Assembly (NCBI RefSeq): GCF_933509905.1
Contig: NZ_OW150024.1
Coordinates: forward strand, 1,042,001-1,106,000
Direction of reading: 5' to 3'
Length of the DNA: 64,000 bases
Source: Trichlorobacter ammonificans
GTDB lineage: Bacteria; Desulfobacterota; Desulfuromonadia; Geobacterales; Pseudopelobacteraceae
In this document: positions 1 to 64,000 of the stretch, in pieces
Position numbering within the stretch: position 1 is the stretch's first letter
Layout: the number at the start of each line of letters is the position of its first letter
Made by a program: the position numbers and the translations under genes
Notes under the pieces: model-generated
Databases searched by the model: none
The model's input: the letters and a program-made list of their open reading frames with translations, nothing else
Told to the model about the DNA's origin: nothing

Positions 1-175
1 AGTAACGCTGCAGCTGATCCGCCGCCTGCGCCGCGTGCGCGGGGGCGGGGCCCGATGCACGCGTTCCGCCGGGAGCTTCTTCCGTCGGCAGGAACACTCG
101 ACAGATTCCCTTGTCGCTGACTTCCACCCAGCCCGTTCCCACGGCAGTCGTATAGGGTACGATCCATGTTTCCAT
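1..175 (-). CDS. N-terminal part of a probable methylated-DNA--protein-cysteine methyltransferase-like protein (cut by window edge)
   Basis: Only the first 58 codons are present and the gene runs off the left edge. The ATG at 175 is preceded by a perfect AAGGAGG Shine-Dalgarno (about 184-190), and the frame stays open to base 1. The peptide starts METWIVPYTTAVGTGWVEV and contains a GWVEVSDKGICRVFLP segment, which resembles the N-terminal beta-ribonuclease-like domain of O6-alkylguanine DNA alkyltransferases (repair by transfer of the alkyl group to a cysteine). The catalytic PCHR motif would lie outside the window, so the assignment is a family guess. It starts 38 bases after the murJ stop on the same strand and is probably co-transcribed with it. 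Confidence 0.5.
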   Translation of the reverse strand, partial: METWIVPYTTAVGTGWVEVSDKGICRVFLPTEEAPGGTRASGPAPAHAAQAADQLQRY

Positions 176-212
176 AGGGTCTTCCTCCTTGGCGGTTGTT
201 ACGGTGCTACGG

Positions 213-1778
213 TCAGCGTGCCAGCTTCCGACGCACCAGGGCGATCATCTCAGTTGCCTCTTCGGAACGCAGTAGCCGGGCCGCCAACAGGTAGCAGGCT
301 ATGGCCAGTGCAACGCCGCCGGCCAGGTGAGCGCTCTTCAGCAGCTTCATCCCCGGCTGTGACCAGTCTGCCCGTCCCATCAGCCACCAGGTGAGCGCTC
401 CCATGGGCAGCGAAGCGCAGGCGGCCAGCAGGGCGGTGCGCAGCAACCGTTTCCCCCCCAGTGAGCCGACCCTGCGACGCAGCAGCCAGAAGAGGAGCCC
501 CATGTTGCCCAGCGCCGACAACGACGAGGCCAGGGCCAGGCCGCCATGCTGCAACGGTCCCATCAGGGCCAGGCTGAACCCCAGGTTGAGCAGGAACGCG
601 ACAAAGGCAGCCAGCACCGGGGTCCGGGTATCCTGCAGGGCGTAGAAAGCCGGGGCCACCACCCGCACTAACGCTACGCAGGAGAGACCGAGGGAGTAGT
701 AGATCAGCGCCCGTGCCGCCTGTACCGCCATGTTGTGATCGAACTGCCCCCCCATGAAGAGCAGCACCATCAGCGGCTCGGCGCAAACCGTCAGCCCCAC
801 CAGTGCGGGGATGGTGATGAACAGGGTGAGTCGCACGCCGTAGTTAAGGGTCTCCTTCATGGCGTCGAGATCTCCCTCCGCCGCCTGGCGGCTTAAGGCG
901 GGCAACACCGCCTGGGCCACCGAGACCGTGAACACCCCCTGGGGGAATTCGAACAGCCGCTGGGCGTAGTAGAGGTAGGAGACCGACCCCTGGGGGAGCA
1001 GCGAAGCCAGGATGTTCCCCACCGTGATATTCAGGTAGTAGACCCCTACCCCCAAGGTGGCCGGGGCCAGCAACAGGGCGATCCTGCGCAGTTTCGGGTC
1101 ACGGAAGTCAAAGCGGGGCCGGACCGGATACCCCATCTTCCAGAGCACCGGCAGTTGCATGACCAGTTGGATCAGCCCCCCCAACAGCACCCCCACCGCC
1201 AGGGCGGTGATCGGGTACTGATAGAACGGCCGCAAGGCCAGGGCGCAAACGATCATGGAGAGGTTCAGGAACACCGTGGAGATGGCCGGGGTGAAAAAGT
1301 GGCGCAGGGTGTTGAGAATCCCCATGCAGAGCGCCACCAGGGAGATGAAGAACAGGTAGGGGAACATCACCCGGTTGAGCAGCACGGTCAGTTCGAACTT
1401 ACCCGGCACGGCGGTGAAACCGGGAAACATCAGGTGCACCAAAAGCGGTGAAAAGACGATTCCCAGCAGGGTGACCACGGCCACCACCAGGGTGAGCAGG
1501 GTGAAGCAGAGGTTGGCCAGCTCCCGGGCCCGTTCCTCCCCCTCCTGCACGAGGGTTTCCGAAAAAGTGGGGACAAAGGCCGAGGTGAGCGCCCCCTCGG
1601 CAAAGAAGCGACGCAGCAGGTTGGGGATCTGGAAGGCGGCGAAAAAGGCGTCCGTTGCCATGCCGGCGCCGAACAGGCGCGCCACCACCATGTCCCGCAC
1701 CATCCCCAGGATGCGTGAGAGCATGGTGGCCGAGCCCAGCACCCCGGCCGCTTTCAGGATACCGCTTTTCTCAGACAT
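213..1778 (-). CDS. murJ: Lipid II flippase MurJ
   Basis: Inner-membrane flippase that moves lipid II, the peptidoglycan precursor, to the periplasmic face. The protein is 521 residues, the usual MurJ/MviN length, with about 14 hydrophobic segments through its whole length. The N-terminus carries the typical SATMLSRILGMVRDMVVARL stretch, and a QIPNLLRRFFAEGALTSAFVP stretch near residue 50 is characteristic of the family. The start overlaps the end of the upstream BRO-N gene by 8 bases, so translation of the two is probably coupled. No terminator is visible before the next gene downstream. The assignment is firm. Confidence 0.95.
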   Translation of the reverse strand: MSEKSGILKAAGVLGSATMLSRILGMVRDMVVARLFGAGMATDAFFAAFQIPNLLRRFFAEGALTSAFVPTFSETLVQEGEERARELANLCFTLLTLVVAVVTLLGIVFSPLLVHLMFPGFTAVPGKFELTVLLNRVMFPYLFFISLVALCMGILNTLRHFFTPAISTVFLNLSMIVCALALRPFYQYPITALAVGVLLGGLIQLVMQLPVLWKMGYPVRPRFDFRDPKLRRIALLLAPATLGVGVYYLNITVGNILASLLPQGSVSYLYYAQRLFEFPQGVFTVSVAQAVLPALSRQAAEGDLDAMKETLNYGVRLTLFITIPALVGLTVCAEPLMVLLFMGGQFDHNMAVQAARALIYYSLGLSCVALVRVVAPAFYALQDTRTPVLAAFVAFLLNLGFSLALMGPLQHGGLALASSLSALGNMGLLFWLLRRRVGSLGGKRLLRTALLAACASLPMGALTWWLMGRADWSQPGMKLLKSAHLAGGVALAIACYLLAARLLRSEEATEMIALVRRKLAR

Positions 1779-2625
1779 CGGGGTCCTCGTCGGTCAGCTG
1801 TTTGTCCCGGTCGCCCAGAAAGTTGTTGTTGCTTACCACGCTGCGCCCCAACTCCTTTTCCGTCTCCCTGCGAGCCGTGCCGGCCACCCTGCCGCCACGT
1901 TTGGCAACCTTTTTGTTGGCGTCAAAGGTGTCCGGTTTCTCTGTCTGTGAAATTTCCGTGGTTACTTTTTCGCCCAGCATGGTGAAGATCAGTTCCAGAT
2001 CGGTCATGTGGTCGCGCAGGTTGTCCTGGGGCCGGGAGAGGCCTTTGAACTGCTTGTGTTCAGACGGCGTCATACCGAAGGTGGCCCTGGCTATCTCGGC
2101 GGTCAGGATACTGAACGCACGTTCGGTGGTGATACCCCGTTCCTGCCATTCATCGGTCAGGTTCTGGCGGATGGCGATTCCCCGCAGCCGTTTGTCGATC
2201 CAGTCCTTGGGATAGCCTTTCTGCTCGTACAACTCCTTCATCCGCTGCTGGGCCAGCTCCGGGTTTTCAATCTCCTGAATCCGCTCATAGCCCACCTGGG
2301 CCAACCAGCGCTTGAACGGTTCGGCCTTGGGGGACGGGATGGACTGGATGATGCGGAACATCCCTTCGGTGTTGGCGCAGTCGGTATCACGCTGTTTTCC
2401 ATCAGAGGCAGGCATTTTCAATCGTACGATTTTATCGTACGGTTCGATAACTCCCTCAAATGTCAGCTTCTTTTTAAGATCGCTCCAGTATCTTTTGGGA
2501 AGGGAGCTTCCGGTTAAGACGTCAACCACATCAATAATTGCAAACCACCATTCATCATTATGGATGGTCTTGCGAATCTGTTTACCTTCAAAAACAGCCA
2601 ATTTGACGAGTTCTTTCGCTGTCAT
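1771..2625 (-). CDS. BRO-N domain protein, phage antirepressor-like
   Basis: A 284-residue protein. Residues about 1-110 look like a Bro-N domain, seen in phage antirepressors and baculovirus BRO proteins: FEGKQIRKTIHNDEWWFAIIDVVDVLTG followed by YWSDLKKKL. The middle (TDCANTEGMFRIIQSIPSPKAEPFKRWLAQVGYERIQE) matches the usual continuation of bacterial Bro-N proteins, and the C-terminus is lysine/arginine-rich. Bro-N domains bind DNA in known cases; the target here is unknown. The start overlaps the rmuC stop (ATGA) and the end overlaps the murJ start, so it sits inside a housekeeping operon. Its 5' part is visibly less GC-rich than the flanking genes, which suggests acquisition from a phage. 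No other phage genes are nearby. Confidence 0.85.
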   Translation of the reverse strand: MTAKELVKLAVFEGKQIRKTIHNDEWWFAIIDVVDVLTGSSLPKRYWSDLKKKLTFEGVIEPYDKIVRLKMPASDGKQRDTDCANTEGMFRIIQSIPSPKAEPFKRWLAQVGYERIQEIENPELAQQRMKELYEQKGYPKDWIDKRLRGIAIRQNLTDEWQERGITTERAFSILTAEIARATFGMTPSEHKQFKGLSRPQDNLRDHMTDLELIFTMLGEKVTTEISQTEKPDTFDANKKVAKRGGRVAGTARRETEKELGRSVVSNNNFLGDRDKQLTDEDPDV

Positions 2626-4016
2626 GGTTCGTCGCCCTCGTCACCCAGCTCCAGTACCCCCCGCGCTTCGTCCGCCGGCAACGCCTGCACGGTCTTCAGC
2701 TTGCGTTCCATCTGGCGGGTGCGGGTGGCGGCAGCCTCGATATGGTTGCCCGCCTCCTGCAGCTTCTTGCGGGTCTTGTCCAGGATGTCGCTGAACTTGC
2801 CGAACTCGGTGCGCACCGCCCCCAGCAGGTTCCAGACCTCGGCGGAGCGCTTCTCGATGGCCAGGGTGCGGAAGCCCAGTTGCAGGGAGTTGAGCAGGGC
2901 CGCCAGAATGGTGGGGCCGGCCGGCATCACCTTGTACTCCCGCTGCAGCGCCTCGAACAGGCCGGGGCGGCGCAGCACCTCGGCGTAGAGTCCTTCGGTG
3001 GGGAGGTACATCACCCCGAAATCGGTGGTGTGGGGCGGGTCCAGGTACTTGTCCCGAATGTCCGTCGCCGCCAGGCGGATGGCCCGCTCCAGGAGCTTGC
3101 CCGCCTCCTCGGCGGCTGTTGCGTCGGCCCGCTCCTGGGCCTCCACCAGCCGCAGGTAGTCTTCCTGGGGAAACTTGGCGTCCAGCGGCAGATGGACGAC
3201 GCTCTCCTCGCTGCCGTCCCGCCCCGGCATCCGCACCGCGAACTCCACCCGCTGGTTGCTCCCCTTGCGGGTCTCCACGTTGACGCCGTACTGGCCCGGC
3301 GCCAGGATCTGTTCCAAAAGCACCGCCAACTGCACCTCGCCGAAGGTGCCCCGGGTCTTGACGTTGGTCAGCACCCGCTTCAGGTCCCCCACGCCGTTGG
3401 CCAGGCTCTGCATCTCGCCCAAGCCTTTCTGCACCTGCTCCAGCCGGTCGCTCACCAGCTTGAACGATTCACCCAGCCGCTTTTCCAGGGTGTCGTGCAG
3501 CTTCTCGTCCACGGTGGCCCGCATCTGCTCCAGCTTTTTGGCATTGTCCTCCTGCAACAGCCGCAGCCGCTCGTCCACCGTGGTCCGTACCTGCTCCTGG
3601 CGCTTGCTGCTTTCTTCCTGCAAGAGCCGCAGCCGCTCCTCCATGGTGCTGCGCAGCCGCTCCAGCCGCTCCTCGGTGGTGGCGGACAGTTGGGCCAGTT
3701 GGCCGGAGAACAGCTCAAGCTGGCTGTTCTGCACCGTGGCCGATTCCCCCAGCCGGGCCAGCAGGGAATCCCCCAGCCCCTTCACCGCGTTCAGCGACTC
3801 CTCCCGCCCCTGGCGGGCCAGGGACTGCCCCTCCTCCCGGGAGCGGGCCTGCTCCTCCCGCAGGGTCCGCTCAGACCGCTCCAGCAGCCGTTCCAGGGCA
3901 TCGATCCGCCCTTCCAGCGGGGTATGGGCCGCGCCCAGCCGGGACACCCGCAGGAGCAGGACCACGACGAGCACCAGCAGCATCAGCAGCAGGGCGGGAA
4001 TCAGCAGATCAGGCAT
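2622..4016 (-). CDS. rmuC: DNA recombination protein RmuC
   Basis: RmuC-family protein of about 464 residues from the ATG at 4016, which has GGAGAG 8 bases upstream. A longer in-frame reading to 4214 lacks family similarity at its N-terminus. It begins with a membrane anchor (residues about 3-25, LLIPALLLMLLVLVVVLLL), then a long coiled coil (about 35-200) with repeated units of the form EERLRLLQEESSKRQEQV, then the conserved RmuC core (ANGVGDLKRVLTNVKTRG, LAVLLEQILAPGQY, DAKFPQEDYLRL, DFGVMYLPTEGLYAEVLR). RmuC proteins limit inversions and act in recombination with a PD-(D/E)XK-like fold. It overlaps the BRO-N start by four bases. Confidence 0.93.
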   Translation of the reverse strand: MPDLLIPALLLMLLVLVVVLLLRVSRLGAAHTPLEGRIDALERLLERSERTLREEQARSREEGQSLARQGREESLNAVKGLGDSLLARLGESATVQNSQLELFSGQLAQLSATTEERLERLRSTMEERLRLLQEESSKRQEQVRTTVDERLRLLQEDNAKKLEQMRATVDEKLHDTLEKRLGESFKLVSDRLEQVQKGLGEMQSLANGVGDLKRVLTNVKTRGTFGEVQLAVLLEQILAPGQYGVNVETRKGSNQRVEFAVRMPGRDGSEESVVHLPLDAKFPQEDYLRLVEAQERADATAAEEAGKLLERAIRLAATDIRDKYLDPPHTTDFGVMYLPTEGLYAEVLRRPGLFEALQREYKVMPAGPTILAALLNSLQLGFRTLAIEKRSAEVWNLLGAVRTEFGKFSDILDKTRKKLQEAGNHIEAAATRTRQMERKLKTVQALPADEARGVLELGDEGDEP

Positions 4017-4102
4017 GAACGGGACTCTCCAAAAACACGAACCTCCCGCCGTTGCCGGTGAGAGGTCCGTAAAAGATGACAGCGTGCGCCAGGTTCCCCG
4101 GC

Positions 4103-5410
<1,308 letters not shown>

Positions 5411-5415
5411 TCAGA

Positions 5416-5458
5416 AAATTAAAAGAAAATGCCCCTCTCTTATAGCAACTGGAGGGGC
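5416..5458 (-). terminator. Intrinsic terminator after the TatD-radical SAM gene
   Basis: A 7-bp GC stem (5431-5437 with 5452-5458) on the minus strand is followed by a T-rich run, the complement of the A-rich bases at 5416-5430. It lies between the TatD fusion gene and eno. Its loop also holds the TATAAG that may serve as the eno -10 box. Confidence 0.7.
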
Positions 5459-5485
5459 AAAAGGGAAGGGGAAGATGCCGGAAAA

Positions 5486-6868
5486 TCAGCCCACTTCGGC
5501 GTACTCCCGCACCCGGAAACCGACCCCCAGGGAAAGGGCCAGGCGCCTGCACGCCTCGATGTCGATGCCGGGCACCGTGACGGCGGTGGCGGTCACCTCC
5601 GGGATATGGCGGGGCGCTTCCCGCAGGAAGTCGCAGATGGCCTCGAAACCGGCCTCGCCGAAGGGGGTATTGCAGAGCCTGGCGTAGGTGACGGCGTCCG
5701 GCGCGTTCAGGCTGATGGAGATGCTGTCCACCAGACCGGCAAGCTCCGGCAGGATGGTGCGGCCATGGGCCAGGTTGGCCTGGCCGTCGCTGTTGATCCT
5801 GATCCGGTAGCCCCGCTGTTTCAGGGCAGCCGCCACCTGCTTCACCAGCTCCAGCCGCAAGAGCGACTCGCCGAAGCCGCAGAACACCACCTCGTCGATA
5901 TCCTCGGGATGACCGATGGCAGCCATCACCTCCTCGAACCCCGGCTCGTGATCGAGCAACAGATTGTGCCCCTTCACCGTGAATTCGTCGAACTTCGCGC
6001 AGAAACTGCAACGGTTGGAACAACGGTTGGTGATGTTCAGGTACAGCGAATTGCGGATGCGGTAGGCGATCCGGGTGGAGGAATCCCACAGCGGAATGCC
6101 GAACAGTTTGCCCGCGTTCATGGTGGTGATCCGGGCCACGTCGTCAGGGGAGAGCCCTTTGATCTCCGCCACCTTTTCGGCGGTGATCCGGGTGTAGGCC
6201 GGTTCGTTGCGCTTGCCCCGGTGCGGCACCGGCGACAGGTAGGGGCAGTCGGTCTCCAGCAGCAGCCGCTCCATGGGGGTTGTCGCCACCACGTCGCGCA
6301 ACTGCTGGTTGGAGGGGTAGGTAACCGTGCCGGGGATGGACAGGTAGAGCCCCTGCTCCAGGCAGCGGCGGGCAAAAGCCACATCGCCGGAGAAGCAGTG
6401 CATCACCCCCCGGGTCACCCCTTCCTGCCGGATGGCCTGCAGCGTTTCCTCGTGGGCGTCCCGGTCGTGGATCACCACCGGCTTGTCCAGCTCGCGGGAA
6501 AGCTGCAGAAACCGCCGGAACACGCGGTCCTGCTGGTCGCGGGGGGAACGGTCCCGGTAGAAATCCAGGCCGATCTCGCCGATGGCCACGCACTTGGGGG
6601 TACTGCGGGCCAGCTCCGCCAGGGCGGCTATGGCGGCCTCATCAACCCCTGCGGCATCGTGGGGATGGATACCCACGGTGCAGTACATGGTCGGGTAGCG
6701 CTCGGCAAGCAGAACCGCGTCACGGCTGGAAGCGGCATCGGCCCCCACCACGATCATGCCGGTGACGCCGGCTTCCTCGGCCCGGCCCAGCATCTGGTCC
6801 CAGTCCTGCTGAAAATCATCGTAGTAGAGGTGGCAATGGGTGTCGATAATCGGTGTGTGTCTGTTCAT
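5486..6868 (-). CDS. TatD-family hydrolase fused to a TatD-associated radical SAM protein
   Basis: A single 460-residue reading frame with two domains. Residues 1 to about 255 are a TatD-type metal-dependent hydrolase (IIDTHCHL with the HxH ligands, CTVGIHPHDA, AIGEIGLDFYRD, PVVIHDRDA, RGVMHCFSGD, LLETDCPYLSPVPHRGKRNEP). Residues about 275-460 are a small radical SAM domain with the cluster motif CSNRCSFC (CxxxCxxC) and VVFCGFGESLLR downstream. In many bacteria this radical SAM family is a separate neighbour of tatD; here the two are fused. TatD proteins are nucleases or deacylases acting on DNA, RNA or D-aminoacyl substrates; the radical SAM reaction is unknown. A terminator follows. Confidence 0.93.
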   Translation of the reverse strand: MNRHTPIIDTHCHLYYDDFQQDWDQMLGRAEEAGVTGMIVVGADAASSRDAVLLAERYPTMYCTVGIHPHDAAGVDEAAIAALAELARSTPKCVAIGEIGLDFYRDRSPRDQQDRVFRRFLQLSRELDKPVVIHDRDAHEETLQAIRQEGVTRGVMHCFSGDVAFARRCLEQGLYLSIPGTVTYPSNQQLRDVVATTPMERLLLETDCPYLSPVPHRGKRNEPAYTRITAEKVAEIKGLSPDDVARITTMNAGKLFGIPLWDSSTRIAYRIRNSLYLNITNRCSNRCSFCAKFDEFTVKGHNLLLDHEPGFEEVMAAIGHPEDIDEVVFCGFGESLLRLELVKQVAAALKQRGYRIRINSDGQANLAHGRTILPELAGLVDSISISLNAPDAVTYARLCNTPFGEAGFEAICDFLREAPRHIPEVTATAVTVPGIDIEACRRLALSLGVGFRVREYAEVG

Positions 6869-6925
6869 GGGAGCACTACTGTAGCCCCATTGACCGCGCT
6901 TGGCAAGGGGAGGGTGGACGGGGGA

Positions 6926-7489
6926 CTAAACGCCCTCCGGCAGTTTCGACAGCATCTGCTTCCGCCGGTTCAGGCGGCGGCCGTCAATCACAAAGGTGCC
7001 GTCGCCCACCGCGTGGATGGTCCGCTTCTCGTCCCGCGAAGTGTCATAATACGCCGCCACCCCCTCAAGCACGACGATGTCATGTTGTTCGATAATATCG
7101 ATGACCTTGCACTCGATATTTGCCAGACACTCCCTGATCAGGGGCGGTTTCACCAGCGTCCCCTTCACGGCGGTCAGGCCGAACGTTGCAAACTTGTCCG
7201 TATCGGCCCCGGTGCAGGTACCCACCCCCACCACCTGGTCCAGCAGATCAACGGTGGGAATGGCAAGCACGCACTCCCGTGTTTTCTCCAGCGCGCTGTA
7301 GGAATGGTTCCACGGCCCCGTGGTCAGGGCGAACCGCGGCGTGAAATCCATCACCATGGTCCAGGAGATGGTCATGACGTTGTTCTTCCTGTTGTCCCGG
7401 GTCGTGACCAGCACCACCGGACCGGGTTCCAGCAGGGTGAACGCCTTGTTGAGGGGAAGGGGGGGCAGGGGAGGGATTACAGTTTGCAT
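6926..7489 (-). CDS. Flavin reductase family protein (FMN-binding split barrel)
   Basis: A 187-residue protein. The ATG at 7489 has GGAGG seven bases upstream, which rules out a longer reading to 7747 without family similarity. The N-terminal half carries a flavin reductase pattern: GPVVLVTTRDNRKNNVMTISWTMVMDFTPRFALTTGPWNHSY, with the serine/threonine-rich flavin phosphate region, then a conserved GTCTGADTDKFATFGLT segment typical of the family. Such proteins bind FMN and reduce flavins or metal complexes with NAD(P)H. The physiological partner is not evident. It stands alone between sucD and the TatD fusion on the same strand. Confidence 0.85.
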   Translation of the reverse strand: MQTVIPPLPPLPLNKAFTLLEPGPVVLVTTRDNRKNNVMTISWTMVMDFTPRFALTTGPWNHSYSALEKTRECVLAIPTVDLLDQVVGVGTCTGADTDKFATFGLTAVKGTLVKPPLIRECLANIECKVIDIIEQHDIVVLEGVAAYYDTSRDEKRTIHAVGDGTFVIDGRRLNRRKQMLSKLPEGV

Positions 7490-7625
7490 ACCGTGCCTCC
7501 AGATAGTCGGATTACCTGCAGGATGGCACGGGGAGGCGGGGTTGGGTAAATGATGACGGGTGTCGGTTAGGAGCTTCCAAGCCGGGAGGTCCCAGTGCTG
7601 TCGGTGCTGCCCAGCGGTATAGTGT

Positions 7626-7654
7626 CGCCCTGCCTCGATGATCGAAGCAGGGCG
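7626..7654 (-). terminator. Long hairpin downstream of sucD
   Basis: An 8-bp GC stem (7626-7633 with 7647-7654) continues, after one mismatch, into an inner 4-bp stem with a three-base loop. It lies 24 bases past the sucD stop in the sucD-flavin reductase gap. No U-tract follows on the minus strand, so it may be a processing or stabilising hairpin rather than a strong terminator. Confidence 0.5.
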
Positions 7655-7677
7655 GTTTAGCCTGAAATGGAAGCGGA

Positions 7678-8550
7678 TTACTTCTTGAGGGCTGTGGCCA
7701 TGGCCTCGCCCATGCGGGTGGGGGAGGTGGAGACCACCACGCCGCATTCCTGCAGGGTTTTGATCTTGTCTTCAGCCTTGCCCTTGCCGCCGGTGATGAT
7801 GGCGCCGGCATGGCCCATCCGCTTGCCGGTGGGGGCAGTGACGCCGGCGATGAAGGCGGCCACCGGCTTTTTCATGTTGTCCCTGATCCACTCGGCAGCC
7901 TGCTCCTCGGCGGCGCCGCCGATTTCACCGATCATGAAGACCGCTTCGGTGTCCTTGTCGTCGTTGAATTTCTTCAGCACGTCGATGAATTTCATGCCGA
8001 TGATCGGGTCGCCGCCGATGCCGACGCAGGTGGATTGGCCCAGCCCCATGTCGGAGAGTTGCTTGACCGCTTCGTAGGTGAGGGTGCCGGAGCGGGAGAC
8101 CACGCCGATCTTGCCCGGTTTGTGGATGTAGCCCGGCATGATCCCCAGCTTGCACTGGCCGGGGGTGATGACGCCGGGGCAGTTGGGCCCCACCAGCAGG
8201 GTTTTGCTGCGCTCCTGGATGGCCCGGGCCAGGACCATGTCCCGCACCGGAATCCCCTCGGTGATGCAGACCGCCAGGTCAAGTCCGGCGTCGCAGGCTT
8301 CCAGGATGGCGTCGGCGGCCCCCGCCGGCGGCACAAAGATCATGGAGACGGTGGCGCCGGTGTAGTGCACCGCTTCAGCCACGGTGTTGAAGACCGGAAT
8401 CCCCTCCACATGGATGCCGCCCCGGCCGGGGGTGACCCCGGCAACGATCTGGCTGCCGTAGTCGCGGCACTGCTGGGTGTGAAAGAGGCCGCTTTTGCCG
8501 GTAATTCCCTGTACCAGTATCTTGGAGTTCTTATCGATGAGAATCGCCAT
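7678..8550 (-). CDS. sucD: Succinate--CoA ligase (ADP-forming) subunit alpha
   Basis: The alpha subunit of succinyl-CoA synthetase interconverts succinyl-CoA and succinate with substrate-level phosphorylation in the TCA cycle. At 290 residues it has normal family length. The CoA-binding Rossmann region ([22 protein letters not shown]), the VTPGRGG segment, [21 protein letters not shown] and the active-site histidine context [19 protein letters not shown] are all visible. AGGGGGA precedes the start. The gene follows sucC by 14 bases and is certainly in one operon with it. Confidence 0.97.
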
Positions 8551-8564
8551 GGTTTCGGTCCCCC

Positions 8565-9728
8565 TTACGCTTCAGCCAGCATCTTGACGATCTTCTGGGC
8601 ACCGTCGCCCAGGTTGTCACCCACCTGCACGTTCAGGCCGGATTCCAGCAGCAGCTTCTTCCCTTCCTCCACCTTGCTGCCGTCCATCCGCACCACGATC
8701 GGCAGGGCGCAGTGCACCTCCGAGGCCGCCTCGATGATCCCCTGGGCAATGACGTCGCAACGCATGATGCCGCCGAAGATGTTGACGAAGACCCCTTTCA
8801 CGTCACTGTCCTGCAGGATGATCTTGAACGCCTCCGCCACCTTTTCCCGGGTGGCCCCGCCCCCTACATCCAGGAAGTTGGCCGGCTCTCCCCCGAACTC
8901 CTTGAGTACGTCCAGGGTGGCCATGGCCAGTCCTGCGCCGTTGACCATGCAGCCGATGCTGCCCCCCAGCTTGATGTAGGCCAGGTCGTATTTGCCGGCG
9001 GTGATCTCCAGCGGATCAAGCTGGGAGTAGTCCATCATGTCCGGGTATTCCCGGTGGCGATAGACGGCGTTGTCGTCGAAGGAAATCTTGGCGTCCATGG
9101 CCAAAAGCCAGCCGGCCTTGGTGACCACCAGGGGGTTGATCTCCACCAGGAAGCAGTCCTTTTCCAGGCAGCACTTGTAGAGGTTGAGCATCATTTCGAC
9201 GCAGTCTTCGCAGACGCTGGCGGTGAGTCCCAGGGCCAGGGCGATCCGGCGGGCCTCGTAGGTGCGCAGCCCGGTGAACGGGTCGATGGAAAGCATGTGA
9301 ATCTTTTCGGGGGATTTTTTTGCCACTTCCTCGATCTCGACTCCCCCTTCGGCGGAGGCGATCAGGCAGTAGCGGGAGGTTTCCCGGTCAAGGGTGATGG
9401 AGAGGTAGAATTCACGGGCAATCTCCACCGCTTCCTCCACCAGGATACGACGAACCTTGAGCCCCTCCGGGCCGGTCTGGGGGGTGACCAGGCGTTTGCC
9501 GAACAGTTCCTTGGCCAGTTCGCCGGCCTGTTCCGGGTGATGTACCACCTTGACCCCGCCGGCTTTGCCGCGGCCACCGGCGTAAATCTGGGCCTTGACC
9601 ACGCAGTGGCCCCCCATCATCTTGGCGGCCCGCTCCACCTGGTCGGCGGTTAGGGCAACTCGGTTGCGCGGCACCGGAATGCCGTAGGTACTCAGGATCT
9701 CCTTGGCCTGATATTCATGGATATTCAT
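8565..9728 (-). CDS. sucC: Succinate--CoA ligase (ADP-forming) subunit beta
   Basis: The beta subunit of succinyl-CoA synthetase supplies the ATP-grasp nucleotide site and the succinate-binding region. The protein has 387 residues from the ATG at 9728 ([20 protein letters not shown]), preceded by GGGAGG. An in-frame extension to 9788 is not family-like. Landmarks are [18 protein letters not shown], the [11 protein letters not shown] metal-binding segment, [26 protein letters not shown] and [11 protein letters not shown]. It is the first gene of sucC-sucD, with a good promoter just upstream (9763-9790). Confidence 0.97.
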
Positions 9729-9762
9729 AGGCCCTCCCGCGAAAGTGACGTTGCAGGGCGAA

Positions 9763-9790
9763 ACTATACCATGCCGCATGCGGAGCACAA
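9763..9790 (-). promoter_or_regulatory. Candidate sigma70 promoter for sucCD
   Basis: Read on the minus strand: TTGTGC at 9790-9785, a 16-base spacer, then TATAGT at 9768-9763 with an upstream TG (extended -10). The predicted start is about 30 bases before the sucC ATG. Confidence 0.6.
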
Positions 9791-9825
9791 GCTGAATTTA
9801 GTAAAAATAAAAAGGTTTTCTATGG

Positions 9826-10515
9826 CTAAATTTTCTGCTGGCGGGACAGTTCGGCCTCGGAAAGGCGCAGGTAGCTGGGGAGCAGCAGCTCCGGCGCTGT
9901 TCCACCCTGTTTCAGGAACATGGTTTCCGCCAGCAGGGCACCGGCAGCGGGGCGGGGGAGGTGGTGGCAGTCCGGGGCGAAGAGGGCCCGCTCCCCCCGG
10001 CGGGTAACGATCAGGTCGCGGTAGCGGCAGGCGCCGTCCCCCAGAAACAGAGTGGGCCCTTCCAGCGAGTCCAGCAGCAGTTCCGGGGCAACGGCCCGGT
10101 CCTCCCGCAGCGGCTCGGGCAGCTCGGTGCAGCGGTAGAGGCCGGCGTAGACCTCGTTCTTGCGGGCATCCAGCAGGGGACAGACCGGCAGCGCCGCATG
10201 GGGCAGGTTCATGGCCAGGTGGGCCAGGCTGGAGATGCCGATGCAGGGGGCGCCGGTGGCCAGGGCCAGTCCCTGCACGGTGGCCACGGCAGTGCGGATG
10301 CCGGTGAAGGAGCCGGGGCCGGTGCTGCAGGCGAAGAGCCCGATATCAACGGGGCGGAGGCCGCAGAGGGTGAGCAGCCGCTCCAGTTCCGGCAGCAGGC
10401 GGCTGTTCTGCAGTCTGCCGCCGCCGCCCACCAGCGATTCGGCCAGCAGGTTGCCGTCGCGGGTGAGGGCGATGCCGACGGCAGCAGCGGAGGTGTCGAG
10501 AAAGAGGGTGAGCAT
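9826..10515 (-). CDS. tsaB: tRNA threonylcarbamoyladenosine biosynthesis protein TsaB
   Basis: TsaB is the inactive ASKHA-fold partner of TsaD in making the t6A modification at position 37 of ANN-decoding tRNAs. The protein is 229 residues from the ATG at 10515. It opens with LFLDTSAAAVGIALTRDG, and the diagnostic STGPGSFTGIRTAVATVQGLA lies near residue 65, followed by PVCPLLDARKNEVYAGLY. The Shine-Dalgarno is weak, but the N-terminus fits the family exactly. A candidate promoter TTGACA-N17-GATGAT lies just upstream (10558-10586). The upstream neighbour on this strand is the 51-residue peptide gene. Confidence 0.93.
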   Translation of the reverse strand: MLTLFLDTSAAAVGIALTRDGNLLAESLVGGGGRLQNSRLLPELERLLTLCGLRPVDIGLFACSTGPGSFTGIRTAVATVQGLALATGAPCIGISSLAHLAMNLPHAALPVCPLLDARKNEVYAGLYRCTELPEPLREDRAVAPELLLDSLEGPTLFLGDGACRYRDLIVTRRGERALFAPDCHHLPRPAAGALLAETMFLKQGGTAPELLLPSYLRLSEAELSRQQKI

Positions 10516-10557
10516 GGTGAATGGTTGTTCCCGGTCTCCTGATGTTCGGTGGCGGCT

Positions 10558-10586
10558 ATCATCGGGGCTGGGGCGGAGGTTGTCAA
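10558..10586 (-). promoter_or_regulatory. Candidate sigma70 promoter for tsaB
   Basis: Minus strand: TTGACA (10586-10581), a 17-base spacer, GATGAT (10563-10558). The -35 is a consensus match and the -10 is weaker. The expected leader is about 35 bases. Confidence 0.5.
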
Positions 10587-10617
10587 CGGTAAAACGTGGG
10601 AGTGCAAAGGGTGAGGT

Positions 10618-10650
10618 GCCCAGGGCGCCCGTAATTGGACGTCCCTGGGC
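10618..10650 (-). terminator. Strong imperfect hairpin after the 51-residue peptide gene
   Basis: The ends GCCCAGGG and CCTGGGC pair, and the inner CG and CC pairs close a small AT loop. The hairpin starts 25 bases past the peptide stop. There is no U-tract, so termination or 3'-end protection is an inference. Confidence 0.45.
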
Positions 10651-10675
10651 GGCAGGGGGCGAATGGTCGTGTCGA

Positions 10676-10831
10676 CTACTTGCCCGGTGCCGGCTTTTCC
10701 TCCGGCTTCGGTGCGGGTGCCGGCTGTTCGGTGGTGGTCGGCTTGGGGGCCGGCGCCTCGGAGGCAACGGCAACAGCGGCAACGGAAAGGGCAACGAGGG
10801 CGGCAAGTGCGACGGTGTACAGTTTTTTCAT
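10676..10831 (-). CDS. Small exported Ala/Pro/Lys-rich peptide under a sigma54 promoter
   Basis: A 51-residue protein, with the ATG at 10831 preceded by AGGAGA. Residues 1 to about 25 form a clear signal peptide (MKKLYTVALAALVALSVAAV, then AVASEA with a likely cleavage after AxA). The mature part is only about 27 residues of alternating Pro, Ala, Lys, Glu and Thr with no cysteine. No family is recognised. The gene sits downstream of a two-component locus whose regulator contains the sigma54-contact motif. It has its own sigma54-type promoter (11012-11028) and a leader of about 170 bases. The transcript might also act as a small RNA. Confidence 0.75.
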   Translation of the reverse strand: MKKLYTVALAALVALSVAAVAVASEAPAPKPTTTEQPAPAPKPEEKPAPGK

Positions 10832-10938
10832 GGTTCTGTCTCCTTGTATTGAAGTGCGTGGTACTTGATATGCTTCGAAAAACAGGTGTTGAACATCGGT
10901 CTGAATGGGGGGCATCACCTCGCTTTCCGGAAAATGGG

Positions 10939-10998
10939 GGCGGGACTCCGAAGGCGCCGGAGGGGAGCACCCGTCGATGATCCCCGCAACTGCCCGCC
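10939..10998 (-). ncRNA. Candidate structured leader RNA (three-way junction) ahead of the small peptide gene
   Basis: Three compatible helices can be drawn. The closing stem pairs 10993-10998 with 10939-10944 (6 bp, GGCGGG with CCCGCC). One inner hairpin pairs 10946-10950 with 10958-10962, and the other pairs 10963-10966 with 10981-10984. The closing stem would begin only about three bases after the start site predicted from the sigma54 promoter. It does not fit the c-di-GMP or cobalamin riboswitch consensus. GC-rich sequence folds easily, so this is tentative. Confidence 0.3.
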
Positions 10999-11011
10999 GC
11001 TATCCCCTGTG

Positions 11012-11028
11012 TGCACGGCATGTGCCAA
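11012..11028 (-). promoter_or_regulatory. Sigma54 (RpoN) promoter
   Basis: Minus strand TTGGCACATGCCGTGCA has the invariant GG at -24 and GC at -12 with exactly ten bases between them, and differs little from the TTGGCAC-N5-TTGC consensus. The predicted start is near 11001, driving the 51-residue peptide gene. Confidence 0.75.
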
Positions 11029-11135
11029 GGTGCGGTGTTCGAAGGTAACGCTTTAATATGATTGTTGGTTTTTTGATGTGCGCGGTGCGGTGCGGAAAGA
11101 AGAGGTACGGCGTGGTGTATGGATTTTCCTGCGCC

Positions 11136-11151
11136 TGTCGGTGCTGTGACA
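11136..11151 (-). promoter_or_regulatory. Candidate regulator-binding inverted repeat upstream of the sigma54 promoter
   Basis: TGTC, eight bases, GACA, roughly 135-150 bases upstream of the predicted sigma54 start. Enterobacterial GlrR is known to bind TGTC-N10-GACA, so the half-sites match but the spacing is two bases short. Only one copy is seen. Confidence 0.35.
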
Positions 11152-11215
11152 ATGAAACTGCCCGAAATCTTTCGGAAACGGCGGTGTATGATTTTACCTG
11201 CAGTGATCGTGGGGG

Positions 11216-12586
11216 TTATTTCTTGAAATCGCCGGGATTGATCCCGTGCTTTTTGAGCAGGTTGTAGAGGTCGGCCCGGTACTTGCCGGCCAGGGCGGCG
11301 GCATTGCTGATGTTGCCGCCGGTCAGCTCCAGCAGGCGGACCAGGTAGCCGGCTTCGAATTCATCCCGCGCCTGCTTGAGCGGTTTGGGCGTTTCCGCGA
11401 TGCCGACCGATTTTGCAGGAAGAATGTGCCCTTCGGTAATCACCTCCTGCAGGGTCATGGCCACCGCGTACTCAATGGCATTTTCCAGCTCCCGCACGTT
11501 GCCGGGCCAGTCGTGCAGCATGAGGCGTTGTACGGCTGCCGGTGAAAACCCCTTGATCCGCTTCTTCATCCGGCGGCTGTATTTCGTCAGAAACGCCTCG
11601 GCCAGCAGGGGGATATCCTCGCGCCGTTCCCGCAGGGGGGGCAGGGTGATCGGGATGACGTTGACCCGGTAGTAAAGGTCTTCGCGGAACAGTCCCTCCC
11701 GTACCAGCTCTTCAAGGTTGCGGTTGGTGGCTACGATGACGCGCACATCCACTGCAAGGGGGCGTTCGCCGCCAACGGGGTAAAACTGGCGTTCCTGGAG
11801 GACCCGCAGAAACTTGGCCTGGATGGACAGGGGCATGTCACCGATTTCATCCAGCAGTATCGTCCCGCCATGGGCCTGGGCAAACAGCCCTTTCGAGGAT
11901 TTGACCGCACCGGTGAAGGCCCCTTTTTCATGGCCGAACAGTTCGCTTTCCAGCAGCGTTTCCGGCAGGGCGGCGCAGTTGATGGCGACGAACGGCTCTT
12001 CGGCGCGGGCGCTGGCCAGATGAATGGCCCGCGCCATGACTTCCTTGCCGGTGCCGCTTTCGCCGTGGATGTAGACCGTTGAATCGTTGCGGGCGATCTG
12101 GGAGACCACTTCCAGCACCCGGCGCATCGGCTCGCTGCGGGCCACTATATGCACGGCATCGTGCCGTTCGGCCAACAGTCCCTTGAGCCGCCTGATTTCA
12201 CTGGTCAGCCGTCGGCTTTCCAGGGCCCGCTCCACATGGAGGGCAAGCTCCCGGGCGTCGAACGGTTTGGTCAGATAGGTGGCGGCACCGCGCCGCATGG
12301 CGTCAACGGCGCTTTCGATGCTGCCGAAGGCGGTGAGGATGATCACCGGCATGTCGGGAGAGAGCTGGTGCAGTTCCTCCATCAGCGTAATACCGTCCTG
12401 CTCTTTCAGGTGGAGATCGATGACGGCAAGATCGAAGGTCTGGCGACTCAGCAGGTCCCGCGCCTCCTGCCCGGTTCGCGCCGCCGTTACCGCGTAGCCC
12501 AGGGTTTCAAGGCGCATGGCGATGATCTTCAGCAGGTTGCGGTCGTCGTCGACTGCCAGCAGGGTTCCGTGTGTCGTTCCGCTCAT
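11216..12586 (-). CDS. Sigma54-dependent response regulator, GlrR/QseF-like
   Basis: An NtrC-family activator of 456 residues. The receiver domain (1-120) has the acidic pocket AVDDD and phospho-acceptor context LAVIDLHLKEQDG. The AAA+ domain (about 140-380) has Walker A GESGTGKE, the sigma54-contact loop GAFTGA and Walker B GGTILLDEIGDM. A short Fis-type helix-turn-helix ends the protein (ISNAAALAGKYRADLYNLLKKHG). The ATG at 12586 has GAGG upstream and is preferred over an in-frame TTG at 12601. The lipoprotein gene ends 12 bases before this start. The kinase, lipoprotein, regulator order equals enterobacterial glrK-qseG-glrR, where GlrR activates sigma54 promoters. Confidence 0.92.
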   Translation of the reverse strand: MSGTTHGTLLAVDDDRNLLKIIAMRLETLGYAVTAARTGQEARDLLSRQTFDLAVIDLHLKEQDGITLMEELHQLSPDMPVIILTAFGSIESAVDAMRRGAATYLTKPFDARELALHVERALESRRLTSEIRRLKGLLAERHDAVHIVARSEPMRRVLEVVSQIARNDSTVYIHGESGTGKEVMARAIHLASARAEEPFVAINCAALPETLLESELFGHEKGAFTGAVKSSKGLFAQAHGGTILLDEIGDMPLSIQAKFLRVLQERQFYPVGGERPLAVDVRVIVATNRNLEELVREGLFREDLYYRVNVIPITLPPLRERREDIPLLAEAFLTKYSRRMKKRIKGFSPAAVQRLMLHDWPGNVRELENAIEYAVAMTLQEVITEGHILPAKSVGIAETPKPLKQARDEFEAGYLVRLLELTGGNISNAAALAGKYRADLYNLLKKHGINPGDFKK

Positions 12587-12597
12587 CGCTTGTTGCC

Positions 12598-13908
12598 TCA
12601 ATGTCGTTGTTTTCTGTCGATTTCCACGTCCACCAACAGCGCCTGCTCCAGCGTCTCGAGCAGGCTGATCCAGCTTTTTGCCTCCTCCGCGAAGGGGCTT
12701 GCCGGAAACTCCCGCTTCAGGCGGATGAAGGTGGCGTGCGCCCGCTTGTAGTCACGCTTCGGATTGGCGTAATGGAGGTGGATGCGGCCGATGCTGAACA
12801 GGGCCGCATCCGCCGGCGGCTGCTTGGGGGTGCGGCTGAGCACTCGCTGGTTTTCCCGCAGGGCACCGTCGAAATCCTCCCGGCGCAGGAAGGACTGAAT
12901 CCGCTGTAGGTGGCTGTTTCCTGCCTGGACGGCGAACTGCCGCTCCAGCATGCCGGCCCAGATGTGGGCCCCCTCGGCCAGCGGCGTTCGGGGGAATTCG
13001 CCGATGAGCTGCCGGAAATAGTCCCGTGCCGTTGCGTAGTCCATTTCAGGGTTGCGGTGGTCGGCGTAGATCTGTCCCAGGCTGAACAGGGCTGCGTCCG
13101 CTGGCGGCTGCTTCGGGGTGCGCGCGAGCACCTGACGGTTTTCCCGCACCGCCGCCGCAAACTCCCCCGCACGGGTGAGCTGACGCATCCGCTGCAGGTG
13201 GGCACGGCGCTCCCGCCCCGCAACGTCGTCTTCCAGGATGCTGTCCCAGATTCTGCCGTCCTCGGCAAAGGGGCTGCGGGGAAAATCGGCCATGAGCCGG
13301 GAGAAGAAATCAAGGGCTGTTCGGTAATCCCGACGGGGATTGGCCGGGTCGGCGTAGAGCAGCCCCAGGCTGAAGAGGGCCGCGTCCGCCGGCGGGGAGG
13401 CCGGGGAGGAGGTCAGGATTTTTCGGTTTTCCCGCTCCGCCGCCTCAAAGGCTCCCTGCTGGCTCAACTGCTGCATCCGCTGCAGATGGGCCCGTCCCTC
13501 CCGCTCGTCCAGCAGGTCGTTATCAAGGATTCCCCGCCAGATACGGGCATCCTCCGCAAAAGGACTGAAGGGAAAGTCATACAGCAGGCGGGTGAACTGT
13601 TCCCGGGCCATGCGGTAATCCCTGCCGGGATTGCTCGGATCGGCATAGGCCAGCCCCAGGCTGAAGAGGGCGGCATCTGCCGGCACTGTCCGGGCTGTCT
13701 GCGGCTGCTCCAGAATCCGGTGGTTTTCCCGTATGAGTTCTTCGAAATGCCCCTGGCGGGCCAGTTGCCGCATGGTACGCAGATGAGTCTGTCCTTCCCG
13801 TTCGGCCAGCATCGTGCGCAGGGGGGCGCAGGCCGTGAGCAGGGCCAGAGTCAGGCAGGCAATGCCACGATAAAGGTACTGCCCTGTCCCGGTTCGCTTT
13901 CCACCCAC
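12598..13908 (-). CDS. QseG-like outer-membrane lipoprotein made of four tandem repeats
   Basis: A 436-residue protein that starts at GTG 13908 with GGAGG eight bases upstream, overlapping the kinase gene end by 58 bases. A lipoprotein signal is visible (CLTLALLTAC, with lipobox LTAC near residue 27). The rest is four tandem copies of a module of about 95 residues. Each reads roughly HLQRMxQLxRxGxF, then ENRxIL, then PPADAALFSLGxIYAD, NPxRDY, a short FxRLxxxFPxSPFAE and a final IWxxIL. This is TPR-like alternation of helices. In E. coli the equivalent position encodes QseG, a single-module lipoprotein that activates the kinase from the envelope. A sensor-partner role is inferred from position. 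Confidence 0.85.
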   Translation of the reverse strand: MGGKRTGTGQYLYRGIACLTLALLTACAPLRTMLAEREGQTHLRTMRQLARQGHFEELIRENHRILEQPQTARTVPADAALFSLGLAYADPSNPGRDYRMAREQFTRLLYDFPFSPFAEDARIWRGILDNDLLDEREGRAHLQRMQQLSQQGAFEAAERENRKILTSSPASPPADAALFSLGLLYADPANPRRDYRTALDFFSRLMADFPRSPFAEDGRIWDSILEDDVAGRERRAHLQRMRQLTRAGEFAAAVRENRQVLARTPKQPPADAALFSLGQIYADHRNPEMDYATARDYFRQLIGEFPRTPLAEGAHIWAGMLERQFAVQAGNSHLQRIQSFLRREDFDGALRENQRVLSRTPKQPPADAALFSIGRIHLHYANPKRDYKRAHATFIRLKREFPASPFAEEAKSWISLLETLEQALLVDVEIDRKQRH

Positions 13909-15320
13909 ACCCGTCCTCCATGTGCCTGTACGATATGCCTGACAATAGCCAGTCCCAGGCCGGTTCCCGTGTTGCCGCCCGCTACCGACGGCAGCGCCTG
14001 GCGGTACTTCTCGAAAATGATCTCCCGTTCCTCCGCCGCGATGCCCGGTCCCGTATCGCTCACGGTTATACGAACTTCTCCCGGCAGGCTGCGGGCGACG
14101 ATACGGACGGTTCCCCCCGGCGGGGTAAACTTGAGGGCGTTACCCACCAGGTTTCTCATGACCTGCAAAATCCTCTCCGGATCGAGGGACAGAGCGGGCA
14201 GCTCGTCATATTCGCTGTCGAGCGCAATCTCTTTGGCGGCAGCCAGGGGGCTCACCTCGCGCAGTACCTGCGCGATCAGCGGGGGGAGCCGGACACTGCC
14301 GAAATGAAAGGCGAGAACCCCCGACTCCAGTTTGGAAAGGTCCAGCAGGCTGCCCACCAGGTCGATCAGGCGGCTGCTTTCCTCGGCGATGATGACCAGG
14401 AGCTCCCGCTGCTTGTGCGTTACTTCACCGCAGAGCCCCTCCAGAAACAGGTTGGTTCCCTCCCGGATGGAGGTGAGCGGGGTGCGCAGCTCGTGGGACA
14501 TGAGGGCGTAGAAATCCGACTTCATCCGTTCTACTTCTTCAAGTTTACGGCACATGACGTTGAGCGCAGCGGCCAGGCTCTCAATTTCGGGCGGCGCCGT
14601 CAGGCGCAGATCGGCGGTAAAGGCCCCCCGGGCGATCTCCTCGGTTTTTCGTTTCATGCGGGAGAGGGGCAGGGTGATGCTCCGGGTGATGGCAACGGAG
14701 AGCAGAATGCCCAGCAGCAGGGCGATGGCGGTGATCAGCATGGCCACGGTACGGGTTCTGCCGCCGGTCTCCTCCAGCTCATTCGCCTTCTGGAGGATGC
14801 TCTGCTGGCTGAGAGTGCGCAGGCGGGTCAACTCCTCCAGGGTTTCCTGCACCAGCCGTTCCTTTTCCCGGTCATGCCGGACGAGGGGGGTGCGGCCGCT
14901 GCGCTTCAGGGACCTGACCTCCTCCAGAAACAGCTCGCCGTGACGCCGATGCAGTGACCGTATCCGCTGCAACGCCTGCCGGACCTCGCCGGAATCGGCA
15001 CGGGTCTGTGCCTGCTCAAGATACTGCCCGAAGTCCGTGCGGGCCGCCAGATAGCCATCATACAGCGCCTGATCCCGGACGAGCAGGAACTTTTTCTCGT
15101 ACCGGGTCTGGGACAGCAGGGCGGCGCCCATCTCCTTGTTGAGGTCAATGAGCACGTTATGCACCTGGATGATGCGGCCGGTCAGGGCGTGCATCCGGCC
15201 CAGTTGCAGGATAGTGTAGGCGCCGACGGCGGTCGCCATGAGCAGTACGGCGAGGTTGCCCAGCATCAGCCGGGTGAAAATGGAGAGTTTCCTGGTGGCG
15301 GGGGGGCGTACGATGAGCAT
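13851..15320 (-). CDS. Sensor histidine kinase, GlrK/QseE-like
   Basis: A 489-residue membrane kinase starting at ATG 15320. TM1 covers about residues 15-37 (LMLGNLAVLLMATAVGAYTI). A periplasmic helical sensor of about 140 residues follows, then TM2 (VAMLITAIALLLGILLSVAI) and a HAMP linker. The HisKA domain has FYALMSHELRTPLTSIREG with the phospho-accepting His. The ATPase domain has N box VMRNLVGNALKFTPPGG, G1 VSDTGPGI and G2 TGLGLAIVRHIV. It phosphorylates the sigma54-type regulator encoded two genes on. A TTGACA-N18-TAGGGT promoter lies about 50 bases upstream. The signal sensed is unknown. Confidence 0.9.
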   Translation of the reverse strand: MLIVRPPATRKLSIFTRLMLGNLAVLLMATAVGAYTILQLGRMHALTGRIIQVHNVLIDLNKEMGAALLSQTRYEKKFLLVRDQALYDGYLAARTDFGQYLEQAQTRADSGEVRQALQRIRSLHRRHGELFLEEVRSLKRSGRTPLVRHDREKERLVQETLEELTRLRTLSQQSILQKANELEETGGRTRTVAMLITAIALLLGILLSVAITRSITLPLSRMKRKTEEIARGAFTADLRLTAPPEIESLAAALNVMCRKLEEVERMKSDFYALMSHELRTPLTSIREGTNLFLEGLCGEVTHKQRELLVIIAEESSRLIDLVGSLLDLSKLESGVLAFHFGSVRLPPLIAQVLREVSPLAAAKEIALDSEYDELPALSLDPERILQVMRNLVGNALKFTPPGGTVRIVARSLPGEVRITVSDTGPGIAAEEREIIFEKYRQALPSVAGGNTGTGLGLAIVRHIVQAHGGRVWVESEPGQGSTFIVALPA

Positions 15321-15369
15321 GGCAGGATTCCGTCCGCAGGCGGTGTGCAACCTGCCCGCGGGAGGTTGC

Positions 15370-15399
15370 ACCCTAGCCCAGCGCCGGCGTGCTTGTCAA
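15370..15399 (-). promoter_or_regulatory. Candidate sigma70 promoter for the histidine kinase operon
   Basis: Minus strand: consensus TTGACA at 15399-15394, an 18-base spacer, TAGGGT at 15375-15370. The predicted leader is about 40 bases to the kinase ATG. The rest of the 212-base gap to rseP (15321-15532) shows nothing else. Confidence 0.6.
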
Positions 15400-15532
15400 G
15401 GGGGCGGGATGGAGACGATACCGCAACCGCGAAGGTGCTGGTCCCGGTTCCGCGAAACTGTTTTCAGCAGGTTCGTGGTGCCGTCGCCGACTTCACAGAG
15501 CAGCAAAACGTGCGCCTTGTTCCGAAGCGGTC

Positions 15533-16657
15533 TCAGCCTTTGCTGAAAAAGTACCGGACAATGTCGTTATAGAAGGCCAGCACCATCAGGCAGATCAAGA
15601 GCAGCATGCCGGCCTGCTGGGCGTATTCCCGCACCTTCTGGGGCACCGGTCGGCGAATGACCGCTTCTATGGTGTAGAACAGCAGGTGGCCGCCGTCCAG
15701 AATCGGGATCGGCAGCAGGTTGAGAATCCCCAGGTTGATGGAGACCACGGCCAGCAGCATGAAGAAGGTGGCACCGCCGGTTTTGGCCGCCTTATCGGCC
15801 ATGTCGGCGATCATCAGCGGCCCGCCCACGGTTTTGAGCGGTACCACCCCCTGGAACAGCTTGACCATGGAGAGCACGGTGAGCTTGGTCACTTCCACGG
15901 CTTTGGCGTTGCCCATTCTGACGGCATCCAGCAGTCCGAACCGCTCCGTGGCGAATTCGTAGGACGGAGAGACGCCGATGATCGGCTTTTGGACGGTTTC
16001 ACCGAAGAGGTTTTTCGACTCCCCTGCCTGCGGTACCAAGGTGATGGTCAGGGGGTGGTCGTTCCGGACGATGGAGAGGGTTACCTCGCCGCGGACCGTT
16101 GCCATGCGCGAGGAGAAGTCTTCCCACTGTACCACCGGATGGCCGTCGACGGCGGTGATCCGGTCGCCTTTCTGCATGCCGGCCACGGCGGCCGGCTTGT
16201 CCTTGAACACCTCGCCGATGGTTGCCTTCATGATCGGCATCCCCACCAGATAAAGGGTGATCAACAGCAGCCAGGCAAACAGCATGTTAAAGGCGGGGCC
16301 GGCCAGCACAATGGCCATCCGTGCCCAGACCGGCTTGTGGGAGAAGGAACGGGCCTCGTCGATGGGCTGGGGAGGCTCGACCGGCTCGGCTGCCGTTTCA
16401 GCGGTTTCCGTCGAAGTCTGTTCCACCAGCTCCGCTTCACTGAAGCCCCCCTCGCCGTACATCTTGACGTAGCCCCCCAGGGGAAAGGCGGAGATCAGGT
16501 ATTCCGTTTCGCCGATGGTGCGGCCGAACAGTTTGGGACCGAAGCCGAGGGAGAATTTCTCCACCTTGACCCCCAGCCACTTGGCCACCAGGAAGTGTCC
16601 CAGCTCGTGGACGAAGATCAGGATGCCCAGGACGACAATGAAGCTGACCACGATCAT
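15533..16657 (-). CDS. rseP: RIP metalloprotease RseP (site-2 protease)
   Basis: An inner-membrane zinc protease that cuts anti-sigma factors within the membrane. At 374 residues from ATG 16657 (GGAGG seven bases upstream) it has the expected domain order: TM1 with the HELGH zinc motif ([20 protein letters not shown]), TM2, one PDZ domain (about residues 150-230, [18 protein letters not shown]) and the C-terminal [14 protein letters not shown] motif giving the third ligand. E. coli RseP has two PDZ domains; this one has a single PDZ, like many deltaproteobacterial and Gram-positive forms. It overlaps the dxr stop by four bases and ends the cluster. Confidence 0.95.
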
Positions 16658-17829
16658 GACGACGCCTCCATAGTGGCGCAGGTTCCGCAAAGATCGGCGG
16701 CGGTACGGCGGCCCCACTGGTCCGCCGCCAGCACTTCCTCAATGGAGGTAAGCCGATGGGCCCGGTGGGCATCCATGGTCCGCTCGATCAGCCGGGCGAT
16801 CTGCAGGTAGGAGATCCTGCCGGACAGGAACGCCTCCACTGCCACCTCGTTGGCGGCATTCATCACCGCCGGCATGCTCTCCCCCTCGGCCAGGGCGCGG
16901 TAGGCGAGCCCCAGGCAGGGGAAGCGGAGCAGGTCCGGCTTGAAGAAGGTGAGGCCGGCCAGTTCGGTGAGATCCAGGGGAGGGACGCCGGTGCTGACCC
17001 GCTCCGGGTAGGAGAGGGCATAAGCGATGGGCGCCTTCATGTCCGGGGTGCCCAGCTGGGCGATGACGCAGCCGTCAATGTACTCCACCATGGAGTGGAT
17101 GATGCTCTGGGGGTGGATGTTGACCGCGATCTTTTCCGGGGGCACGTCGAACAGCCAGCGGGCCTCGATCACCTCCAGCCCCTTGTTCATCATGGTGGCC
17201 GAGTCGATGGTGATCTTGCGTCCCATGCTCCAGTTGGGATGGTTCAGGGCGTCCTGGATGGTGACCTGTTCCAGCTTCTCCAGCGGAGTTTCCCGGAACG
17301 GGCCGCCGGAGGCGGTCAGGATGATCCGGACGATATCGTCGCTGCGGTGCCCCTCGATGGACTGGAACACGGCACTGTGTTCGCTGTCCACCGGGTAGAG
17401 GCGCACCTTGTGCCGGGCCACCAGTTCCATGAACAGGTGACCGGCGGTGACCAGGATCTCCTTATTGGCCAGGGCGATATCCTTGCCGGCCCGAATGGCG
17501 GCAGCCGTGGGTACCAGTCCGGCGGCCCCCACGATGGCGGCCACCACCATTTCCACGCCGGGGGCGGTGGCGGCTGCGCAGAGCCCGTCAATCCCGCCGG
17601 TGAAGGTAACCGGGTGCCCGGCCAGCAGCTCCCGCAGGCGGGGAATGTCCTTCTCGTCGGCCACGGCGGCAATGTCCGGCCGAAACTGCCGGATCTGGTC
17701 GGCGAACAGCTCAAGGTTGCGGCCGGCAGTCATGGCGGTGACCCGAAACTTGTCCGGATGGGCGGCGACGATGTCGAGAGTGCTGACTCCGATGGAGCCG
17801 GTGGAGCCGAGGATGGCGATCTGTTTCAT
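16654..17829 (-). CDS. dxr: 1-deoxy-D-xylulose-5-phosphate reductoisomerase
   Basis: Second enzyme of the MEP isoprenoid pathway, making 2-C-methylerythritol 4-phosphate with NADPH. The protein is 391 residues from ATG 17829, with GGGAGG upstream. It shows the NADPH-binding [27 protein letters not shown], the metal-binding [46 protein letters not shown] and [12 protein letters not shown]. The start follows the cdsA stop with a one-base gap and the end overlaps rseP, so the whole uppS-cdsA-dxr-rseP set is translationally coupled. Confidence 0.97.
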
Positions 17830-17830
17830 G

Positions 17831-18604
17831 TCAGAACCTCCCGAAGAGGTAGCAGGCGTAGTAGTAGGTGACCGGCGCGGCGAAAAGGATGCTGTCCAGG
17901 CGGTCCAGCACACCGCCGTGGCCGGGGATGATGCTGCCCGAATCCTTGACGCCGAAGCTCCGCTTGAGCAGGGATTCGAACAGATCGCCCACCTGGCCGG
18001 CGACTCCCACCAGCAGGGCGGTGATCAGGGCGTCGGCGATACCGAGCTGGGGAAAAAACGTGAATTTGGCGATCAGGGTGCCGCAGAGGCTGCCCAGCAG
18101 CCCCCCCAGTGCCCCTTCGATGCTCTTGTTGGGGCTCACCGCCGGATAGAGGCGGTGTTTGCCGAAGGCGCTGCCGATGTAGTAGGCGGCGGAATCGTTG
18201 GTCATGACGATCAGCATGATCAGGAACAGCCAGGAGGTACCCTGGGGCAGCAGCCGGATCATCACCAGGTGGGCCAGCAAAAACGGGACGTAGAGGAAGG
18301 CGGTGCAGACCAGCGCCACCTCCCGGCCGGCCGAGGCGACATCCCGCAGCCGGAACAGGAAATGGAACGCCGCCAGCAGGAAGAACAGCGCCACCGTCAT
18401 CAGAACGAAGCGGCCGTCGGGCAAAAGCGGCGTGAACACGGCCAAGCCGCCGTACAGGGCAAAGGGCAGCAGTTCCCCCCTGCGTTCCGGCAGTGCCATG
18501 GCGAAAAACTCCTGCAGGCCGACGGCGCCGAACAGCACCAGCAGCAGGGTAAAGTGCCAGGGCGCTCCCTTCAGGATGGTCAGGATGACCACCGGCAGCA
18601 GCAC
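17831..18604 (-). CDS. cdsA: Phosphatidate cytidylyltransferase CdsA
   Basis: Makes CDP-diacylglycerol from phosphatidate and CTP in the inner membrane. There are several hydrophobic segments and the CDS signature [23 protein letters not shown] near the C-terminus. The coordinates given use the first conventional start, GTG 18604, but this leaves no Shine-Dalgarno. The frame is open further upstream and gives the family-like extension [14 protein letters not shown] strong GGAGG at the end of uppS sits 8 bases before an in-frame ATC (18628) and 11 before a CTG (18625). The true start is probably one of those unusual codons. Confidence 0.92.
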
Positions 18605-18630
18605 GCATGCAGTAATGAGTCGCAGGATGG

Positions 18631-19371
18631 TCAGTTCCTCCCGATCAGTTGGGCGCTGGTCTTGCCGAAGCGGCGCTCGCGAGCCTGGTAGTCGGCCAGG
18701 GCACGGTACAACTGATCGATGGTCAGGTCGGGCCAGTTGATGTCGGTGAAGTACAACTCGGCATAGGCCAGTTGCCAGAGCAGGAAGTTGCTGATCCGCA
18801 TCTCGCCGCTGGTCCGGATCAGCAGGTCCGGGTCAGGCAGCCCCACCGTGTCCAGGTGACGGGCGAACAGCTCCTCCGTGATCCGTTCCGGCGCAAGGCC
18901 ACCGGTACGCACCTCCTCGGCCAGCCGTACCGCTGCCCGGACGATTTCCTGGCGGCCGCCGTAGGACAGGGCCAGGGTCAGCACCATGCCGGTGTTGCGG
19001 GCGGTCTGCTGCAGGGCTTCATCCAGGATCTGGTTGACTTCCCGGGGCAGGTCGTTACGGTTGCCGATGACGTTGAAACGGATGTTGTTCTTCATCATCC
19101 GGCCGGTTTCAATACGGATGTACTTCTGCAGGAGCGTCATCAGGGCCCGTACTTCGGTCTTGGGACGGGACCAGTTTTCCGAGGAGAAGGCGAACAGGGT
19201 GAGGTAGCCGATTCCCAGGCGGGAGGCCTGCTCAACCACCATCCGTACCGTCTCCACCCCCCGCTGATGCCCGACGATGCGGCGCAGCATCCGCTGTTCG
19301 GCCCAGCGGCCGTTGCCGTCCATGATGATCGCCAGATGGCGGGGGAGCTTTGTCGGGTCCAGCTCGGTCAT
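18631..19371 (-). CDS. uppS: Isoprenyl transferase (undecaprenyl diphosphate synthase)
   Basis: A cis-prenyltransferase that makes the C55 lipid carrier for peptidoglycan and other wall polymers. The protein has 246 residues. It shows IIMDGNGRWAEQRMLRRIVGHQRG with the catalytic Asp, LTLFAFSSENWSRP, LTLALSYGGRQEIV and the C-terminal DLLIRTSGEMRISNFLLWQLAYAELYF motif. The start lies one base from the frr stop. It is followed by cdsA, whose Shine-Dalgarno lies within the uppS 3' end. Confidence 0.97.
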   Translation of the reverse strand: MTELDPTKLPRHLAIIMDGNGRWAEQRMLRRIVGHQRGVETVRMVVEQASRLGIGYLTLFAFSSENWSRPKTEVRALMTLLQKYIRIETGRMMKNNIRFNVIGNRNDLPREVNQILDEALQQTARNTGMVLTLALSYGGRQEIVRAAVRLAEEVRTGGLAPERITEELFARHLDTVGLPDPDLLIRTSGEMRISNFLLWQLAYAELYFTDINWPDLTIDQLYRALADYQARERRFGKTSAQLIGRN

Positions 19372-19372
19372 A

Positions 19373-20706
<1,334 letters not shown>

Positions 20707-21633
20707 TTACTGACCGGCCACCGCCGCCACCTCGGCGGCAAAGTCCGTTTCCTTCTTTTCAAGTCCCTCACCCAGTACGAACTTGGCAAACTGTTTCAGG
20801 GTAACGGTACCGCCCAGCGCCTTGGCGGTTTCCGCCAGGTACTGCTGCACCGACTTGTCCGGGTCCTTGACGTAGGCCTGCTCCAGCAGACAGATATCGC
20901 CGTAGAACTTGTTGACCTGGCCTTCGATAATCTTTTCGATGATATTTTCCGGCTTGCCGGTCTGGCGGGCTTTGTCGCGGTAAATCTCCTTCTCCCGCTC
21001 CAGGACGTCCGCGGGCACTTCGGAGCGCTGAACGTAGAGCGGGGAGGCGGCAGCGATATGCATGGCCACATCCTTCAGGAAGGTGGCCAACCGCTCGTCC
21101 TGGGCGGCAGCGGCGTTATCGCAGCAGGCCTCAACCAGTACGCCGATTTTGCCGCCGGCGTGGATGTAGGAACCAACGGCACCGGACTCGGCGGTGAAGG
21201 TGGCGAAGCGACGGATCTGCATGTTTTCGCCGATGACGGCAATGGCTTCGGTCAGCAGAGTCTGGACGGTCTTGCTGCTGTCCCCGGCAAAGGGCTGGGC
21301 CAGCAGTTCGTCGAGGGTTGCCGGCTTCTTCGCCAGCACATGGTCGACCACCTGCTTGACGAAGTCCTGAAATTTGTCGTTCTTGGCCACGAAGTCGGTT
21401 TCGCTGTTGATCTCCACCAGCACACCGGCATTGCCGCTGACAGCAGTGGCAACCATTCCTTCGGTGGCGGCCCGGCCGGCTTTCTTGGAAGCGGCGGCAA
21501 GGCCTTTCTTACGCAGGTAGTCAATGGCCTGCTCCATGTCGCCGCCAACTTCTTCCAGGGCTTTTTTGCAGTCCAGCATGCCGGCGCCGGTGGCTTTTCT
21601 CAGTTCGTTGATCTGTGCAGCAGTGATTGCCAT
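20707..21633 (-). CDS. tsf: Translation elongation factor Ts
   Basis: Nucleotide exchange factor for EF-Tu. A 308-residue protein, somewhat longer than the E. coli one. The N-terminal UBA-like region reads [18 protein letters not shown] and the core has [18 protein letters not shown], the contact region that invades EF-Tu. A second core repeat contains [25 protein letters not shown] lies nine bases before the ATG. It follows rpsB with 75 bases between them. Confidence 0.98.
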
Positions 21634-21708
21634 GGTCGTTTATCCTCCGGACCACGCGGACGTGGTCAGTTGAAAATTCGTAAAAATCAGGTGGAGCTGC
21701 CTCAGGGG

Positions 21709-22482
21709 TTAGTCGGCAGATGCCTCGCAGGCAACGTCGTCGCCGATGGCCGCTTCCAGTTCGTCGGAGCCTTCGGCATCGGTCTGCAGGGCGGTGGTGC
21801 GGGCTTCGGCACCCTCGATGACCGCGTCGGCGATCTTGGCGGCCAGCAGGCGGATGGCGCGGATGGCGTCGTCGTTACCGGGGATGACGTGGTCGATCAG
21901 GTCCGGGTCGCAGTTGGTGTCAACCACGGCAACCACCGGAATGCCCAGTTTCTTGGCTTCCTGAACGGCGATCTCCTCGTTCTTGGGGTCGATGACGAAC
22001 ATCAGGCTGGGCAGCTTGTTCATGTTTTTGATGCCGCCCAGGATCTTCTCCAGCTTCTCGCGCTCCTTGTCCAGCTTGAGAGCTTCCTTCTTGGTGTAGG
22101 CTTCGATGGTGCCGTCTTCGAACATCGCCTCGATCCGCTTCAGGCGCTCGATGCTCTGCTTGACGGTGGAGAAGTTGGTCAGCATGCCCCCCAGCCAGCG
22201 CTGGTTGACGTAGTACTGGCCGCAACGGGCCGCTTCTTCGGCGATGGAGTCCTGGGCCTGCTTCTTGGTGCCGACGAACAGCACGGTGCTTCCCTGCTCC
22301 ACGGAATCCTTCACGAAGCTGTAGGCGGACTTGAAGTAGCGGACGGTCTTCTGCAGGTCGATGATGTAGATACCGTTGCGTGCCCCGAAGATGTAGGGCT
22401 TCATTTTGGGGTTCCAGCGCTTGGTCTGGTGGCCGAAATGGACACCGGCTTCCAGCAGTTCCTTCATGCTGATGCTTGACAT
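21709..22482 (-). CDS. rpsB: 30S ribosomal protein S2
   Basis: A 257-residue S2 from ATG 22482 (AAGGAGA upstream). An in-frame extension to 22605 has no S2 similarity and would overlap the promoter. It shows [91 protein letters not shown] and an acidic C-terminal tail. It is the first gene of the rpsB-tsf-pyrH-frr cluster. Confidence 0.98.
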
Positions 22483-22595
22483 TGGTTCTTCTCCTTCGTG
22501 TGTGGGTTTTTGTTTTCCTCCGCCCGCGCCTTCTCCCCGGAACCCCTGACGGGGCACCCCCGGTTCGGACGTGGCGTGCGAAATGAAAGAGCAAT

Positions 22596-22625
22596 CTTTT
22601 AGCACAGCAACAGCATGAAAATCAA
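22596..22625 (-). promoter_or_regulatory. Candidate sigma70 promoter for rpsB-tsf
   Basis: Minus strand: TTGATT (22625-22620), an 18-base spacer, TAAAAG (22601-22596) with a TG extension. The leader of roughly 105 bases before rpsB has a GC-rich stretch around 22530-22565 that can fold and may take part in S2 autoregulation, which is inferred from other bacteria. Confidence 0.55.
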
Positions 22626-22638
22626 CGGGAAAATGGCG

Positions 22639-24456
<1,818 letters not shown>

Positions 24457-24496
24457 TGATGTGATCCTCTGCTCGTAGTTTATCATAGAATGTTAC

Positions 24497-24545
24497 TTGT
24501 TTTGCATGTCAGAGGTGGTATAGTAACGGTACTTAAAACGGTACT
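24497..24545 (+). promoter_or_regulatory. Promoter and repeat operator of the first toxin-antitoxin pair
   Basis: TTGTTT (24497-24502), a 16-base spacer, then TATAGT (24519-24524). The nine-base direct repeat AACGGTACT occurs at 24525-24533 and 24537-24545, one per 12 bases, covering the predicted start. This layout suits autorepression by the antitoxin. Confidence 0.5.
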
Positions 24546-24557
24546 GTTGGAGGGGGT

Positions 24558-24833
24558 ATGAACGCACTAACTGCACAAGAGCTGAAACGTCGTGGCGTGG
24601 CAGCGGTTGAAGAGTTGCTGGGTAATGGTCCGGTCCATGTTATCAAACGAAATCGTCCCGCCTTTGTAGTGTTAAGTGAAGAGGAATATGCAAAACTTTC
24701 CAGTGGTTATGGAGAGCCGGCCGTGGAGGGGTGGACGGTTTCCGATCTATTCAGCCGTCCGGCTTGGGGTTCCAGAACGAAGGAAGAGCTTGATGCTCGT
24801 CTGAAGGAAGAACGGGATGCCTGGGGCGATTAA
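24558..24833 (+). CDS. Antitoxin, Phd/YefM-like
   Basis: A 91-residue protein. The N-terminal half (MNALTAQELKRRGVAAVEEL, then VHVIKRNRPAFVVLSEEEYAKL) has the Phd/YefM fold pattern of a short DNA-binding antitoxin. The C-terminal half is charged and probably wraps the toxin. A GGAGGGGG lies just before the ATG. The stop overlaps the start of the PIN toxin gene (TAATG). Two AACGGTACT direct repeats upstream are a likely operator. The annotation is strong as a pair; the exact antitoxin family is inferred. Confidence 0.85.
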   Translation: MNALTAQELKRRGVAAVEELLGNGPVHVIKRNRPAFVVLSEEEYAKLSSGYGEPAVEGWTVSDLFSRPAWGSRTKEELDARLKEERDAWGD

Positions 24834-25246
24834 TGACCATTGTCCTTGATGCCTGCATAATCATGTATTGGGTTGAAGGAGTGGAACCTTACTACTCCCG
24901 TGTAGCCAGCTACATAAAACAGCTGGAGGGTGAGCAGCCCCGCGTGAGTTATGCTGTCTCACGGATCAGCCTGCTGGAATGTCTGGTAAAGCCGGTGCGG
25001 GATAACGAGATGGAGTTGCTGCAGCGTTATGGTGAATTTTTCGCTTCACGGAACCTGCGGATTATCGAGTTGTCTCCCGGTGTGATTGACCGAGCCATAC
25101 AGGTGCGGGCCTTTTGCAATCTGAAAACGGCTGATGCCATGCAGGCTGCTTCGGCATTAAGTCTTAAAGGTCCGGTCTGTTTTGTTACCAATGACAAACG
25201 CTTTGGAGTCGTGCCTGGTCTGAGTATACGCATGTTGCCGGAATGA
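24833..25246 (+). CDS. PIN-domain toxin ribonuclease (VapC-like)
   Basis: A 137-residue PIN domain. Expected acidic residues are at the start (IVLDACIIMYWVEG), in the middle (SRISLLECLVKP) and near the C-terminus (LKTADAMQAASALSL, FVTNDKRF). Such toxins cleave tRNA or rRNA and are held inactive by the partner antitoxin encoded immediately upstream. The gene overlaps the antitoxin stop by one base, and the dgt Shine-Dalgarno follows at once, so dgt may be read from the same transcript. Confidence 0.88.
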   Translation: MTIVLDACIIMYWVEGVEPYYSRVASYIKQLEGEQPRVSYAVSRISLLECLVKPVRDNEMELLQRYGEFFASRNLRIIELSPGVIDRAIQVRAFCNLKTADAMQAASALSLKGPVCFVTNDKRFGVVPGLSIRMLPE

Positions 25247-25257
25247 AAGGAAATTTC

Positions 25258-26400
25258 ATGTTCGACTATACCGAACGTCCCGATCTTGCCACGTTCGCCT
25301 GCACCAGCGGTGCCTCACGGGGGCGCCGGTATGCCGAAGAGTCCGGCGATCCCCGTCCTGTGTTTGAGCGTGACCGCGACCGGATCATCCACTGCGCCGC
25401 CTTCCGCCGTCTGGAATACAAGACCCAGGTGTTCCTGAACCATGAAGGGGATTATTACCGCACCCGGCTGACCCACTCCCTGGAGGTGGCCCAGATCGGC
25501 ACGGCCATTGCCCGGCGGCTGCGGCTGAACGAGGACCTGACCGAAGCCCTGGCCCTGGCCCACGACCTGGGACACACCCCCTTCGGCCATACCGGGGAGG
25601 AGGTGCTGAACCAGCTCATGCAGGGGTATGGCGGGTTCGAGCATAACTATCAGTCGTTCCGGGTCGTTGACGAGCTTGAGGAGCGGTATCCTGAGTTCGA
25701 CGGCCTCAACCTCTCCTGGGAGGTGCGGGAGGGGATTCTCAAGCACTCATCCCCCCACGACGTTCCCACGGTGGTGCTGGAGGAGTTTCTCCCCGGCACG
25801 GTCCCTTCCATCGAAGCGCAGATCATCAACTATGCCGACGAGATCGCCTACAACAACCACGATATCGACGACGGCCTGAAATCAGGCTACCTGACCCTGG
25901 AGATGCTGCAGCAGGTGGAGTTGTGGCAGCGTGAGATCCGGCGGGTGAAGGAGCGGTATCCGGCCATCGACGACAAGCGGCTGGTGGCCCGCACCGTCAG
26001 CAGCCTGATCGGCATGCAGATCGCCGATATCTGCGAAACCACGCTGGCCAATATCCGGCAGCACGGTATCGGCAGTCTGGATGACCTGCGCCGGGTGAAC
26101 CGGGTGGTGGTGCACTTCAGTCCCCGGGTTGAGGAAGAGAACCTGGCACTGAAGAAGTTCCTGAAGGAGAAACTCTACCGCCATCACAAGGTGGACAAGA
26201 TGCGGGTCAAGGCCGAGCATGTATTGTCGCGGCTGTTTGAGACCTATGTCAAACGGCCCAACCTGCTCTCGCCGAAATACCACCGCCGGATTGACCGCAG
26301 CGGCGTGGAGCGGACCGTGGCCGACTATCTGGCCGGTATGACCGACCGCTATGCGCTGGATGATTACAAGGCATTGTTTGAGACGTTTGAAAGAGTGTGA
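25258..26400 (+). CDS. dgt: Deoxyguanosinetriphosphate triphosphohydrolase (dGTPase)
   Basis: An HD-domain enzyme that hydrolyses dGTP (or other dNTPs) to the nucleoside and triphosphate. The ATG at 25258 with AGGAAA upstream gives 380 residues; an in-frame ATG at 25243 overlaps the toxin end. It shows RDRIIHCAAFRRLEYKTQVF, RTRLTHSLEVAQIG with the first metal His, LALAHDLGHTPFGHTGE with HD, and INYADEIAYNNHDIDDGL. It is flanked on both sides by toxin-antitoxin pairs. Housekeeping dNTP control is the safe reading; anti-phage dNTP depletion is a known role of related enzymes. Confidence 0.95.
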   Translation: MFDYTERPDLATFACTSGASRGRRYAEESGDPRPVFERDRDRIIHCAAFRRLEYKTQVFLNHEGDYYRTRLTHSLEVAQIGTAIARRLRLNEDLTEALALAHDLGHTPFGHTGEEVLNQLMQGYGGFEHNYQSFRVVDELEERYPEFDGLNLSWEVREGILKHSSPHDVPTVVLEEFLPGTVPSIEAQIINYADEIAYNNHDIDDGLKSGYLTLEMLQQVELWQREIRRVKERYPAIDDKRLVARTVSSLIGMQIADICETTLANIRQHGIGSLDDLRRVNRVVVHFSPRVEEENLALKKFLKEKLYRHHKVDKMRVKAEHVLSRLFETYVKRPNLLSPKYHRRIDRSGVERTVADYLAGMTDRYALDDYKALFETFERV

Positions 26401-26401
26401 C

Positions 26402-26433
26402 TTGACGCATACCGTTGATGACGTATAGCATAC
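26402..26433 (+). promoter_or_regulatory. Promoter and operator of the second toxin-antitoxin pair
   Basis: TTGACG (26402-26407), a 16-base spacer, TATAGC (26424-26429). The inverted repeat GTAT-AGC-ATAC (26423-26433) lies over the -10, and CATAC recurs downstream, as expected of a ribbon-helix-helix operator. Confidence 0.5.
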
Positions 26434-26453
26434 ATCATACATGGGGGTGTGCT

Positions 26454-26678
26454 ATGAAAAGAACAACCATTTTTGCGGATGAATACCTGCTGGATGATGT
26501 GAAGAACCTGGCGCGGCAGAAAAACACCAGCGTTGCCGAGGTGGTGCGGGAGGCGCTTGAGCGCTATGTGGCGGAGAACCGCCCTGCTGTCGGTACGTCG
26601 CTTTCCTTTGTCGGCATTGGTGAAGGCACTGACGCTACGGTTGCCGAACGGCATGAGGAGTTGTTGTGGCAAAAGTGA
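26454..26678 (+). CDS. Ribbon-helix-helix (CopG-like) antitoxin
   Basis: A 74-residue protein from ATG 26454 (GGGGGTG upstream). The N-terminal half reads MKRTTIFADEYLLDDVKNLA, then KNTSVAEVVREALERYV, a clear ribbon-helix-helix pattern with a beta strand, helix, SVAEVVR turn and helix. The C-terminal 30 residues are predicted to bind the toxin. The gene ends 13 bases inside the PIN gene that follows. The promoter carries a short palindrome. Confidence 0.85.
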   Translation: MKRTTIFADEYLLDDVKNLARQKNTSVAEVVREALERYVAENRPAVGTSLSFVGIGEGTDATVAERHEELLWQK

Positions 26679-27106
26679 TCTCTCTTGCGCCGGTGGTCAT
26701 GGATACCGGCATCATCTATGCCCTGGCCGACCGTCGTGATGCCTGGCATCACCGTGCCGTTGCCTGGCTGGGCAGTTTCAAGGGCCGTCTGGTGGTGCCG
26801 GTGACGGTGGTTCCGGAAGCCTGTTATCTGTTGAACACCCACCTTTTTCCCGATGCGGAAGCTGCCTTTGTCCGTTCCCTTGCCACCGGTGAGCTGAAGC
26901 TTGAGCAGGTGGATGAGGCGGATATGGCCCGCGCCCTGGAGTTGCTGACAACCTATGCCGACGCCAACATCGGGCTGGTGGATGCTACGGTGGTTGCCGT
27001 TGCCGAACGACTGAAGGCCGCCACCATCCTCACCACCGACCACCGCCATTTTTTCCTGATCCGCCCGAAGCATAGAGAGCGGTTTCTGCTGGAACCGGAG
27101 GGATAA
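26666..27106 (+). CDS. PIN-domain toxin ribonuclease (VapC-like)
   Basis: A 146-residue PIN protein starting at GTG 26666, overlapping the antitoxin by 13 bases. It shows PVVMDTGIIYALADRRDAWH with the first Asp, VPVTVVPEACYLLNTH with the Glu, and IGLVDATVVAVAERLKAATILTTDHRHF with the last acidic pair. This is a different PIN subtype from the one at 24833, so the two pairs are not a simple duplication. A perfect inverted repeat follows about 50 bases downstream. Confidence 0.87.
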   Translation: MAKVISLAPVVMDTGIIYALADRRDAWHHRAVAWLGSFKGRLVVPVTVVPEACYLLNTHLFPDAEAAFVRSLATGELKLEQVDEADMARALELLTTYADANIGLVDATVVAVAERLKAATILTTDHRHFFLIRPKHRERFLLEPEG

Positions 27107-27157
27107 AGTGAAAGTTGGGGCGCCCTGTTCCGGATAAATGCTCTATTTGGGAAGATC

Positions 27158-27189
27158 ACCGGTTCACGCACGCGTGCGCGTGAACCGGT
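27158..27189 (+). repeat. Perfect 12-bp inverted repeat
   Basis: ACCGGTTCACGC (27158-27169) and its exact complement (27178-27189) flank an 8-base GC-rich loop. It lies between the second toxin gene and the GIY-YIG gene, ending 37 bases before that ATG. No U-tract follows. It could be an operator, a terminator-like hairpin or a remnant of an integration event. Confidence 0.7.
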
Positions 27190-27226
27190 CAATAACGAGT
27201 TGGTCATTTAATTGAGGAGCGTTATC

Positions 27227-28159
27227 ATGCCCATTGGAAAGTCTATCCGTGTCTACCTAGCTGACTCCACAGTTACTGGAATCCGGTACGCGGAGCTTGT
27301 AAATTGGACTGGGCAAGCAATTGCCTGTCCACGCAACAGATTGGGGGAACTTTCCTCTTGGCCAGAGGCAAGCAAGCCCGCTGTATATCTTCTGTTTGAG
27401 GCTCGTTTAGGTGACTCAAAGCCGCTTGCATACATAGGCGAATCTGAGAACGTTGCAGAGCGGCTGACAACTCATGACCGTAAGAAGGAGTTCTGGAACG
27501 AAGTCGTTATCTTCTCAAGCAAAGACGAAAATCTTACTAAGGCGCACGTGAAGTATCTGGAATCCACGCTTGTTACTCTTGCAAACCAAGCGGATCGGTA
27601 TGAGTTAGAGAACGGCAACACGCCAACCGAGTCAAGCCTCCCTCGTGCAGACCGAGACGCGATGGCTGAGTTCGTTGAAAACGTCAGAATGGTACTGGGA
27701 ACCCTTGGCTATCCAATTCTGGAGCCACTAATTAGACTTTTACCAGTTGCAAAAACTGACTCTACAGAGACAACAGAAGAAACATTAAAGGGAAAGTCGC
27801 TTATCGACCTCAACTTCCGAGTTAACAACCTAACGGCATGCGGCGCAGTTACAGACGAAGGCTTTGTCTTAAAAAAGGGCTCACAGCTTTCCAGAGTGAA
27901 CACCGATAGTGCGGGCATGAAAGTAGCGAAGCACAAGGACCAGTTGCTGGCTGAAGGAAGGATAATCTCAGAAGGAGATTACCTCGTTTTAAATGAAGAC
28001 GTATTGGTCAGTTCTTCAAGTTACGCTGCTGTTATGGTCGCGGGAACATCTCGGAGTGGTCCTCAGAGTTGGATTACGTCTGATGGGCGCACCTTGAAGG
28101 CAATCGAGGATATGGCAGTTTCAGGCGTCCAACCCTTAGGCAAACCGGCACAGACATAA
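27227..28159 (+). CDS. GIY-YIG nuclease family protein with DUF4357 domain
   Basis: A 310-residue protein from ATG 27227 (GAGGAGC upstream). An N-terminal GIY-YIG nuclease domain spans about residues 45-140: PAVYLLFEARLG and LAYIGESENVAERLTTH carry the two motif halves and the catalytic-type arginine, and VKYLESTLVTLA carries the glutamate. The C-terminal 95 residues match the DUF4357 pattern (GAVTDEGFVLKKGSQL, SWITSDGRTL). The codons are distinctly richer in A and T than all neighbours, which suggests recent transfer. The target is unknown; defence or mobile-element association is an inference. Confidence 0.88.
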   Translation: MPIGKSIRVYLADSTVTGIRYAELVNWTGQAIACPRNRLGELSSWPEASKPAVYLLFEARLGDSKPLAYIGESENVAERLTTHDRKKEFWNEVVIFSSKDENLTKAHVKYLESTLVTLANQADRYELENGNTPTESSLPRADRDAMAEFVENVRMVLGTLGYPILEPLIRLLPVAKTDSTETTEETLKGKSLIDLNFRVNNLTACGAVTDEGFVLKKGSQLSRVNTDSAGMKVAKHKDQLLAEGRIISEGDYLVLNEDVLVSSSSYAAVMVAGTSRSGPQSWITSDGRTLKAIEDMAVSGVQPLGKPAQT

Positions 28160-28180
28160 AGTACCAACCAGGAAGTAAGA

Positions 28181-28202
28181 CCGGGCCTTAAAACCCGCCC
28201 GG
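28181..28202 (+). terminator. Short GC hairpin after the GIY-YIG gene
   Basis: CCGGGC (28181-28186) pairs with GCCCGG (28197-28202) 22 bases after the stop. There is no T-run, so terminator function is uncertain. Confidence 0.35.
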
Positions 28203-28280
28203 CCAACTCCCACCACGTTGATAAACACAAAACCAAACAGATCAGTCGAAACGAAAGCATCACATGCAAGGGAGTTTTTC

Positions 28281-28709
28281 ATGAGCCTCGACTTCTCATC
28301 ATTGGCAAATGCCATTGGCCAACTGGAAAAAAGCATCAGTTTTGCAACATCTGACATGGCTAAACAGAATGATGAGCTGTTTGAGCAGTTACGCAATTCT
28401 GTCATCCAGTGCTTTGAGTTTACCTACGAACTGAGCTGGAAAATGCTCAAGCGCTATCTGGAGGAAACCGCTGCAAGCCCTGACGAAATTGACACCAGTG
28501 CCTTCCAGAACCTGATACGGATGGGCAATGAGCAAGGCCTGCTGCGTTCGGACTGGTCGCGCTGGAAGGTATATCGTCAGGCCCGCACAATCAGCAGTCA
28601 TGCCTATGATGCGGACAAAGCCGGCAAGGTGTACGAAATAGCGCCGGACTTTCTGGAAGAAGCCAGGTATCTCCATGCTCAGTTGATGAAAAAAGATCAG
28701 ACACTATGA
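28281..28709 (+). CDS. HEPN toxin (HI0074/HepT-like nucleotidyltransferase substrate-binding protein)
   Basis: A 142-residue helical protein from ATG 28281, with AAGGGAG upstream. It matches the HI0074 family (QLRNSVIQCFEFTYELSWKMLKRYLEE). It carries RTISSHAY, an exact RX4HXY motif; in studied HepT toxins this is the ribonuclease site, and its tyrosine is AMPylated by the partner MNT antitoxin. The stop overlaps the start of the MNT gene by four bases. Together they make a type VII toxin-antitoxin pair, by family knowledge. Confidence 0.9.
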   Translation: MSLDFSSLANAIGQLEKSISFATSDMAKQNDELFEQLRNSVIQCFEFTYELSWKMLKRYLEETAASPDEIDTSAFQNLIRMGNEQGLLRSDWSRWKVYRQARTISSHAYDADKAGKVYEIAPDFLEEARYLHAQLMKKDQTL

Positions 28710-29038
28710 GCGCCGCGCACGACATTCCCCCGATTACGATCAGCCAACAGGATTGGCATGAGGTTCGCCGGGTTCTTTCACACCATCTGCCCGGCTATAC
28801 CGTCCTGGCGTTTGGCTCTCGTGTTGCGGGTACTGCAAAGCCTTATTCTGATCTTGATCTGGTAATTCAGGCAGAGCAGCCATTAACCCTTGAGAATATG
28901 GCGACAATCAAAGATGCCTTTGATGAATCCGACATGACGATTCGGGTGGATATTGTTGATTGGGCTGCAACCGGCGATCTGTTTCGAAAAATCATACAGC
29001 AGCAGTCTGTGGTGATTCAGCAGGCGGTGAGACAGTAA
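28706..29038 (+). CDS. MNT nucleotidyltransferase antitoxin (MntA-like)
   Basis: A 110-residue minimal nucleotidyltransferase. The motif GSX10DXD is intact (VLAFGSRVAGTAKPYSDLDL), and a third acidic residue lies in IRVDIVDW, so the domain should be catalytic. In characterised pairs it transfers AMP to the tyrosine in the HEPN partner's RX4HXY motif and so neutralises it. Translation is coupled to the HEPN gene through an ATGA overlap. A small imperfect hairpin (29045-29070) follows the stop. Confidence 0.9.
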   Translation: MSAAHDIPPITISQQDWHEVRRVLSHHLPGYTVLAFGSRVAGTAKPYSDLDLVIQAEQPLTLENMATIKDAFDESDMTIRVDIVDWAATGDLFRKIIQQQSVVIQQAVRQ

Positions 29039-29120
29039 CCGGATGAATGCGTTTCTGAAGCAACGTATTCACCAGCAGGCGCTGTATGTCTGAAATGCAA
29101 TTCATCAAAGGTGTGAATAC

Positions 29121-29729
29121 ATGAAAGAACCTGTTATCCCCGCACGTTACGATTTTTTCGCCTTCCTGGCACGGATGCAGTACATCAGCCGCTGGGGACT
29201 GATGCGCAATACGCAAGCCGAGAACATCAAGGAACACTCCCTGGATGTGGCCATGCTGGCCCATGCCCTGGTGGTGATCCGCAACACCTTCTTTGGTGGC
29301 GAGCTGGATCCCGGCCGGGCGGCCCTCTACGCTATTTTTCACGATGCCAGCGAGATTTTTACCGGCGACATGCCGACGCCGGTGAAGCATTTCAACCCGC
29401 GCTTCAAAAGATCATTCCACCAGCTTGAGGATCGCGCCCGCAAGAAGTTGCTGGCCATGCTGCCGCCGGAGCTGACTTCGGTCTACGAGCCGCTGTTTTT
29501 CTTTGAAGAGCAGGATGCGCAGTACAAGCCGCTGATCAAGGCCGCTGACAAGATCGCCGCTCTGATCAAGTGTCTTGAGGAGGAAAAATCCGGCAATCTG
29601 GAGTTCAAGCGGGCCGGTGAAGAGCACCTGGAAAACCTGCGTAAGAGCCCGCTGCCGGAGGTGATCTATTTTCTGGATCATTTCCTGCCCGGCTACCGGT
29701 TGTCGTTGGACGAACTGCACCTGGGCTGA
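29121..29729 (+). CDS. yfbR: HD-domain 5'-deoxynucleotidase, YfbR-like
   Basis: A 202-residue HD-domain enzyme. Family landmarks are FFAFLARMQYISRWGLMRNTQAENIKEHSLDVAMLAH with the first metal His, YAIFHDASEIFTGDMPTPVKHFN with HD and the specificity residues, and KAADKIAALIKCLEEE with the last Asp. YfbR removes phosphate from deoxynucleoside monophosphates and takes part in dUMP and dNMP turnover. A second deoxynucleotide-degrading enzyme (dgt) lies 2.7 kb upstream on the same strand, separated by toxin-antitoxin genes. The Shine-Dalgarno AAAGGTG is modest. Confidence 0.92.
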   Translation: MKEPVIPARYDFFAFLARMQYISRWGLMRNTQAENIKEHSLDVAMLAHALVVIRNTFFGGELDPGRAALYAIFHDASEIFTGDMPTPVKHFNPRFKRSFHQLEDRARKKLLAMLPPELTSVYEPLFFFEEQDAQYKPLIKAADKIAALIKCLEEEKSGNLEFKRAGEEHLENLRKSPLPEVIYFLDHFLPGYRLSLDELHLG

Positions 29730-29734
29730 CACCG

Positions 29735-29932
29735 ATGGCCTTTCTGCTCCGGCGTCAGGACGACAACGGCCACCGCTTCACTGTGGGGAGCTGGCCGGAC
29801 CGGGCCGGAGCGGAACAACGGCTGGCGGAACTGACCCGCTGTCTGCACAAGCAATTCTACTGGATAGAAGAGACCGGCAAGGAAGCTGTTGCGGAGGAGG
29901 ACCCATGTGGCGGCCCCGTGATCCCGAGCTGA
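29735..29932 (+). CDS. Hypothetical 65-residue protein
   Basis: A small soluble protein starting five bases after the yfbR stop and overlapping the next gene by 28 bases. The N-terminal 48 residues (FLLRRQDDNGHRFTVGSWPDRAGAEQRLAEL, then LHKQFYWIEE) look like a compact beta-alpha-beta unit, as in small SPOR-like or DUF modules. I do not recognise the family. Its position between two real genes, with close spacing and typical codon use, supports it as real. Confidence 0.6.
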   Translation: MAFLLRRQDDNGHRFTVGSWPDRAGAEQRLAELTRCLHKQFYWIEETGKEAVAEEDPCGGPVIPS

Positions 29933-30579
29933 TGATCGGACAGGTGTCCCCCCGGCTTCTGCCGCTGGTGGCTGCGGCAGTTCGCGGTGAGGGGTTTGCT
30001 CCCCTGCTGGCGGCCGCGGCCGAGGTCGCGGAGGAGCTGGCCGGTGAGCGGCCGGCCGCCTGCGCTGCCGGCTGTGATTACTGCTGTGTGCTGAACGTGG
30101 CGGTGCTGCTGCCCGAGGCTGCGGTGATCGCCGACCGGCTGAAAGAGCATGTGCCTCCGGTAGAACTGGCAGTGATGCAACAGCGCCTGGCAAGCCAGGC
30201 CCTGCGGGTACGCTGGATGGAGGACAGTGAGCGGATTCACCGTCGCGTTTCCTGCCCGTTCCTTGACAGCAGTGGCTGCTGTGGCATCTACCCGGTGCGT
30301 CCCCTGGCCTGCCGCAGTCTTACCTCTCTGGAGCGCGACGCCTGCTGCGTAGCGCTGGATTCCAGTCTGAGCGATCAGGCGGTGGCAGTGCCGGTGGACG
30401 GCTTCCGTCAGTCGGTATTCGATGGTGTCTTTTGTGCGCTGGCGGATGCACTGGAACAGCACGGTATCATGAACCGCAGTATTGAGCTCAGTGCCGGGGT
30501 GGCGGCATTCCTGGCCAAGCCCGAGCTGCTTCACGATCTGGTACAGGGAAGGCGTCTGCCGGAGCGGCTCTGGGAGTAG
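29905..30579 (+). CDS. YkgJ-family cysteine cluster protein
   Basis: A 224-residue protein with the zinc- or iron-chelating pattern of the YkgJ/UPF0153 family. The first cysteine set is CAAGCDYCC (near residues 53-62) and the second is CPFLDSSGCCGIYPVRPLACRS (near residue 116). The rest is mostly helical. The function of the family is not established; metal binding is inferred from the cysteines. It overlaps the 65-residue gene by 28 bases and precedes the CHASE2 kinase gene by about 80 bases. Confidence 0.85.
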   Translation: MWRPRDPELMIGQVSPRLLPLVAAAVRGEGFAPLLAAAAEVAEELAGERPAACAAGCDYCCVLNVAVLLPEAAVIADRLKEHVPPVELAVMQQRLASQALRVRWMEDSERIHRRVSCPFLDSSGCCGIYPVRPLACRSLTSLERDACCVALDSSLSDQAVAVPVDGFRQSVFDGVFCALADALEQHGIMNRSIELSAGVAAFLAKPELLHDLVQGRRLPERLWE

Positions 30580-30662
30580 CCACCTCCGGAGCACCGCTCC
30601 ATCAGGTTGCGGAACGGTTGCACTGCGCTACACTGTGTCCAAACCTTTGTCACGGAGTTCCC

Positions 30663-33140
30663 ATGAAGATGCCCCGGATTTCCCGCCCGGACTGGTTGCT
30701 TGCCGCCGTCATCACCCTGGTGCTGCTGCTGGCCTGGCTGCTGCAGTGGTCGCCGCTGATGATGCTGGAGTACAAAAGCTACGATCTGCGGGCCCGGTTG
30801 CGTGCCAAGAAGCCCCAGGCACCGGTGGTGGTGGTGGCCATCGACGATGCCAGCATCGAGCGGCTGGGACGCTGGCCCTGGCCCCGGGGGTACATGGCGG
30901 AGCTGATCAGCCAGATCGCGTCCTCTGAACCGTCCCTGATCGGTACCACCATCCTCTACACCGAGGCGGACCGCAACTCCGGCCTTGAAGAGATGAAGGG
31001 ACTGCGGGAAGCGGCCGTGACCATGAAAGCCCCGCCGGCCCTGCTGGAAGCCATCAACCAGGCGGAGCGCCGTCTGGATAACGACACCCTGTTGACCGAA
31101 GCGCTGGCGACCACCGGGAAGGTGATTCTGCCGCTCTTTTTCACGCCGGGGGAGCAGGGGGGCAATGCCGACCCCGCCATGCCGGAGTATCTGAAGAGGT
31201 CGTCCCGGGAACAGGGAAACCCCGGCAGTCTGCTGCAGGCAAGCGAACTGGCGGCGCCAATTCCTTCCTTTGCCGAGAAAGCCCGCTCCCTGGGACATAT
31301 CAATATCCTGCCGGACAGTGACGGCACCGTACGCCGGGAAGCCCTGACCTTCTACTACCGCGGCCGTCTGTTCCCCTCCTTTGCCCTGCAGGCAGCCCTG
31401 GTCCACCTGCGGATCGCCCCCAAAGATATTTCGCTGTCCAATGGCCGGCTTACTGCCGGTTCATTGTCCGTACCGGTTGATGAGCGTGGCAGGATGCTGA
31501 TCAGCTACTGCGGCGGGTTCGGTTCCTTCCCGACGTACTCGTTCTTCGATGTCGCCTCAGGCAGCGTGAAGCCGGACGTTTTCAAGGGGAAGATCGTGCT
31601 GATCGGACCGGTGGCCACCGGCATTGCCGGGTTTACCGTGACGCCGTTCCAGTCTACCTATCCCGGCATCGAGGTGGTGGCCACGGTGATCGAGAATCTG
31701 CTGGGCAACAACGCCATTGCCCGGCCCGGCTGGCTGCTCTGGGTTGAGCTGGGAGCCATGCTGCTGTTCGGGCTGTTCCTGGCTTTTGCCATGCCCCGGC
31801 TGAAGGCGGGGCTGTCCGCCGCCGTTACCCTGGGGCTGCTTCTGCTCTGGAACGGCGTGACTCTCTGGCTGTTTGCCGGCCAGGGGATCTGGCTGGGGAT
31901 GACGGCTCCGACGCTGCTTCTGGCCGTGGGCTACACCGCCCTGGTTTCCAGCCGCTTCATGGTGACCGAGAAGCGGAACGAACTGGTGGAGAGCGACAGC
32001 ATCGAAACCAACAAGATGCTGGGACTGTCCTTCCAGGGGCAGGGGCTGCTGGATCTGGCCTTTGAGAAGTTCCGTAAATGCCCGGTGGATGATGGGACGG
32101 TGCGGGACCTGCTCTACAACCTGGCCCTTGATTTCGAACGCAAGCGGATGTTCAACAAGGCGGCCGCGGTGTACGAGCATATCCTCACCGCCGGGGAGTA
32201 CAAGGATATCAGGGAGCGGATCGCCACCATGAAGATGGCCGGCGAGACCATGATCTTCGGCGGTCCGGCCCGCCGTGAGGGGACCATTATCGCCGGTCCC
32301 GGCGGTAGCGGTGTGTCGGCCCCCACCATCGGCCGTTACGAGATCCAGAAGGAGTTGGGACGGGGCGCCATGGGGGTGGTCTACCTGGGCAAGGATCCCA
32401 AGATCAACCGGCTGGTGGCCATCAAGACCGTCCGGTTCGAGGAGGTGGACGCCGACCTGCTGGAGGAGACCAAGAAACGCTTCTTTCGGGAGGCCGAGGC
32501 GGCCGGTACCCTCAACCATCCCAACATCGTCACCATCTACGACGTGGGAGAGGAGGAGGATCTGGCCTACGTGGCCATGGAGCTGCTGGACGGTTCCGAC
32601 CTGACTCCCTACGTGAAGAAGGAGAATCTGTTGCCGACAAAGGAACTGTTACGGATCATCGGCTGCGTGGCCGACGGCCTGGCCTTTGCCCACGACAGGG
32701 GGATCGTGCACCGGGATATCAAGCCGGCCAACATCATGCTGCTGAAAGACGGCTCGGTGAAGATCGCCGACTTCGGCATCGCCCGCATCGCCACCTCTTC
32801 GGCCACCCAGACCGGCACCGTGCTGGGCACCCCCAGCTACATGTCGCCGGAGCAGGTGGCGGGCCAGAAGGTTGACGGCCGCTCCGACCTGTTCTCCCTG
32901 GGCTCCTCCATGTACGAGCTGCTCTGCGGCCAGAAGCCCTTCACCGGCGACAGCATCGCTGCCCTGATGTATGCCATTGCCAACAAGCCGCCGGTGCTGA
33001 TCACCCAGATCGATCCGAACATCCCGCAGTGCTGTGCCTACATCGCCCACCGCCTGATGACCAAGGACCTGACCAAACGCTATCAGAGCGGACGCGAAGT
33101 GGTGGAGCATGTCAAGATGTGCCTGGCAAAACTGGGGTGA
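30663..33140 (+). CDS. CHASE2-domain serine/threonine protein kinase
   Basis: An 825-residue membrane sensor kinase from ATG 30663. TM1 is at about residues 10-30. The CHASE2 extracellular sensor (about 35-350) contains [21 protein letters not shown], the typical CHASE2 end. Three TM helices follow at about 355-440. A linker of about 115 residues looks TPR-like. The kinase domain (about 557-825) has [17 protein letters not shown] with the lysine, [21 protein letters not shown] and the APE-equivalent SPEQV, so all catalytic residues are present. A PP2C phosphatase gene starts two bases after the stop, and a convergent FHA gene follows, so phosphothreonine signalling is likely. Confidence 0.93.
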
Positions 33141-33142
33141 CC

Positions 33143-33946
33143 ATGGAACTGGCAAGCTTTGGACTGACCGACGTGGGGCAGGTTCGTTCCAATAACGAGG
33201 ATGCGATCCTGCTGGAACCGTCCCTTGGCCTTTTTGCCGTTGCCGACGGCATGGGAGGGCACCAGGGGGGAGAAATTGCCAGCCGGATCTGCCTGGATAC
33301 CCTGCGGGATTATCTGCAACGGGCGTCCCAAGGGCAGGCGCCGCTGGTGGGGGAGCAGGATGCCGCCTACAGTGCCAGGGCCAACCTGCTGGCCTCGGCG
33401 GTGCGGTTTGCCAACCGGGCGGTCTTTGAAGCGGCCTTTGCCCGGCCTGAATGGCGCGGCATGGGCACCACCGTGGTGGCCATGCTGCAGGATCAGGAGC
33501 GGGCCGTGTTCGCCCATGTGGGGGACAGCCGTGCTTACCTGCTGCGGGCGGGCAGCTTCCGGCAGATCACCCAGGACCACTCCTGGGTGGAGGAGCAGGT
33601 GCGGGCCGGCCTGATGAACCGCGACGAGGCACTGTTTGCCAAGGGGCGCAACGTGCTGACCCGGGCCATCGGCCAGGAGGAAACGGTACAGGTGGATATG
33701 AACGAGCTGGAACTGCAGGCGGGTGACCGCCTGCTGCTCTGCTCCGACGGTCTCTACGGCATGGTCGCTGACGAGGAGATCGCCGCCCTGATCGGCAGCA
33801 GCCCGTCACTGGAGAAGGGATGCCGGGAACTGGTGGCCTGCGCCAACGGCCGGGGAGGGCGGGACAATATTTCGGTGATCCTGCTGGAAGCGGAGGAAGA
33901 GAAAGGGCTGCTGGCGGGGATGCGCCGACTGTTTACGAAAGGGTGA
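33143..33946 (+). CDS. PP2C-type serine/threonine phosphatase
   Basis: A 267-residue PPM phosphatase from ATG 33143, immediately after the kinase stop. Its metal-binding motifs are intact: [65 protein letters not shown] and [13 protein letters not shown]. It should reverse phosphorylation by the adjacent kinase. Its 3' end overlaps the convergent FHA gene by 14 bases. The C-terminus has no membrane segment. Confidence 0.95.
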
Positions 33947-34946
33947 TGGTGTCAACCGTCAACACGGTCTGACCGAGGCCGATCCGGTCGCCGGTCGCAA
34001 CTTCCTGAGGGGTAACCACCGGCTGGCCGTTGAGGGTGGTGCCGTTGGTACTGTGCAGATCCATCAACACCAGTCTGCCGTTAAGGAGCTGGAGGGCGGC
34101 GTGCCGTTTGGAGACCATCGGATCGTTGATCAGCGTATCGGTATCCCTGCGGCCCAGCACACAGGGGATGGCGCTGCGGATGGTGCTGCCTGACTGAGGC
34201 CCTGCGATCACCTGTAGCGTGATGGCGTGCTGTTCTGCCGGCAGGGGGGACGCGGTTTCCGGAACCAGGGTGCCGATATCGGCCGAGAAAAGCCGAACCA
34301 TCCCTTCCAGCGACATGGCGGCGGCATCAGGCGCTTCGGCAGTGGCAAGATCACGGTGGATGATGGCGTTGACCGCATGGCTCGCCGGTTGCACGGCGTA
34401 TACCAGCATCTGTTCGTCGATGGTCATGTCCGGGTTCTGTACGGCACCGCTGTCGGCCCAGTATGCCACCGTTTTGTCGCCGTCCTTGTAGAAGAAGACA
34501 TTGCAGAATCCGCCTCGCTCCAGGATGACCAGCACATCCCCACCCTCGCGATGAATCTGCTGTTGTATCCGCTCGAGATCGCTCATTCCCACCGGTGTTT
34601 TCGGGGCTGGCTCGGCCTGCACGAGAACCAGCAGGCATTTCAGAAGTACCGGATCAGCGGCGTGCAGCGACAGGGAGGTGCTTCCCTCGGGAAGGAGCGC
34701 GGCCTGCGCACAGAATTCGGTGATGGAAAGCGGAGTCGGGAGCGTGCCGGTGATGAGCGCGGCGGCGTAGGGCTGGCTTTGAAACAGGAAAAGCAGCCGG
34801 GTGGTGTCGCTGCCGTTCAGGGAGCAGTAGCCGGTGAAAGGGCTGCCGGCTCCGGCGAGACGGCGCAGAATCTCGGCCATGGTCTCCCGTTTGAAGGGGA
34901 TGGCGTTAACCAGCGTGGTTCCCGATGGCAGGATGAGGGCAGGCAT
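33933..34946 (-). CDS. FHA-domain protein
   Basis: A 337-residue protein. The C-terminal FHA domain (about residues 245-335) has the phosphothreonine-binding pattern VLGRRDTD, MVSKRHAAL and DLHSTNGTTLNG. The first 220 residues have a helical, roadblock-like or DUF4388-like look but I do not assign a family. It faces the kinase and phosphatase genes convergently and overlaps the phosphatase by 14 bases. A TTGACA-N18-TATAGT promoter sits so close that the transcript would begin at the ATG (leaderless). It probably reads the phosphorylation made by the kinase, which is inferred from position. Confidence 0.85.
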   Translation of the reverse strand: MPALILPSGTTLVNAIPFKRETMAEILRRLAGAGSPFTGYCSLNGSDTTRLLFLFQSQPYAAALITGTLPTPLSITEFCAQAALLPEGSTSLSLHAADPVLLKCLLVLVQAEPAPKTPVGMSDLERIQQQIHREGGDVLVILERGGFCNVFFYKDGDKTVAYWADSGAVQNPDMTIDEQMLVYAVQPASHAVNAIIHRDLATAEAPDAAAMSLEGMVRLFSADIGTLVPETASPLPAEQHAITLQVIAGPQSGSTIRSAIPCVLGRRDTDTLINDPMVSKRHAALQLLNGRLVLMDLHSTNGTTLNGQPVVTPQEVATGDRIGLGQTVLTVDTITLS

Positions 34947-34953
34947 GATCTAA

Positions 34954-34983
34954 ACTATACCGATGGGTTCGGAGGGCTGTCAA
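34954..34983 (-). promoter_or_regulatory. Sigma70 promoter of the FHA gene (apparently leaderless transcript)
   Basis: Minus strand TTGACA (34983-34978), an 18-base spacer, TATAGT (34959-34954), then seven bases to the ATG at 34946. The start site should fall on or next to the A of the ATG. No other feature is seen in the gap down to nspC (34984-35116). Confidence 0.65.
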
Positions 34984-35116
34984 GGGAGCCCGCTTGTTCC
35001 GAGTGGATTTCCTGCTGTTCTCGTCGAGGTTTCGCTCCGGCCCGGATAGCCGCATCGTCGGATGTGCCGATACCTATGCCGTGGGGAGACCGACCTGCCC
35101 GGCAAATACTGCCCGC

Positions 35117-36265
35117 TCAGGAGAGGCGGCTCTTGAAATCCTGGTAGCCGAAGCTGCGCACCACGGCCAGTTCCCCGGTTTCCGGTTCCCAGGTGCAGAG
35201 GTGGGGGTGCTGGATGCCGTTGAAGGTGGTGGTTTTGACCATGGTGTAGTGGGACATGTCCTCGAACACCAGCCGGTCCCCGGCCGAGAGCGGTTGCTCG
35301 AAGGACCAGTCGCCGATGATGTCCCCCGCCAGGCAGGAGGGGCCGCCCAGGCGATAGGTATGCGGTTTCGCGCCGGCATCGAAGCCGCCGGTGATGGCGG
35401 GACGGTACGGCATCTCCAGCACGTCCGGCATGTGGCAGGTGGCGGAAACGTCCAGAATGGCGATATCCATGCCGTTGTGCACCACGTCCAGCACTTCCGA
35501 CACCAGCAGACCGGTGCCGATCACCACCGCCTCCCCGGGCTCCAGGTAGACCTCCACGCCGTACTTCCCCTTGAAATACTTCACCAGCTCCACCAGACCG
35601 TCGATATCGTAGCCATCGCGGGTGATATGGTGCCCCCCCCCCAGGTTGAGCCACTTCATGCCGGCAAGATAGCGGCCGAACCTGTCTTCAAACGCCCGGG
35701 CGGTCCGCTCCAGCGGCTCAAACAACTGCTCGCAGAGGGTGTGAAAGTGCAGCCCCTCCACCCCGGCCAGGGAGCGGCCCTCAAACTGGGCTGCGGGAAT
35801 CCCCAGCCGCGAACAGGGGGCGCAGGGATCGTAGATGGCGGTATGTCCCTCGGAGTGCTCGGGGTTGACCCGCAGACCGATGGATACGCCGCTTTGTTCC
35901 CACTGGGGGCGAAACCGCTCCAGCTGGGCAAAGGAGTTGAACACCAGATGATCGGAGATGGCCAGCAGTTCCGTGACGTCGCTCTCCTTGAAGGCAGCGG
36001 CAAAACTGTGCACCTCGCCGCCGAACTGCTCACGCCCCAGGCGAGCTTCCCAGGGAGAACTGGCGCAGACTCCCTGCAGCGTCTTTCGGATCAGCGGAAA
36101 GGTGGACCACATGGCAAAGGCTTTGAGGGCCATCAGGATTTTCGCGCCGCTTTGCTGTTGCACCCGGTCCAGGATGGCCAGATTGTGGCGCAGCCTGCCC
36201 AGATCCACCACATAGGCGGGGGAAGGGGCTTTTTTGACGATGCTGGCTATATCGATACCGGTCAT
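35117..36265 (-). CDS. nspC: Carboxynorspermidine/carboxyspermidine decarboxylase
   Basis: A PLP-dependent decarboxylase of the alanine racemase fold, making (nor)spermidine from the carboxy form. A 382-residue protein. It shows SPAYVVDLGRLRHNLAILD, ILMALKAFAMWSTFPLIRKT with the PLP lysine, LRVNPEHSEG, GLHFHTLCEQ, WLNLGGGHHITRDGYD and LEPGEAVVIGTG. It is the last gene of a speA, dehydrogenase, DUF1848, nspC operon, which gives arginine to agmatine and a carboxyspermidine route to spermidine. The ATG overlaps the DUF1848 stop by four bases. Confidence 0.95.
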   Translation of the reverse strand: MTGIDIASIVKKAPSPAYVVDLGRLRHNLAILDRVQQQSGAKILMALKAFAMWSTFPLIRKTLQGVCASSPWEARLGREQFGGEVHSFAAAFKESDVTELLAISDHLVFNSFAQLERFRPQWEQSGVSIGLRVNPEHSEGHTAIYDPCAPCSRLGIPAAQFEGRSLAGVEGLHFHTLCEQLFEPLERTARAFEDRFGRYLAGMKWLNLGGGHHITRDGYDIDGLVELVKYFKGKYGVEVYLEPGEAVVIGTGLLVSEVLDVVHNGMDIAILDVSATCHMPDVLEMPYRPAITGGFDAGAKPHTYRLGGPSCLAGDIIGDWSFEQPLSAGDRLVFEDMSHYTMVKTTTFNGIQHPHLCTWEPETGELAVVRSFGYQDFKSRLS

Positions 36266-37176
36266 GGTGTACCCTCGTCTGAAGCGGCGCAGAAAGCGGT
36301 TTCGGGGATATCCCCGGTGATGCAGGACCAGCGGGGATTGTGGCGTTCCGCCGCCTCCCGGGCCTTCCGGGGATCGGCTGTGGCGTAACAGTAGCAGCAG
36401 CCGCAGGGGCAGGTGTCATTGACGCCGATATCAATGCTGCGGTGGCAGCCACAGCCCGGCCGCAGGCCGTGCCGTTGGTGTCGTCCGGCAGCCCGGAACA
36501 TCCCGGCATCAATACAGCGACCCGCCGATATGCCGGGGATGGAAAGGGACGGCTCAGCGCAGGATTCCATCGGCAGGTGCCGGTCTGCCGCCTCCTGGGC
36601 CAGGTACTGCAACAGTTCCCGGTAAGCCTCGGGATGATAGTCGATGCTACCGACGGTCGCTTCCACCAGCCGCCGGTTCTTCCGGTACGGGTCGATAACG
36701 CTGATCACCACCCGCTTCGTTGCCCCGTCCAGGGCATCGGCCAGCCGCCGGAAGTTGTCGCGATGCCAGGGGACGGTCAGCGTGCTCCCCAGGATGATCG
36801 GGTCGTAACGCCAGATGACCCGCCGGGGGCCGAGCCGCTGCGCCAGGGAACGAAAGGTGGCGAGGGCCTGCTCCACGGGCGGGGCGAACGGTTCCAGGGC
36901 GCGGGGATAGCCGGTCAGGGTGTACTGGAAATAGTAATCGTATCCCCAGTGGTCCAGGCTGCCCAGATGGGGCAACAGCGGCGCAGGGTTGCGGGTCCAG
37001 AAGACGATCCCCAAAACATCCGCGCTGCGCAGACTCACCCGGTGCAGCTTTGCCGGAAAGCGCGGGTTGGGGTAGTGGCAAAACCCGGCCTGCAGCCGGT
37101 TGAGCAGCCAGGGGGTATACCATGCCGGGATGTCGGTCCGCCGGCTGGCGGATATGATCCTGGGCGCTTCGGTCAC
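36262..37176 (-). CDS. DUF1848 family protein
   Basis: A 304-residue protein starting with RIISASRRTDIPAWYTPWLLNRLQAG, the family signature, and continuing with VFWTRNPAPLLPHL, YYFQYTLTGYPRALEP and VIWRYDPIILG. It ends with a cysteine-rich stretch, NDTCPCGCCYCYATADP, after C-rich GCGCHRSIDIG. The cysteines suggest an iron-sulfur site as in radical SAM relatives; I do not know a demonstrated activity. It sits inside the polyamine operon, between the dehydrogenase and the decarboxylase genes, and overlaps nspC by an ATGA. Confidence 0.9.
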   Translation of the reverse strand: MTEAPRIISASRRTDIPAWYTPWLLNRLQAGFCHYPNPRFPAKLHRVSLRSADVLGIVFWTRNPAPLLPHLGSLDHWGYDYYFQYTLTGYPRALEPFAPPVEQALATFRSLAQRLGPRRVIWRYDPIILGSTLTVPWHRDNFRRLADALDGATKRVVISVIDPYRKNRRLVEATVGSIDYHPEAYRELLQYLAQEAADRHLPMESCAEPSLSIPGISAGRCIDAGMFRAAGRHQRHGLRPGCGCHRSIDIGVNDTCPCGCCYCYATADPRKAREAAERHNPRWSCITGDIPETAFCAASDEGTP

Positions 37177-37199
37177 CGTTCACGCCGCAACGGCCGGTC

Positions 37200-38393
37200 T
37201 TACAGCTCCGGCCACTCCCCTTCGACCACCACTTCCGGCAGCCCCATGGGGCCGAGCTCTTTCAGAAACACCTCCGGATCGAACTGCTCCATGTTCCAGA
37301 CGCCGGGGGCATGCCACTGCTTGGTCAGCATCATGATGGCCCCCACCACCGCCGGCACGCCGGTGGTGTAGCTGATGGCCTGGGACTGCACTTCCCGGTA
37401 GCAGGCTTCGTGGTCGCAGATGTTGTAGATGTAGACCTGCTTCTTTTTGCCGTCCTTGATCCCCCGGGCGATGACGCCGATGCAGGTTTTTCCCTTGGTC
37501 AGCGGCCCCAGGGAGCCGGGGTCGGGCAGCAGCGCCTTCAGGAACTGGATCGGCACGATCTTCTGACCGTTGTACTCGACCTCGTCGATGCGGGTCATGC
37601 CGACGTTCTGCAGCACCTCCAAGTGCTTCAGGTAGTTGTCGGAGAAGGTCATCCAGAACTGGGCCTTTTTGATGGTGGGGATATGTTTGACAAGGGACTC
37701 CATCTCCTCGTGGTAGAGGCGGTAGATGTTCATCGGCCCGATCCCCTCGGGGAAGTCGAAGACCCGCTTGGTGGAGAGCGGCGGCGACTCCTGGAATGCA
37801 CCGTTCTCCCAGTGGCGGCAGACGGCGGTGACTTCGCGGATGTTGATCTCCGGGTTGAAGTTGGTGGCAAACGGCTGGCCGTGGGAGCCGGCGTTGGCGT
37901 CGATGATGTCGATCTCCTCCACCACATCCAGATATTTTTTTGCCGCCAGGGCGGTGTAGACGTTGGTGACGCCCGGATCGAAACCGGAGCCCAAGAGCGC
38001 CATGATGCCGGCGTTCCTGAAGCGCTCCTGATAGGCCCACTGCCAGGAGTACTCAAATTTTGCCGTGTCCAGAGGCTCGTAGTTGGCGGTATCCAGGTAG
38101 TCCACGCCGGTCTCCAGGCACGCATCCATGATGTGCAGGTCCTGGTACGGCAGAGCCACGTTGATCACCAGTTTCGGCTGCACCTGTTTGATCAGGGCCA
38201 CCAGTTCCGGCACATTGTCGGCATCCACCTGAGCGGTCGTGATGCTTCCCCCCAGTTGGGCGGCAATGGCGTCGCACTTGGCCTTGGTCCGGGATGCCAG
38301 GGTGATCTCACTGAAGATGTCGCGACGCTGGGCGCACTTGTGGGCTACAACCTGGCCGACGCCGCCGGCCCCGATAATCAGAACGTTGCTCAT
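37200..38393 (-). CDS. Carboxynorspermidine/carboxyspermidine dehydrogenase (saccharopine dehydrogenase family)
   Basis: A 397-residue NAD(P)H enzyme from ATG 38393 (AGGAAGGA upstream). It condenses aspartate semialdehyde with putrescine or diaminopropane to give carboxy(nor)spermidine. It has the N-terminal Rossmann motif NVLIIGAGGVGQVVAHKCAQ, ASRTKAKCDAIA, NVALPYQDLHIMDACLETG and DYLDTANYE, with GSGFDPGVTNVYTALA. The family pairs with NspC, encoded two genes on. speA lies upstream, and a hairpin (38448-38478) separates them. Confidence 0.92.
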   Translation of the reverse strand: MSNVLIIGAGGVGQVVAHKCAQRRDIFSEITLASRTKAKCDAIAAQLGGSITTAQVDADNVPELVALIKQVQPKLVINVALPYQDLHIMDACLETGVDYLDTANYEPLDTAKFEYSWQWAYQERFRNAGIMALLGSGFDPGVTNVYTALAAKKYLDVVEEIDIIDANAGSHGQPFATNFNPEINIREVTAVCRHWENGAFQESPPLSTKRVFDFPEGIGPMNIYRLYHEEMESLVKHIPTIKKAQFWMTFSDNYLKHLEVLQNVGMTRIDEVEYNGQKIVPIQFLKALLPDPGSLGPLTKGKTCIGVIARGIKDGKKKQVYIYNICDHEACYREVQSQAISYTTGVPAVVGAIMMLTKQWHAPGVWNMEQFDPEVFLKELGPMGLPEVVVEGEWPEL

Positions 38394-38447
38394 GCTATGG
38401 TTCCTTCCTGAATGAGTAGTGACTGACGTGTTACCGCGCACCATAGT

Positions 38448-38478
38448 ACGGGCATCGGCCGGTCAGCGCAATGCCCGT
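38448..38478 (-). terminator. Hairpin between speA and the carboxyspermidine dehydrogenase gene
   Basis: ACGGGCAT (38448-38455) pairs with ATGCCCGT (38471-38478). It lies 25 bases past the speA stop. There is no U-tract on the minus strand, so partial termination or mRNA stabilisation is possible. Confidence 0.4.
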
Positions 38479-38502
38479 CACACAACTTTTGCACAAGTGG
38501 GA

Positions 38503-40410
38503 TTATTCACCCAGATAGGTGTATCCCAGGAGCGTGCGGTCCAGCAGTTCGATGAAATGGCTGCTCTCCTCGATGGAAACCTTGCGACGCGCCACGTCCT
38601 TCTCCAGGTGCTCCCGTACCCGCTTGAGGATTTCCGGTCCCTTGTACTGGACGTACTTGAGGGTCTCCCAGGTGGCGTCGCCGTTGATGACCGTGTCGAT
38701 CATGTAGCCGGTCTTCTTGTTGAAGGTGATATGCACGGCGTTGGTGTCGCCGAACAGGTTGTGCAGATCCCCCAGGATCTCCTGGTAGGCGCCGATCAGG
38801 AAGAAGCCGATGTAGTAGTCCTCATCCTTCCTGATCTTGTGCAGCGGCAGAAACTTGGCCCGGCCGTGTTCTCCCACGAAACTGGTGATCTCCCCATCCG
38901 AGTCGCAGGTGATGTCGGCGATGGAGGCGATCACATCCGGCCGCTGGTTCAAGCGCTGGATCGGCATGATCGGGAACAGCTGGTCAATGGCCCAGGAGTC
39001 CGGGATGGACTGGAACAGGGAGAAGTTGGCGAAGTAGGTCTGGCGCAGGGCCAGCTGGAAGTTCTGCAGCTCTTCGGGAATCGGCTTGATCTTCTCCACG
39101 ATGCTGTTGATCTTCTTGATGATCCTGGCATAGAGCCATTCGGCGATGGCGCGGTCCTGCAGGGTGAGGTAGCCCAGGTTGAACAGGCTGACCGCCTCGT
39201 TGATCAGCTGCAGGGTGTCGTGGTAGTCCTCCCGCAGGGAGTAGCGGTCGATGCTCTTGTAGATGTCCAGCAGTTTGCGCACCGTGGGGGCCGGTTTTTC
39301 CATTTCCTCCAGAATCGTCTCGTAGTCCGGCATCAGCCCTTGGGTGTTGGTGTTGAGCACATTGGTGACCAGCACCGAGTAGTGGGCCACCGTGGCCCGG
39401 CCCGACTCGGAGATGATGTTGGGGCACGCTACACCGGCCTCTTCACAGATGTTCTTGATCTGGTAGATGACGTCGTTGGCGTACTCCTCCACGGTGTAGT
39501 TGACGCTGGAGAAGTAGCTGGATTTGGAACCGTCGTAGTCCACCCCCAGGCCGCCGCCGATGTCCAGGTACTCGATACCCACTCCCAGCTTGCGCATTTC
39601 GGTGTAGATACGGGCTGCCTCGATCAGGGCGGTCTTGATCTTGTCGATCTTGGTGATCTGGCTGCCGATATGGGAGTGGAGCAGGGTGACGCACTCCAGC
39701 ATCCCTTCCTCTTCCAGCATCCGGATGGCGGCCATGATCTCGGACATGCGCAAGCCGAACTTGGCATCCTCGCCGCCGGAGGTGGCCCACTTGCCGGTCC
39801 CCTTGGAGGAGAGCTTGACCCGGATGCCCAGCTTGGGCCGGATACCGGTCTTCTTTGACAGCGTGATGATCTTCTCCAGTTCGAACAGTTTTTCCACCAC
39901 GATGGTGATGTCGTAGCCGATCTTGGTGGCATAGAGCACGGTTTCAATGTACTCGCCGTCCTTGTAGCCGTTGCAGATGATCGGCAGGCCGTTGCCGGTG
40001 GAGATGGAGATGCCGGCCACCAGTTCCGGCTTGGAGCCAACCTCAAGGCCGATATTGTAGCGCTTGCCGTAACTGGCGATGGCTTCCACCACCTGGCGCT
40101 GCTGGTTCACCTTGATCGGGTAGAAGGTCTGGTACTTGGCCGGATACTCGTTTTCGTGGATGGCGTTCTTGAAGACCCGGTTGATGGAGGCGATGCGCCC
40201 CTGCAGCACGTCCATGAAGCGCAGCAGGATCGGCGGCTTGATCTTGCGCTTGATCAGGTCGTCCACAAGTACCCGCAGATCTATGGAGTTCTTGGAGTTT
40301 GAGGAGGGGTGGACGCAGATGTTTCCCTTCTTGTTGATGGAAAAGAGATCGGCGCCCCAGTTGTCGATATTGTAGACTTTTGCGGATTCGGTAATGGACC
40401 AGCGCTCCAT
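38503..40410 (-). CDS. speA: Biosynthetic arginine decarboxylase
   Basis: A 635-residue PLP enzyme making agmatine from arginine, the first step towards putrescine and spermidine. It shows WGADLFSINKKGNI, PIKVNQQRQVVEAIASYG with the PLP lysine, GLEVGSKPELVAGIS, LLHSHIGSQITKI, DIGGGLGVDYDGS, SESGRATVAHYSVLV and the C-terminal FHITF-like AVHITFNKKTGYMIDTVINGD. GGAG lies upstream of the ATG. An agmatinase or agmatine deiminase gene is not in this window. It leads the polyamine operon. Confidence 0.97.
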   Translation of the reverse strand: MERWSITESAKVYNIDNWGADLFSINKKGNICVHPSSNSKNSIDLRVLVDDLIKRKIKPPILLRFMDVLQGRIASINRVFKNAIHENEYPAKYQTFYPIKVNQQRQVVEAIASYGKRYNIGLEVGSKPELVAGISISTGNGLPIICNGYKDGEYIETVLYATKIGYDITIVVEKLFELEKIITLSKKTGIRPKLGIRVKLSSKGTGKWATSGGEDAKFGLRMSEIMAAIRMLEEEGMLECVTLLHSHIGSQITKIDKIKTALIEAARIYTEMRKLGVGIEYLDIGGGLGVDYDGSKSSYFSSVNYTVEEYANDVIYQIKNICEEAGVACPNIISESGRATVAHYSVLVTNVLNTNTQGLMPDYETILEEMEKPAPTVRKLLDIYKSIDRYSLREDYHDTLQLINEAVSLFNLGYLTLQDRAIAEWLYARIIKKINSIVEKIKPIPEELQNFQLALRQTYFANFSLFQSIPDSWAIDQLFPIMPIQRLNQRPDVIASIADITCDSDGEITSFVGEHGRAKFLPLHKIRKDEDYYIGFFLIGAYQEILGDLHNLFGDTNAVHITFNKKTGYMIDTVINGDATWETLKYVQYKGPEILKRVREHLEKDVARRKVSIEESSHFIELLDRTLLGYTYLGE

Positions 40411-40478
40411 GTCGGTTCTCCAGACGGGTGCGAGAGTGGCGCAGGAAGCCCGGTCCTGCGCGGAACTGCGATGGGAGA

Positions 40479-42023
40479 CTACTCCCCCTGGGGTGTCAGA
40501 AACACGACCTTCAGGCCGAAAGCCTGCTCGAACAGATCCTTTTTGCCGGCAGCACCGAACAGTTCCACCGACAGGTCTTCGGAACCGTGGAGGGTGAGCA
40601 GCAGGCTGCGGTCCCGGTACTGGCAGGTCAGTTCTTCCACCATAGCGGCGCGGCGACGGTCCAGGCCGTCGGCAAGCCGCAGAATTCCTCCGAGGCGGGC
40701 AACCGTCAGCTTGTCCCGCTCCGACAACTGCTGGTAGTCGGCATGTTTCTTCTTGGGCAGCGCCTTGCGGTGATAGCGGGCCGCCTGGGCCATCAGTTCC
40801 CGTTCCCGCGGCGTGAAACCGTACAGGTCGGCATGGCGGATCAGGTGGCAGGAGTGCTTGTGGTGGCTGTGGTAGCTGATGTAGTAGCCGATGTCATGCA
40901 GGAGCGCCGCTCCTTCCAGCATGGCCCGTTCCCGTTTGCCCAGGCCGAACGGCTTGGCCAGGGTGTCGAAGAGCGACAGGGCCAGCATGGCCACCTGACG
41001 GGCATGGGGTTCGTCCATCTGGCAGGAACGGCCGAAGGCCAAAAGCGATTCCCGCCAGGAACGAGGAGTGGCAGGCTCTGAAAGCAGGCCATGACGGCGC
41101 ATCCCCTGGACGATCATCCCTTCCCTGATGCCTCGCTCGTTCACCAGCAGCACGTTGGCGTCAAAGAACTCCATCAGGGCGTCCACCACGCCGACGCCGG
41201 CCACGATAATATCGGCCCGGTCCGGGTTGAGGCCCGGAATCTGGCCCCGGCCGGCCAGCGGCGTGCGCAGCAGCATGGCCAGCAGGTGGACGATTTCCGA
41301 GCGCAAGAGGCGCATGCCGTGGTTGCCGCTGAATGCCGGCTGCTGGTGCGAAGCGCTGATCATGGCGGCAATGGCGTTGACCGTGCCGCCGGAGCCGATC
41401 ACGGTCGGCAGCCGTACTTTCTCGCCGTTGAAGCAATTTTTCAGGGATTCGCCGACATGACGCCGGAATTTCTTGTAGTCCTGCTCCCGGACCGGGTCGC
41501 TGGCGAAGAACCGTTCCGTCAGGACCACCGCACCCAGGTCCAGAGAATAGTAAGCTTCAACGTGGCTTCCCTGCACGGTGGCCAGCTCCAGGCTGCCGCC
41601 GCCGATATCCAGCACGGCGAACCGCTTGTCCCCCAGGTCAAAGTTGCGCAGTGCCGACTGGGCCGCCAGGGCCGCCTCTTCTTCGCCGGAGATGACCCGC
41701 ACCGGCGTGCCGAGAATTTCTTCCCACTCCCGCACCAGGACCGGACCGTTGGAGGCGCTGCGTACCGCACTGGTGGCCACCACCTCCAAGGCCGATACCT
41801 TGAGACCATCCACCAGCTTGCGCATCCGGGTCAAGGTCTGGCGGGCCCGTTCCGCCGCCATGGGGGTGATGGCGCCGCTGGCGGACAGACCTTCGCCCAG
41901 CCGGACGGTCCCCTTCTCGTCGTCCAGAATGCGGAACCGTCCCTGTTCCGCCGGCTCCACCACGATGCAGCGGATGGAGTTGGTACCGATATCGATGGCC
42001 GCTATCCGTGTGCGCGTCTGCAT
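40479..42023 (-). CDS. ppx: Ppx/GppA phosphatase family protein with C-terminal HD domain
   Basis: A 514-residue ASKHA-fold enzyme from ATG 42023. The first half has phosphate motifs RIAAIDIGTNSIRCIVVEP, SGEEEAALAAQSALR, VLDIGGGSLELATV and the VIGSGGTVNAIAAM loop with catalytic Glu upstream. The C-terminal part holds an HD-like domain (EGAALLHDIGYYISYHSHHKHS). Such enzymes degrade polyphosphate or convert pppGpp to ppGpp; which of the two cannot be told here. It lies downstream of the pnp terminator. Confidence 0.9.
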   Translation of the reverse strand: MQTRTRIAAIDIGTNSIRCIVVEPAEQGRFRILDDEKGTVRLGEGLSASGAITPMAAERARQTLTRMRKLVDGLKVSALEVVATSAVRSASNGPVLVREWEEILGTPVRVISGEEEAALAAQSALRNFDLGDKRFAVLDIGGGSLELATVQGSHVEAYYSLDLGAVVLTERFFASDPVREQDYKKFRRHVGESLKNCFNGEKVRLPTVIGSGGTVNAIAAMISASHQQPAFSGNHGMRLLRSEIVHLLAMLLRTPLAGRGQIPGLNPDRADIIVAGVGVVDALMEFFDANVLLVNERGIREGMIVQGMRRHGLLSEPATPRSWRESLLAFGRSCQMDEPHARQVAMLALSLFDTLAKPFGLGKRERAMLEGAALLHDIGYYISYHSHHKHSCHLIRHADLYGFTPRERELMAQAARYHRKALPKKKHADYQQLSERDKLTVARLGGILRLADGLDRRRAAMVEELTCQYRDRSLLLTLHGSEDLSVELFGAAGKKDLFEQAFGLKVVFLTPQGE

Positions 42024-42037
42024 GGTCACCCCGGTAG

Positions 42038-42073
42038 AAAAAAAAGGCAGGAACCGCTTGGCAGCCCTGCCTT
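42038..42073 (-). terminator. Intrinsic terminator after pnp
   Basis: AAGGCAGG pairs with CCTGCCTT (42066-42073 with 42044-42051), followed on the minus strand by a run of eight T (complement of 42038-42045). It lies 23 bases past the pnp stop. Confidence 0.9.
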
Positions 42074-42096
42074 GTACCAAGCATTCCGCTTTCGTG

Positions 42097-44202
42097 CTAG
42101 TCTTTTTCTTCCAGGCTCTGGCCCAGGGCCGCCTTGCGGGAGAGCTTGATTTTGCCCTGCTTGTCGATGCCGATGCATTTTACCAGCACCTGCTCCCCTT
42201 CCTTGAGGATGTCGCTGACGTTTTTCACCCGGGTTTCATCCAGCTCCGAAATATGCACCAGACCGTCGGTGTTGGGCAGGATTTCGACAAAGGCGCCGAA
42301 CTCCATGATCTTCTTGACGGTACCCATGTAGAGCTTGCCTTCCTCGGCTTCGTCGGTGAGTCCGCGGATCATCTGGATAGCGGCGTCGCAGGCAGCCTTG
42401 TCGCTGCTGGCGATGTTGATCTTGCCGCTGTCCTCGATGTCGATGCTGACACCGGTGGCCTCGGTGATGCTGCGAATGGTCTTGCCGCCGGAACCGATGA
42501 CGTCGCGGATGCGGTCGGGCTTGATCCAGATGGTGGTGATACGGGGCGCATGGGCGGAGAGGTCGGCGCGGGGAGCCTCAAGGCACTCGGCCATCTTGCC
42601 CAGCAGGTAGAGACGGCCGTCCTTGGCCTGCTTGAGGGCCTGCTGCATGATCTCCTTGCTGACACCGCCGATTTTGATGTCCATCTGCAGGGCGGTGACG
42701 CCGGTGGCGGAACCGGCCACCTTGAAGTCCATGTCCCCCAGGTGGTCTTCGTCACCCAGGATGTCGGTCAGGATGGCGACCTTGTCCCCTTCCTTGATGA
42801 GGCCCATGGCAATACCGGCCACCGGTGTCTTGATCGGCACGCCGGCGTCCATCAGCGACAGGCAGCCGCCGCAGACCGTGGCCATGGAGGAGGAGCCGTT
42901 GCTCTCCAGGGTCTCCGCCACGATCCGGATGGTGTAGGGGAAGTCGTCATGGTTCGGCAGGATGGCGGAAATGGCCCGCTCGGCCAGCATGCCGTGACCG
43001 ATCTCCCGGCGGCCCGGAGCCAGACGGAAGCTGGTCTCGCCAACGGAGAAGGGCGGGAAGTTGTAGTGCAGCATGAATTTCTTGCGGTACTCGCCGTACA
43101 GGGAGTCCATCCGCTGCTCGTCCTGGGAGGTGCCCAGAGTGGCGGCGGCCAGCACCTGGGTTTCGCCACGGGTAAAGAGGGCGGAACCGTGGGCCCGGGG
43201 CAGCAGACCGGCTTCGATGGCCAGAGGACGGATGGTGACGGTGTCACGGCCGTCGATACGGATACCGGTCTCCAACACGTCGGTACGCATCCGGTTGTAC
43301 TCCAGGTCCCCCAGGAACTCCTTGATCTCCTTTTCGCGGCCTTCATACTCGGCAGCCAGCTCGGCCAGCACGTCGGCCTTGATCTGAGCCATGGTGGCGT
43401 AGCGCTCCTGCTTGCTCCGAATCTTGAACGCCTGGGCGATCCGGTCGGCGGACAGGGCAGCCACCTTGGCCTTCAGTGCTTCGTCCACCGCGGGCGGCAG
43501 AACCTCGCGCTTTGCCACACCGGCTTTGGCAGCGAGCTGTTCCTGGGCCGCCAGGATACCCTGCACCGCATCTTTGGCAAAGAAAATCGCCTCCAGCATA
43601 TCCTCTTCGGACACGAAGTCGGCTTCGCCTTCCACCATGAAGATGGCATCCTTACCGGCAGCCACCACGATCTCCATGTCGCTGTTTTTCAGTTCCTCGG
43701 CGCTGGGGTTGGCAATCAGTTTGCCGTCAACCCGGCCCACCTTGACGCCGGCGATCGGCCCTTCAAAGGGAATGTCGGAGATCATCAGGGCGGCAGAGGC
43801 ACCCACCATGGAGAGGATGGCCGGATCGTGATCCTCTTCGGCGGAGATGACGGTAGCCATCACCTGGGTGTCGCAGAGATAGCCCTCCGGGAAGAGGGGA
43901 CGGATCGGCCGGTCGATCAGGCGGCAGATCAGGGTCTCGTCCTCCGAGGGGCGGCCTTCACGCTTGAAGAAGCTGCCGGGAATTTTGCCGCCGGCGTAGG
44001 TCTTCTCGGTGTAGTTAACGGTCAGGGGGAAGAAATCCTGCCCCGGCTTCGCTTCCTTGGCACCGACCACGGTGACCAGCACCATGGTGTCGCCGGACTG
44101 CACCACCACGGCGCCGCTGGCCTGCTTGGCCATTTTGCCGGTGGAAATCCGGATGTTCATGTTGCCAACGGTTGCCTCAACACACTGTTCATTGAATGTC
44201 AT
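42097..44202 (-). CDS. pnp: Polyribonucleotide nucleotidyltransferase (PNPase)
   Basis: 3'-5' phosphorolytic exoribonuclease of the RNA degradosome. A 701-residue protein with two RNase PH-like domains ([53 protein letters not shown], and in the second half [14 protein letters not shown] and VAGIAMGLI), then KH ([19 protein letters not shown]) and S1 ([22 protein letters not shown]) domains. It follows rpsO in the standard order, with two hairpins between the genes that are probable processing or termination sites. Confidence 0.98.
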
Positions 44203-44294
44203 ACTGCTTCTCCTCGCTTGATGTGCGCTGGGGCCGTCGATACGAACACCGGCAACTGTCCGGGATCCCTATCCACGCCCCCAACACTGGTTGA

Positions 44295-44323
44295 CAAAAA
44301 AAGAAAGGGCTGCAACAGCCCTT
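44295..44323 (-). terminator. Intrinsic terminator between rpsO and pnp
   Basis: AAGGGCTG-CAA-CAGCCCTT forms a perfect 8-bp stem (44305-44312 with 44316-44323), followed on the minus strand by a long T-run (complement of 44295-44304). Confidence 0.9.
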
Positions 44324-44340
44324 GTACGAAAAAAGGAAGC

Positions 44341-44380
44341 AGGGCACTACCAGCGGCGGGGTGCCGGCTCATAGTGCCCT
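44341..44380 (-). terminator. Hairpin directly after rpsO
   Basis: AGGGCACTA (44341-44349) pairs with TAGTGCCCT (44372-44380), nine bp, and a short T-run follows on the minus strand. It sits 8 bases past the rpsO stop. Similar hairpins between rpsO and pnp in other bacteria are RNase III sites. Confidence 0.7.
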
Positions 44381-44388
44381 TCCTTCCT

Positions 44389-44655
44389 CTACCTGCGGAT
44401 GCCGAGACGCTCGATCAGTTTCCGGTAGCGGCCAATATCACGCGACTTGAGATAATCAAGCATGCGGCGACGCTGTCCTACCAGTTTGAGAAGGCCGCGA
44501 CGGCTGTGATGATCTTTCTTATGCACCTTGAAGTGCTCGGTCAGATAGGTAATCCGTTCCGTCAGGATGGCCACCTGTACCTCGGGAGATCCGGTATCAC
44601 CGTCGTGAACCTTGAAATTGTTGATGATTTCCTGCTTTTTTTCGGTTGCCAGCAC
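44389..44655 (-). CDS. rpsO: 30S ribosomal protein S15
   Basis: An 88-residue S15. The start is taken as GTG 44655, with GGGGAGG eight bases upstream, which gives the family N-terminus [13 protein letters not shown]; a longer reading to 44700 lacks similarity. It shows [48 protein letters not shown] and the C-terminal IERLGIRR. It has its own promoter at 44725-44753. Confidence 0.97.
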
Positions 44656-44724
44656 CGTCTGTACCTCCCCTTTGGGATCTGAAATATGGTGTCGAAACAC
44701 GCGTAAAATAGTGAAAGGAATGTA

Positions 44725-44753
44725 TGTTTAACACATTCTCGTCACACTGTAAA
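44725..44753 (-). promoter_or_regulatory. Candidate sigma70 promoter for rpsO
   Basis: Minus strand TTTACA (44753-44748), a 17-base spacer, TAAACA (44730-44725). The leader is about 60 bases. Confidence 0.5.
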
Positions 44754-44761
44754 GTCTCCTG

Positions 44762-45640
44762 TTATCCATTCCCGTGAAATACCCGCCGCAACACCGGACG
44801 CTGCTCCTGGTCCAGTTCCGTCACCGCCACCAGGCGGCCGTCGTGGGTCAGGCGGCGAGGGCCGTCCTGGAAACCCAGGTTCGGCAATCTGCCGTGGAAC
44901 ACCAGCTCAGCCTGCTCCTGCTCAAGAACGATTTCCGGCAGATGGTTCAGGGCCTCCCGCGGGCTAACCAGCACCGACGACAGGCAGTCGGCTGCTGCCA
45001 GCGACGCCAGTTCCTCAAGGGTAATGGCGGTGCTGATTGCAAACGGTCCGCTACGGGTCCGGCGTAGAGCGGAGAGGCAGGCACCGCAGCCCACGAGTCG
45101 TCCCAGGTCGTCCGCCAGGGAACGGATGTAGGTGCCGCGGGAGCAGCGCACCCGTACCGTTACGGTCGGCAGAGTACAGGTGAGCAGGTCGAAACGGTAA
45201 ATGGTCACCTGCCGCGGCTGCCGTTCAACCTCCACCCCCTTGCGGGCCAGCTTGTAGAGCGGCTGCCCCCCCTGCTTGATGGCCGAATACATCGGGGGAA
45301 CCTGGCTGATGGTGCCGGTCAGCTCGGCCATCCGCTCCAGCAGGGCGGATTCCGTTACCGTGCTCCAATCGGATTGTTGCAGGACGGTGCCGGTGTGGTC
45401 CAGGGTGTCGGTGACGGTGCCCAGCAGCAGCTCTGCCTCGTACTCCTTTTCCCCCTCATCGAGAAAGGGGATCGCCTTGGTTCCCTCACCCACCGCAACC
45501 GGCAACACACCGGTGGCAAAGGGGTCCAGGGTGCCGGTGTGGCCGACCCTCCGGGTACCCGCCAGTCGCCTGACCCGGCTCACCACGTCGTGGGAGGTGA
45601 TGCCTGCCGGCTTGTCGATAACCAGAAAGCCGTCTACCAC
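44762..45640 (-). CDS. truB: tRNA pseudouridine(55) synthase TruB
   Basis: Makes pseudouridine 55 in the T-loop of tRNAs. A 292-residue protein starting at GTG 45640. It shows GFLVIDKPAGITSHDVVSRVRRLAG, RVGHTGTLDPFATGVLPVAVG with the catalytic Asp, KEYEAELLLGTVTDTLDHTG and VRCSRGTYIRSLADDLG. It overlaps the end of the DHH phosphatase gene and is the last gene of the rimP-infB operon. Confidence 0.97.
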   Translation of the reverse strand: MVDGFLVIDKPAGITSHDVVSRVRRLAGTRRVGHTGTLDPFATGVLPVAVGEGTKAIPFLDEGEKEYEAELLLGTVTDTLDHTGTVLQQSDWSTVTESALLERMAELTGTISQVPPMYSAIKQGGQPLYKLARKGVEVERQPRQVTIYRFDLLTCTLPTVTVRVRCSRGTYIRSLADDLGRLVGCGACLSALRRTRSGPFAISTAITLEELASLAAADCLSSVLVSPREALNHLPEIVLEQEQAELVFHGRLPNLGFQDGPRRLTHDGRLVAVTELDQEQRPVLRRVFHGNG

Positions 45641-46602
45641 TGAATCGATTCAACCGCGCCGTAGACGATACGCTTGACCTCGTCGAGGGTTCCTTCCACG
45701 ATGCCGCCAGCTGCGTTGTGATGGCCACCGCCGCCGAATTGCCGGGCAATGGTTGCCACATTCACCGCCCCCTTGGAGCGGAAACCGACCTTGAAGCGCC
45801 GTTCGTCCAACTGGCGGAAGAAAATGGCTACTTCGACTCCCTGTACCGAGCGGGGATAATTGACGAAACCGTCGGTCAGCTCCGCATCGGCTCCGGTTGC
45901 CGCGTACATCTCCGTGGTAACCGTCAGGGAGGCGGCTTGGCCGTTACGGATGAATTCCAAAGTGGGCAGGGCGCGGACCAACAGCTCCAGCCGTTTGCGC
46001 GGCTGGCTTTCGTACAGCTTTTCCGAGACATCCCAGGCGGTGAAGCCGCCGGCTTCCAGCAGTTCACCGGCAACGGTGAACGCTTCCCGGTTGGCATTGG
46101 AGTAGCGGAAGGAGCCGGTGTCGGTCAGGATGCCCACGTAGAGGCAGAGGGCTGTGGCGTAATCCGGCGAAAAACCGTAGGCGGCGGCGACCCGCCAGAC
46201 CAAGTTGGCGGTGGCGGCGGCCTCAACGTCGATCAGGTTGATGAAGCCGAACTGCTCGCAGGTCAGGTGGTGGTCCAGGTTAATGATGCGGCCGATACGG
46301 CCGAAGGAACAGAACTGCTGACCCGCCCGGCGGAATTCACCCACGTCCAGCACGAAGGCGAGATCGAAGTCGCGGTCGGGAATAACGGCAGTGACCAGGT
46401 CCGCACCGGGGAGAAAACGGTACAGTTCCGGCACCGGATCGGCCAGATGGACCACGACTTCCTTGCCGATGGCCCTGAGAAACGCGGCCAGACCGAGACT
46501 CGACCCGACGGCATCGCCGTCGGGTCCTTCGTGGCTGACCACCAAGGCGTTCCGGCTTTCCCGGATCGCTTCAACGATGTTCCGGATCGTTTCCGTCATC
46601 AT
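45634..46602 (-). CDS. nrnA: DHH/DHHA1 phosphoesterase, NrnA-like (nanoRNase / pAp phosphatase)
   Basis: A 322-residue enzyme that degrades very short RNAs and pAp. It shows ALVVSHEGPDGDAVGSSLGLA with the DGD ligand motif, FVLDVGEFRRAG, IINLDHHLTCEQFG with the DHH motif, and the DHHA1 loop RQFGGGGHHNAAGG. Its position between rbfA and truB is typical of the nusA-infB operon in many bacteria. It overlaps rbfA by 32 bases. Confidence 0.95.
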   Translation of the reverse strand: MMTETIRNIVEAIRESRNALVVSHEGPDGDAVGSSLGLAAFLRAIGKEVVVHLADPVPELYRFLPGADLVTAVIPDRDFDLAFVLDVGEFRRAGQQFCSFGRIGRIINLDHHLTCEQFGFINLIDVEAAATANLVWRVAAAYGFSPDYATALCLYVGILTDTGSFRYSNANREAFTVAGELLEAGGFTAWDVSEKLYESQPRKRLELLVRALPTLEFIRNGQAASLTVTTEMYAATGADAELTDGFVNYPRSVQGVEVAIFFRQLDERRFKVGFRSKGAVNVATIARQFGGGGHHNAAGGIVEGTLDEVKRIVYGAVESIQW

Positions 46603-46942
46603 GCTCGCTCACTTCCCGCAGCAGGGTGTCGATCCGCTGGCCGTACTCCTGGGAATGGTCGTACTTGAACAAAATATCCGGAGTGTAGCGCATCTTCAGC
46701 ACCTTGCCCAGTTCGTGACGGATATGCCGGGCAGCGCTGTTCAGCCCCTTTTCCGTGTTCTTCTTGGCGGCATCGTCGCCGATCACCGAAAAAAAGATAC
46801 GGGCCAGGTGCAGGTCATCGGTCACCTCGACATCGGTGATGGTGACAAATCCGATGCGTGGGTCGTTCAACCCCCGCACCAGGATGCTTGAAACCGTGGC
46901 ATGAATGGTTTCCGCTACTTTGTCGGCTCGTTTGTGCTGCAT
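46571..46942 (-). CDS. rbfA: 30S ribosome-binding factor RbfA
   Basis: A 123-residue small-subunit assembly factor with KH fold. It shows KRADKVAETIHATVSSILVRGLNDPRIGFVTITDVEVTDDL, ARIFFSVIG and RHELGKVLKMRYTPDILFKYDHSQEYGQRIDTLL, the family core. It follows infB by 33 bases. Confidence 0.97.
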   Translation of the reverse strand: MQHKRADKVAETIHATVSSILVRGLNDPRIGFVTITDVEVTDDLHLARIFFSVIGDDAAKKNTEKGLNSAARHIRHELGKVLKMRYTPDILFKYDHSQEYGQRIDTLLREVSEHDDGNDPEHR

Positions 46943-46975
46943 ATACCCAACCTGTCTCCGAAAACGCCGCTGCTG

Positions 46976-49761
<2,786 letters not shown>

Positions 49762-49765
<4 letters not shown>

Positions 49766-50373
49766 CGACTGCTCTCCTCTTCCAGGTAGTTCCTGTAACG
49801 TTCTAGTTCAGTGCAGAGTGATCGTGCGAATTCCGGTGACATGATCGCCACCGCGCTTCGGTCGGAGTCCTTGCCGGCCAGTTGCCCCATCAGTTCTTTG
49901 GTCAATATCCTGTATACCGGTATGCCGCTTCGTTCTGCCCGTCCCTGCAGCTTATCGGCGCTGGCCCCGGAAATGTCGTCGGCCAGAAGCAGCAGGCAGG
50001 GGGGCTTTGCCGAGCGTAGCGCCCGTTCCAGTGCATCGCCGCCGGAAACGAGCATTCCTGCCTTGTTCGCCAGGGACAGATAGGCGCCGATCCGTTTTTT
50101 CATCAGAGTTGCCACCAGCTCAGCCAGCTCCTCCGGAGTCACCGCGGCAGTGGTTTCCTTGAAGGCGCGATTGAACTGCCGGCGTTTCACCGCTTCCTGC
50201 AGGCAGCGTCGCGACTGGCAGGTGTAGGTGCCGCGACCGGGCAGTTTCTGCTCCAGGTCAGGGGTGATGCTGCTGTCCGGGGCCAGAACGAAGCGGAGAA
50301 ACGAGCGTTTGTCCCCCTCACGGCGACAGACGATGCAACTGCGTTGGGGCTCGGACCGTTTCCGCTGCGTCAT
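49762..50373 (-). CDS. YlxR-YlxQ fusion (DUF448 plus L7Ae-like RNA-binding domain)
   Basis: A 203-residue protein from ATG 50373 (GGGAG upstream). Residues about 10-80 are YlxR-like ([19 protein letters not shown], then [14 protein letters not shown] with paired cysteines). Residues about 95-190 are L7Ae/YlxQ-like ([40 protein letters not shown]). In Gram-positive bacteria the two are adjacent separate genes between nusA and infB; here one gene holds both. It overlaps infB and starts four bases after nusA. Confidence 0.92.
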
Positions 50374-50377
50374 GGGG

Positions 50378-51529
50378 TCAGGCTCCCGTTTCCTCCCCGG
50401 CCTCTTCCACCGGAGCATCCGGTTCCGCCGGTTCCTGCTCCTCGTCGCGGGCAGTGCCGTCAAAGGAGGCAAATGCTTCAAGGTCATTGTCCTCCTCTTT
50501 GCCTTCTCCCTTGATGTCGATCCGGCAGCCGGTAAGGCGGGCCGCCAGGCTGACGTTCTGGCCCCGCTTGCCAATGGCCAGAGAGAGCTGGTCGTCAGGG
50601 ACGATCACTTCCAGAGTTCGTTGCTCTTCATCCATGAATACCTTGACCACCTGGGCCGGCGACAGCGCGTTGCAGACGAAACGGGCCATGTCGGCGGACC
50701 AGGGGATGATATCGATCTTTTCGCCGCGCAGTTCGGAGACCACGTTCTGGACACGGGAGCCGCGCATACCGACGCAGGCACCCACCGGGTCGATATCGCG
50801 GTCATGGGAGGCAACGGCGATTTTGGCACGGCTGCCGGGGTCGCGCACCACGTTGACGATTTCCACCAGCCCCTCGCCGATTTCCGGCACCTCTGCCTCG
50901 AACAGCTTGGCCAGCATCTGGGGGTGGGTGCGGGACAGCACGATCTGGGGGCCTTTGGGGGTCATGCCGATATCGGTGATCACGGCCCGCACCCGGTCGC
51001 CGGGGCGGTAGACCTCCCGCGGCATCTGCTCCTTGGAGGGGAGGATGGCCTCGGCACGGCCCAGGTCGATCAGCAGGTCGCCCCGCTCAAAGCGGCGTAC
51101 CTGGCCGGTGACGATCTCCCACTGGCGATCCTTGTACTCGTTGAAGACGGTTTCGCGCTCCGCCTCGCGCACCTTCTGGATGATCACCTGCTTGGCGGTC
51201 TGGGCGGCGATCCGGCCGAAGTCGCTGGAGTCGATCTTCTCACCCAATTCGTCGCCGATTTCGCATTCGGGGTCCATCTCGCGGGCCTCTTCCACCGAGA
51301 TTTCCGTGTAGGAATCTTGCACCTCTTCCACGACCCGGACGTACTCGAACAGTTCCACTTCACCGGTGTCATGGTTGTAGTGGGCCTCAAGGATACGGGT
51401 GTTGCGATATTTCTTGTTGGCGGCGGACAGGACCGCCTGCTCCATCGCTTCGATCACCACCTGGCGGTCGATGCCCTTTTCCTTGACAATCTGCTCAATA
51501 GCCTGCTTGAGACTGACGTTTGTATCCAC
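50378..51529 (-). CDS. nusA: Transcription termination/antitermination protein NusA
   Basis: A 383-residue NusA starting at GTG 51529 (AAGGAG ten bases upstream); an in-frame TTG at 51568 is less likely. The N-terminal RNA polymerase-binding domain contains [12 protein letters not shown] and AANKKYR. An S1 domain ([36 protein letters not shown]) and two KH domains ([36 protein letters not shown]) follow. The C-terminus is short and acidic, without the E. coli AR repeats. The operon leader has an intrinsic terminator which NusA itself might influence. Confidence 0.97.
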
Positions 51530-51575
51530 GGTAGCTATCTCCTTGTATCCTGAAACGGATAATCGCAACAGTGCG

Positions 51576-52055
51576 TTACAGTTCGAATTCGAGGCGGGCC
51601 CTGACGATGCCGGCCAGGGGAATCCGTGCCAGGGGACCTTCCTTGAGACGCAGGGTCACCACGCCGTCAGCCACGTCCTCGATAGTGCCGAGGAAGGTTT
51701 TGCGGGGACTTCCCTTTTCGTCTTTCAGCAGTTCCTGGGTCTTGACCACGGCAAGACGGCCCTGGTAGCGGAGGAAATCCGCCTCCTTTTTCAGGGGACG
51801 ATCCAATCCCGGCGAGGAAACCTCCAGAGTATACCGCCCCGGAATGCAGTCCTCCACATCCAGCAGCAGGGAAAGCTCGTGGCTTGCCTCAGCACAGTCG
51901 TCGAGGGTTATCCCGCCCGGTTTGTCGATAAAGAGACGCAGTACGAAACTGCGGCCGGCCTTCTTGAATTCCAGGTCCACCAGCTCAAGGCCGAGGGAAT
52001 CCAGCACCGGTTGGGCCAGGGCCGTTACCTGCTCCGTAATCTCGCTTTCTGCCAT
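51576..52055 (-). CDS. rimP: Ribosome maturation factor RimP
   Basis: A 159-residue 30S assembly factor from ATG 52055 (GGGAG upstream). A longer in-frame reading to 52295 runs through the terminator and promoter and is rejected. It shows [47 protein letters not shown] and [25 protein letters not shown]. It is the first gene of rimP-nusA-ylxRQ-infB-rbfA-nrnA-truB. Confidence 0.97.
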
Positions 52056-52070
52056 ACCTGCTCCCGCCCC

Positions 52071-52102
52071 AATAAAAAAGTGGGCCTTTGCAAGCCCACT
52101 TT
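52071..52102 (-). terminator. Intrinsic terminator in the rimP leader
   Basis: A 9-bp stem (52077-52085 with 52094-52102) is followed on the minus strand by a T-rich run (complement of 52071-52078). It ends 16 bases before the rimP ATG and lies downstream of a candidate rimP promoter, so it can act as an attenuator as well as ending upstream transcription. Confidence 0.85.
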
Positions 52103-52128
52103 GTTCACAGCAAACAAAATGTATTCTG

Positions 52129-52157
52129 GCAATATCACAGCTCCCCGCTGCTTGCAA
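52129..52157 (-). promoter_or_regulatory. Candidate sigma70 promoter of the rimP-nusA-infB operon
   Basis: Minus strand TTGCAA (52157-52152), a 17-base spacer, TATTGC (52134-52129). The start should fall near 52122, about 20 bases before the leader terminator. Confidence 0.5.
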
Positions 52158-52192
52158 GTGATTTTTGCAGCAACGGCAGAGCGGAGGCGGGG

Positions 52193-52990
52193 TCAGTCCT
52201 GGTCCGGCAATGCCTTGGCGCCGCCGCCGATGCGGGAGGCGATGTCCGTCGCCGCCTCCTTGCTCATATGGCGGCCGATACGGACCCGGTACCACGTTCC
52301 CTTGTCACTCAGGTTGGTCTCCATGACCGAGGCGGTATATCCCTTGGCGGCCAGCTTGGCCTTGAGTGCTTCCGCTTCCTTCTGCGAGGAAAATGCCGCC
52401 ACCTGTACCACCCAACCGGCCGCACCGGAGGTCGGGGCCGCTGCGGGGGAGGGTGATGCTGGGGGTGCATCGGCCGGTTTCGGGGGAGCGGCCGCAGGGG
52501 CGGCTGGTTGGGCAGGCGTGGGGAGCGGCTTCGGTTTTTCGTTGATGCCGCTACCCAACACGGTGTTTTTCTGGCCGCTGGGCAGGTTTTCGTAAAAGGA
52601 AAGGGGCGCTCCAGCCGGGGGTGGCGTTGCAGCGGGTTTCTGCGGTGCTGCCGGAACGGTTCCCGCTACTGGTACGGGAGGCGTTGTCAGCGGCGGTATC
52701 GCGGCCGGAGTGGCGGCAGCGGGGGGAGGGGGAGGGATGGGTGCCGGTGCCGCCGGTGCCTGCAGCGGGGTGCTTTCCAGGCTGTTCTGTTCCATGGCGG
52801 CCCGGAAAGCCCGCTTGGTTGCCTGCTGTGAGAAGTACCAGCCGGTACCGAAGCCGACGGTGAAGACCATGCCACCCAGGACGGCGATCACTGCCGCGGA
52901 GCGCAGGGAAGAGTTTCCCGGAGAACGTTGTTTGCCGGCGAGGGAGGCACCGGTCGCTGATGTGCGCGGGGGGCTGTAGTCGATCCGCAT
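52193..52990 (-). CDS. SPOR-domain membrane protein
   Basis: A 265-residue protein (AGGAGG before the ATG). A cytoplasmic N-terminus is followed by one TM helix (about residues 32-52, [22 protein letters not shown]), a long proline/alanine-rich periplasmic linker (about 70-185) and a C-terminal SPOR domain ([31 protein letters not shown], then [15 protein letters not shown]). SPOR domains bind denuded septal peptidoglycan, so a division-site role is likely. It follows argS by 9 bases. Confidence 0.93.
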
Positions 52991-52999
52991 GGGAGCCTC

Positions 53000-54687
<1,688 letters not shown>

Positions 54688-54691
<4 letters not shown>

Positions 54692-54867
54692 TGTTTGGCG
54701 GGTTCCTTGGATGTGGTGGTGGCATTGGGGGATGACGCTTCGTCATCGGCCGTTTTGATGGTCACGTCACGGGAAAAATCGGGACAGCGCGCGCCGCTAT
54801 CGGTGACGCTGAATCGTTTTGCACAGGTTTCGCGCCAGGCGCATACGGCACAGTGCTGTCGGCTCAT
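54688..54867 (-). CDS. Small four-cysteine protein (59 residues)
   Basis: A short gene from ATG 54867 with GAGGAG six bases upstream; its TGA (54690-54688) overlaps the argS ATG. The protein starts [19 protein letters not shown] and has four cysteines (positions 6, 9, 15 and 28; C-x2-C-x5-C-x12-C), then CPDFSRDV and a hydrophilic tail rich in Ser, Thr and Ala. The cysteine spacing suggests a small zinc or iron-sulfur site. No family name is known to me. The close coupling to argS and clean ribosome-binding site support it as real. Confidence 0.75.
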
Positions 54868-54881
54868 GGTGCGCTCCTCGA

Positions 54882-55181
54882 TTACCTGGAGGCTGCGGAC
54901 GGGAAACGGTAGACGACCTCGTCGGGTTTCACCAGCCCCAGTTCCTTGCGGGCGATCCGCTCCACGTGGCTGCGATCGCCATGCAACAGAGCGATTTCCT
55001 GGCGCAGTTTCTCGTTGGCAGTCTGGAGTTCGGCTGACTTCTCCTCGACCTGGCGGAGCTCACGCTTCAGATCGTTGATCCGGAGCAACCCCCGTTCCCC
55101 GAATACAGTAAAAAACAGAATAAAAGAGAGACATCCCGCCAGAATCAGGTAGAGGCGTCGTTTCATGCCGGATTTCTGCAT
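54882..55181 (-). CDS. ftsB: Septum formation initiator family protein (FtsB/DivIC-like)
   Basis: A 99-residue single-pass protein. A short N-terminus is followed by a TM helix (about residues 10-27, LYLILAGCLSFILFFTVFG) and a coiled coil (LRINDLKRELRQVEEKSAELQTANEKLRQEIALL). It then has the FtsB-type end HVERIARKELGLVKPDEVVYRF. FtsB bridges FtsL and FtsQ at the division site. The start at 55181 has a GGAGG ten bases upstream. It is encoded six bases after the UDP-glucuronate decarboxylase stop. Confidence 0.9.
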   Translation of the reverse strand: MQKSGMKRRLYLILAGCLSFILFFTVFGERGLLRINDLKRELRQVEEKSAELQTANEKLRQEIALLHGDRSHVERIARKELGLVKPDEVVYRFPSAASR

Positions 55182-55187
55182 GGGGGG

Positions 55188-56126
55188 TCATCCTCCGGTT
55201 CGGCGGGCGGCAAAATACTCGGCCGTGGCCTTCAGTCCGGTCTCCAGATCGATGCGTGGTTCCCAGTCCAGTCGATGCTGTGCCAGCGAAATATCGGGAC
55301 GGCGCTGTTTCGGGTCGTCCTGGGGTAATGGTTTGTAGACAATATCGGATTTTGAGGCAGTTATTGTAATGATTTTTTCGGCAAACTCAAGAATTGTATT
55401 TTCAACCGGGTTGCCGAGGTTGACCGGTCCGATGAAATCCTGCTCGTTTTCCATCATCCGGATCATTCCTTCAACCAGATCGGAAACGTAGCAAAAGGAG
55501 CGGGTCTGGCTGCCATCACCGTAAATGGTGAGCGGTTCGTTCCGCAGCGCCTGCAGCATGAAGTTGGACACCACCCGGCCGTCGTTTTCCGCCATGCGGG
55601 GACCGTAGGTGTTGAAAATACGGATGATGCGGATATCCACGCCGTTTTGGCGATGGTAGTCCATCATCAGGGTTTCGGCCACCCGCTTGCCCTCGTCGTA
55701 GCAGCTCCTGATACCGATCGGGTTGACGTAGCCCCAGTACTCCTCGGTCTGGGGGTGTACCTGGGGATCGCCGTACACCTCGGAAGTTGATGCCTGCAGG
55801 ATGCGGGCCTTGACTCGCTTGGCCATCCCCAGCAGGTTGATGGTTCCCATGACGCTGGTCTTGACGGTTTTCACCGGGTTGTACTGATAGTGTACCGGCG
55901 AGGCGGGGCAGGCCAGGTTGTAGATCCGGTCCACTTCCAGCAGGATCGGCTCGACGATGTCGTGCCGGATCAGCTCGAAACGGTGGTTATCCATCAGGTG
56001 GATGATGTTGTCCTTGGAGCCGGTGAAAAAGTTGTCCAGGCAGATGACGTCATGCCCTTCCGCCAGCAGTCGCTCGCAGAGGTGGGAACCGATGAACCCG
56101 GCACCGCCGGTGACCAGTATGCGCAT
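55188..56126 (-). CDS. UDP-glucuronate decarboxylase (UDP-xylose synthase)
   Basis: A 312-residue extended SDR enzyme. It shows the NAD motif [31 protein letters not shown], the family-specific [47 protein letters not shown] and the catalytic Tyr-x3-Lys in [12 protein letters not shown]. It converts UDP-glucuronate to UDP-xylose. The preceding gene encodes UDP-glucose dehydrogenase, which makes its substrate, so the two form a UDP-xylose supply route for surface polysaccharide. Confidence 0.95.
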
Positions 56127-56128
56127 GA

Positions 56129-57487
56129 CTATCTGCCGTCGCCGGCAATGCCGTTACCGCTGCGCCCCAGCGGGATGTAGCGGAATCCGGCCGATTTCAT
56201 CCGGTCCGGCTTGTACAGGTTGCGACCGTCCACCACCAGCGGCTGTTTCAGGGTGGCCTTGATCCGGTCGAAATCAGGCGTGCGGTACTCGTTCCAGTCG
56301 GTGATGATTACCAGCGCGTCGGCGCCGGCCAGGATATCGTACTGGTTGCTGCTGTACTCGATCCGCTCCCCGAACAGCTTTTTCGCCTCCTTCAGCGCTT
56401 CGGGGTCGTGGGCTCGGACCGTGGCACCGGCGGCCAGCAGCCGTTCGATGATGGTGAGGGACGGCGCTTCCCGCATGTCGTCGGTGCGGGGTTTGAAGGC
56501 AAGTCCCCAGCAGGCGACGGTGCGGCCGGTGAGCGGCTGTTCCTCGTCGGGAGAGCCCAGAATCCTGATCAGCTTCTCGGCCAGTATTTCCTTCTGGCGC
56601 TCGTTGACCTCTTCCACCGCCTTGAGCAGCAGGAAGTCGTATCTGCATTCCTCGGCAGTACGGATCAGCGCTTTCACATCCTTGGGGAAGCAGGAGCCCC
56701 CGTAGCCGGGGCCGGGGAAGAGGAAGTCGTAGCCGATGCGGGAGTCGGAGCCGATCCCTTCGCGCACCGCCGCCACGTCGGCCCCCATCCGTTCGCAGAG
56801 GTTGGCGATCTGGTTCATGAAGGAGATGCGGGTGGCCAGCATGGCATTGGCGGCGTACTTGGTCATTTCGGCGCTGCGGATATCCATGACGATCATCCGG
56901 TTGTTCTTGCGCATGAACGGTTCGTACAGCTCCTTCATGATCTCGGCGGTGCGGACATTGTCGGTACCGATCACCACCCGGTCCGGCTTCATGAAGTCGT
57001 CGATGGCGGCCCCCTCCTTCAGAAACTCCGGATTGGAGACCACGTCGAACTCAAATGCGGCGCCGCGGCGGTCCAGTTCCTCCTGGACGGCGGCCCGGAC
57101 CCGGTCGGCGGTTCCCACCGGTACGGTGGATTTGTCCACGATGATCCGGTATCCCGACATGCTGCGGCCAATGGAGCGAGCCACCTCCAGGACATACTGC
57201 AGGTCGGCGGAACCGTCCTCGCCCGGTGGGGTGCCCACGGCAATGAAGCAGATCAGGGCGTTGGCGACGGCATCGGGAACGTCGGTGGTAAAGCAAAGAC
57301 GGCCTTCGCTCTGGTTGCGCAGCACCAGTTCCTTGAGGCCCGGTTCGTAGATCGGTACGATGCCGTTTTTGAGCCCTTCGATCTTTCGCGTATCCACGTC
57401 AACGGCAGTGACGCTGTTGCCGCTCTCCGCAAAACAGGCCGCCGCCACCAGGCCGACATAGCCGGCGCCAAAAACGCATAGTTTCAT
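56129..57487 (-). CDS. ugd: UDP-glucose 6-dehydrogenase
   Basis: A 452-residue NAD-dependent enzyme oxidising UDP-glucose to UDP-glucuronate in two steps. It shows [57 protein letters not shown], the catalytic cysteine in [18 protein letters not shown], and [16 protein letters not shown] in the C-terminal domain. AAGGAG precedes the ATG. The citrate synthase terminator lies between it and gltA. It ends two bases before the UDP-xylose synthase gene. Confidence 0.97.
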
Positions 57488-57562
57488 CAGGGACTCCTTG
57501 CATGAAATTCAACTCTGCGTTCATAGCACAGAATTACTTCCAGATAAATCGGTAATCGCCAT

Positions 57563-57592
57563 AAAAAAGGGGGGATGCAGACGCATCCCCCC
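57563..57592 (-). terminator. Intrinsic terminator after citrate synthase
   Basis: GGGGGGATGC pairs with GCATCCCCCC (57569-57578 with 57583-57592) around a four-base loop, followed on the minus strand by six T (complement of 57563-57568). It lies about 25 bases past the gltA stop. Confidence 0.95.
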
Positions 57593-57616
57593 TGAACGTG
57601 CGGTACCGATCGTCGC

Positions 57617-58939
57617 TTACTGGCGACCGCCTGCTTCGGCCCACTTCTCCAGCATGGCGGTGGTGACGGACTTGGGCCGCTCGATGGCGTAACCCAGACC
57701 ACGGTCCCAGGTAATGTTGGCCATGCAGCCCAGCGCGCGGCCCACACCGAACAGCACGGTGTAGAAGTCCCACTCACGCAGGCCGTAGTACCACTGGATG
57801 ACGCCGGACTGGGCGTCGACGTTCGGCCAGGGATTCTTGGCCTTGCCCTGCTCGGTCAGAACACCGGGGGCAACTTCGAAGATCATGGCCACCAGCTTGA
57901 AGAGCGGATCGTCCTTCAGGCCGGGGGTGTTGAGGCAGAACTCACGCTGCGAGGTGTAGCGCGGGTCGGTCTTGCGCAGAACGGCGTGGCCGTAACCGGG
58001 GATGACCTGTCCGGAGTTGAGGGTGTCCCACAGGGCCTGGGTGATCAGTTCCTTGGTGGGCTCCTTGTCCTTGCAGTACTTCTCCTGGAACTTCAGGGTC
58101 CAGTCCAGCACTTCCTGGTTGGCCAGGCCGTGCAGCGGGCCGGCCAGGCCGTTCAGGCCTGCGGAGTACGCATAGTAGGGGTCGGACAGGGCGGAGTGCA
58201 CCAGGTGGGTGGTGTGGGCCGACACGTTGCCGGACTCGTGGTCGGAGTGCAGGATGAAGTACATCCGGGCAACATCCTTGTACTCTTCGCACTGGCCGAT
58301 CATGTGGGCGAAGTTGGCGCCCATGTCGAGGGACGGATCCGGCGCGATCTGGAAGTCGCCGCGATACTTCAGGTTGTAGATGAAGGCGGCAACAATGGGA
58401 ATACGGGCAACCAGGTCGCTGGCATCTTCATAGACATATTCCCAGGCGGTCATCTTGTTGAATTTGCCGGAGTTGTAGAAGCCGCAGAACTTGGAGTCCT
58501 TCTGCATGGCCAGGATACCGACGGAGAGCATCACCATCGGATGGCTGTCCCGGGGCAGGGCACGAATGGTATCCCACACGTAGGAAGGCACAACCTGGCG
58601 CTTCTTGAACTCTGCGCAGACTTCATCAACCTGTGCCGGGGTGGGAACGTCGCCGGTCAGCAGGAAGTACCAGAAGGATTCAACCGTGGGATACTTGGAG
58701 CCGGGTGCCTTGGGCAGGGCTTCGAAGGTCTCAGGAATGGTCTTGCCGCGGAAACGGATGCCTTCCTGGGGGTCCAGGTAGGAGATGTCGGTCACCAGGC
58801 AGCGGATGTCACGGGCGCCGCCGATGCACTGATCGATGGTAACCTCGTCAATCTTGACCTTGCCGAATTCCTTGACCAGCCGGGTGGTGCGAGGACGGAA
58901 CTCTTCAATTTTTTGCTTGAGCGTTTCCTTCAATGCCAT
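57617..58939 (-). CDS. gltA: Citrate synthase, eukaryote-like type
   Basis: Condenses acetyl-CoA and oxaloacetate in the TCA cycle. The 440-residue protein resembles mitochondrial citrate synthases, with HSDHESGNVSAHTTHLVHSALSD, GLNGLAGPLHGLANQEVL and IPGYGHAVLRKTDPRY carrying the catalytic His and Asp residues. This eukaryote-like form is a known feature of Geobacteraceae. AAGGAG lies before the ATG. A strong promoter (59028-59056) has a TATACTGTATA palindrome just after its start site, so repression is likely. It is the key entry point for acetate oxidation. Confidence 0.97.
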   Translation of the reverse strand: MALKETLKQKIEEFRPRTTRLVKEFGKVKIDEVTIDQCIGGARDIRCLVTDISYLDPQEGIRFRGKTIPETFEALPKAPGSKYPTVESFWYFLLTGDVPTPAQVDEVCAEFKKRQVVPSYVWDTIRALPRDSHPMVMLSVGILAMQKDSKFCGFYNSGKFNKMTAWEYVYEDASDLVARIPIVAAFIYNLKYRGDFQIAPDPSLDMGANFAHMIGQCEEYKDVARMYFILHSDHESGNVSAHTTHLVHSALSDPYYAYSAGLNGLAGPLHGLANQEVLDWTLKFQEKYCKDKEPTKELITQALWDTLNSGQVIPGYGHAVLRKTDPRYTSQREFCLNTPGLKDDPLFKLVAMIFEVAPGVLTEQGKAKNPWPNVDAQSGVIQWYYGLREWDFYTVLFGVGRALGCMANITWDRGLGYAIERPKSVTTAMLEKWAEAGGRQ

Positions 58940-59003
58940 GGTTTTTCTCCTTTCGGGATGGTGATGCGACTGCCGAACCTGTTGATGTGATAAGGTTTTT
59001 TAA

Positions 59004-59056
59004 TATACTGTATACAAAATCCCGGTTGTTATAGCACCCCGTGGGGGCAAATTCAA
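59004..59056 (-). promoter_or_regulatory. Promoter and candidate operator of gltA
   Basis: Minus strand TTGAAT (59056-59051), a 17-base spacer, TATAAC (59033-59028). A perfect 11-base palindrome with a one-base centre, TATACTGTATA (59004-59014), lies about 7-17 bases after the predicted start, where a bound repressor would block transcription. In Geobacter sulfurreducens gltA is known to be repressed by HgtR; whether this is such a site is not known. Confidence 0.6.
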
Positions 59057-59083
59057 CAGGTTTTTTGTCTTATGAAACAGAGA

Positions 59084-60274
59084 TTACAGGATTACCAGTG
59101 CGTCGTCGGAGCGGGTCAGCTGTTTCAGGCCGTCACGACTCAAATAGAATGTGTTTTCAATACCGACCGCCCCCTCGCCGGGGAAGACCACTTTCGGCTC
59201 AAAGGCCCAGACCATGCCCACCTGCAGGGTCTGATCCCTGAAGCCTCGGGCGATGTAGGGGTACTCGTCGATTTCAACCCCCACGCCGTGGCCGATGAAC
59301 GACACCTGTGATCCCCGGGCGCCCATGAAGCTGTCGGCGTAGCCCATGTCAACGGCCAGGGTATGGCAGCGGTCGTACAGTTCCCCCCATGGGACCCCTT
59401 CCACAGCCAGTTCCTTCATCAATTCCTGAACTTTCAGCATGTCGTCGAAGCCCCGGCGCAGGCGGTCCGACAGGCCGCCGATACAGAAGACGCGGGTCTG
59501 GTCCACCAGGTACCCGTCGCAGTTGCCGGCAAAATCGATGATGATCGGCTCATGGCGTCCGATCGGTTTGTGGCTGGCCCCCTGGCCGAAGCAGGGGCTC
59601 GGCCCCATTCCTCCCAGCGGGGTGTCGGTGTAGGCCGGGACGGCGCTATCCACACCGGAAAAGGTGTGGCCGAACATCATTTCGCCGTTGAAGACCCGCA
59701 TGCGGATCAGTCCCAGGTGGCCATGGGTGCGGGCGGTGTACTCCAGCTCAGCGGCCAGCTCAAGATCGGTCATCCCCTCCCGGATCGCCTCCTGCGCCCG
59801 CAGGTGGACGGCATGGACCTGGTCGGCGGCATCCTGCAGCAGGTGAATTTCGTAGTGGCTTTTGATCATCCGCACCTGGCGGACCAGGGGGGAGGCATCC
59901 AGAAACTCGGCGTCAGAAAAAACCTTGCGGTAGCGTTCGAAGAGGCCCACCGGCAGTACGTCGAATTCCATGCCGATCCGCTTCGGCACAGGGTAGGAAC
60001 TATCGGCGAGAATGGCGGGAATGTCCTTGGGCGAGCTGAAGGGGCGGATCTCCTTCAGCCCCGACTCCATCCGTGCCCGGGCGGCATCCCGACGGACGAG
60101 GTAGAGCGGTTGTCCGGCCTGCGGTACGTACAGGCAGCCGCTCTGGATGGTGCCGGTGAAGTAGAACAGGTCCGCGTTCTGGGCGATGAGTACGGCATCG
60201 AGGCCCTGGGCGGCCATCAGGGTTTGCAACTGTTTGCAACGATATTCAAGTTCAGTGGCAGGAGTGAGGCGCAT
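59084..60274 (-). CDS. M24-family metallopeptidase (Xaa-Pro peptidase-like)
   Basis: A 396-residue pita-bread fold protein. The N-terminal creatinase-like domain includes DAVLIAQNADLFYFTGTIQSG. The catalytic domain has all five metal ligands in order: IIIDFAGNCDGYLVDQTRVF (two Asp), FIGHGVGVEIDEYP (His), WAFEPKVVFPGEGAVGIENTFYL (two Glu). It should release N-terminal residues before proline, or be a related creatinase-type hydrolase. AAAGGAA lies upstream. It stands between gltA and a divergent methyltransferase gene. Confidence 0.92.
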   Translation of the reverse strand: MRLTPATELEYRCKQLQTLMAAQGLDAVLIAQNADLFYFTGTIQSGCLYVPQAGQPLYLVRRDAARARMESGLKEIRPFSSPKDIPAILADSSYPVPKRIGMEFDVLPVGLFERYRKVFSDAEFLDASPLVRQVRMIKSHYEIHLLQDAADQVHAVHLRAQEAIREGMTDLELAAELEYTARTHGHLGLIRMRVFNGEMMFGHTFSGVDSAVPAYTDTPLGGMGPSPCFGQGASHKPIGRHEPIIIDFAGNCDGYLVDQTRVFCIGGLSDRLRRGFDDMLKVQELMKELAVEGVPWGELYDRCHTLAVDMGYADSFMGARGSQVSFIGHGVGVEIDEYPYIARGFRDQTLQVGMVWAFEPKVVFPGEGAVGIENTFYLSRDGLKQLTRSDDALVIL

Positions 60275-60337
60275 GGGGAAACATTCCTTTCTTCTGGTGC
60301 TTGACGAAGGTCGTGGAACCGTTTAGGGTGCCGCGCC

Positions 60338-60934
60338 ATGTCCGGACGAATTTTTACCTCATTTTCGATTGGCCTGTTTACGGTTGTTCCGGCCGGCGAT
60401 CCATACCCAAGCCCCTGCGGGCTGCCAATTGTACTGGGCAAGAAGGGGGCCTTCGGCTCCGGCGAGCACGAAACCACTGCTGCATGCCTGGAGATTCTGC
60501 CGACGATTCCAGGGATTGCAGGCTGCCACGCTCTTGATTTGGGCAGCGGCACCGGTATTCTGGCCCTGGCTGTCGCGCGCCTGGGAGCCGGCTCGGTGGT
60601 GGCGGTGGATCTTGATCCTGCGGCAGCGGTCTCCTGCCGGGAAAACGTTGCCCACAACTGGTATGATGACCGTATCAGCACAGTCTGCGGTGAGTTGGCC
60701 TCGCTTGAGGCGCAGCAGTTTGACCTCGTGATGGCCAATATCTATGCCGACATTCTGCTGCCGTTGGCGGACCGCCTGGTGGCGATGACCAACCCCGGAG
60801 GACACCTGTTGCTCTCCGGCATACCGCTGCAGGACAAGTTCGACATCGTGCGCTGCTATACCGCTCTGGGCTGCTGCGTTGTCGATAGCAGGATCGGCGA
60901 GGAGTTCGCCACCTATCTGCTGCTTCGGCCCTAA
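60338..60934 (+). CDS. PrmA-like protein methyltransferase lacking the N-terminal domain
   Basis: A 198-residue class I methyltransferase. It has AFGSGEHETTAACL (the PrmA pattern FGTGxHxTT), the SAM-binding LDLGSGTGILALAVARLGA and VMANIYADILLPLADRL (NxxA-D motif of PrmA). PrmA of E. coli has about 293 residues with an N-terminal L11-binding domain; this one lacks it, so L11 may not be its substrate. Related short enzymes methylate the electron-transfer flavoprotein beta subunit. It is the only plus-strand gene near here and overlaps its convergent neighbour by four bases. Confidence 0.85.
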   Translation: MSGRIFTSFSIGLFTVVPAGDPYPSPCGLPIVLGKKGAFGSGEHETTAACLEILPTIPGIAGCHALDLGSGTGILALAVARLGAGSVVAVDLDPAAAVSCRENVAHNWYDDRISTVCGELASLEAQQFDLVMANIYADILLPLADRLVAMTNPGGHLLLSGIPLQDKFDIVRCYTALGCCVVDSRIGEEFATYLLLRP

Positions 60935-62046
60935 GCCCTGAGTACTGCCACGATCAGGAAGAGCAGGATGGCGGCTGCGGCAATGGCCAGGACGAGCTTT
61001 GCCACGGACCAGGGGCGCTCACCCTGCACTTCGCCGGTATCGCCGTTGATGACGAAACGGTAGGAGCGATCCTTGTAACGGTAGGCGCTGATCCAGACCG
61101 GCAGCAGGATATGCTTGAAGGTGATGTCGTCGAACTGGGTGCGTACCGTGCCGATCCGCTGCTGGTCGCCGCCGATATCCCGCTTGACCGCTTCACGGAT
61201 CGCCGCGTCCATGATTGTTTTGCCCCGCTCGAAACCGCTGCCCAGGTCCACCTGGTACACCTCGCTCTGAAATCCGCTCATGTATTCGTCCCGATAGGGA
61301 ACCAGTTTTTCAAGATTCCAGGGCTCCAACTCGTCGATGATGGCCGGGGGCAGCGAAGCTCCAGCCTGCACCAGGATGTCGTCGAAATGCTGCCAGACCG
61401 TTCCGCTGGCGTTGTGCCAGCGGGTGTGCCGAACCTGGCGACTGCGCGAGACCGTGGTGCCCTTGTCGTCGGTGTCGGTAAAGTGTTCGGTGACGTAGTA
61501 GTCGTCCCCCCGCTCCCCGTCATACCAGGTGGTTGTCCGGGCGTCAAAGGTCCAGTAGGGGATGTAGAGCCCCGTGATGCTTCCTTCCCGTGTTGCCTGA
61601 TCCTTCAGACCGCCGGGGGCGAACCAGAGGCTGCCCAGCCATTCCCTGAACAGCTGCAGCGCCTGGTTTCCGGGTATCCCGAACGGCAGCACCGCCCCGG
61701 GTTTGATCAGGCGGGCTGCCTTGGCCGCGGCGTGCAGCTGGCTGCCGCAGAACGGGCAATGGCTCAGGGACAGGTTGGGCTGAACCGTGGAGACGGCGTT
61801 GCAGGACTGGCAGGTGACGGTCTGGGCGTCCCGTGTTTCACCCTGTGCCGTGGCCCGGGCGAAAAAGTCGTAAAAATCCAGCTCCTTGATGTCGTCGGCC
61901 GACTGGGGGATGCGGTTCTGGTGGCTGCAGTAGGGACATTTGAGCGTGGCGGTACCGGGTGAAAACTCCAGGCCGGCACCGCAGGAGTTGCAGGGGAACT
62001 GTCGTGGTGCGGCCGGAGTGGCGGTTGTGGGACTGGTGGTGCTCAC
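60931..62046 (-). CDS. Double zinc-ribbon membrane-anchored protein
   Basis: A 371-residue protein. Two zinc ribbons lie at the N-terminus (CNSCGAGLEFSPGTATLKCPYCS, and CQSCNAV ending SHCPFCGSQ). A central domain of about 200 residues of unassigned fold follows (GLYIPYWTFDARTTTWYDGERGDDYYV, RTQFDDITFKHILLPVWISAY). A C-terminal TM helix (about 347-368) ends with only two or three residues outside. Such proteins are often mis-annotated as PriA-like helicase. It is encoded 45 bases after an SPFH protein gene, and the two are probably one operon. Its function is unknown. Confidence 0.8.
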   Translation of the reverse strand: MSTTSPTTATPAAPRQFPCNSCGAGLEFSPGTATLKCPYCSHQNRIPQSADDIKELDFYDFFARATAQGETRDAQTVTCQSCNAVSTVQPNLSLSHCPFCGSQLHAAAKAARLIKPGAVLPFGIPGNQALQLFREWLGSLWFAPGGLKDQATREGSITGLYIPYWTFDARTTTWYDGERGDDYYVTEHFTDTDDKGTTVSRSRQVRHTRWHNASGTVWQHFDDILVQAGASLPPAIIDELEPWNLEKLVPYRDEYMSGFQSEVYQVDLGSGFERGKTIMDAAIREAVKRDIGGDQQRIGTVRTQFDDITFKHILLPVWISAYRYKDRSYRFVINGDTGEVQGERPWSVAKLVLAIAAAAILLFLIVAVLRA

Positions 62047-62091
62047 GCGTGTCTCACCTCATGCGGAACGGGAATCGGGAAAGGCTGCGCG

Positions 62092-63228
62092 CTACTTCGG
62101 CAGCGGCGGCGGCACTGCTTCAAACAGGGAGATCAGTTCAGCCACGGTGCCGGCGGCGGCCCAGTCGGCCATCCCCTGTTTCCAGGCCAGGGTGTCGCGG
62201 GTCACCTGACCGGAGCGGACCATCTGCTGCAGGCCTGTCATATCGAATGGTCCGGCCTGCTGACCGTTCAGCGCCAGATAAACCTGCGTCTGCGGAGGCA
62301 GGGGAGGGGGAACGGCTCCCGGCGCGCCGCCACCGGCAGGTGGTGCCGTCGGTTGGGCCTGGGTCGCGAACGTCCCTCCCATAGCACCGGCCATCTGGCC
62401 CCCCATGCCGAATCCCATGCCGATACCCACGCCGGCGGCGGCCAGTCCTCCTGGATTGTTGGCCGCATCGTTGATTGAGCCGGCTGTTTCGTACTGGGTG
62501 TAGGCCTGCAGGTTGCCGATGGCCTTCATGGCCCCGGCCTTGTCGATGGCCCGCTCCACTTCCTCCGGCAACCCCACGTCCTGCACCTGGATTTCGGTCA
62601 GGTTGATCCCCAGTCCCTCGAACGCAGGGGCGATCCGTTCCTTCAGCATCTCTCCCAGGGTGTAGACCTTGCTTTCCAGGTCGATCACCGGAAGCTTCAG
62701 TTCCGGCATCACTTCCTTGATCCGCAGGCCGATCTTTCCCTTCAGGTTGTCCTGAATTTCTTCAGTGGTAAAATTGCCGTCAGTGCCGGCCACTTCCCGG
62801 ATAAAGAGCGCCGGATCCTTGATCCTGATGGCGTAGAGGCCGAAGGCGGTGACCCGCACGACGCCGAACTCCGGATCGCGCATGGTGCAGGGGCCGGGTG
62901 TACCCCATTTCAGGTTGGTGAACTGGCGGGTGGAGCAAAAGTAGACGTCAGCCTTGAAGGGGGATTCAAAGCCGTACTTCCAGCCTTTCAGGGTGGCCAG
63001 GATCGGCAGGTTCTGGGTGGTCAGGGTGTAGGTGCCGGGAAGAAAAATGTCGGCAACCTGCCCTTCGTTGATGAAGACCGCGGTCTGGCCTTCGCGCACC
63101 ACCAGTTTGGCATTGTACTTTATTTCATTGTTGTAACGGGGGAAGCGGAAAACCAGGGTGTCATTGGTGTCGTCGAGCCACTGAATGATGTCGATCAGTT
63201 CGCCTTTGAGCTTGTCCCAGAGTGCCAT
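62092..63228 (-). CDS. SPFH-domain protein with C-terminal GYF-like domain
   Basis: A 378-residue protein. The N-terminal 250 residues match bacterial SPFH proteins of the YdjI or virion core type (FPRYNNEIKYNAKLVVREGQTAVFINEGQVADIFLPGTYTL, EIQVQDVGLPEEVERAIDKAGAMKAIGNL). A glycine/alanine-rich stretch (GGLAAAGVGIGMGFGMGGQM) and a proline-rich linker follow. The last 60 residues are GYF_2/DUF4339-like (YLALNGQQAGPFDMTGLQQMV, DTLAWKQGMADWAAAG). No TM helix is visible, so membrane contact would be peripheral. The next gene encodes the zinc-ribbon membrane protein. Confidence 0.88.
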   Translation of the reverse strand: MALWDKLKGELIDIIQWLDDTNDTLVFRFPRYNNEIKYNAKLVVREGQTAVFINEGQVADIFLPGTYTLTTQNLPILATLKGWKYGFESPFKADVYFCSTRQFTNLKWGTPGPCTMRDPEFGVVRVTAFGLYAIRIKDPALFIREVAGTDGNFTTEEIQDNLKGKIGLRIKEVMPELKLPVIDLESKVYTLGEMLKERIAPAFEGLGINLTEIQVQDVGLPEEVERAIDKAGAMKAIGNLQAYTQYETAGSINDAANNPGGLAAAGVGIGMGFGMGGQMAGAMGGTFATQAQPTAPPAGGGAPGAVPPPLPPQTQVYLALNGQQAGPFDMTGLQQMVRSGQVTRDTLAWKQGMADWAAAGTVAELISLFEAVPPPLPK

Positions 63229-63319
63229 GCAAGCCTCCGATCTGGTGGGGTAGGCAGCGGATTACGCGAGTGTACCCGCTTTTGGCAAAGAAGCAAGCGG
63301 CCGGTGCGGAGAGTGGGTA

Positions 63320-64000
63320 TCAGGAGGAGAGGCGGTCCCGGTCCAGTTCGGGGCTGGTTCTGAGCAGCGCTTTCAGGGTCTGCTCCAGCTTTTCGTTCAT
63401 CCGGTCGAAGCTGACGCCGATGCCGGGGATCTGTCGGATGCCCCAGGAACGGACCCAGCGTACGGTTATATCCACCGCAAGGCCAAATTCGTGCAGTACC
63501 AATTCCAGATGCTCTCCCGGCGTGTAGCGCTCGGGCTCGCTATCGGTGATAAAGGCGCCGCCCCAGGAAATATCCAAGGTGTAGCCGCGCCGTTCCCGGC
63601 CGTCCCGGCGTACCAGCAGGGTGGAGACGCAGAGCTGGCGTCGTCGGTACAGGCGCAGTCTGCGGGGGGTAAAGCGGGTGCAGCTCTTGTCGAGGAATTC
63701 ACCCAGGCTGTTGTCCTGGCGAGCGTCGCCGGCCAGGGTCATCGGCACCAGCATGGCACCGATGACCCGGACTCGCAGTGTGGGGAAAAAGCTTGCCAGG
63801 GTGCAGGCGATGATCTTCTCCTCCCCCTTGGCCTTGACGATGGCCGGCAGGTCGATCAACAGGCCGCTGTAGCAAGTGGAGAGGGCCAGCTCCTCCGCCG
63901 CCGCAAACGTGGCGCAGGCGGCTGAGGCTGCGCCGCACTTTGTCAGTGCGGCGGTCAGTATGGAGCGGGAGTCGTCGTTGTAGGCGATGACCAGTATCGC
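63320..64000 (-). CDS. PilZ-domain protein with receiver-like N-terminus (cut by window edge)
   Basis: The frame is open to the right edge, so the true start is outside. The visible 226 residues begin with ILVIAYNDDSRSILTAALTK and later LSTCYSGLLIDLPAIV. The pattern is like a response-regulator receiver, with the NDD acidic pair and a D in LLIDL. The C-terminal half is a PilZ domain: RLYRRRQLCVSTLLV with the RxxxR type arginines, TLDISWGGAFI matching the (D/N)xSxxG motif, and GIGVSFDRM. It probably responds to cyclic di-GMP. An in-frame TTG at 63859 would be a false start. Confidence 0.82.
   Translation of the reverse strand, partial: AILVIAYNDDSRSILTAALTKCGAASAACATFAAAEELALSTCYSGLLIDLPAIVKAKGEEKIIACTLASFFPTLRVRVIGAMLVPMTLAGDARQDNSLGEFLDKSCTRFTPRRLRLYRRRQLCVSTLLVRRDGRERRGYTLDISWGGAFITDSEPERYTPGEHLELVLHEFGLAVDITVRWVRSWGIRQIPGIGVSFDRMNEKLEQTLKALLRTSPELDRDRLSS

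Follow-up and report, generated by a model that had tools for sequence, protein, structure and literature searches.

A candidate sigma54-dependent circuit of GlrR type for a predicted exported peptide in Trichlorobacter ammonificans

Genes and sites between rseP and tsaB

The stretch of T. ammonificans DNA analyzed here (64 kb in length, hereafter the window) carries a 5-kb module, which takes up the whole space separating rseP from tsaB. Its genes and candidate control elements, in the direction of transcription, are as follows.

13851–15320, minus strand: sensor histidine kinase with HAMP, HisKA and HATPase domains (Pfam), in the position of GlrK
12598–13908, minus strand: TPR-repeat lipoprotein with lipobox LLTAC (Pfam YfiO/TPR), in the position of QseG
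11216–12586, minus strand: response regulator of the GlrR lineage, with a receiver, an AAA+ domain containing GAFTGA and a C-terminal HTH (GKYRADLYNLLKKH) (Pfam, NCBIfam, tree and alignment)
11185–11202, minus strand: enhancer site UAS1, TGCAGGTAAAATCATACA, agreeing with TGTATG-N6-CATACA at 10 of 12 positions
11116–11133, minus strand: enhancer site UAS2, CGCAGGAAAATCCATACA, a tandem copy of UAS1 agreeing at 9 of 12 positions
11046–11058, minus strand: weak IHF-like site, TATTAAAGCGTTA, in the interval between UAS2 and the promoter, with one mismatch to WATCAAN4TTR
11012–11028, minus strand: putative sigma54-type –24/–12 promoter, TTGGCACATGCCGTGCA, of the form GG-N10-GC, with a predicted start near 11001
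10832–11001, minus strand: leader of 170 nt, delimited from the sequence
10911–10928, minus strand: leader element of 18 nt, GGAAAGCGAGGTGATGCC, which contains GAGGTGAT and is shared with a related genome (G139)
10676–10831, minus strand: gene for a 51-aa peptide, MKKLYTVALAALVALSVAAVAVASEAPAPKPTTTEQPAPAPKPEEKPAPGK, with a signal peptide and a Pro/Ala-rich tail (frame statistics, likeness to G139)
10618–10650, minus strand: GC-rich stem-loop, GCCCAGGGACGTCC...GGGCGCCCTGGGC, after the peptide gene and lacking a T-tract

The order kinase, lipoprotein, regulator, with all three genes pointing the same way upstream of the promoter, is that of glrK-qseG-glrR in E. coli. We placed the start of the kinase at an internal ATG that is conserved in relatives, within a frame open from GTG 15371. 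Kinase orthologs (53–63% identical) adjoin regulator orthologs in G139, G075 and G057. The lipoprotein retains Cys27 in relatives, and here the enterobacterial system differs, since the TPR protein appears unrelated to E. coli QseG (no detectable homology; hhalign probability 0.7%).

In a tree of 139 regulators, the window's regulator fell into a 54-member clade together with E. coli GlrR (SH-aLRT 99). This clade consists of two branches, one with E. coli GlrR and one of the window's phylum, so that the regulator, 48% identical to E. coli GlrR, belongs to a sister lineage inside the clade. GlrR was also its best NCBIfam model, at 484.9 bits. As this score lies below the equivalog cut-off of 763, we assign the protein to the GlrR lineage in a wider sense, not to the GlrR equivalogs. 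The GAFTGA motif, noticed earlier in this regulator, is present as EKGAFTGAVK.

Close orthologs of the regulator (74–79%) were found in only three other genomes among 277 of the class; at a looser threshold, orthologs occurred in 43 of 395 genomes sampled over the phylum. rseP and tsaB are adjacent in 12 of the 13 congeners that have tsaB, and in one (G060) their codons overlap. Because the module lies between genes that are neighbors in congeners, the whole block (kinase, lipoprotein, regulator, enhancer and peptide gene) looks like one acquired unit. The nearest congener (G066, locus L203) has a different gene at the rseP–tsaB junction, coding for a 749-aa kinase-like protein, so insertions may favor this spot.

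The predicted peptide and its leader

Behind the promoter, the earlier note had described a leader, a tiny signal-peptide gene and a closing hairpin. Each was recovered here, as the 170-nt leader, a 51-codon ORF and the stem-loop at 10650–10618, although the absence of a T-tract means that the last is not a textbook intrinsic terminator. The ORF begins with ATG at 10831, 8 nt behind an AAGGAG at 10840–10845, and stops at 10678–10676. Codon statistics favor its frame over the two other frames of the same strand. Together with an N-terminus that resembles a signal peptide, the ribosome-binding site and frame statistics fit a translated, putatively exported ORF. The predicted mature peptide has 27–28 residues, one-third of them proline, and a net charge of zero; being rich in Pro, Ala, Lys and Glu, it is probably unstructured. 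With a sigma70-like box (TTGACA-17-GATGAT, 10586–10558) in front of tsaB, the peptide gene probably forms a transcription unit by itself.

Searches of Pfam and NCBIfam found no family for the 51-aa peptide. Yet G139, a genome from another family of the same order, has the regulator, a UAS, the candidate promoter TGGCATTTGCTTTGC, a leader and a gene for a 72-aa peptide (MKKIFVASLSTLVAVLFAAIAVAA...PAPTPAPTP) in the same order. BLASTP gave no match between the two peptides; their alignment scored above 2000 of 2000 segment-wise shuffles, a likeness so far known from this one other genome and carried by the signal peptide and biased composition.

The two leaders share the 18-nt element. Searched as GGAAAGYGAGGTGATGCC, it occurred twice in 141 genomes, both times in these leaders (window 10911–10928; G139 locus L065, 8733–8750), and a reversed control occurred nowhere. 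The GAGGTGAT within it is a perfect complement of the anti-Shine–Dalgarno at the 3' end of 16S rRNA. No start codon behind the element is conserved between the window and G139. We considered two further readings of the leader and rejected both. An upstream ORF starting from the GAGGTGATG element is not conserved: in the window its frame runs on into the peptide, whereas in G139 it stops after four codons. A riboswitch was set aside in view of the lack of an Rfam match, ordinary folding and the availability of two sequences only.

Could the transcript instead work as an sRNA, whether of the GlmY kind or another, with the ORF secondary or incidental? In enterobacteria, this enhancer geometry serves the gene of the sRNA GlmY, and the leader is long and includes an element conserved in G139. 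However, Rfam had no family matching the window or either leader, the leader folded no better than shuffles, and the GlmY family (RF00128) was absent from the T. ammonificans genome in a search whose E. coli control was positive. Moreover, the ribosome-binding site, signal peptide and frame statistics argue for translation, and an ORF of the same kind is kept in G139. We consider a regulatory RNA of this sort improbable. The earlier note had proposed a sigma54-driven circuit of GlrR type for a peptide, a small RNA or both; the peptide part gains from the regulator's clade, the UAS distances, the shared order in G139 and the insertion as a single block, whereas the RNA part found no backing in the GlmY, Rfam and folding analyses.

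The putative sigma54 promoter and two-site enhancer

The –24/–12 element of the earlier note, with GG and GC at ten-base spacing, was read at 11028–11012 of the minus strand. It has one mismatch to YTGGCAC-N5-TTGCW. Sites with at most one mismatch numbered three in the 64-kb window against 1.33 expected, and since the motif alone is therefore no better than chance, it was the context of the promoter that we put to the test. The other two such sites, at 54147–54163 and 33315–33331 (minus), are within the number expected by chance. For any one regulator, a site as good as TTGGCACATGCCGTGCA in the 420 bp downstream is expected in ∼0.1% of loci after shuffling (0.04 per 52 loci), and a pattern scan of the T. 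ammonificans genome found the combination of CATACA with the promoter once. The site at 11012–11028 unites a near-consensus GG-N10-GC with UAS in the range of 80–200 bp upstream.

These UAS, which the earlier note lacked, are stronger evidence than the promoter motif. They are 18-bp imperfect palindromes located between the stop codon of the regulator and the promoter. With distances taken between the first base of each 18-mer and the –24 T, UAS1 lies 175 bp and UAS2 106 bp upstream; E. coli glmY has its corresponding sites, TGTCGCTTTCTGGCGACA and TGTCTCTTTTTAGCGACA, at 170 and 107 bp. The pattern TGYANGN6CATACA matches the genome exactly at UAS1 and nowhere else. In both copies the right half is perfect and the left half degenerate, so that they miss a strict palindrome filter. 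Clean TGTATG-N6-CATACA palindromes occupy the same place in G139, L155 and L162, and near-perfect ones in G075. The IHF-like site has ∼0.16 occurrences expected by chance in the stretch, by our own estimate. A TGTC-N8-GACA at 11136–11151 was considered as a GlrR site and dropped because its spacing is wrong; the repeated CATACA half-palindromes took its place.

In published work, the sigma54 promoter of glmY is activated by QseF (GlrR) via sites with the consensus TGT-N12-ACA (PMC6075780) or TGTC-N10-GACA (PMC8745638). Set against the first form, with its 6 TGT/ACA letters, one of the window's copies has 5 in common and the other 4. The sites differ in sequence, being TGTATG-like in the window and TGTC..GACA in E. 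coli glmY. Within the GlrR clade, the recognition helix of the regulator covaries with UAS type: RNRTEFY goes with TGTCGC..GCGACA, KYRADxY with TGTATG..CATACA, and KYRADFYD is found where sites resemble TGTAGG..CCTNCA.

We scanned 3.3 million strand-bases of loci for a sigma54 site with one UAS at 100–114 and another at 160–191. Nearly all matches were at loci of the GlrR clade: besides the window with its copies, they comprised L155, L162, G075, six GlrR loci of proteobacteria and E. coli glmY, to which a single weak stray was added. A Markov control, in which 285 sigma54-like sites occurred, gave none; because the scored UAS motif was derived from the same relatives, this is a test of consistency and not an independent discovery. 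In Kushneria (L066, near 5383), the arrangement lies upstream of the kinase gene, as at E. coli glmY.

These data support the identification of a sigma54 promoter with two UAS, as predicted elements. Activation by some other enhancer-binding protein is very unlikely: the genome does encode many paralogous regulators of this kind, and related genomes without this regulator have apparently sigma54-driven secreted peptides, but the UAS type tracks the recognition helix of the GlrR clade, and UAS and promoter adjoin the regulator gene in relatives. A chance motif, with the ORF expressed otherwise or not at all, is just as unlikely in view of where the site lies, how the UAS are spaced and what is conserved in G139 and across the GlrR clade, notwithstanding the chance-level motif frequency in the window and a weak sigma70-like match at 11152–11123.

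We favor a dedicated module of GlrK/GlrR type with its own single adjacent target, at a probability of roughly 0.78, in which phosphorylation of the regulator would lead through the UAS and sigma54 to translation and export of the peptide. The membrane kinase would sense an envelope condition, probably with the TPR lipoprotein in a QseG-like role, and, as is known for the family, would phosphorylate the regulator. From the sequence and the comparative pattern, we infer that the regulator binds both UAS, which lie immediately beyond its gene, and through looping of the DNA activates sigma54 polymerase at 11012–11028, and that the transcript yields the 51-aa pre-peptide. Removal of the signal peptide would release the 27–28 residue peptide outside the inner membrane. 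There it might adjust the envelope or feed back on the sensor, a rather doubtful final step suggested by the family's role and by the other occupants of the slot behind the regulator.

The slot behind GlrR-lineage regulators

The GlrK/GlrR system is familiar mainly through enterobacterial sRNAs. There, the target glmY lies upstream of glrK and yields the sRNA, whereas in the window the target lies downstream of the glrR-type gene and its predicted product is an exported peptide; the wiring looks conserved and the product swapped. In the GlrR clade, a good sigma54 site occurred within 420 bp downstream of the regulator in 26 of 52 loci, compared to 1.3 expected by shuffling. A sigma54-like site was also seen downstream of 21 of 85 other enhancer-binding regulators.

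Loci of the clade in Betaproteobacteria and others (e.g. L079, L082, L070 and L155) resemble the window in having the regulator, two UAS, a sigma54 promoter and then, often, an exported or envelope-related gene. They differ in cargo, which is a BON-domain protein, a glucan-synthesis gene or another. Genes in the slot encode exported BON-domain proteins (L079, L082, L155), an exported EF-hand protein (L074), MdoG (L097), receiver-domain proteins (e.g. L150) and a family-2 glycosyltransferase (G075). Those of L070, L076 and L080 we take to resemble OpgH; Pfam gave no match on the one fragment of these genes that was tested. Near glrR homologues, the promoter–peptide pair was found in G139, and elsewhere the slot holds other genes. 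G057 has a regulator 79% identical and a UAS, with no such promoter or peptide, which shows that loss or replacement of the cargo does happen.

More tentatively, and at somewhat less than even odds, the GlrR-lineage regulator gene and a fixed two-site enhancer with sigma54 promoter may form a cassette that is portable across phyla and serves exchangeable envelope products (a peptide, BON protein, glucan enzyme or receiver; an sRNA in enterics). The product here would then be a Pro-rich exported peptide of a new kind, executing or reporting an envelope response, with the conserved leader element as a second, post-transcriptional level of control. The comparisons suggest that the conserved part is the regulator with its enhancer–promoter of fixed geometry, and that the gene product it serves has changed several times. 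A circuit with one dedicated target, small enough for complete testing, offers a way to ask which signals GlrK-type kinases respond to, and why small exported proteins are the response in several lineages. The GlrR clade likewise provides a natural series of changes in regulator–UAS specificity. Among open-licence papers, we found no published description of this slot or arrangement behind GlrR-lineage regulators; QseF-like regulators were listed as a class already in 2011 (PMC3162934).

Other genera of the same family encode secreted Ala/Lys/Pro-rich peptides of 70–120 aa (MKKVLSTIVAALVA...KKAKK...APAAK). Like the window's gene, these are small ORFs with an MKK-type signal peptide behind a TGGCAY-N6-TGC site; unlike it, they have short leaders and Lys-rich tails and often sit beside hslO, and their genomes, G057 excepted, have no close GlrR-lineage regulator. 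Such a sigma54 site lies 52–63 bp before the ATG in 19 of ∼26 of these loci (L004, L006, L007, L009–L013, L016, L019, L020, L022–L026, L028, L030 and L031), and seven adjoin hslO.
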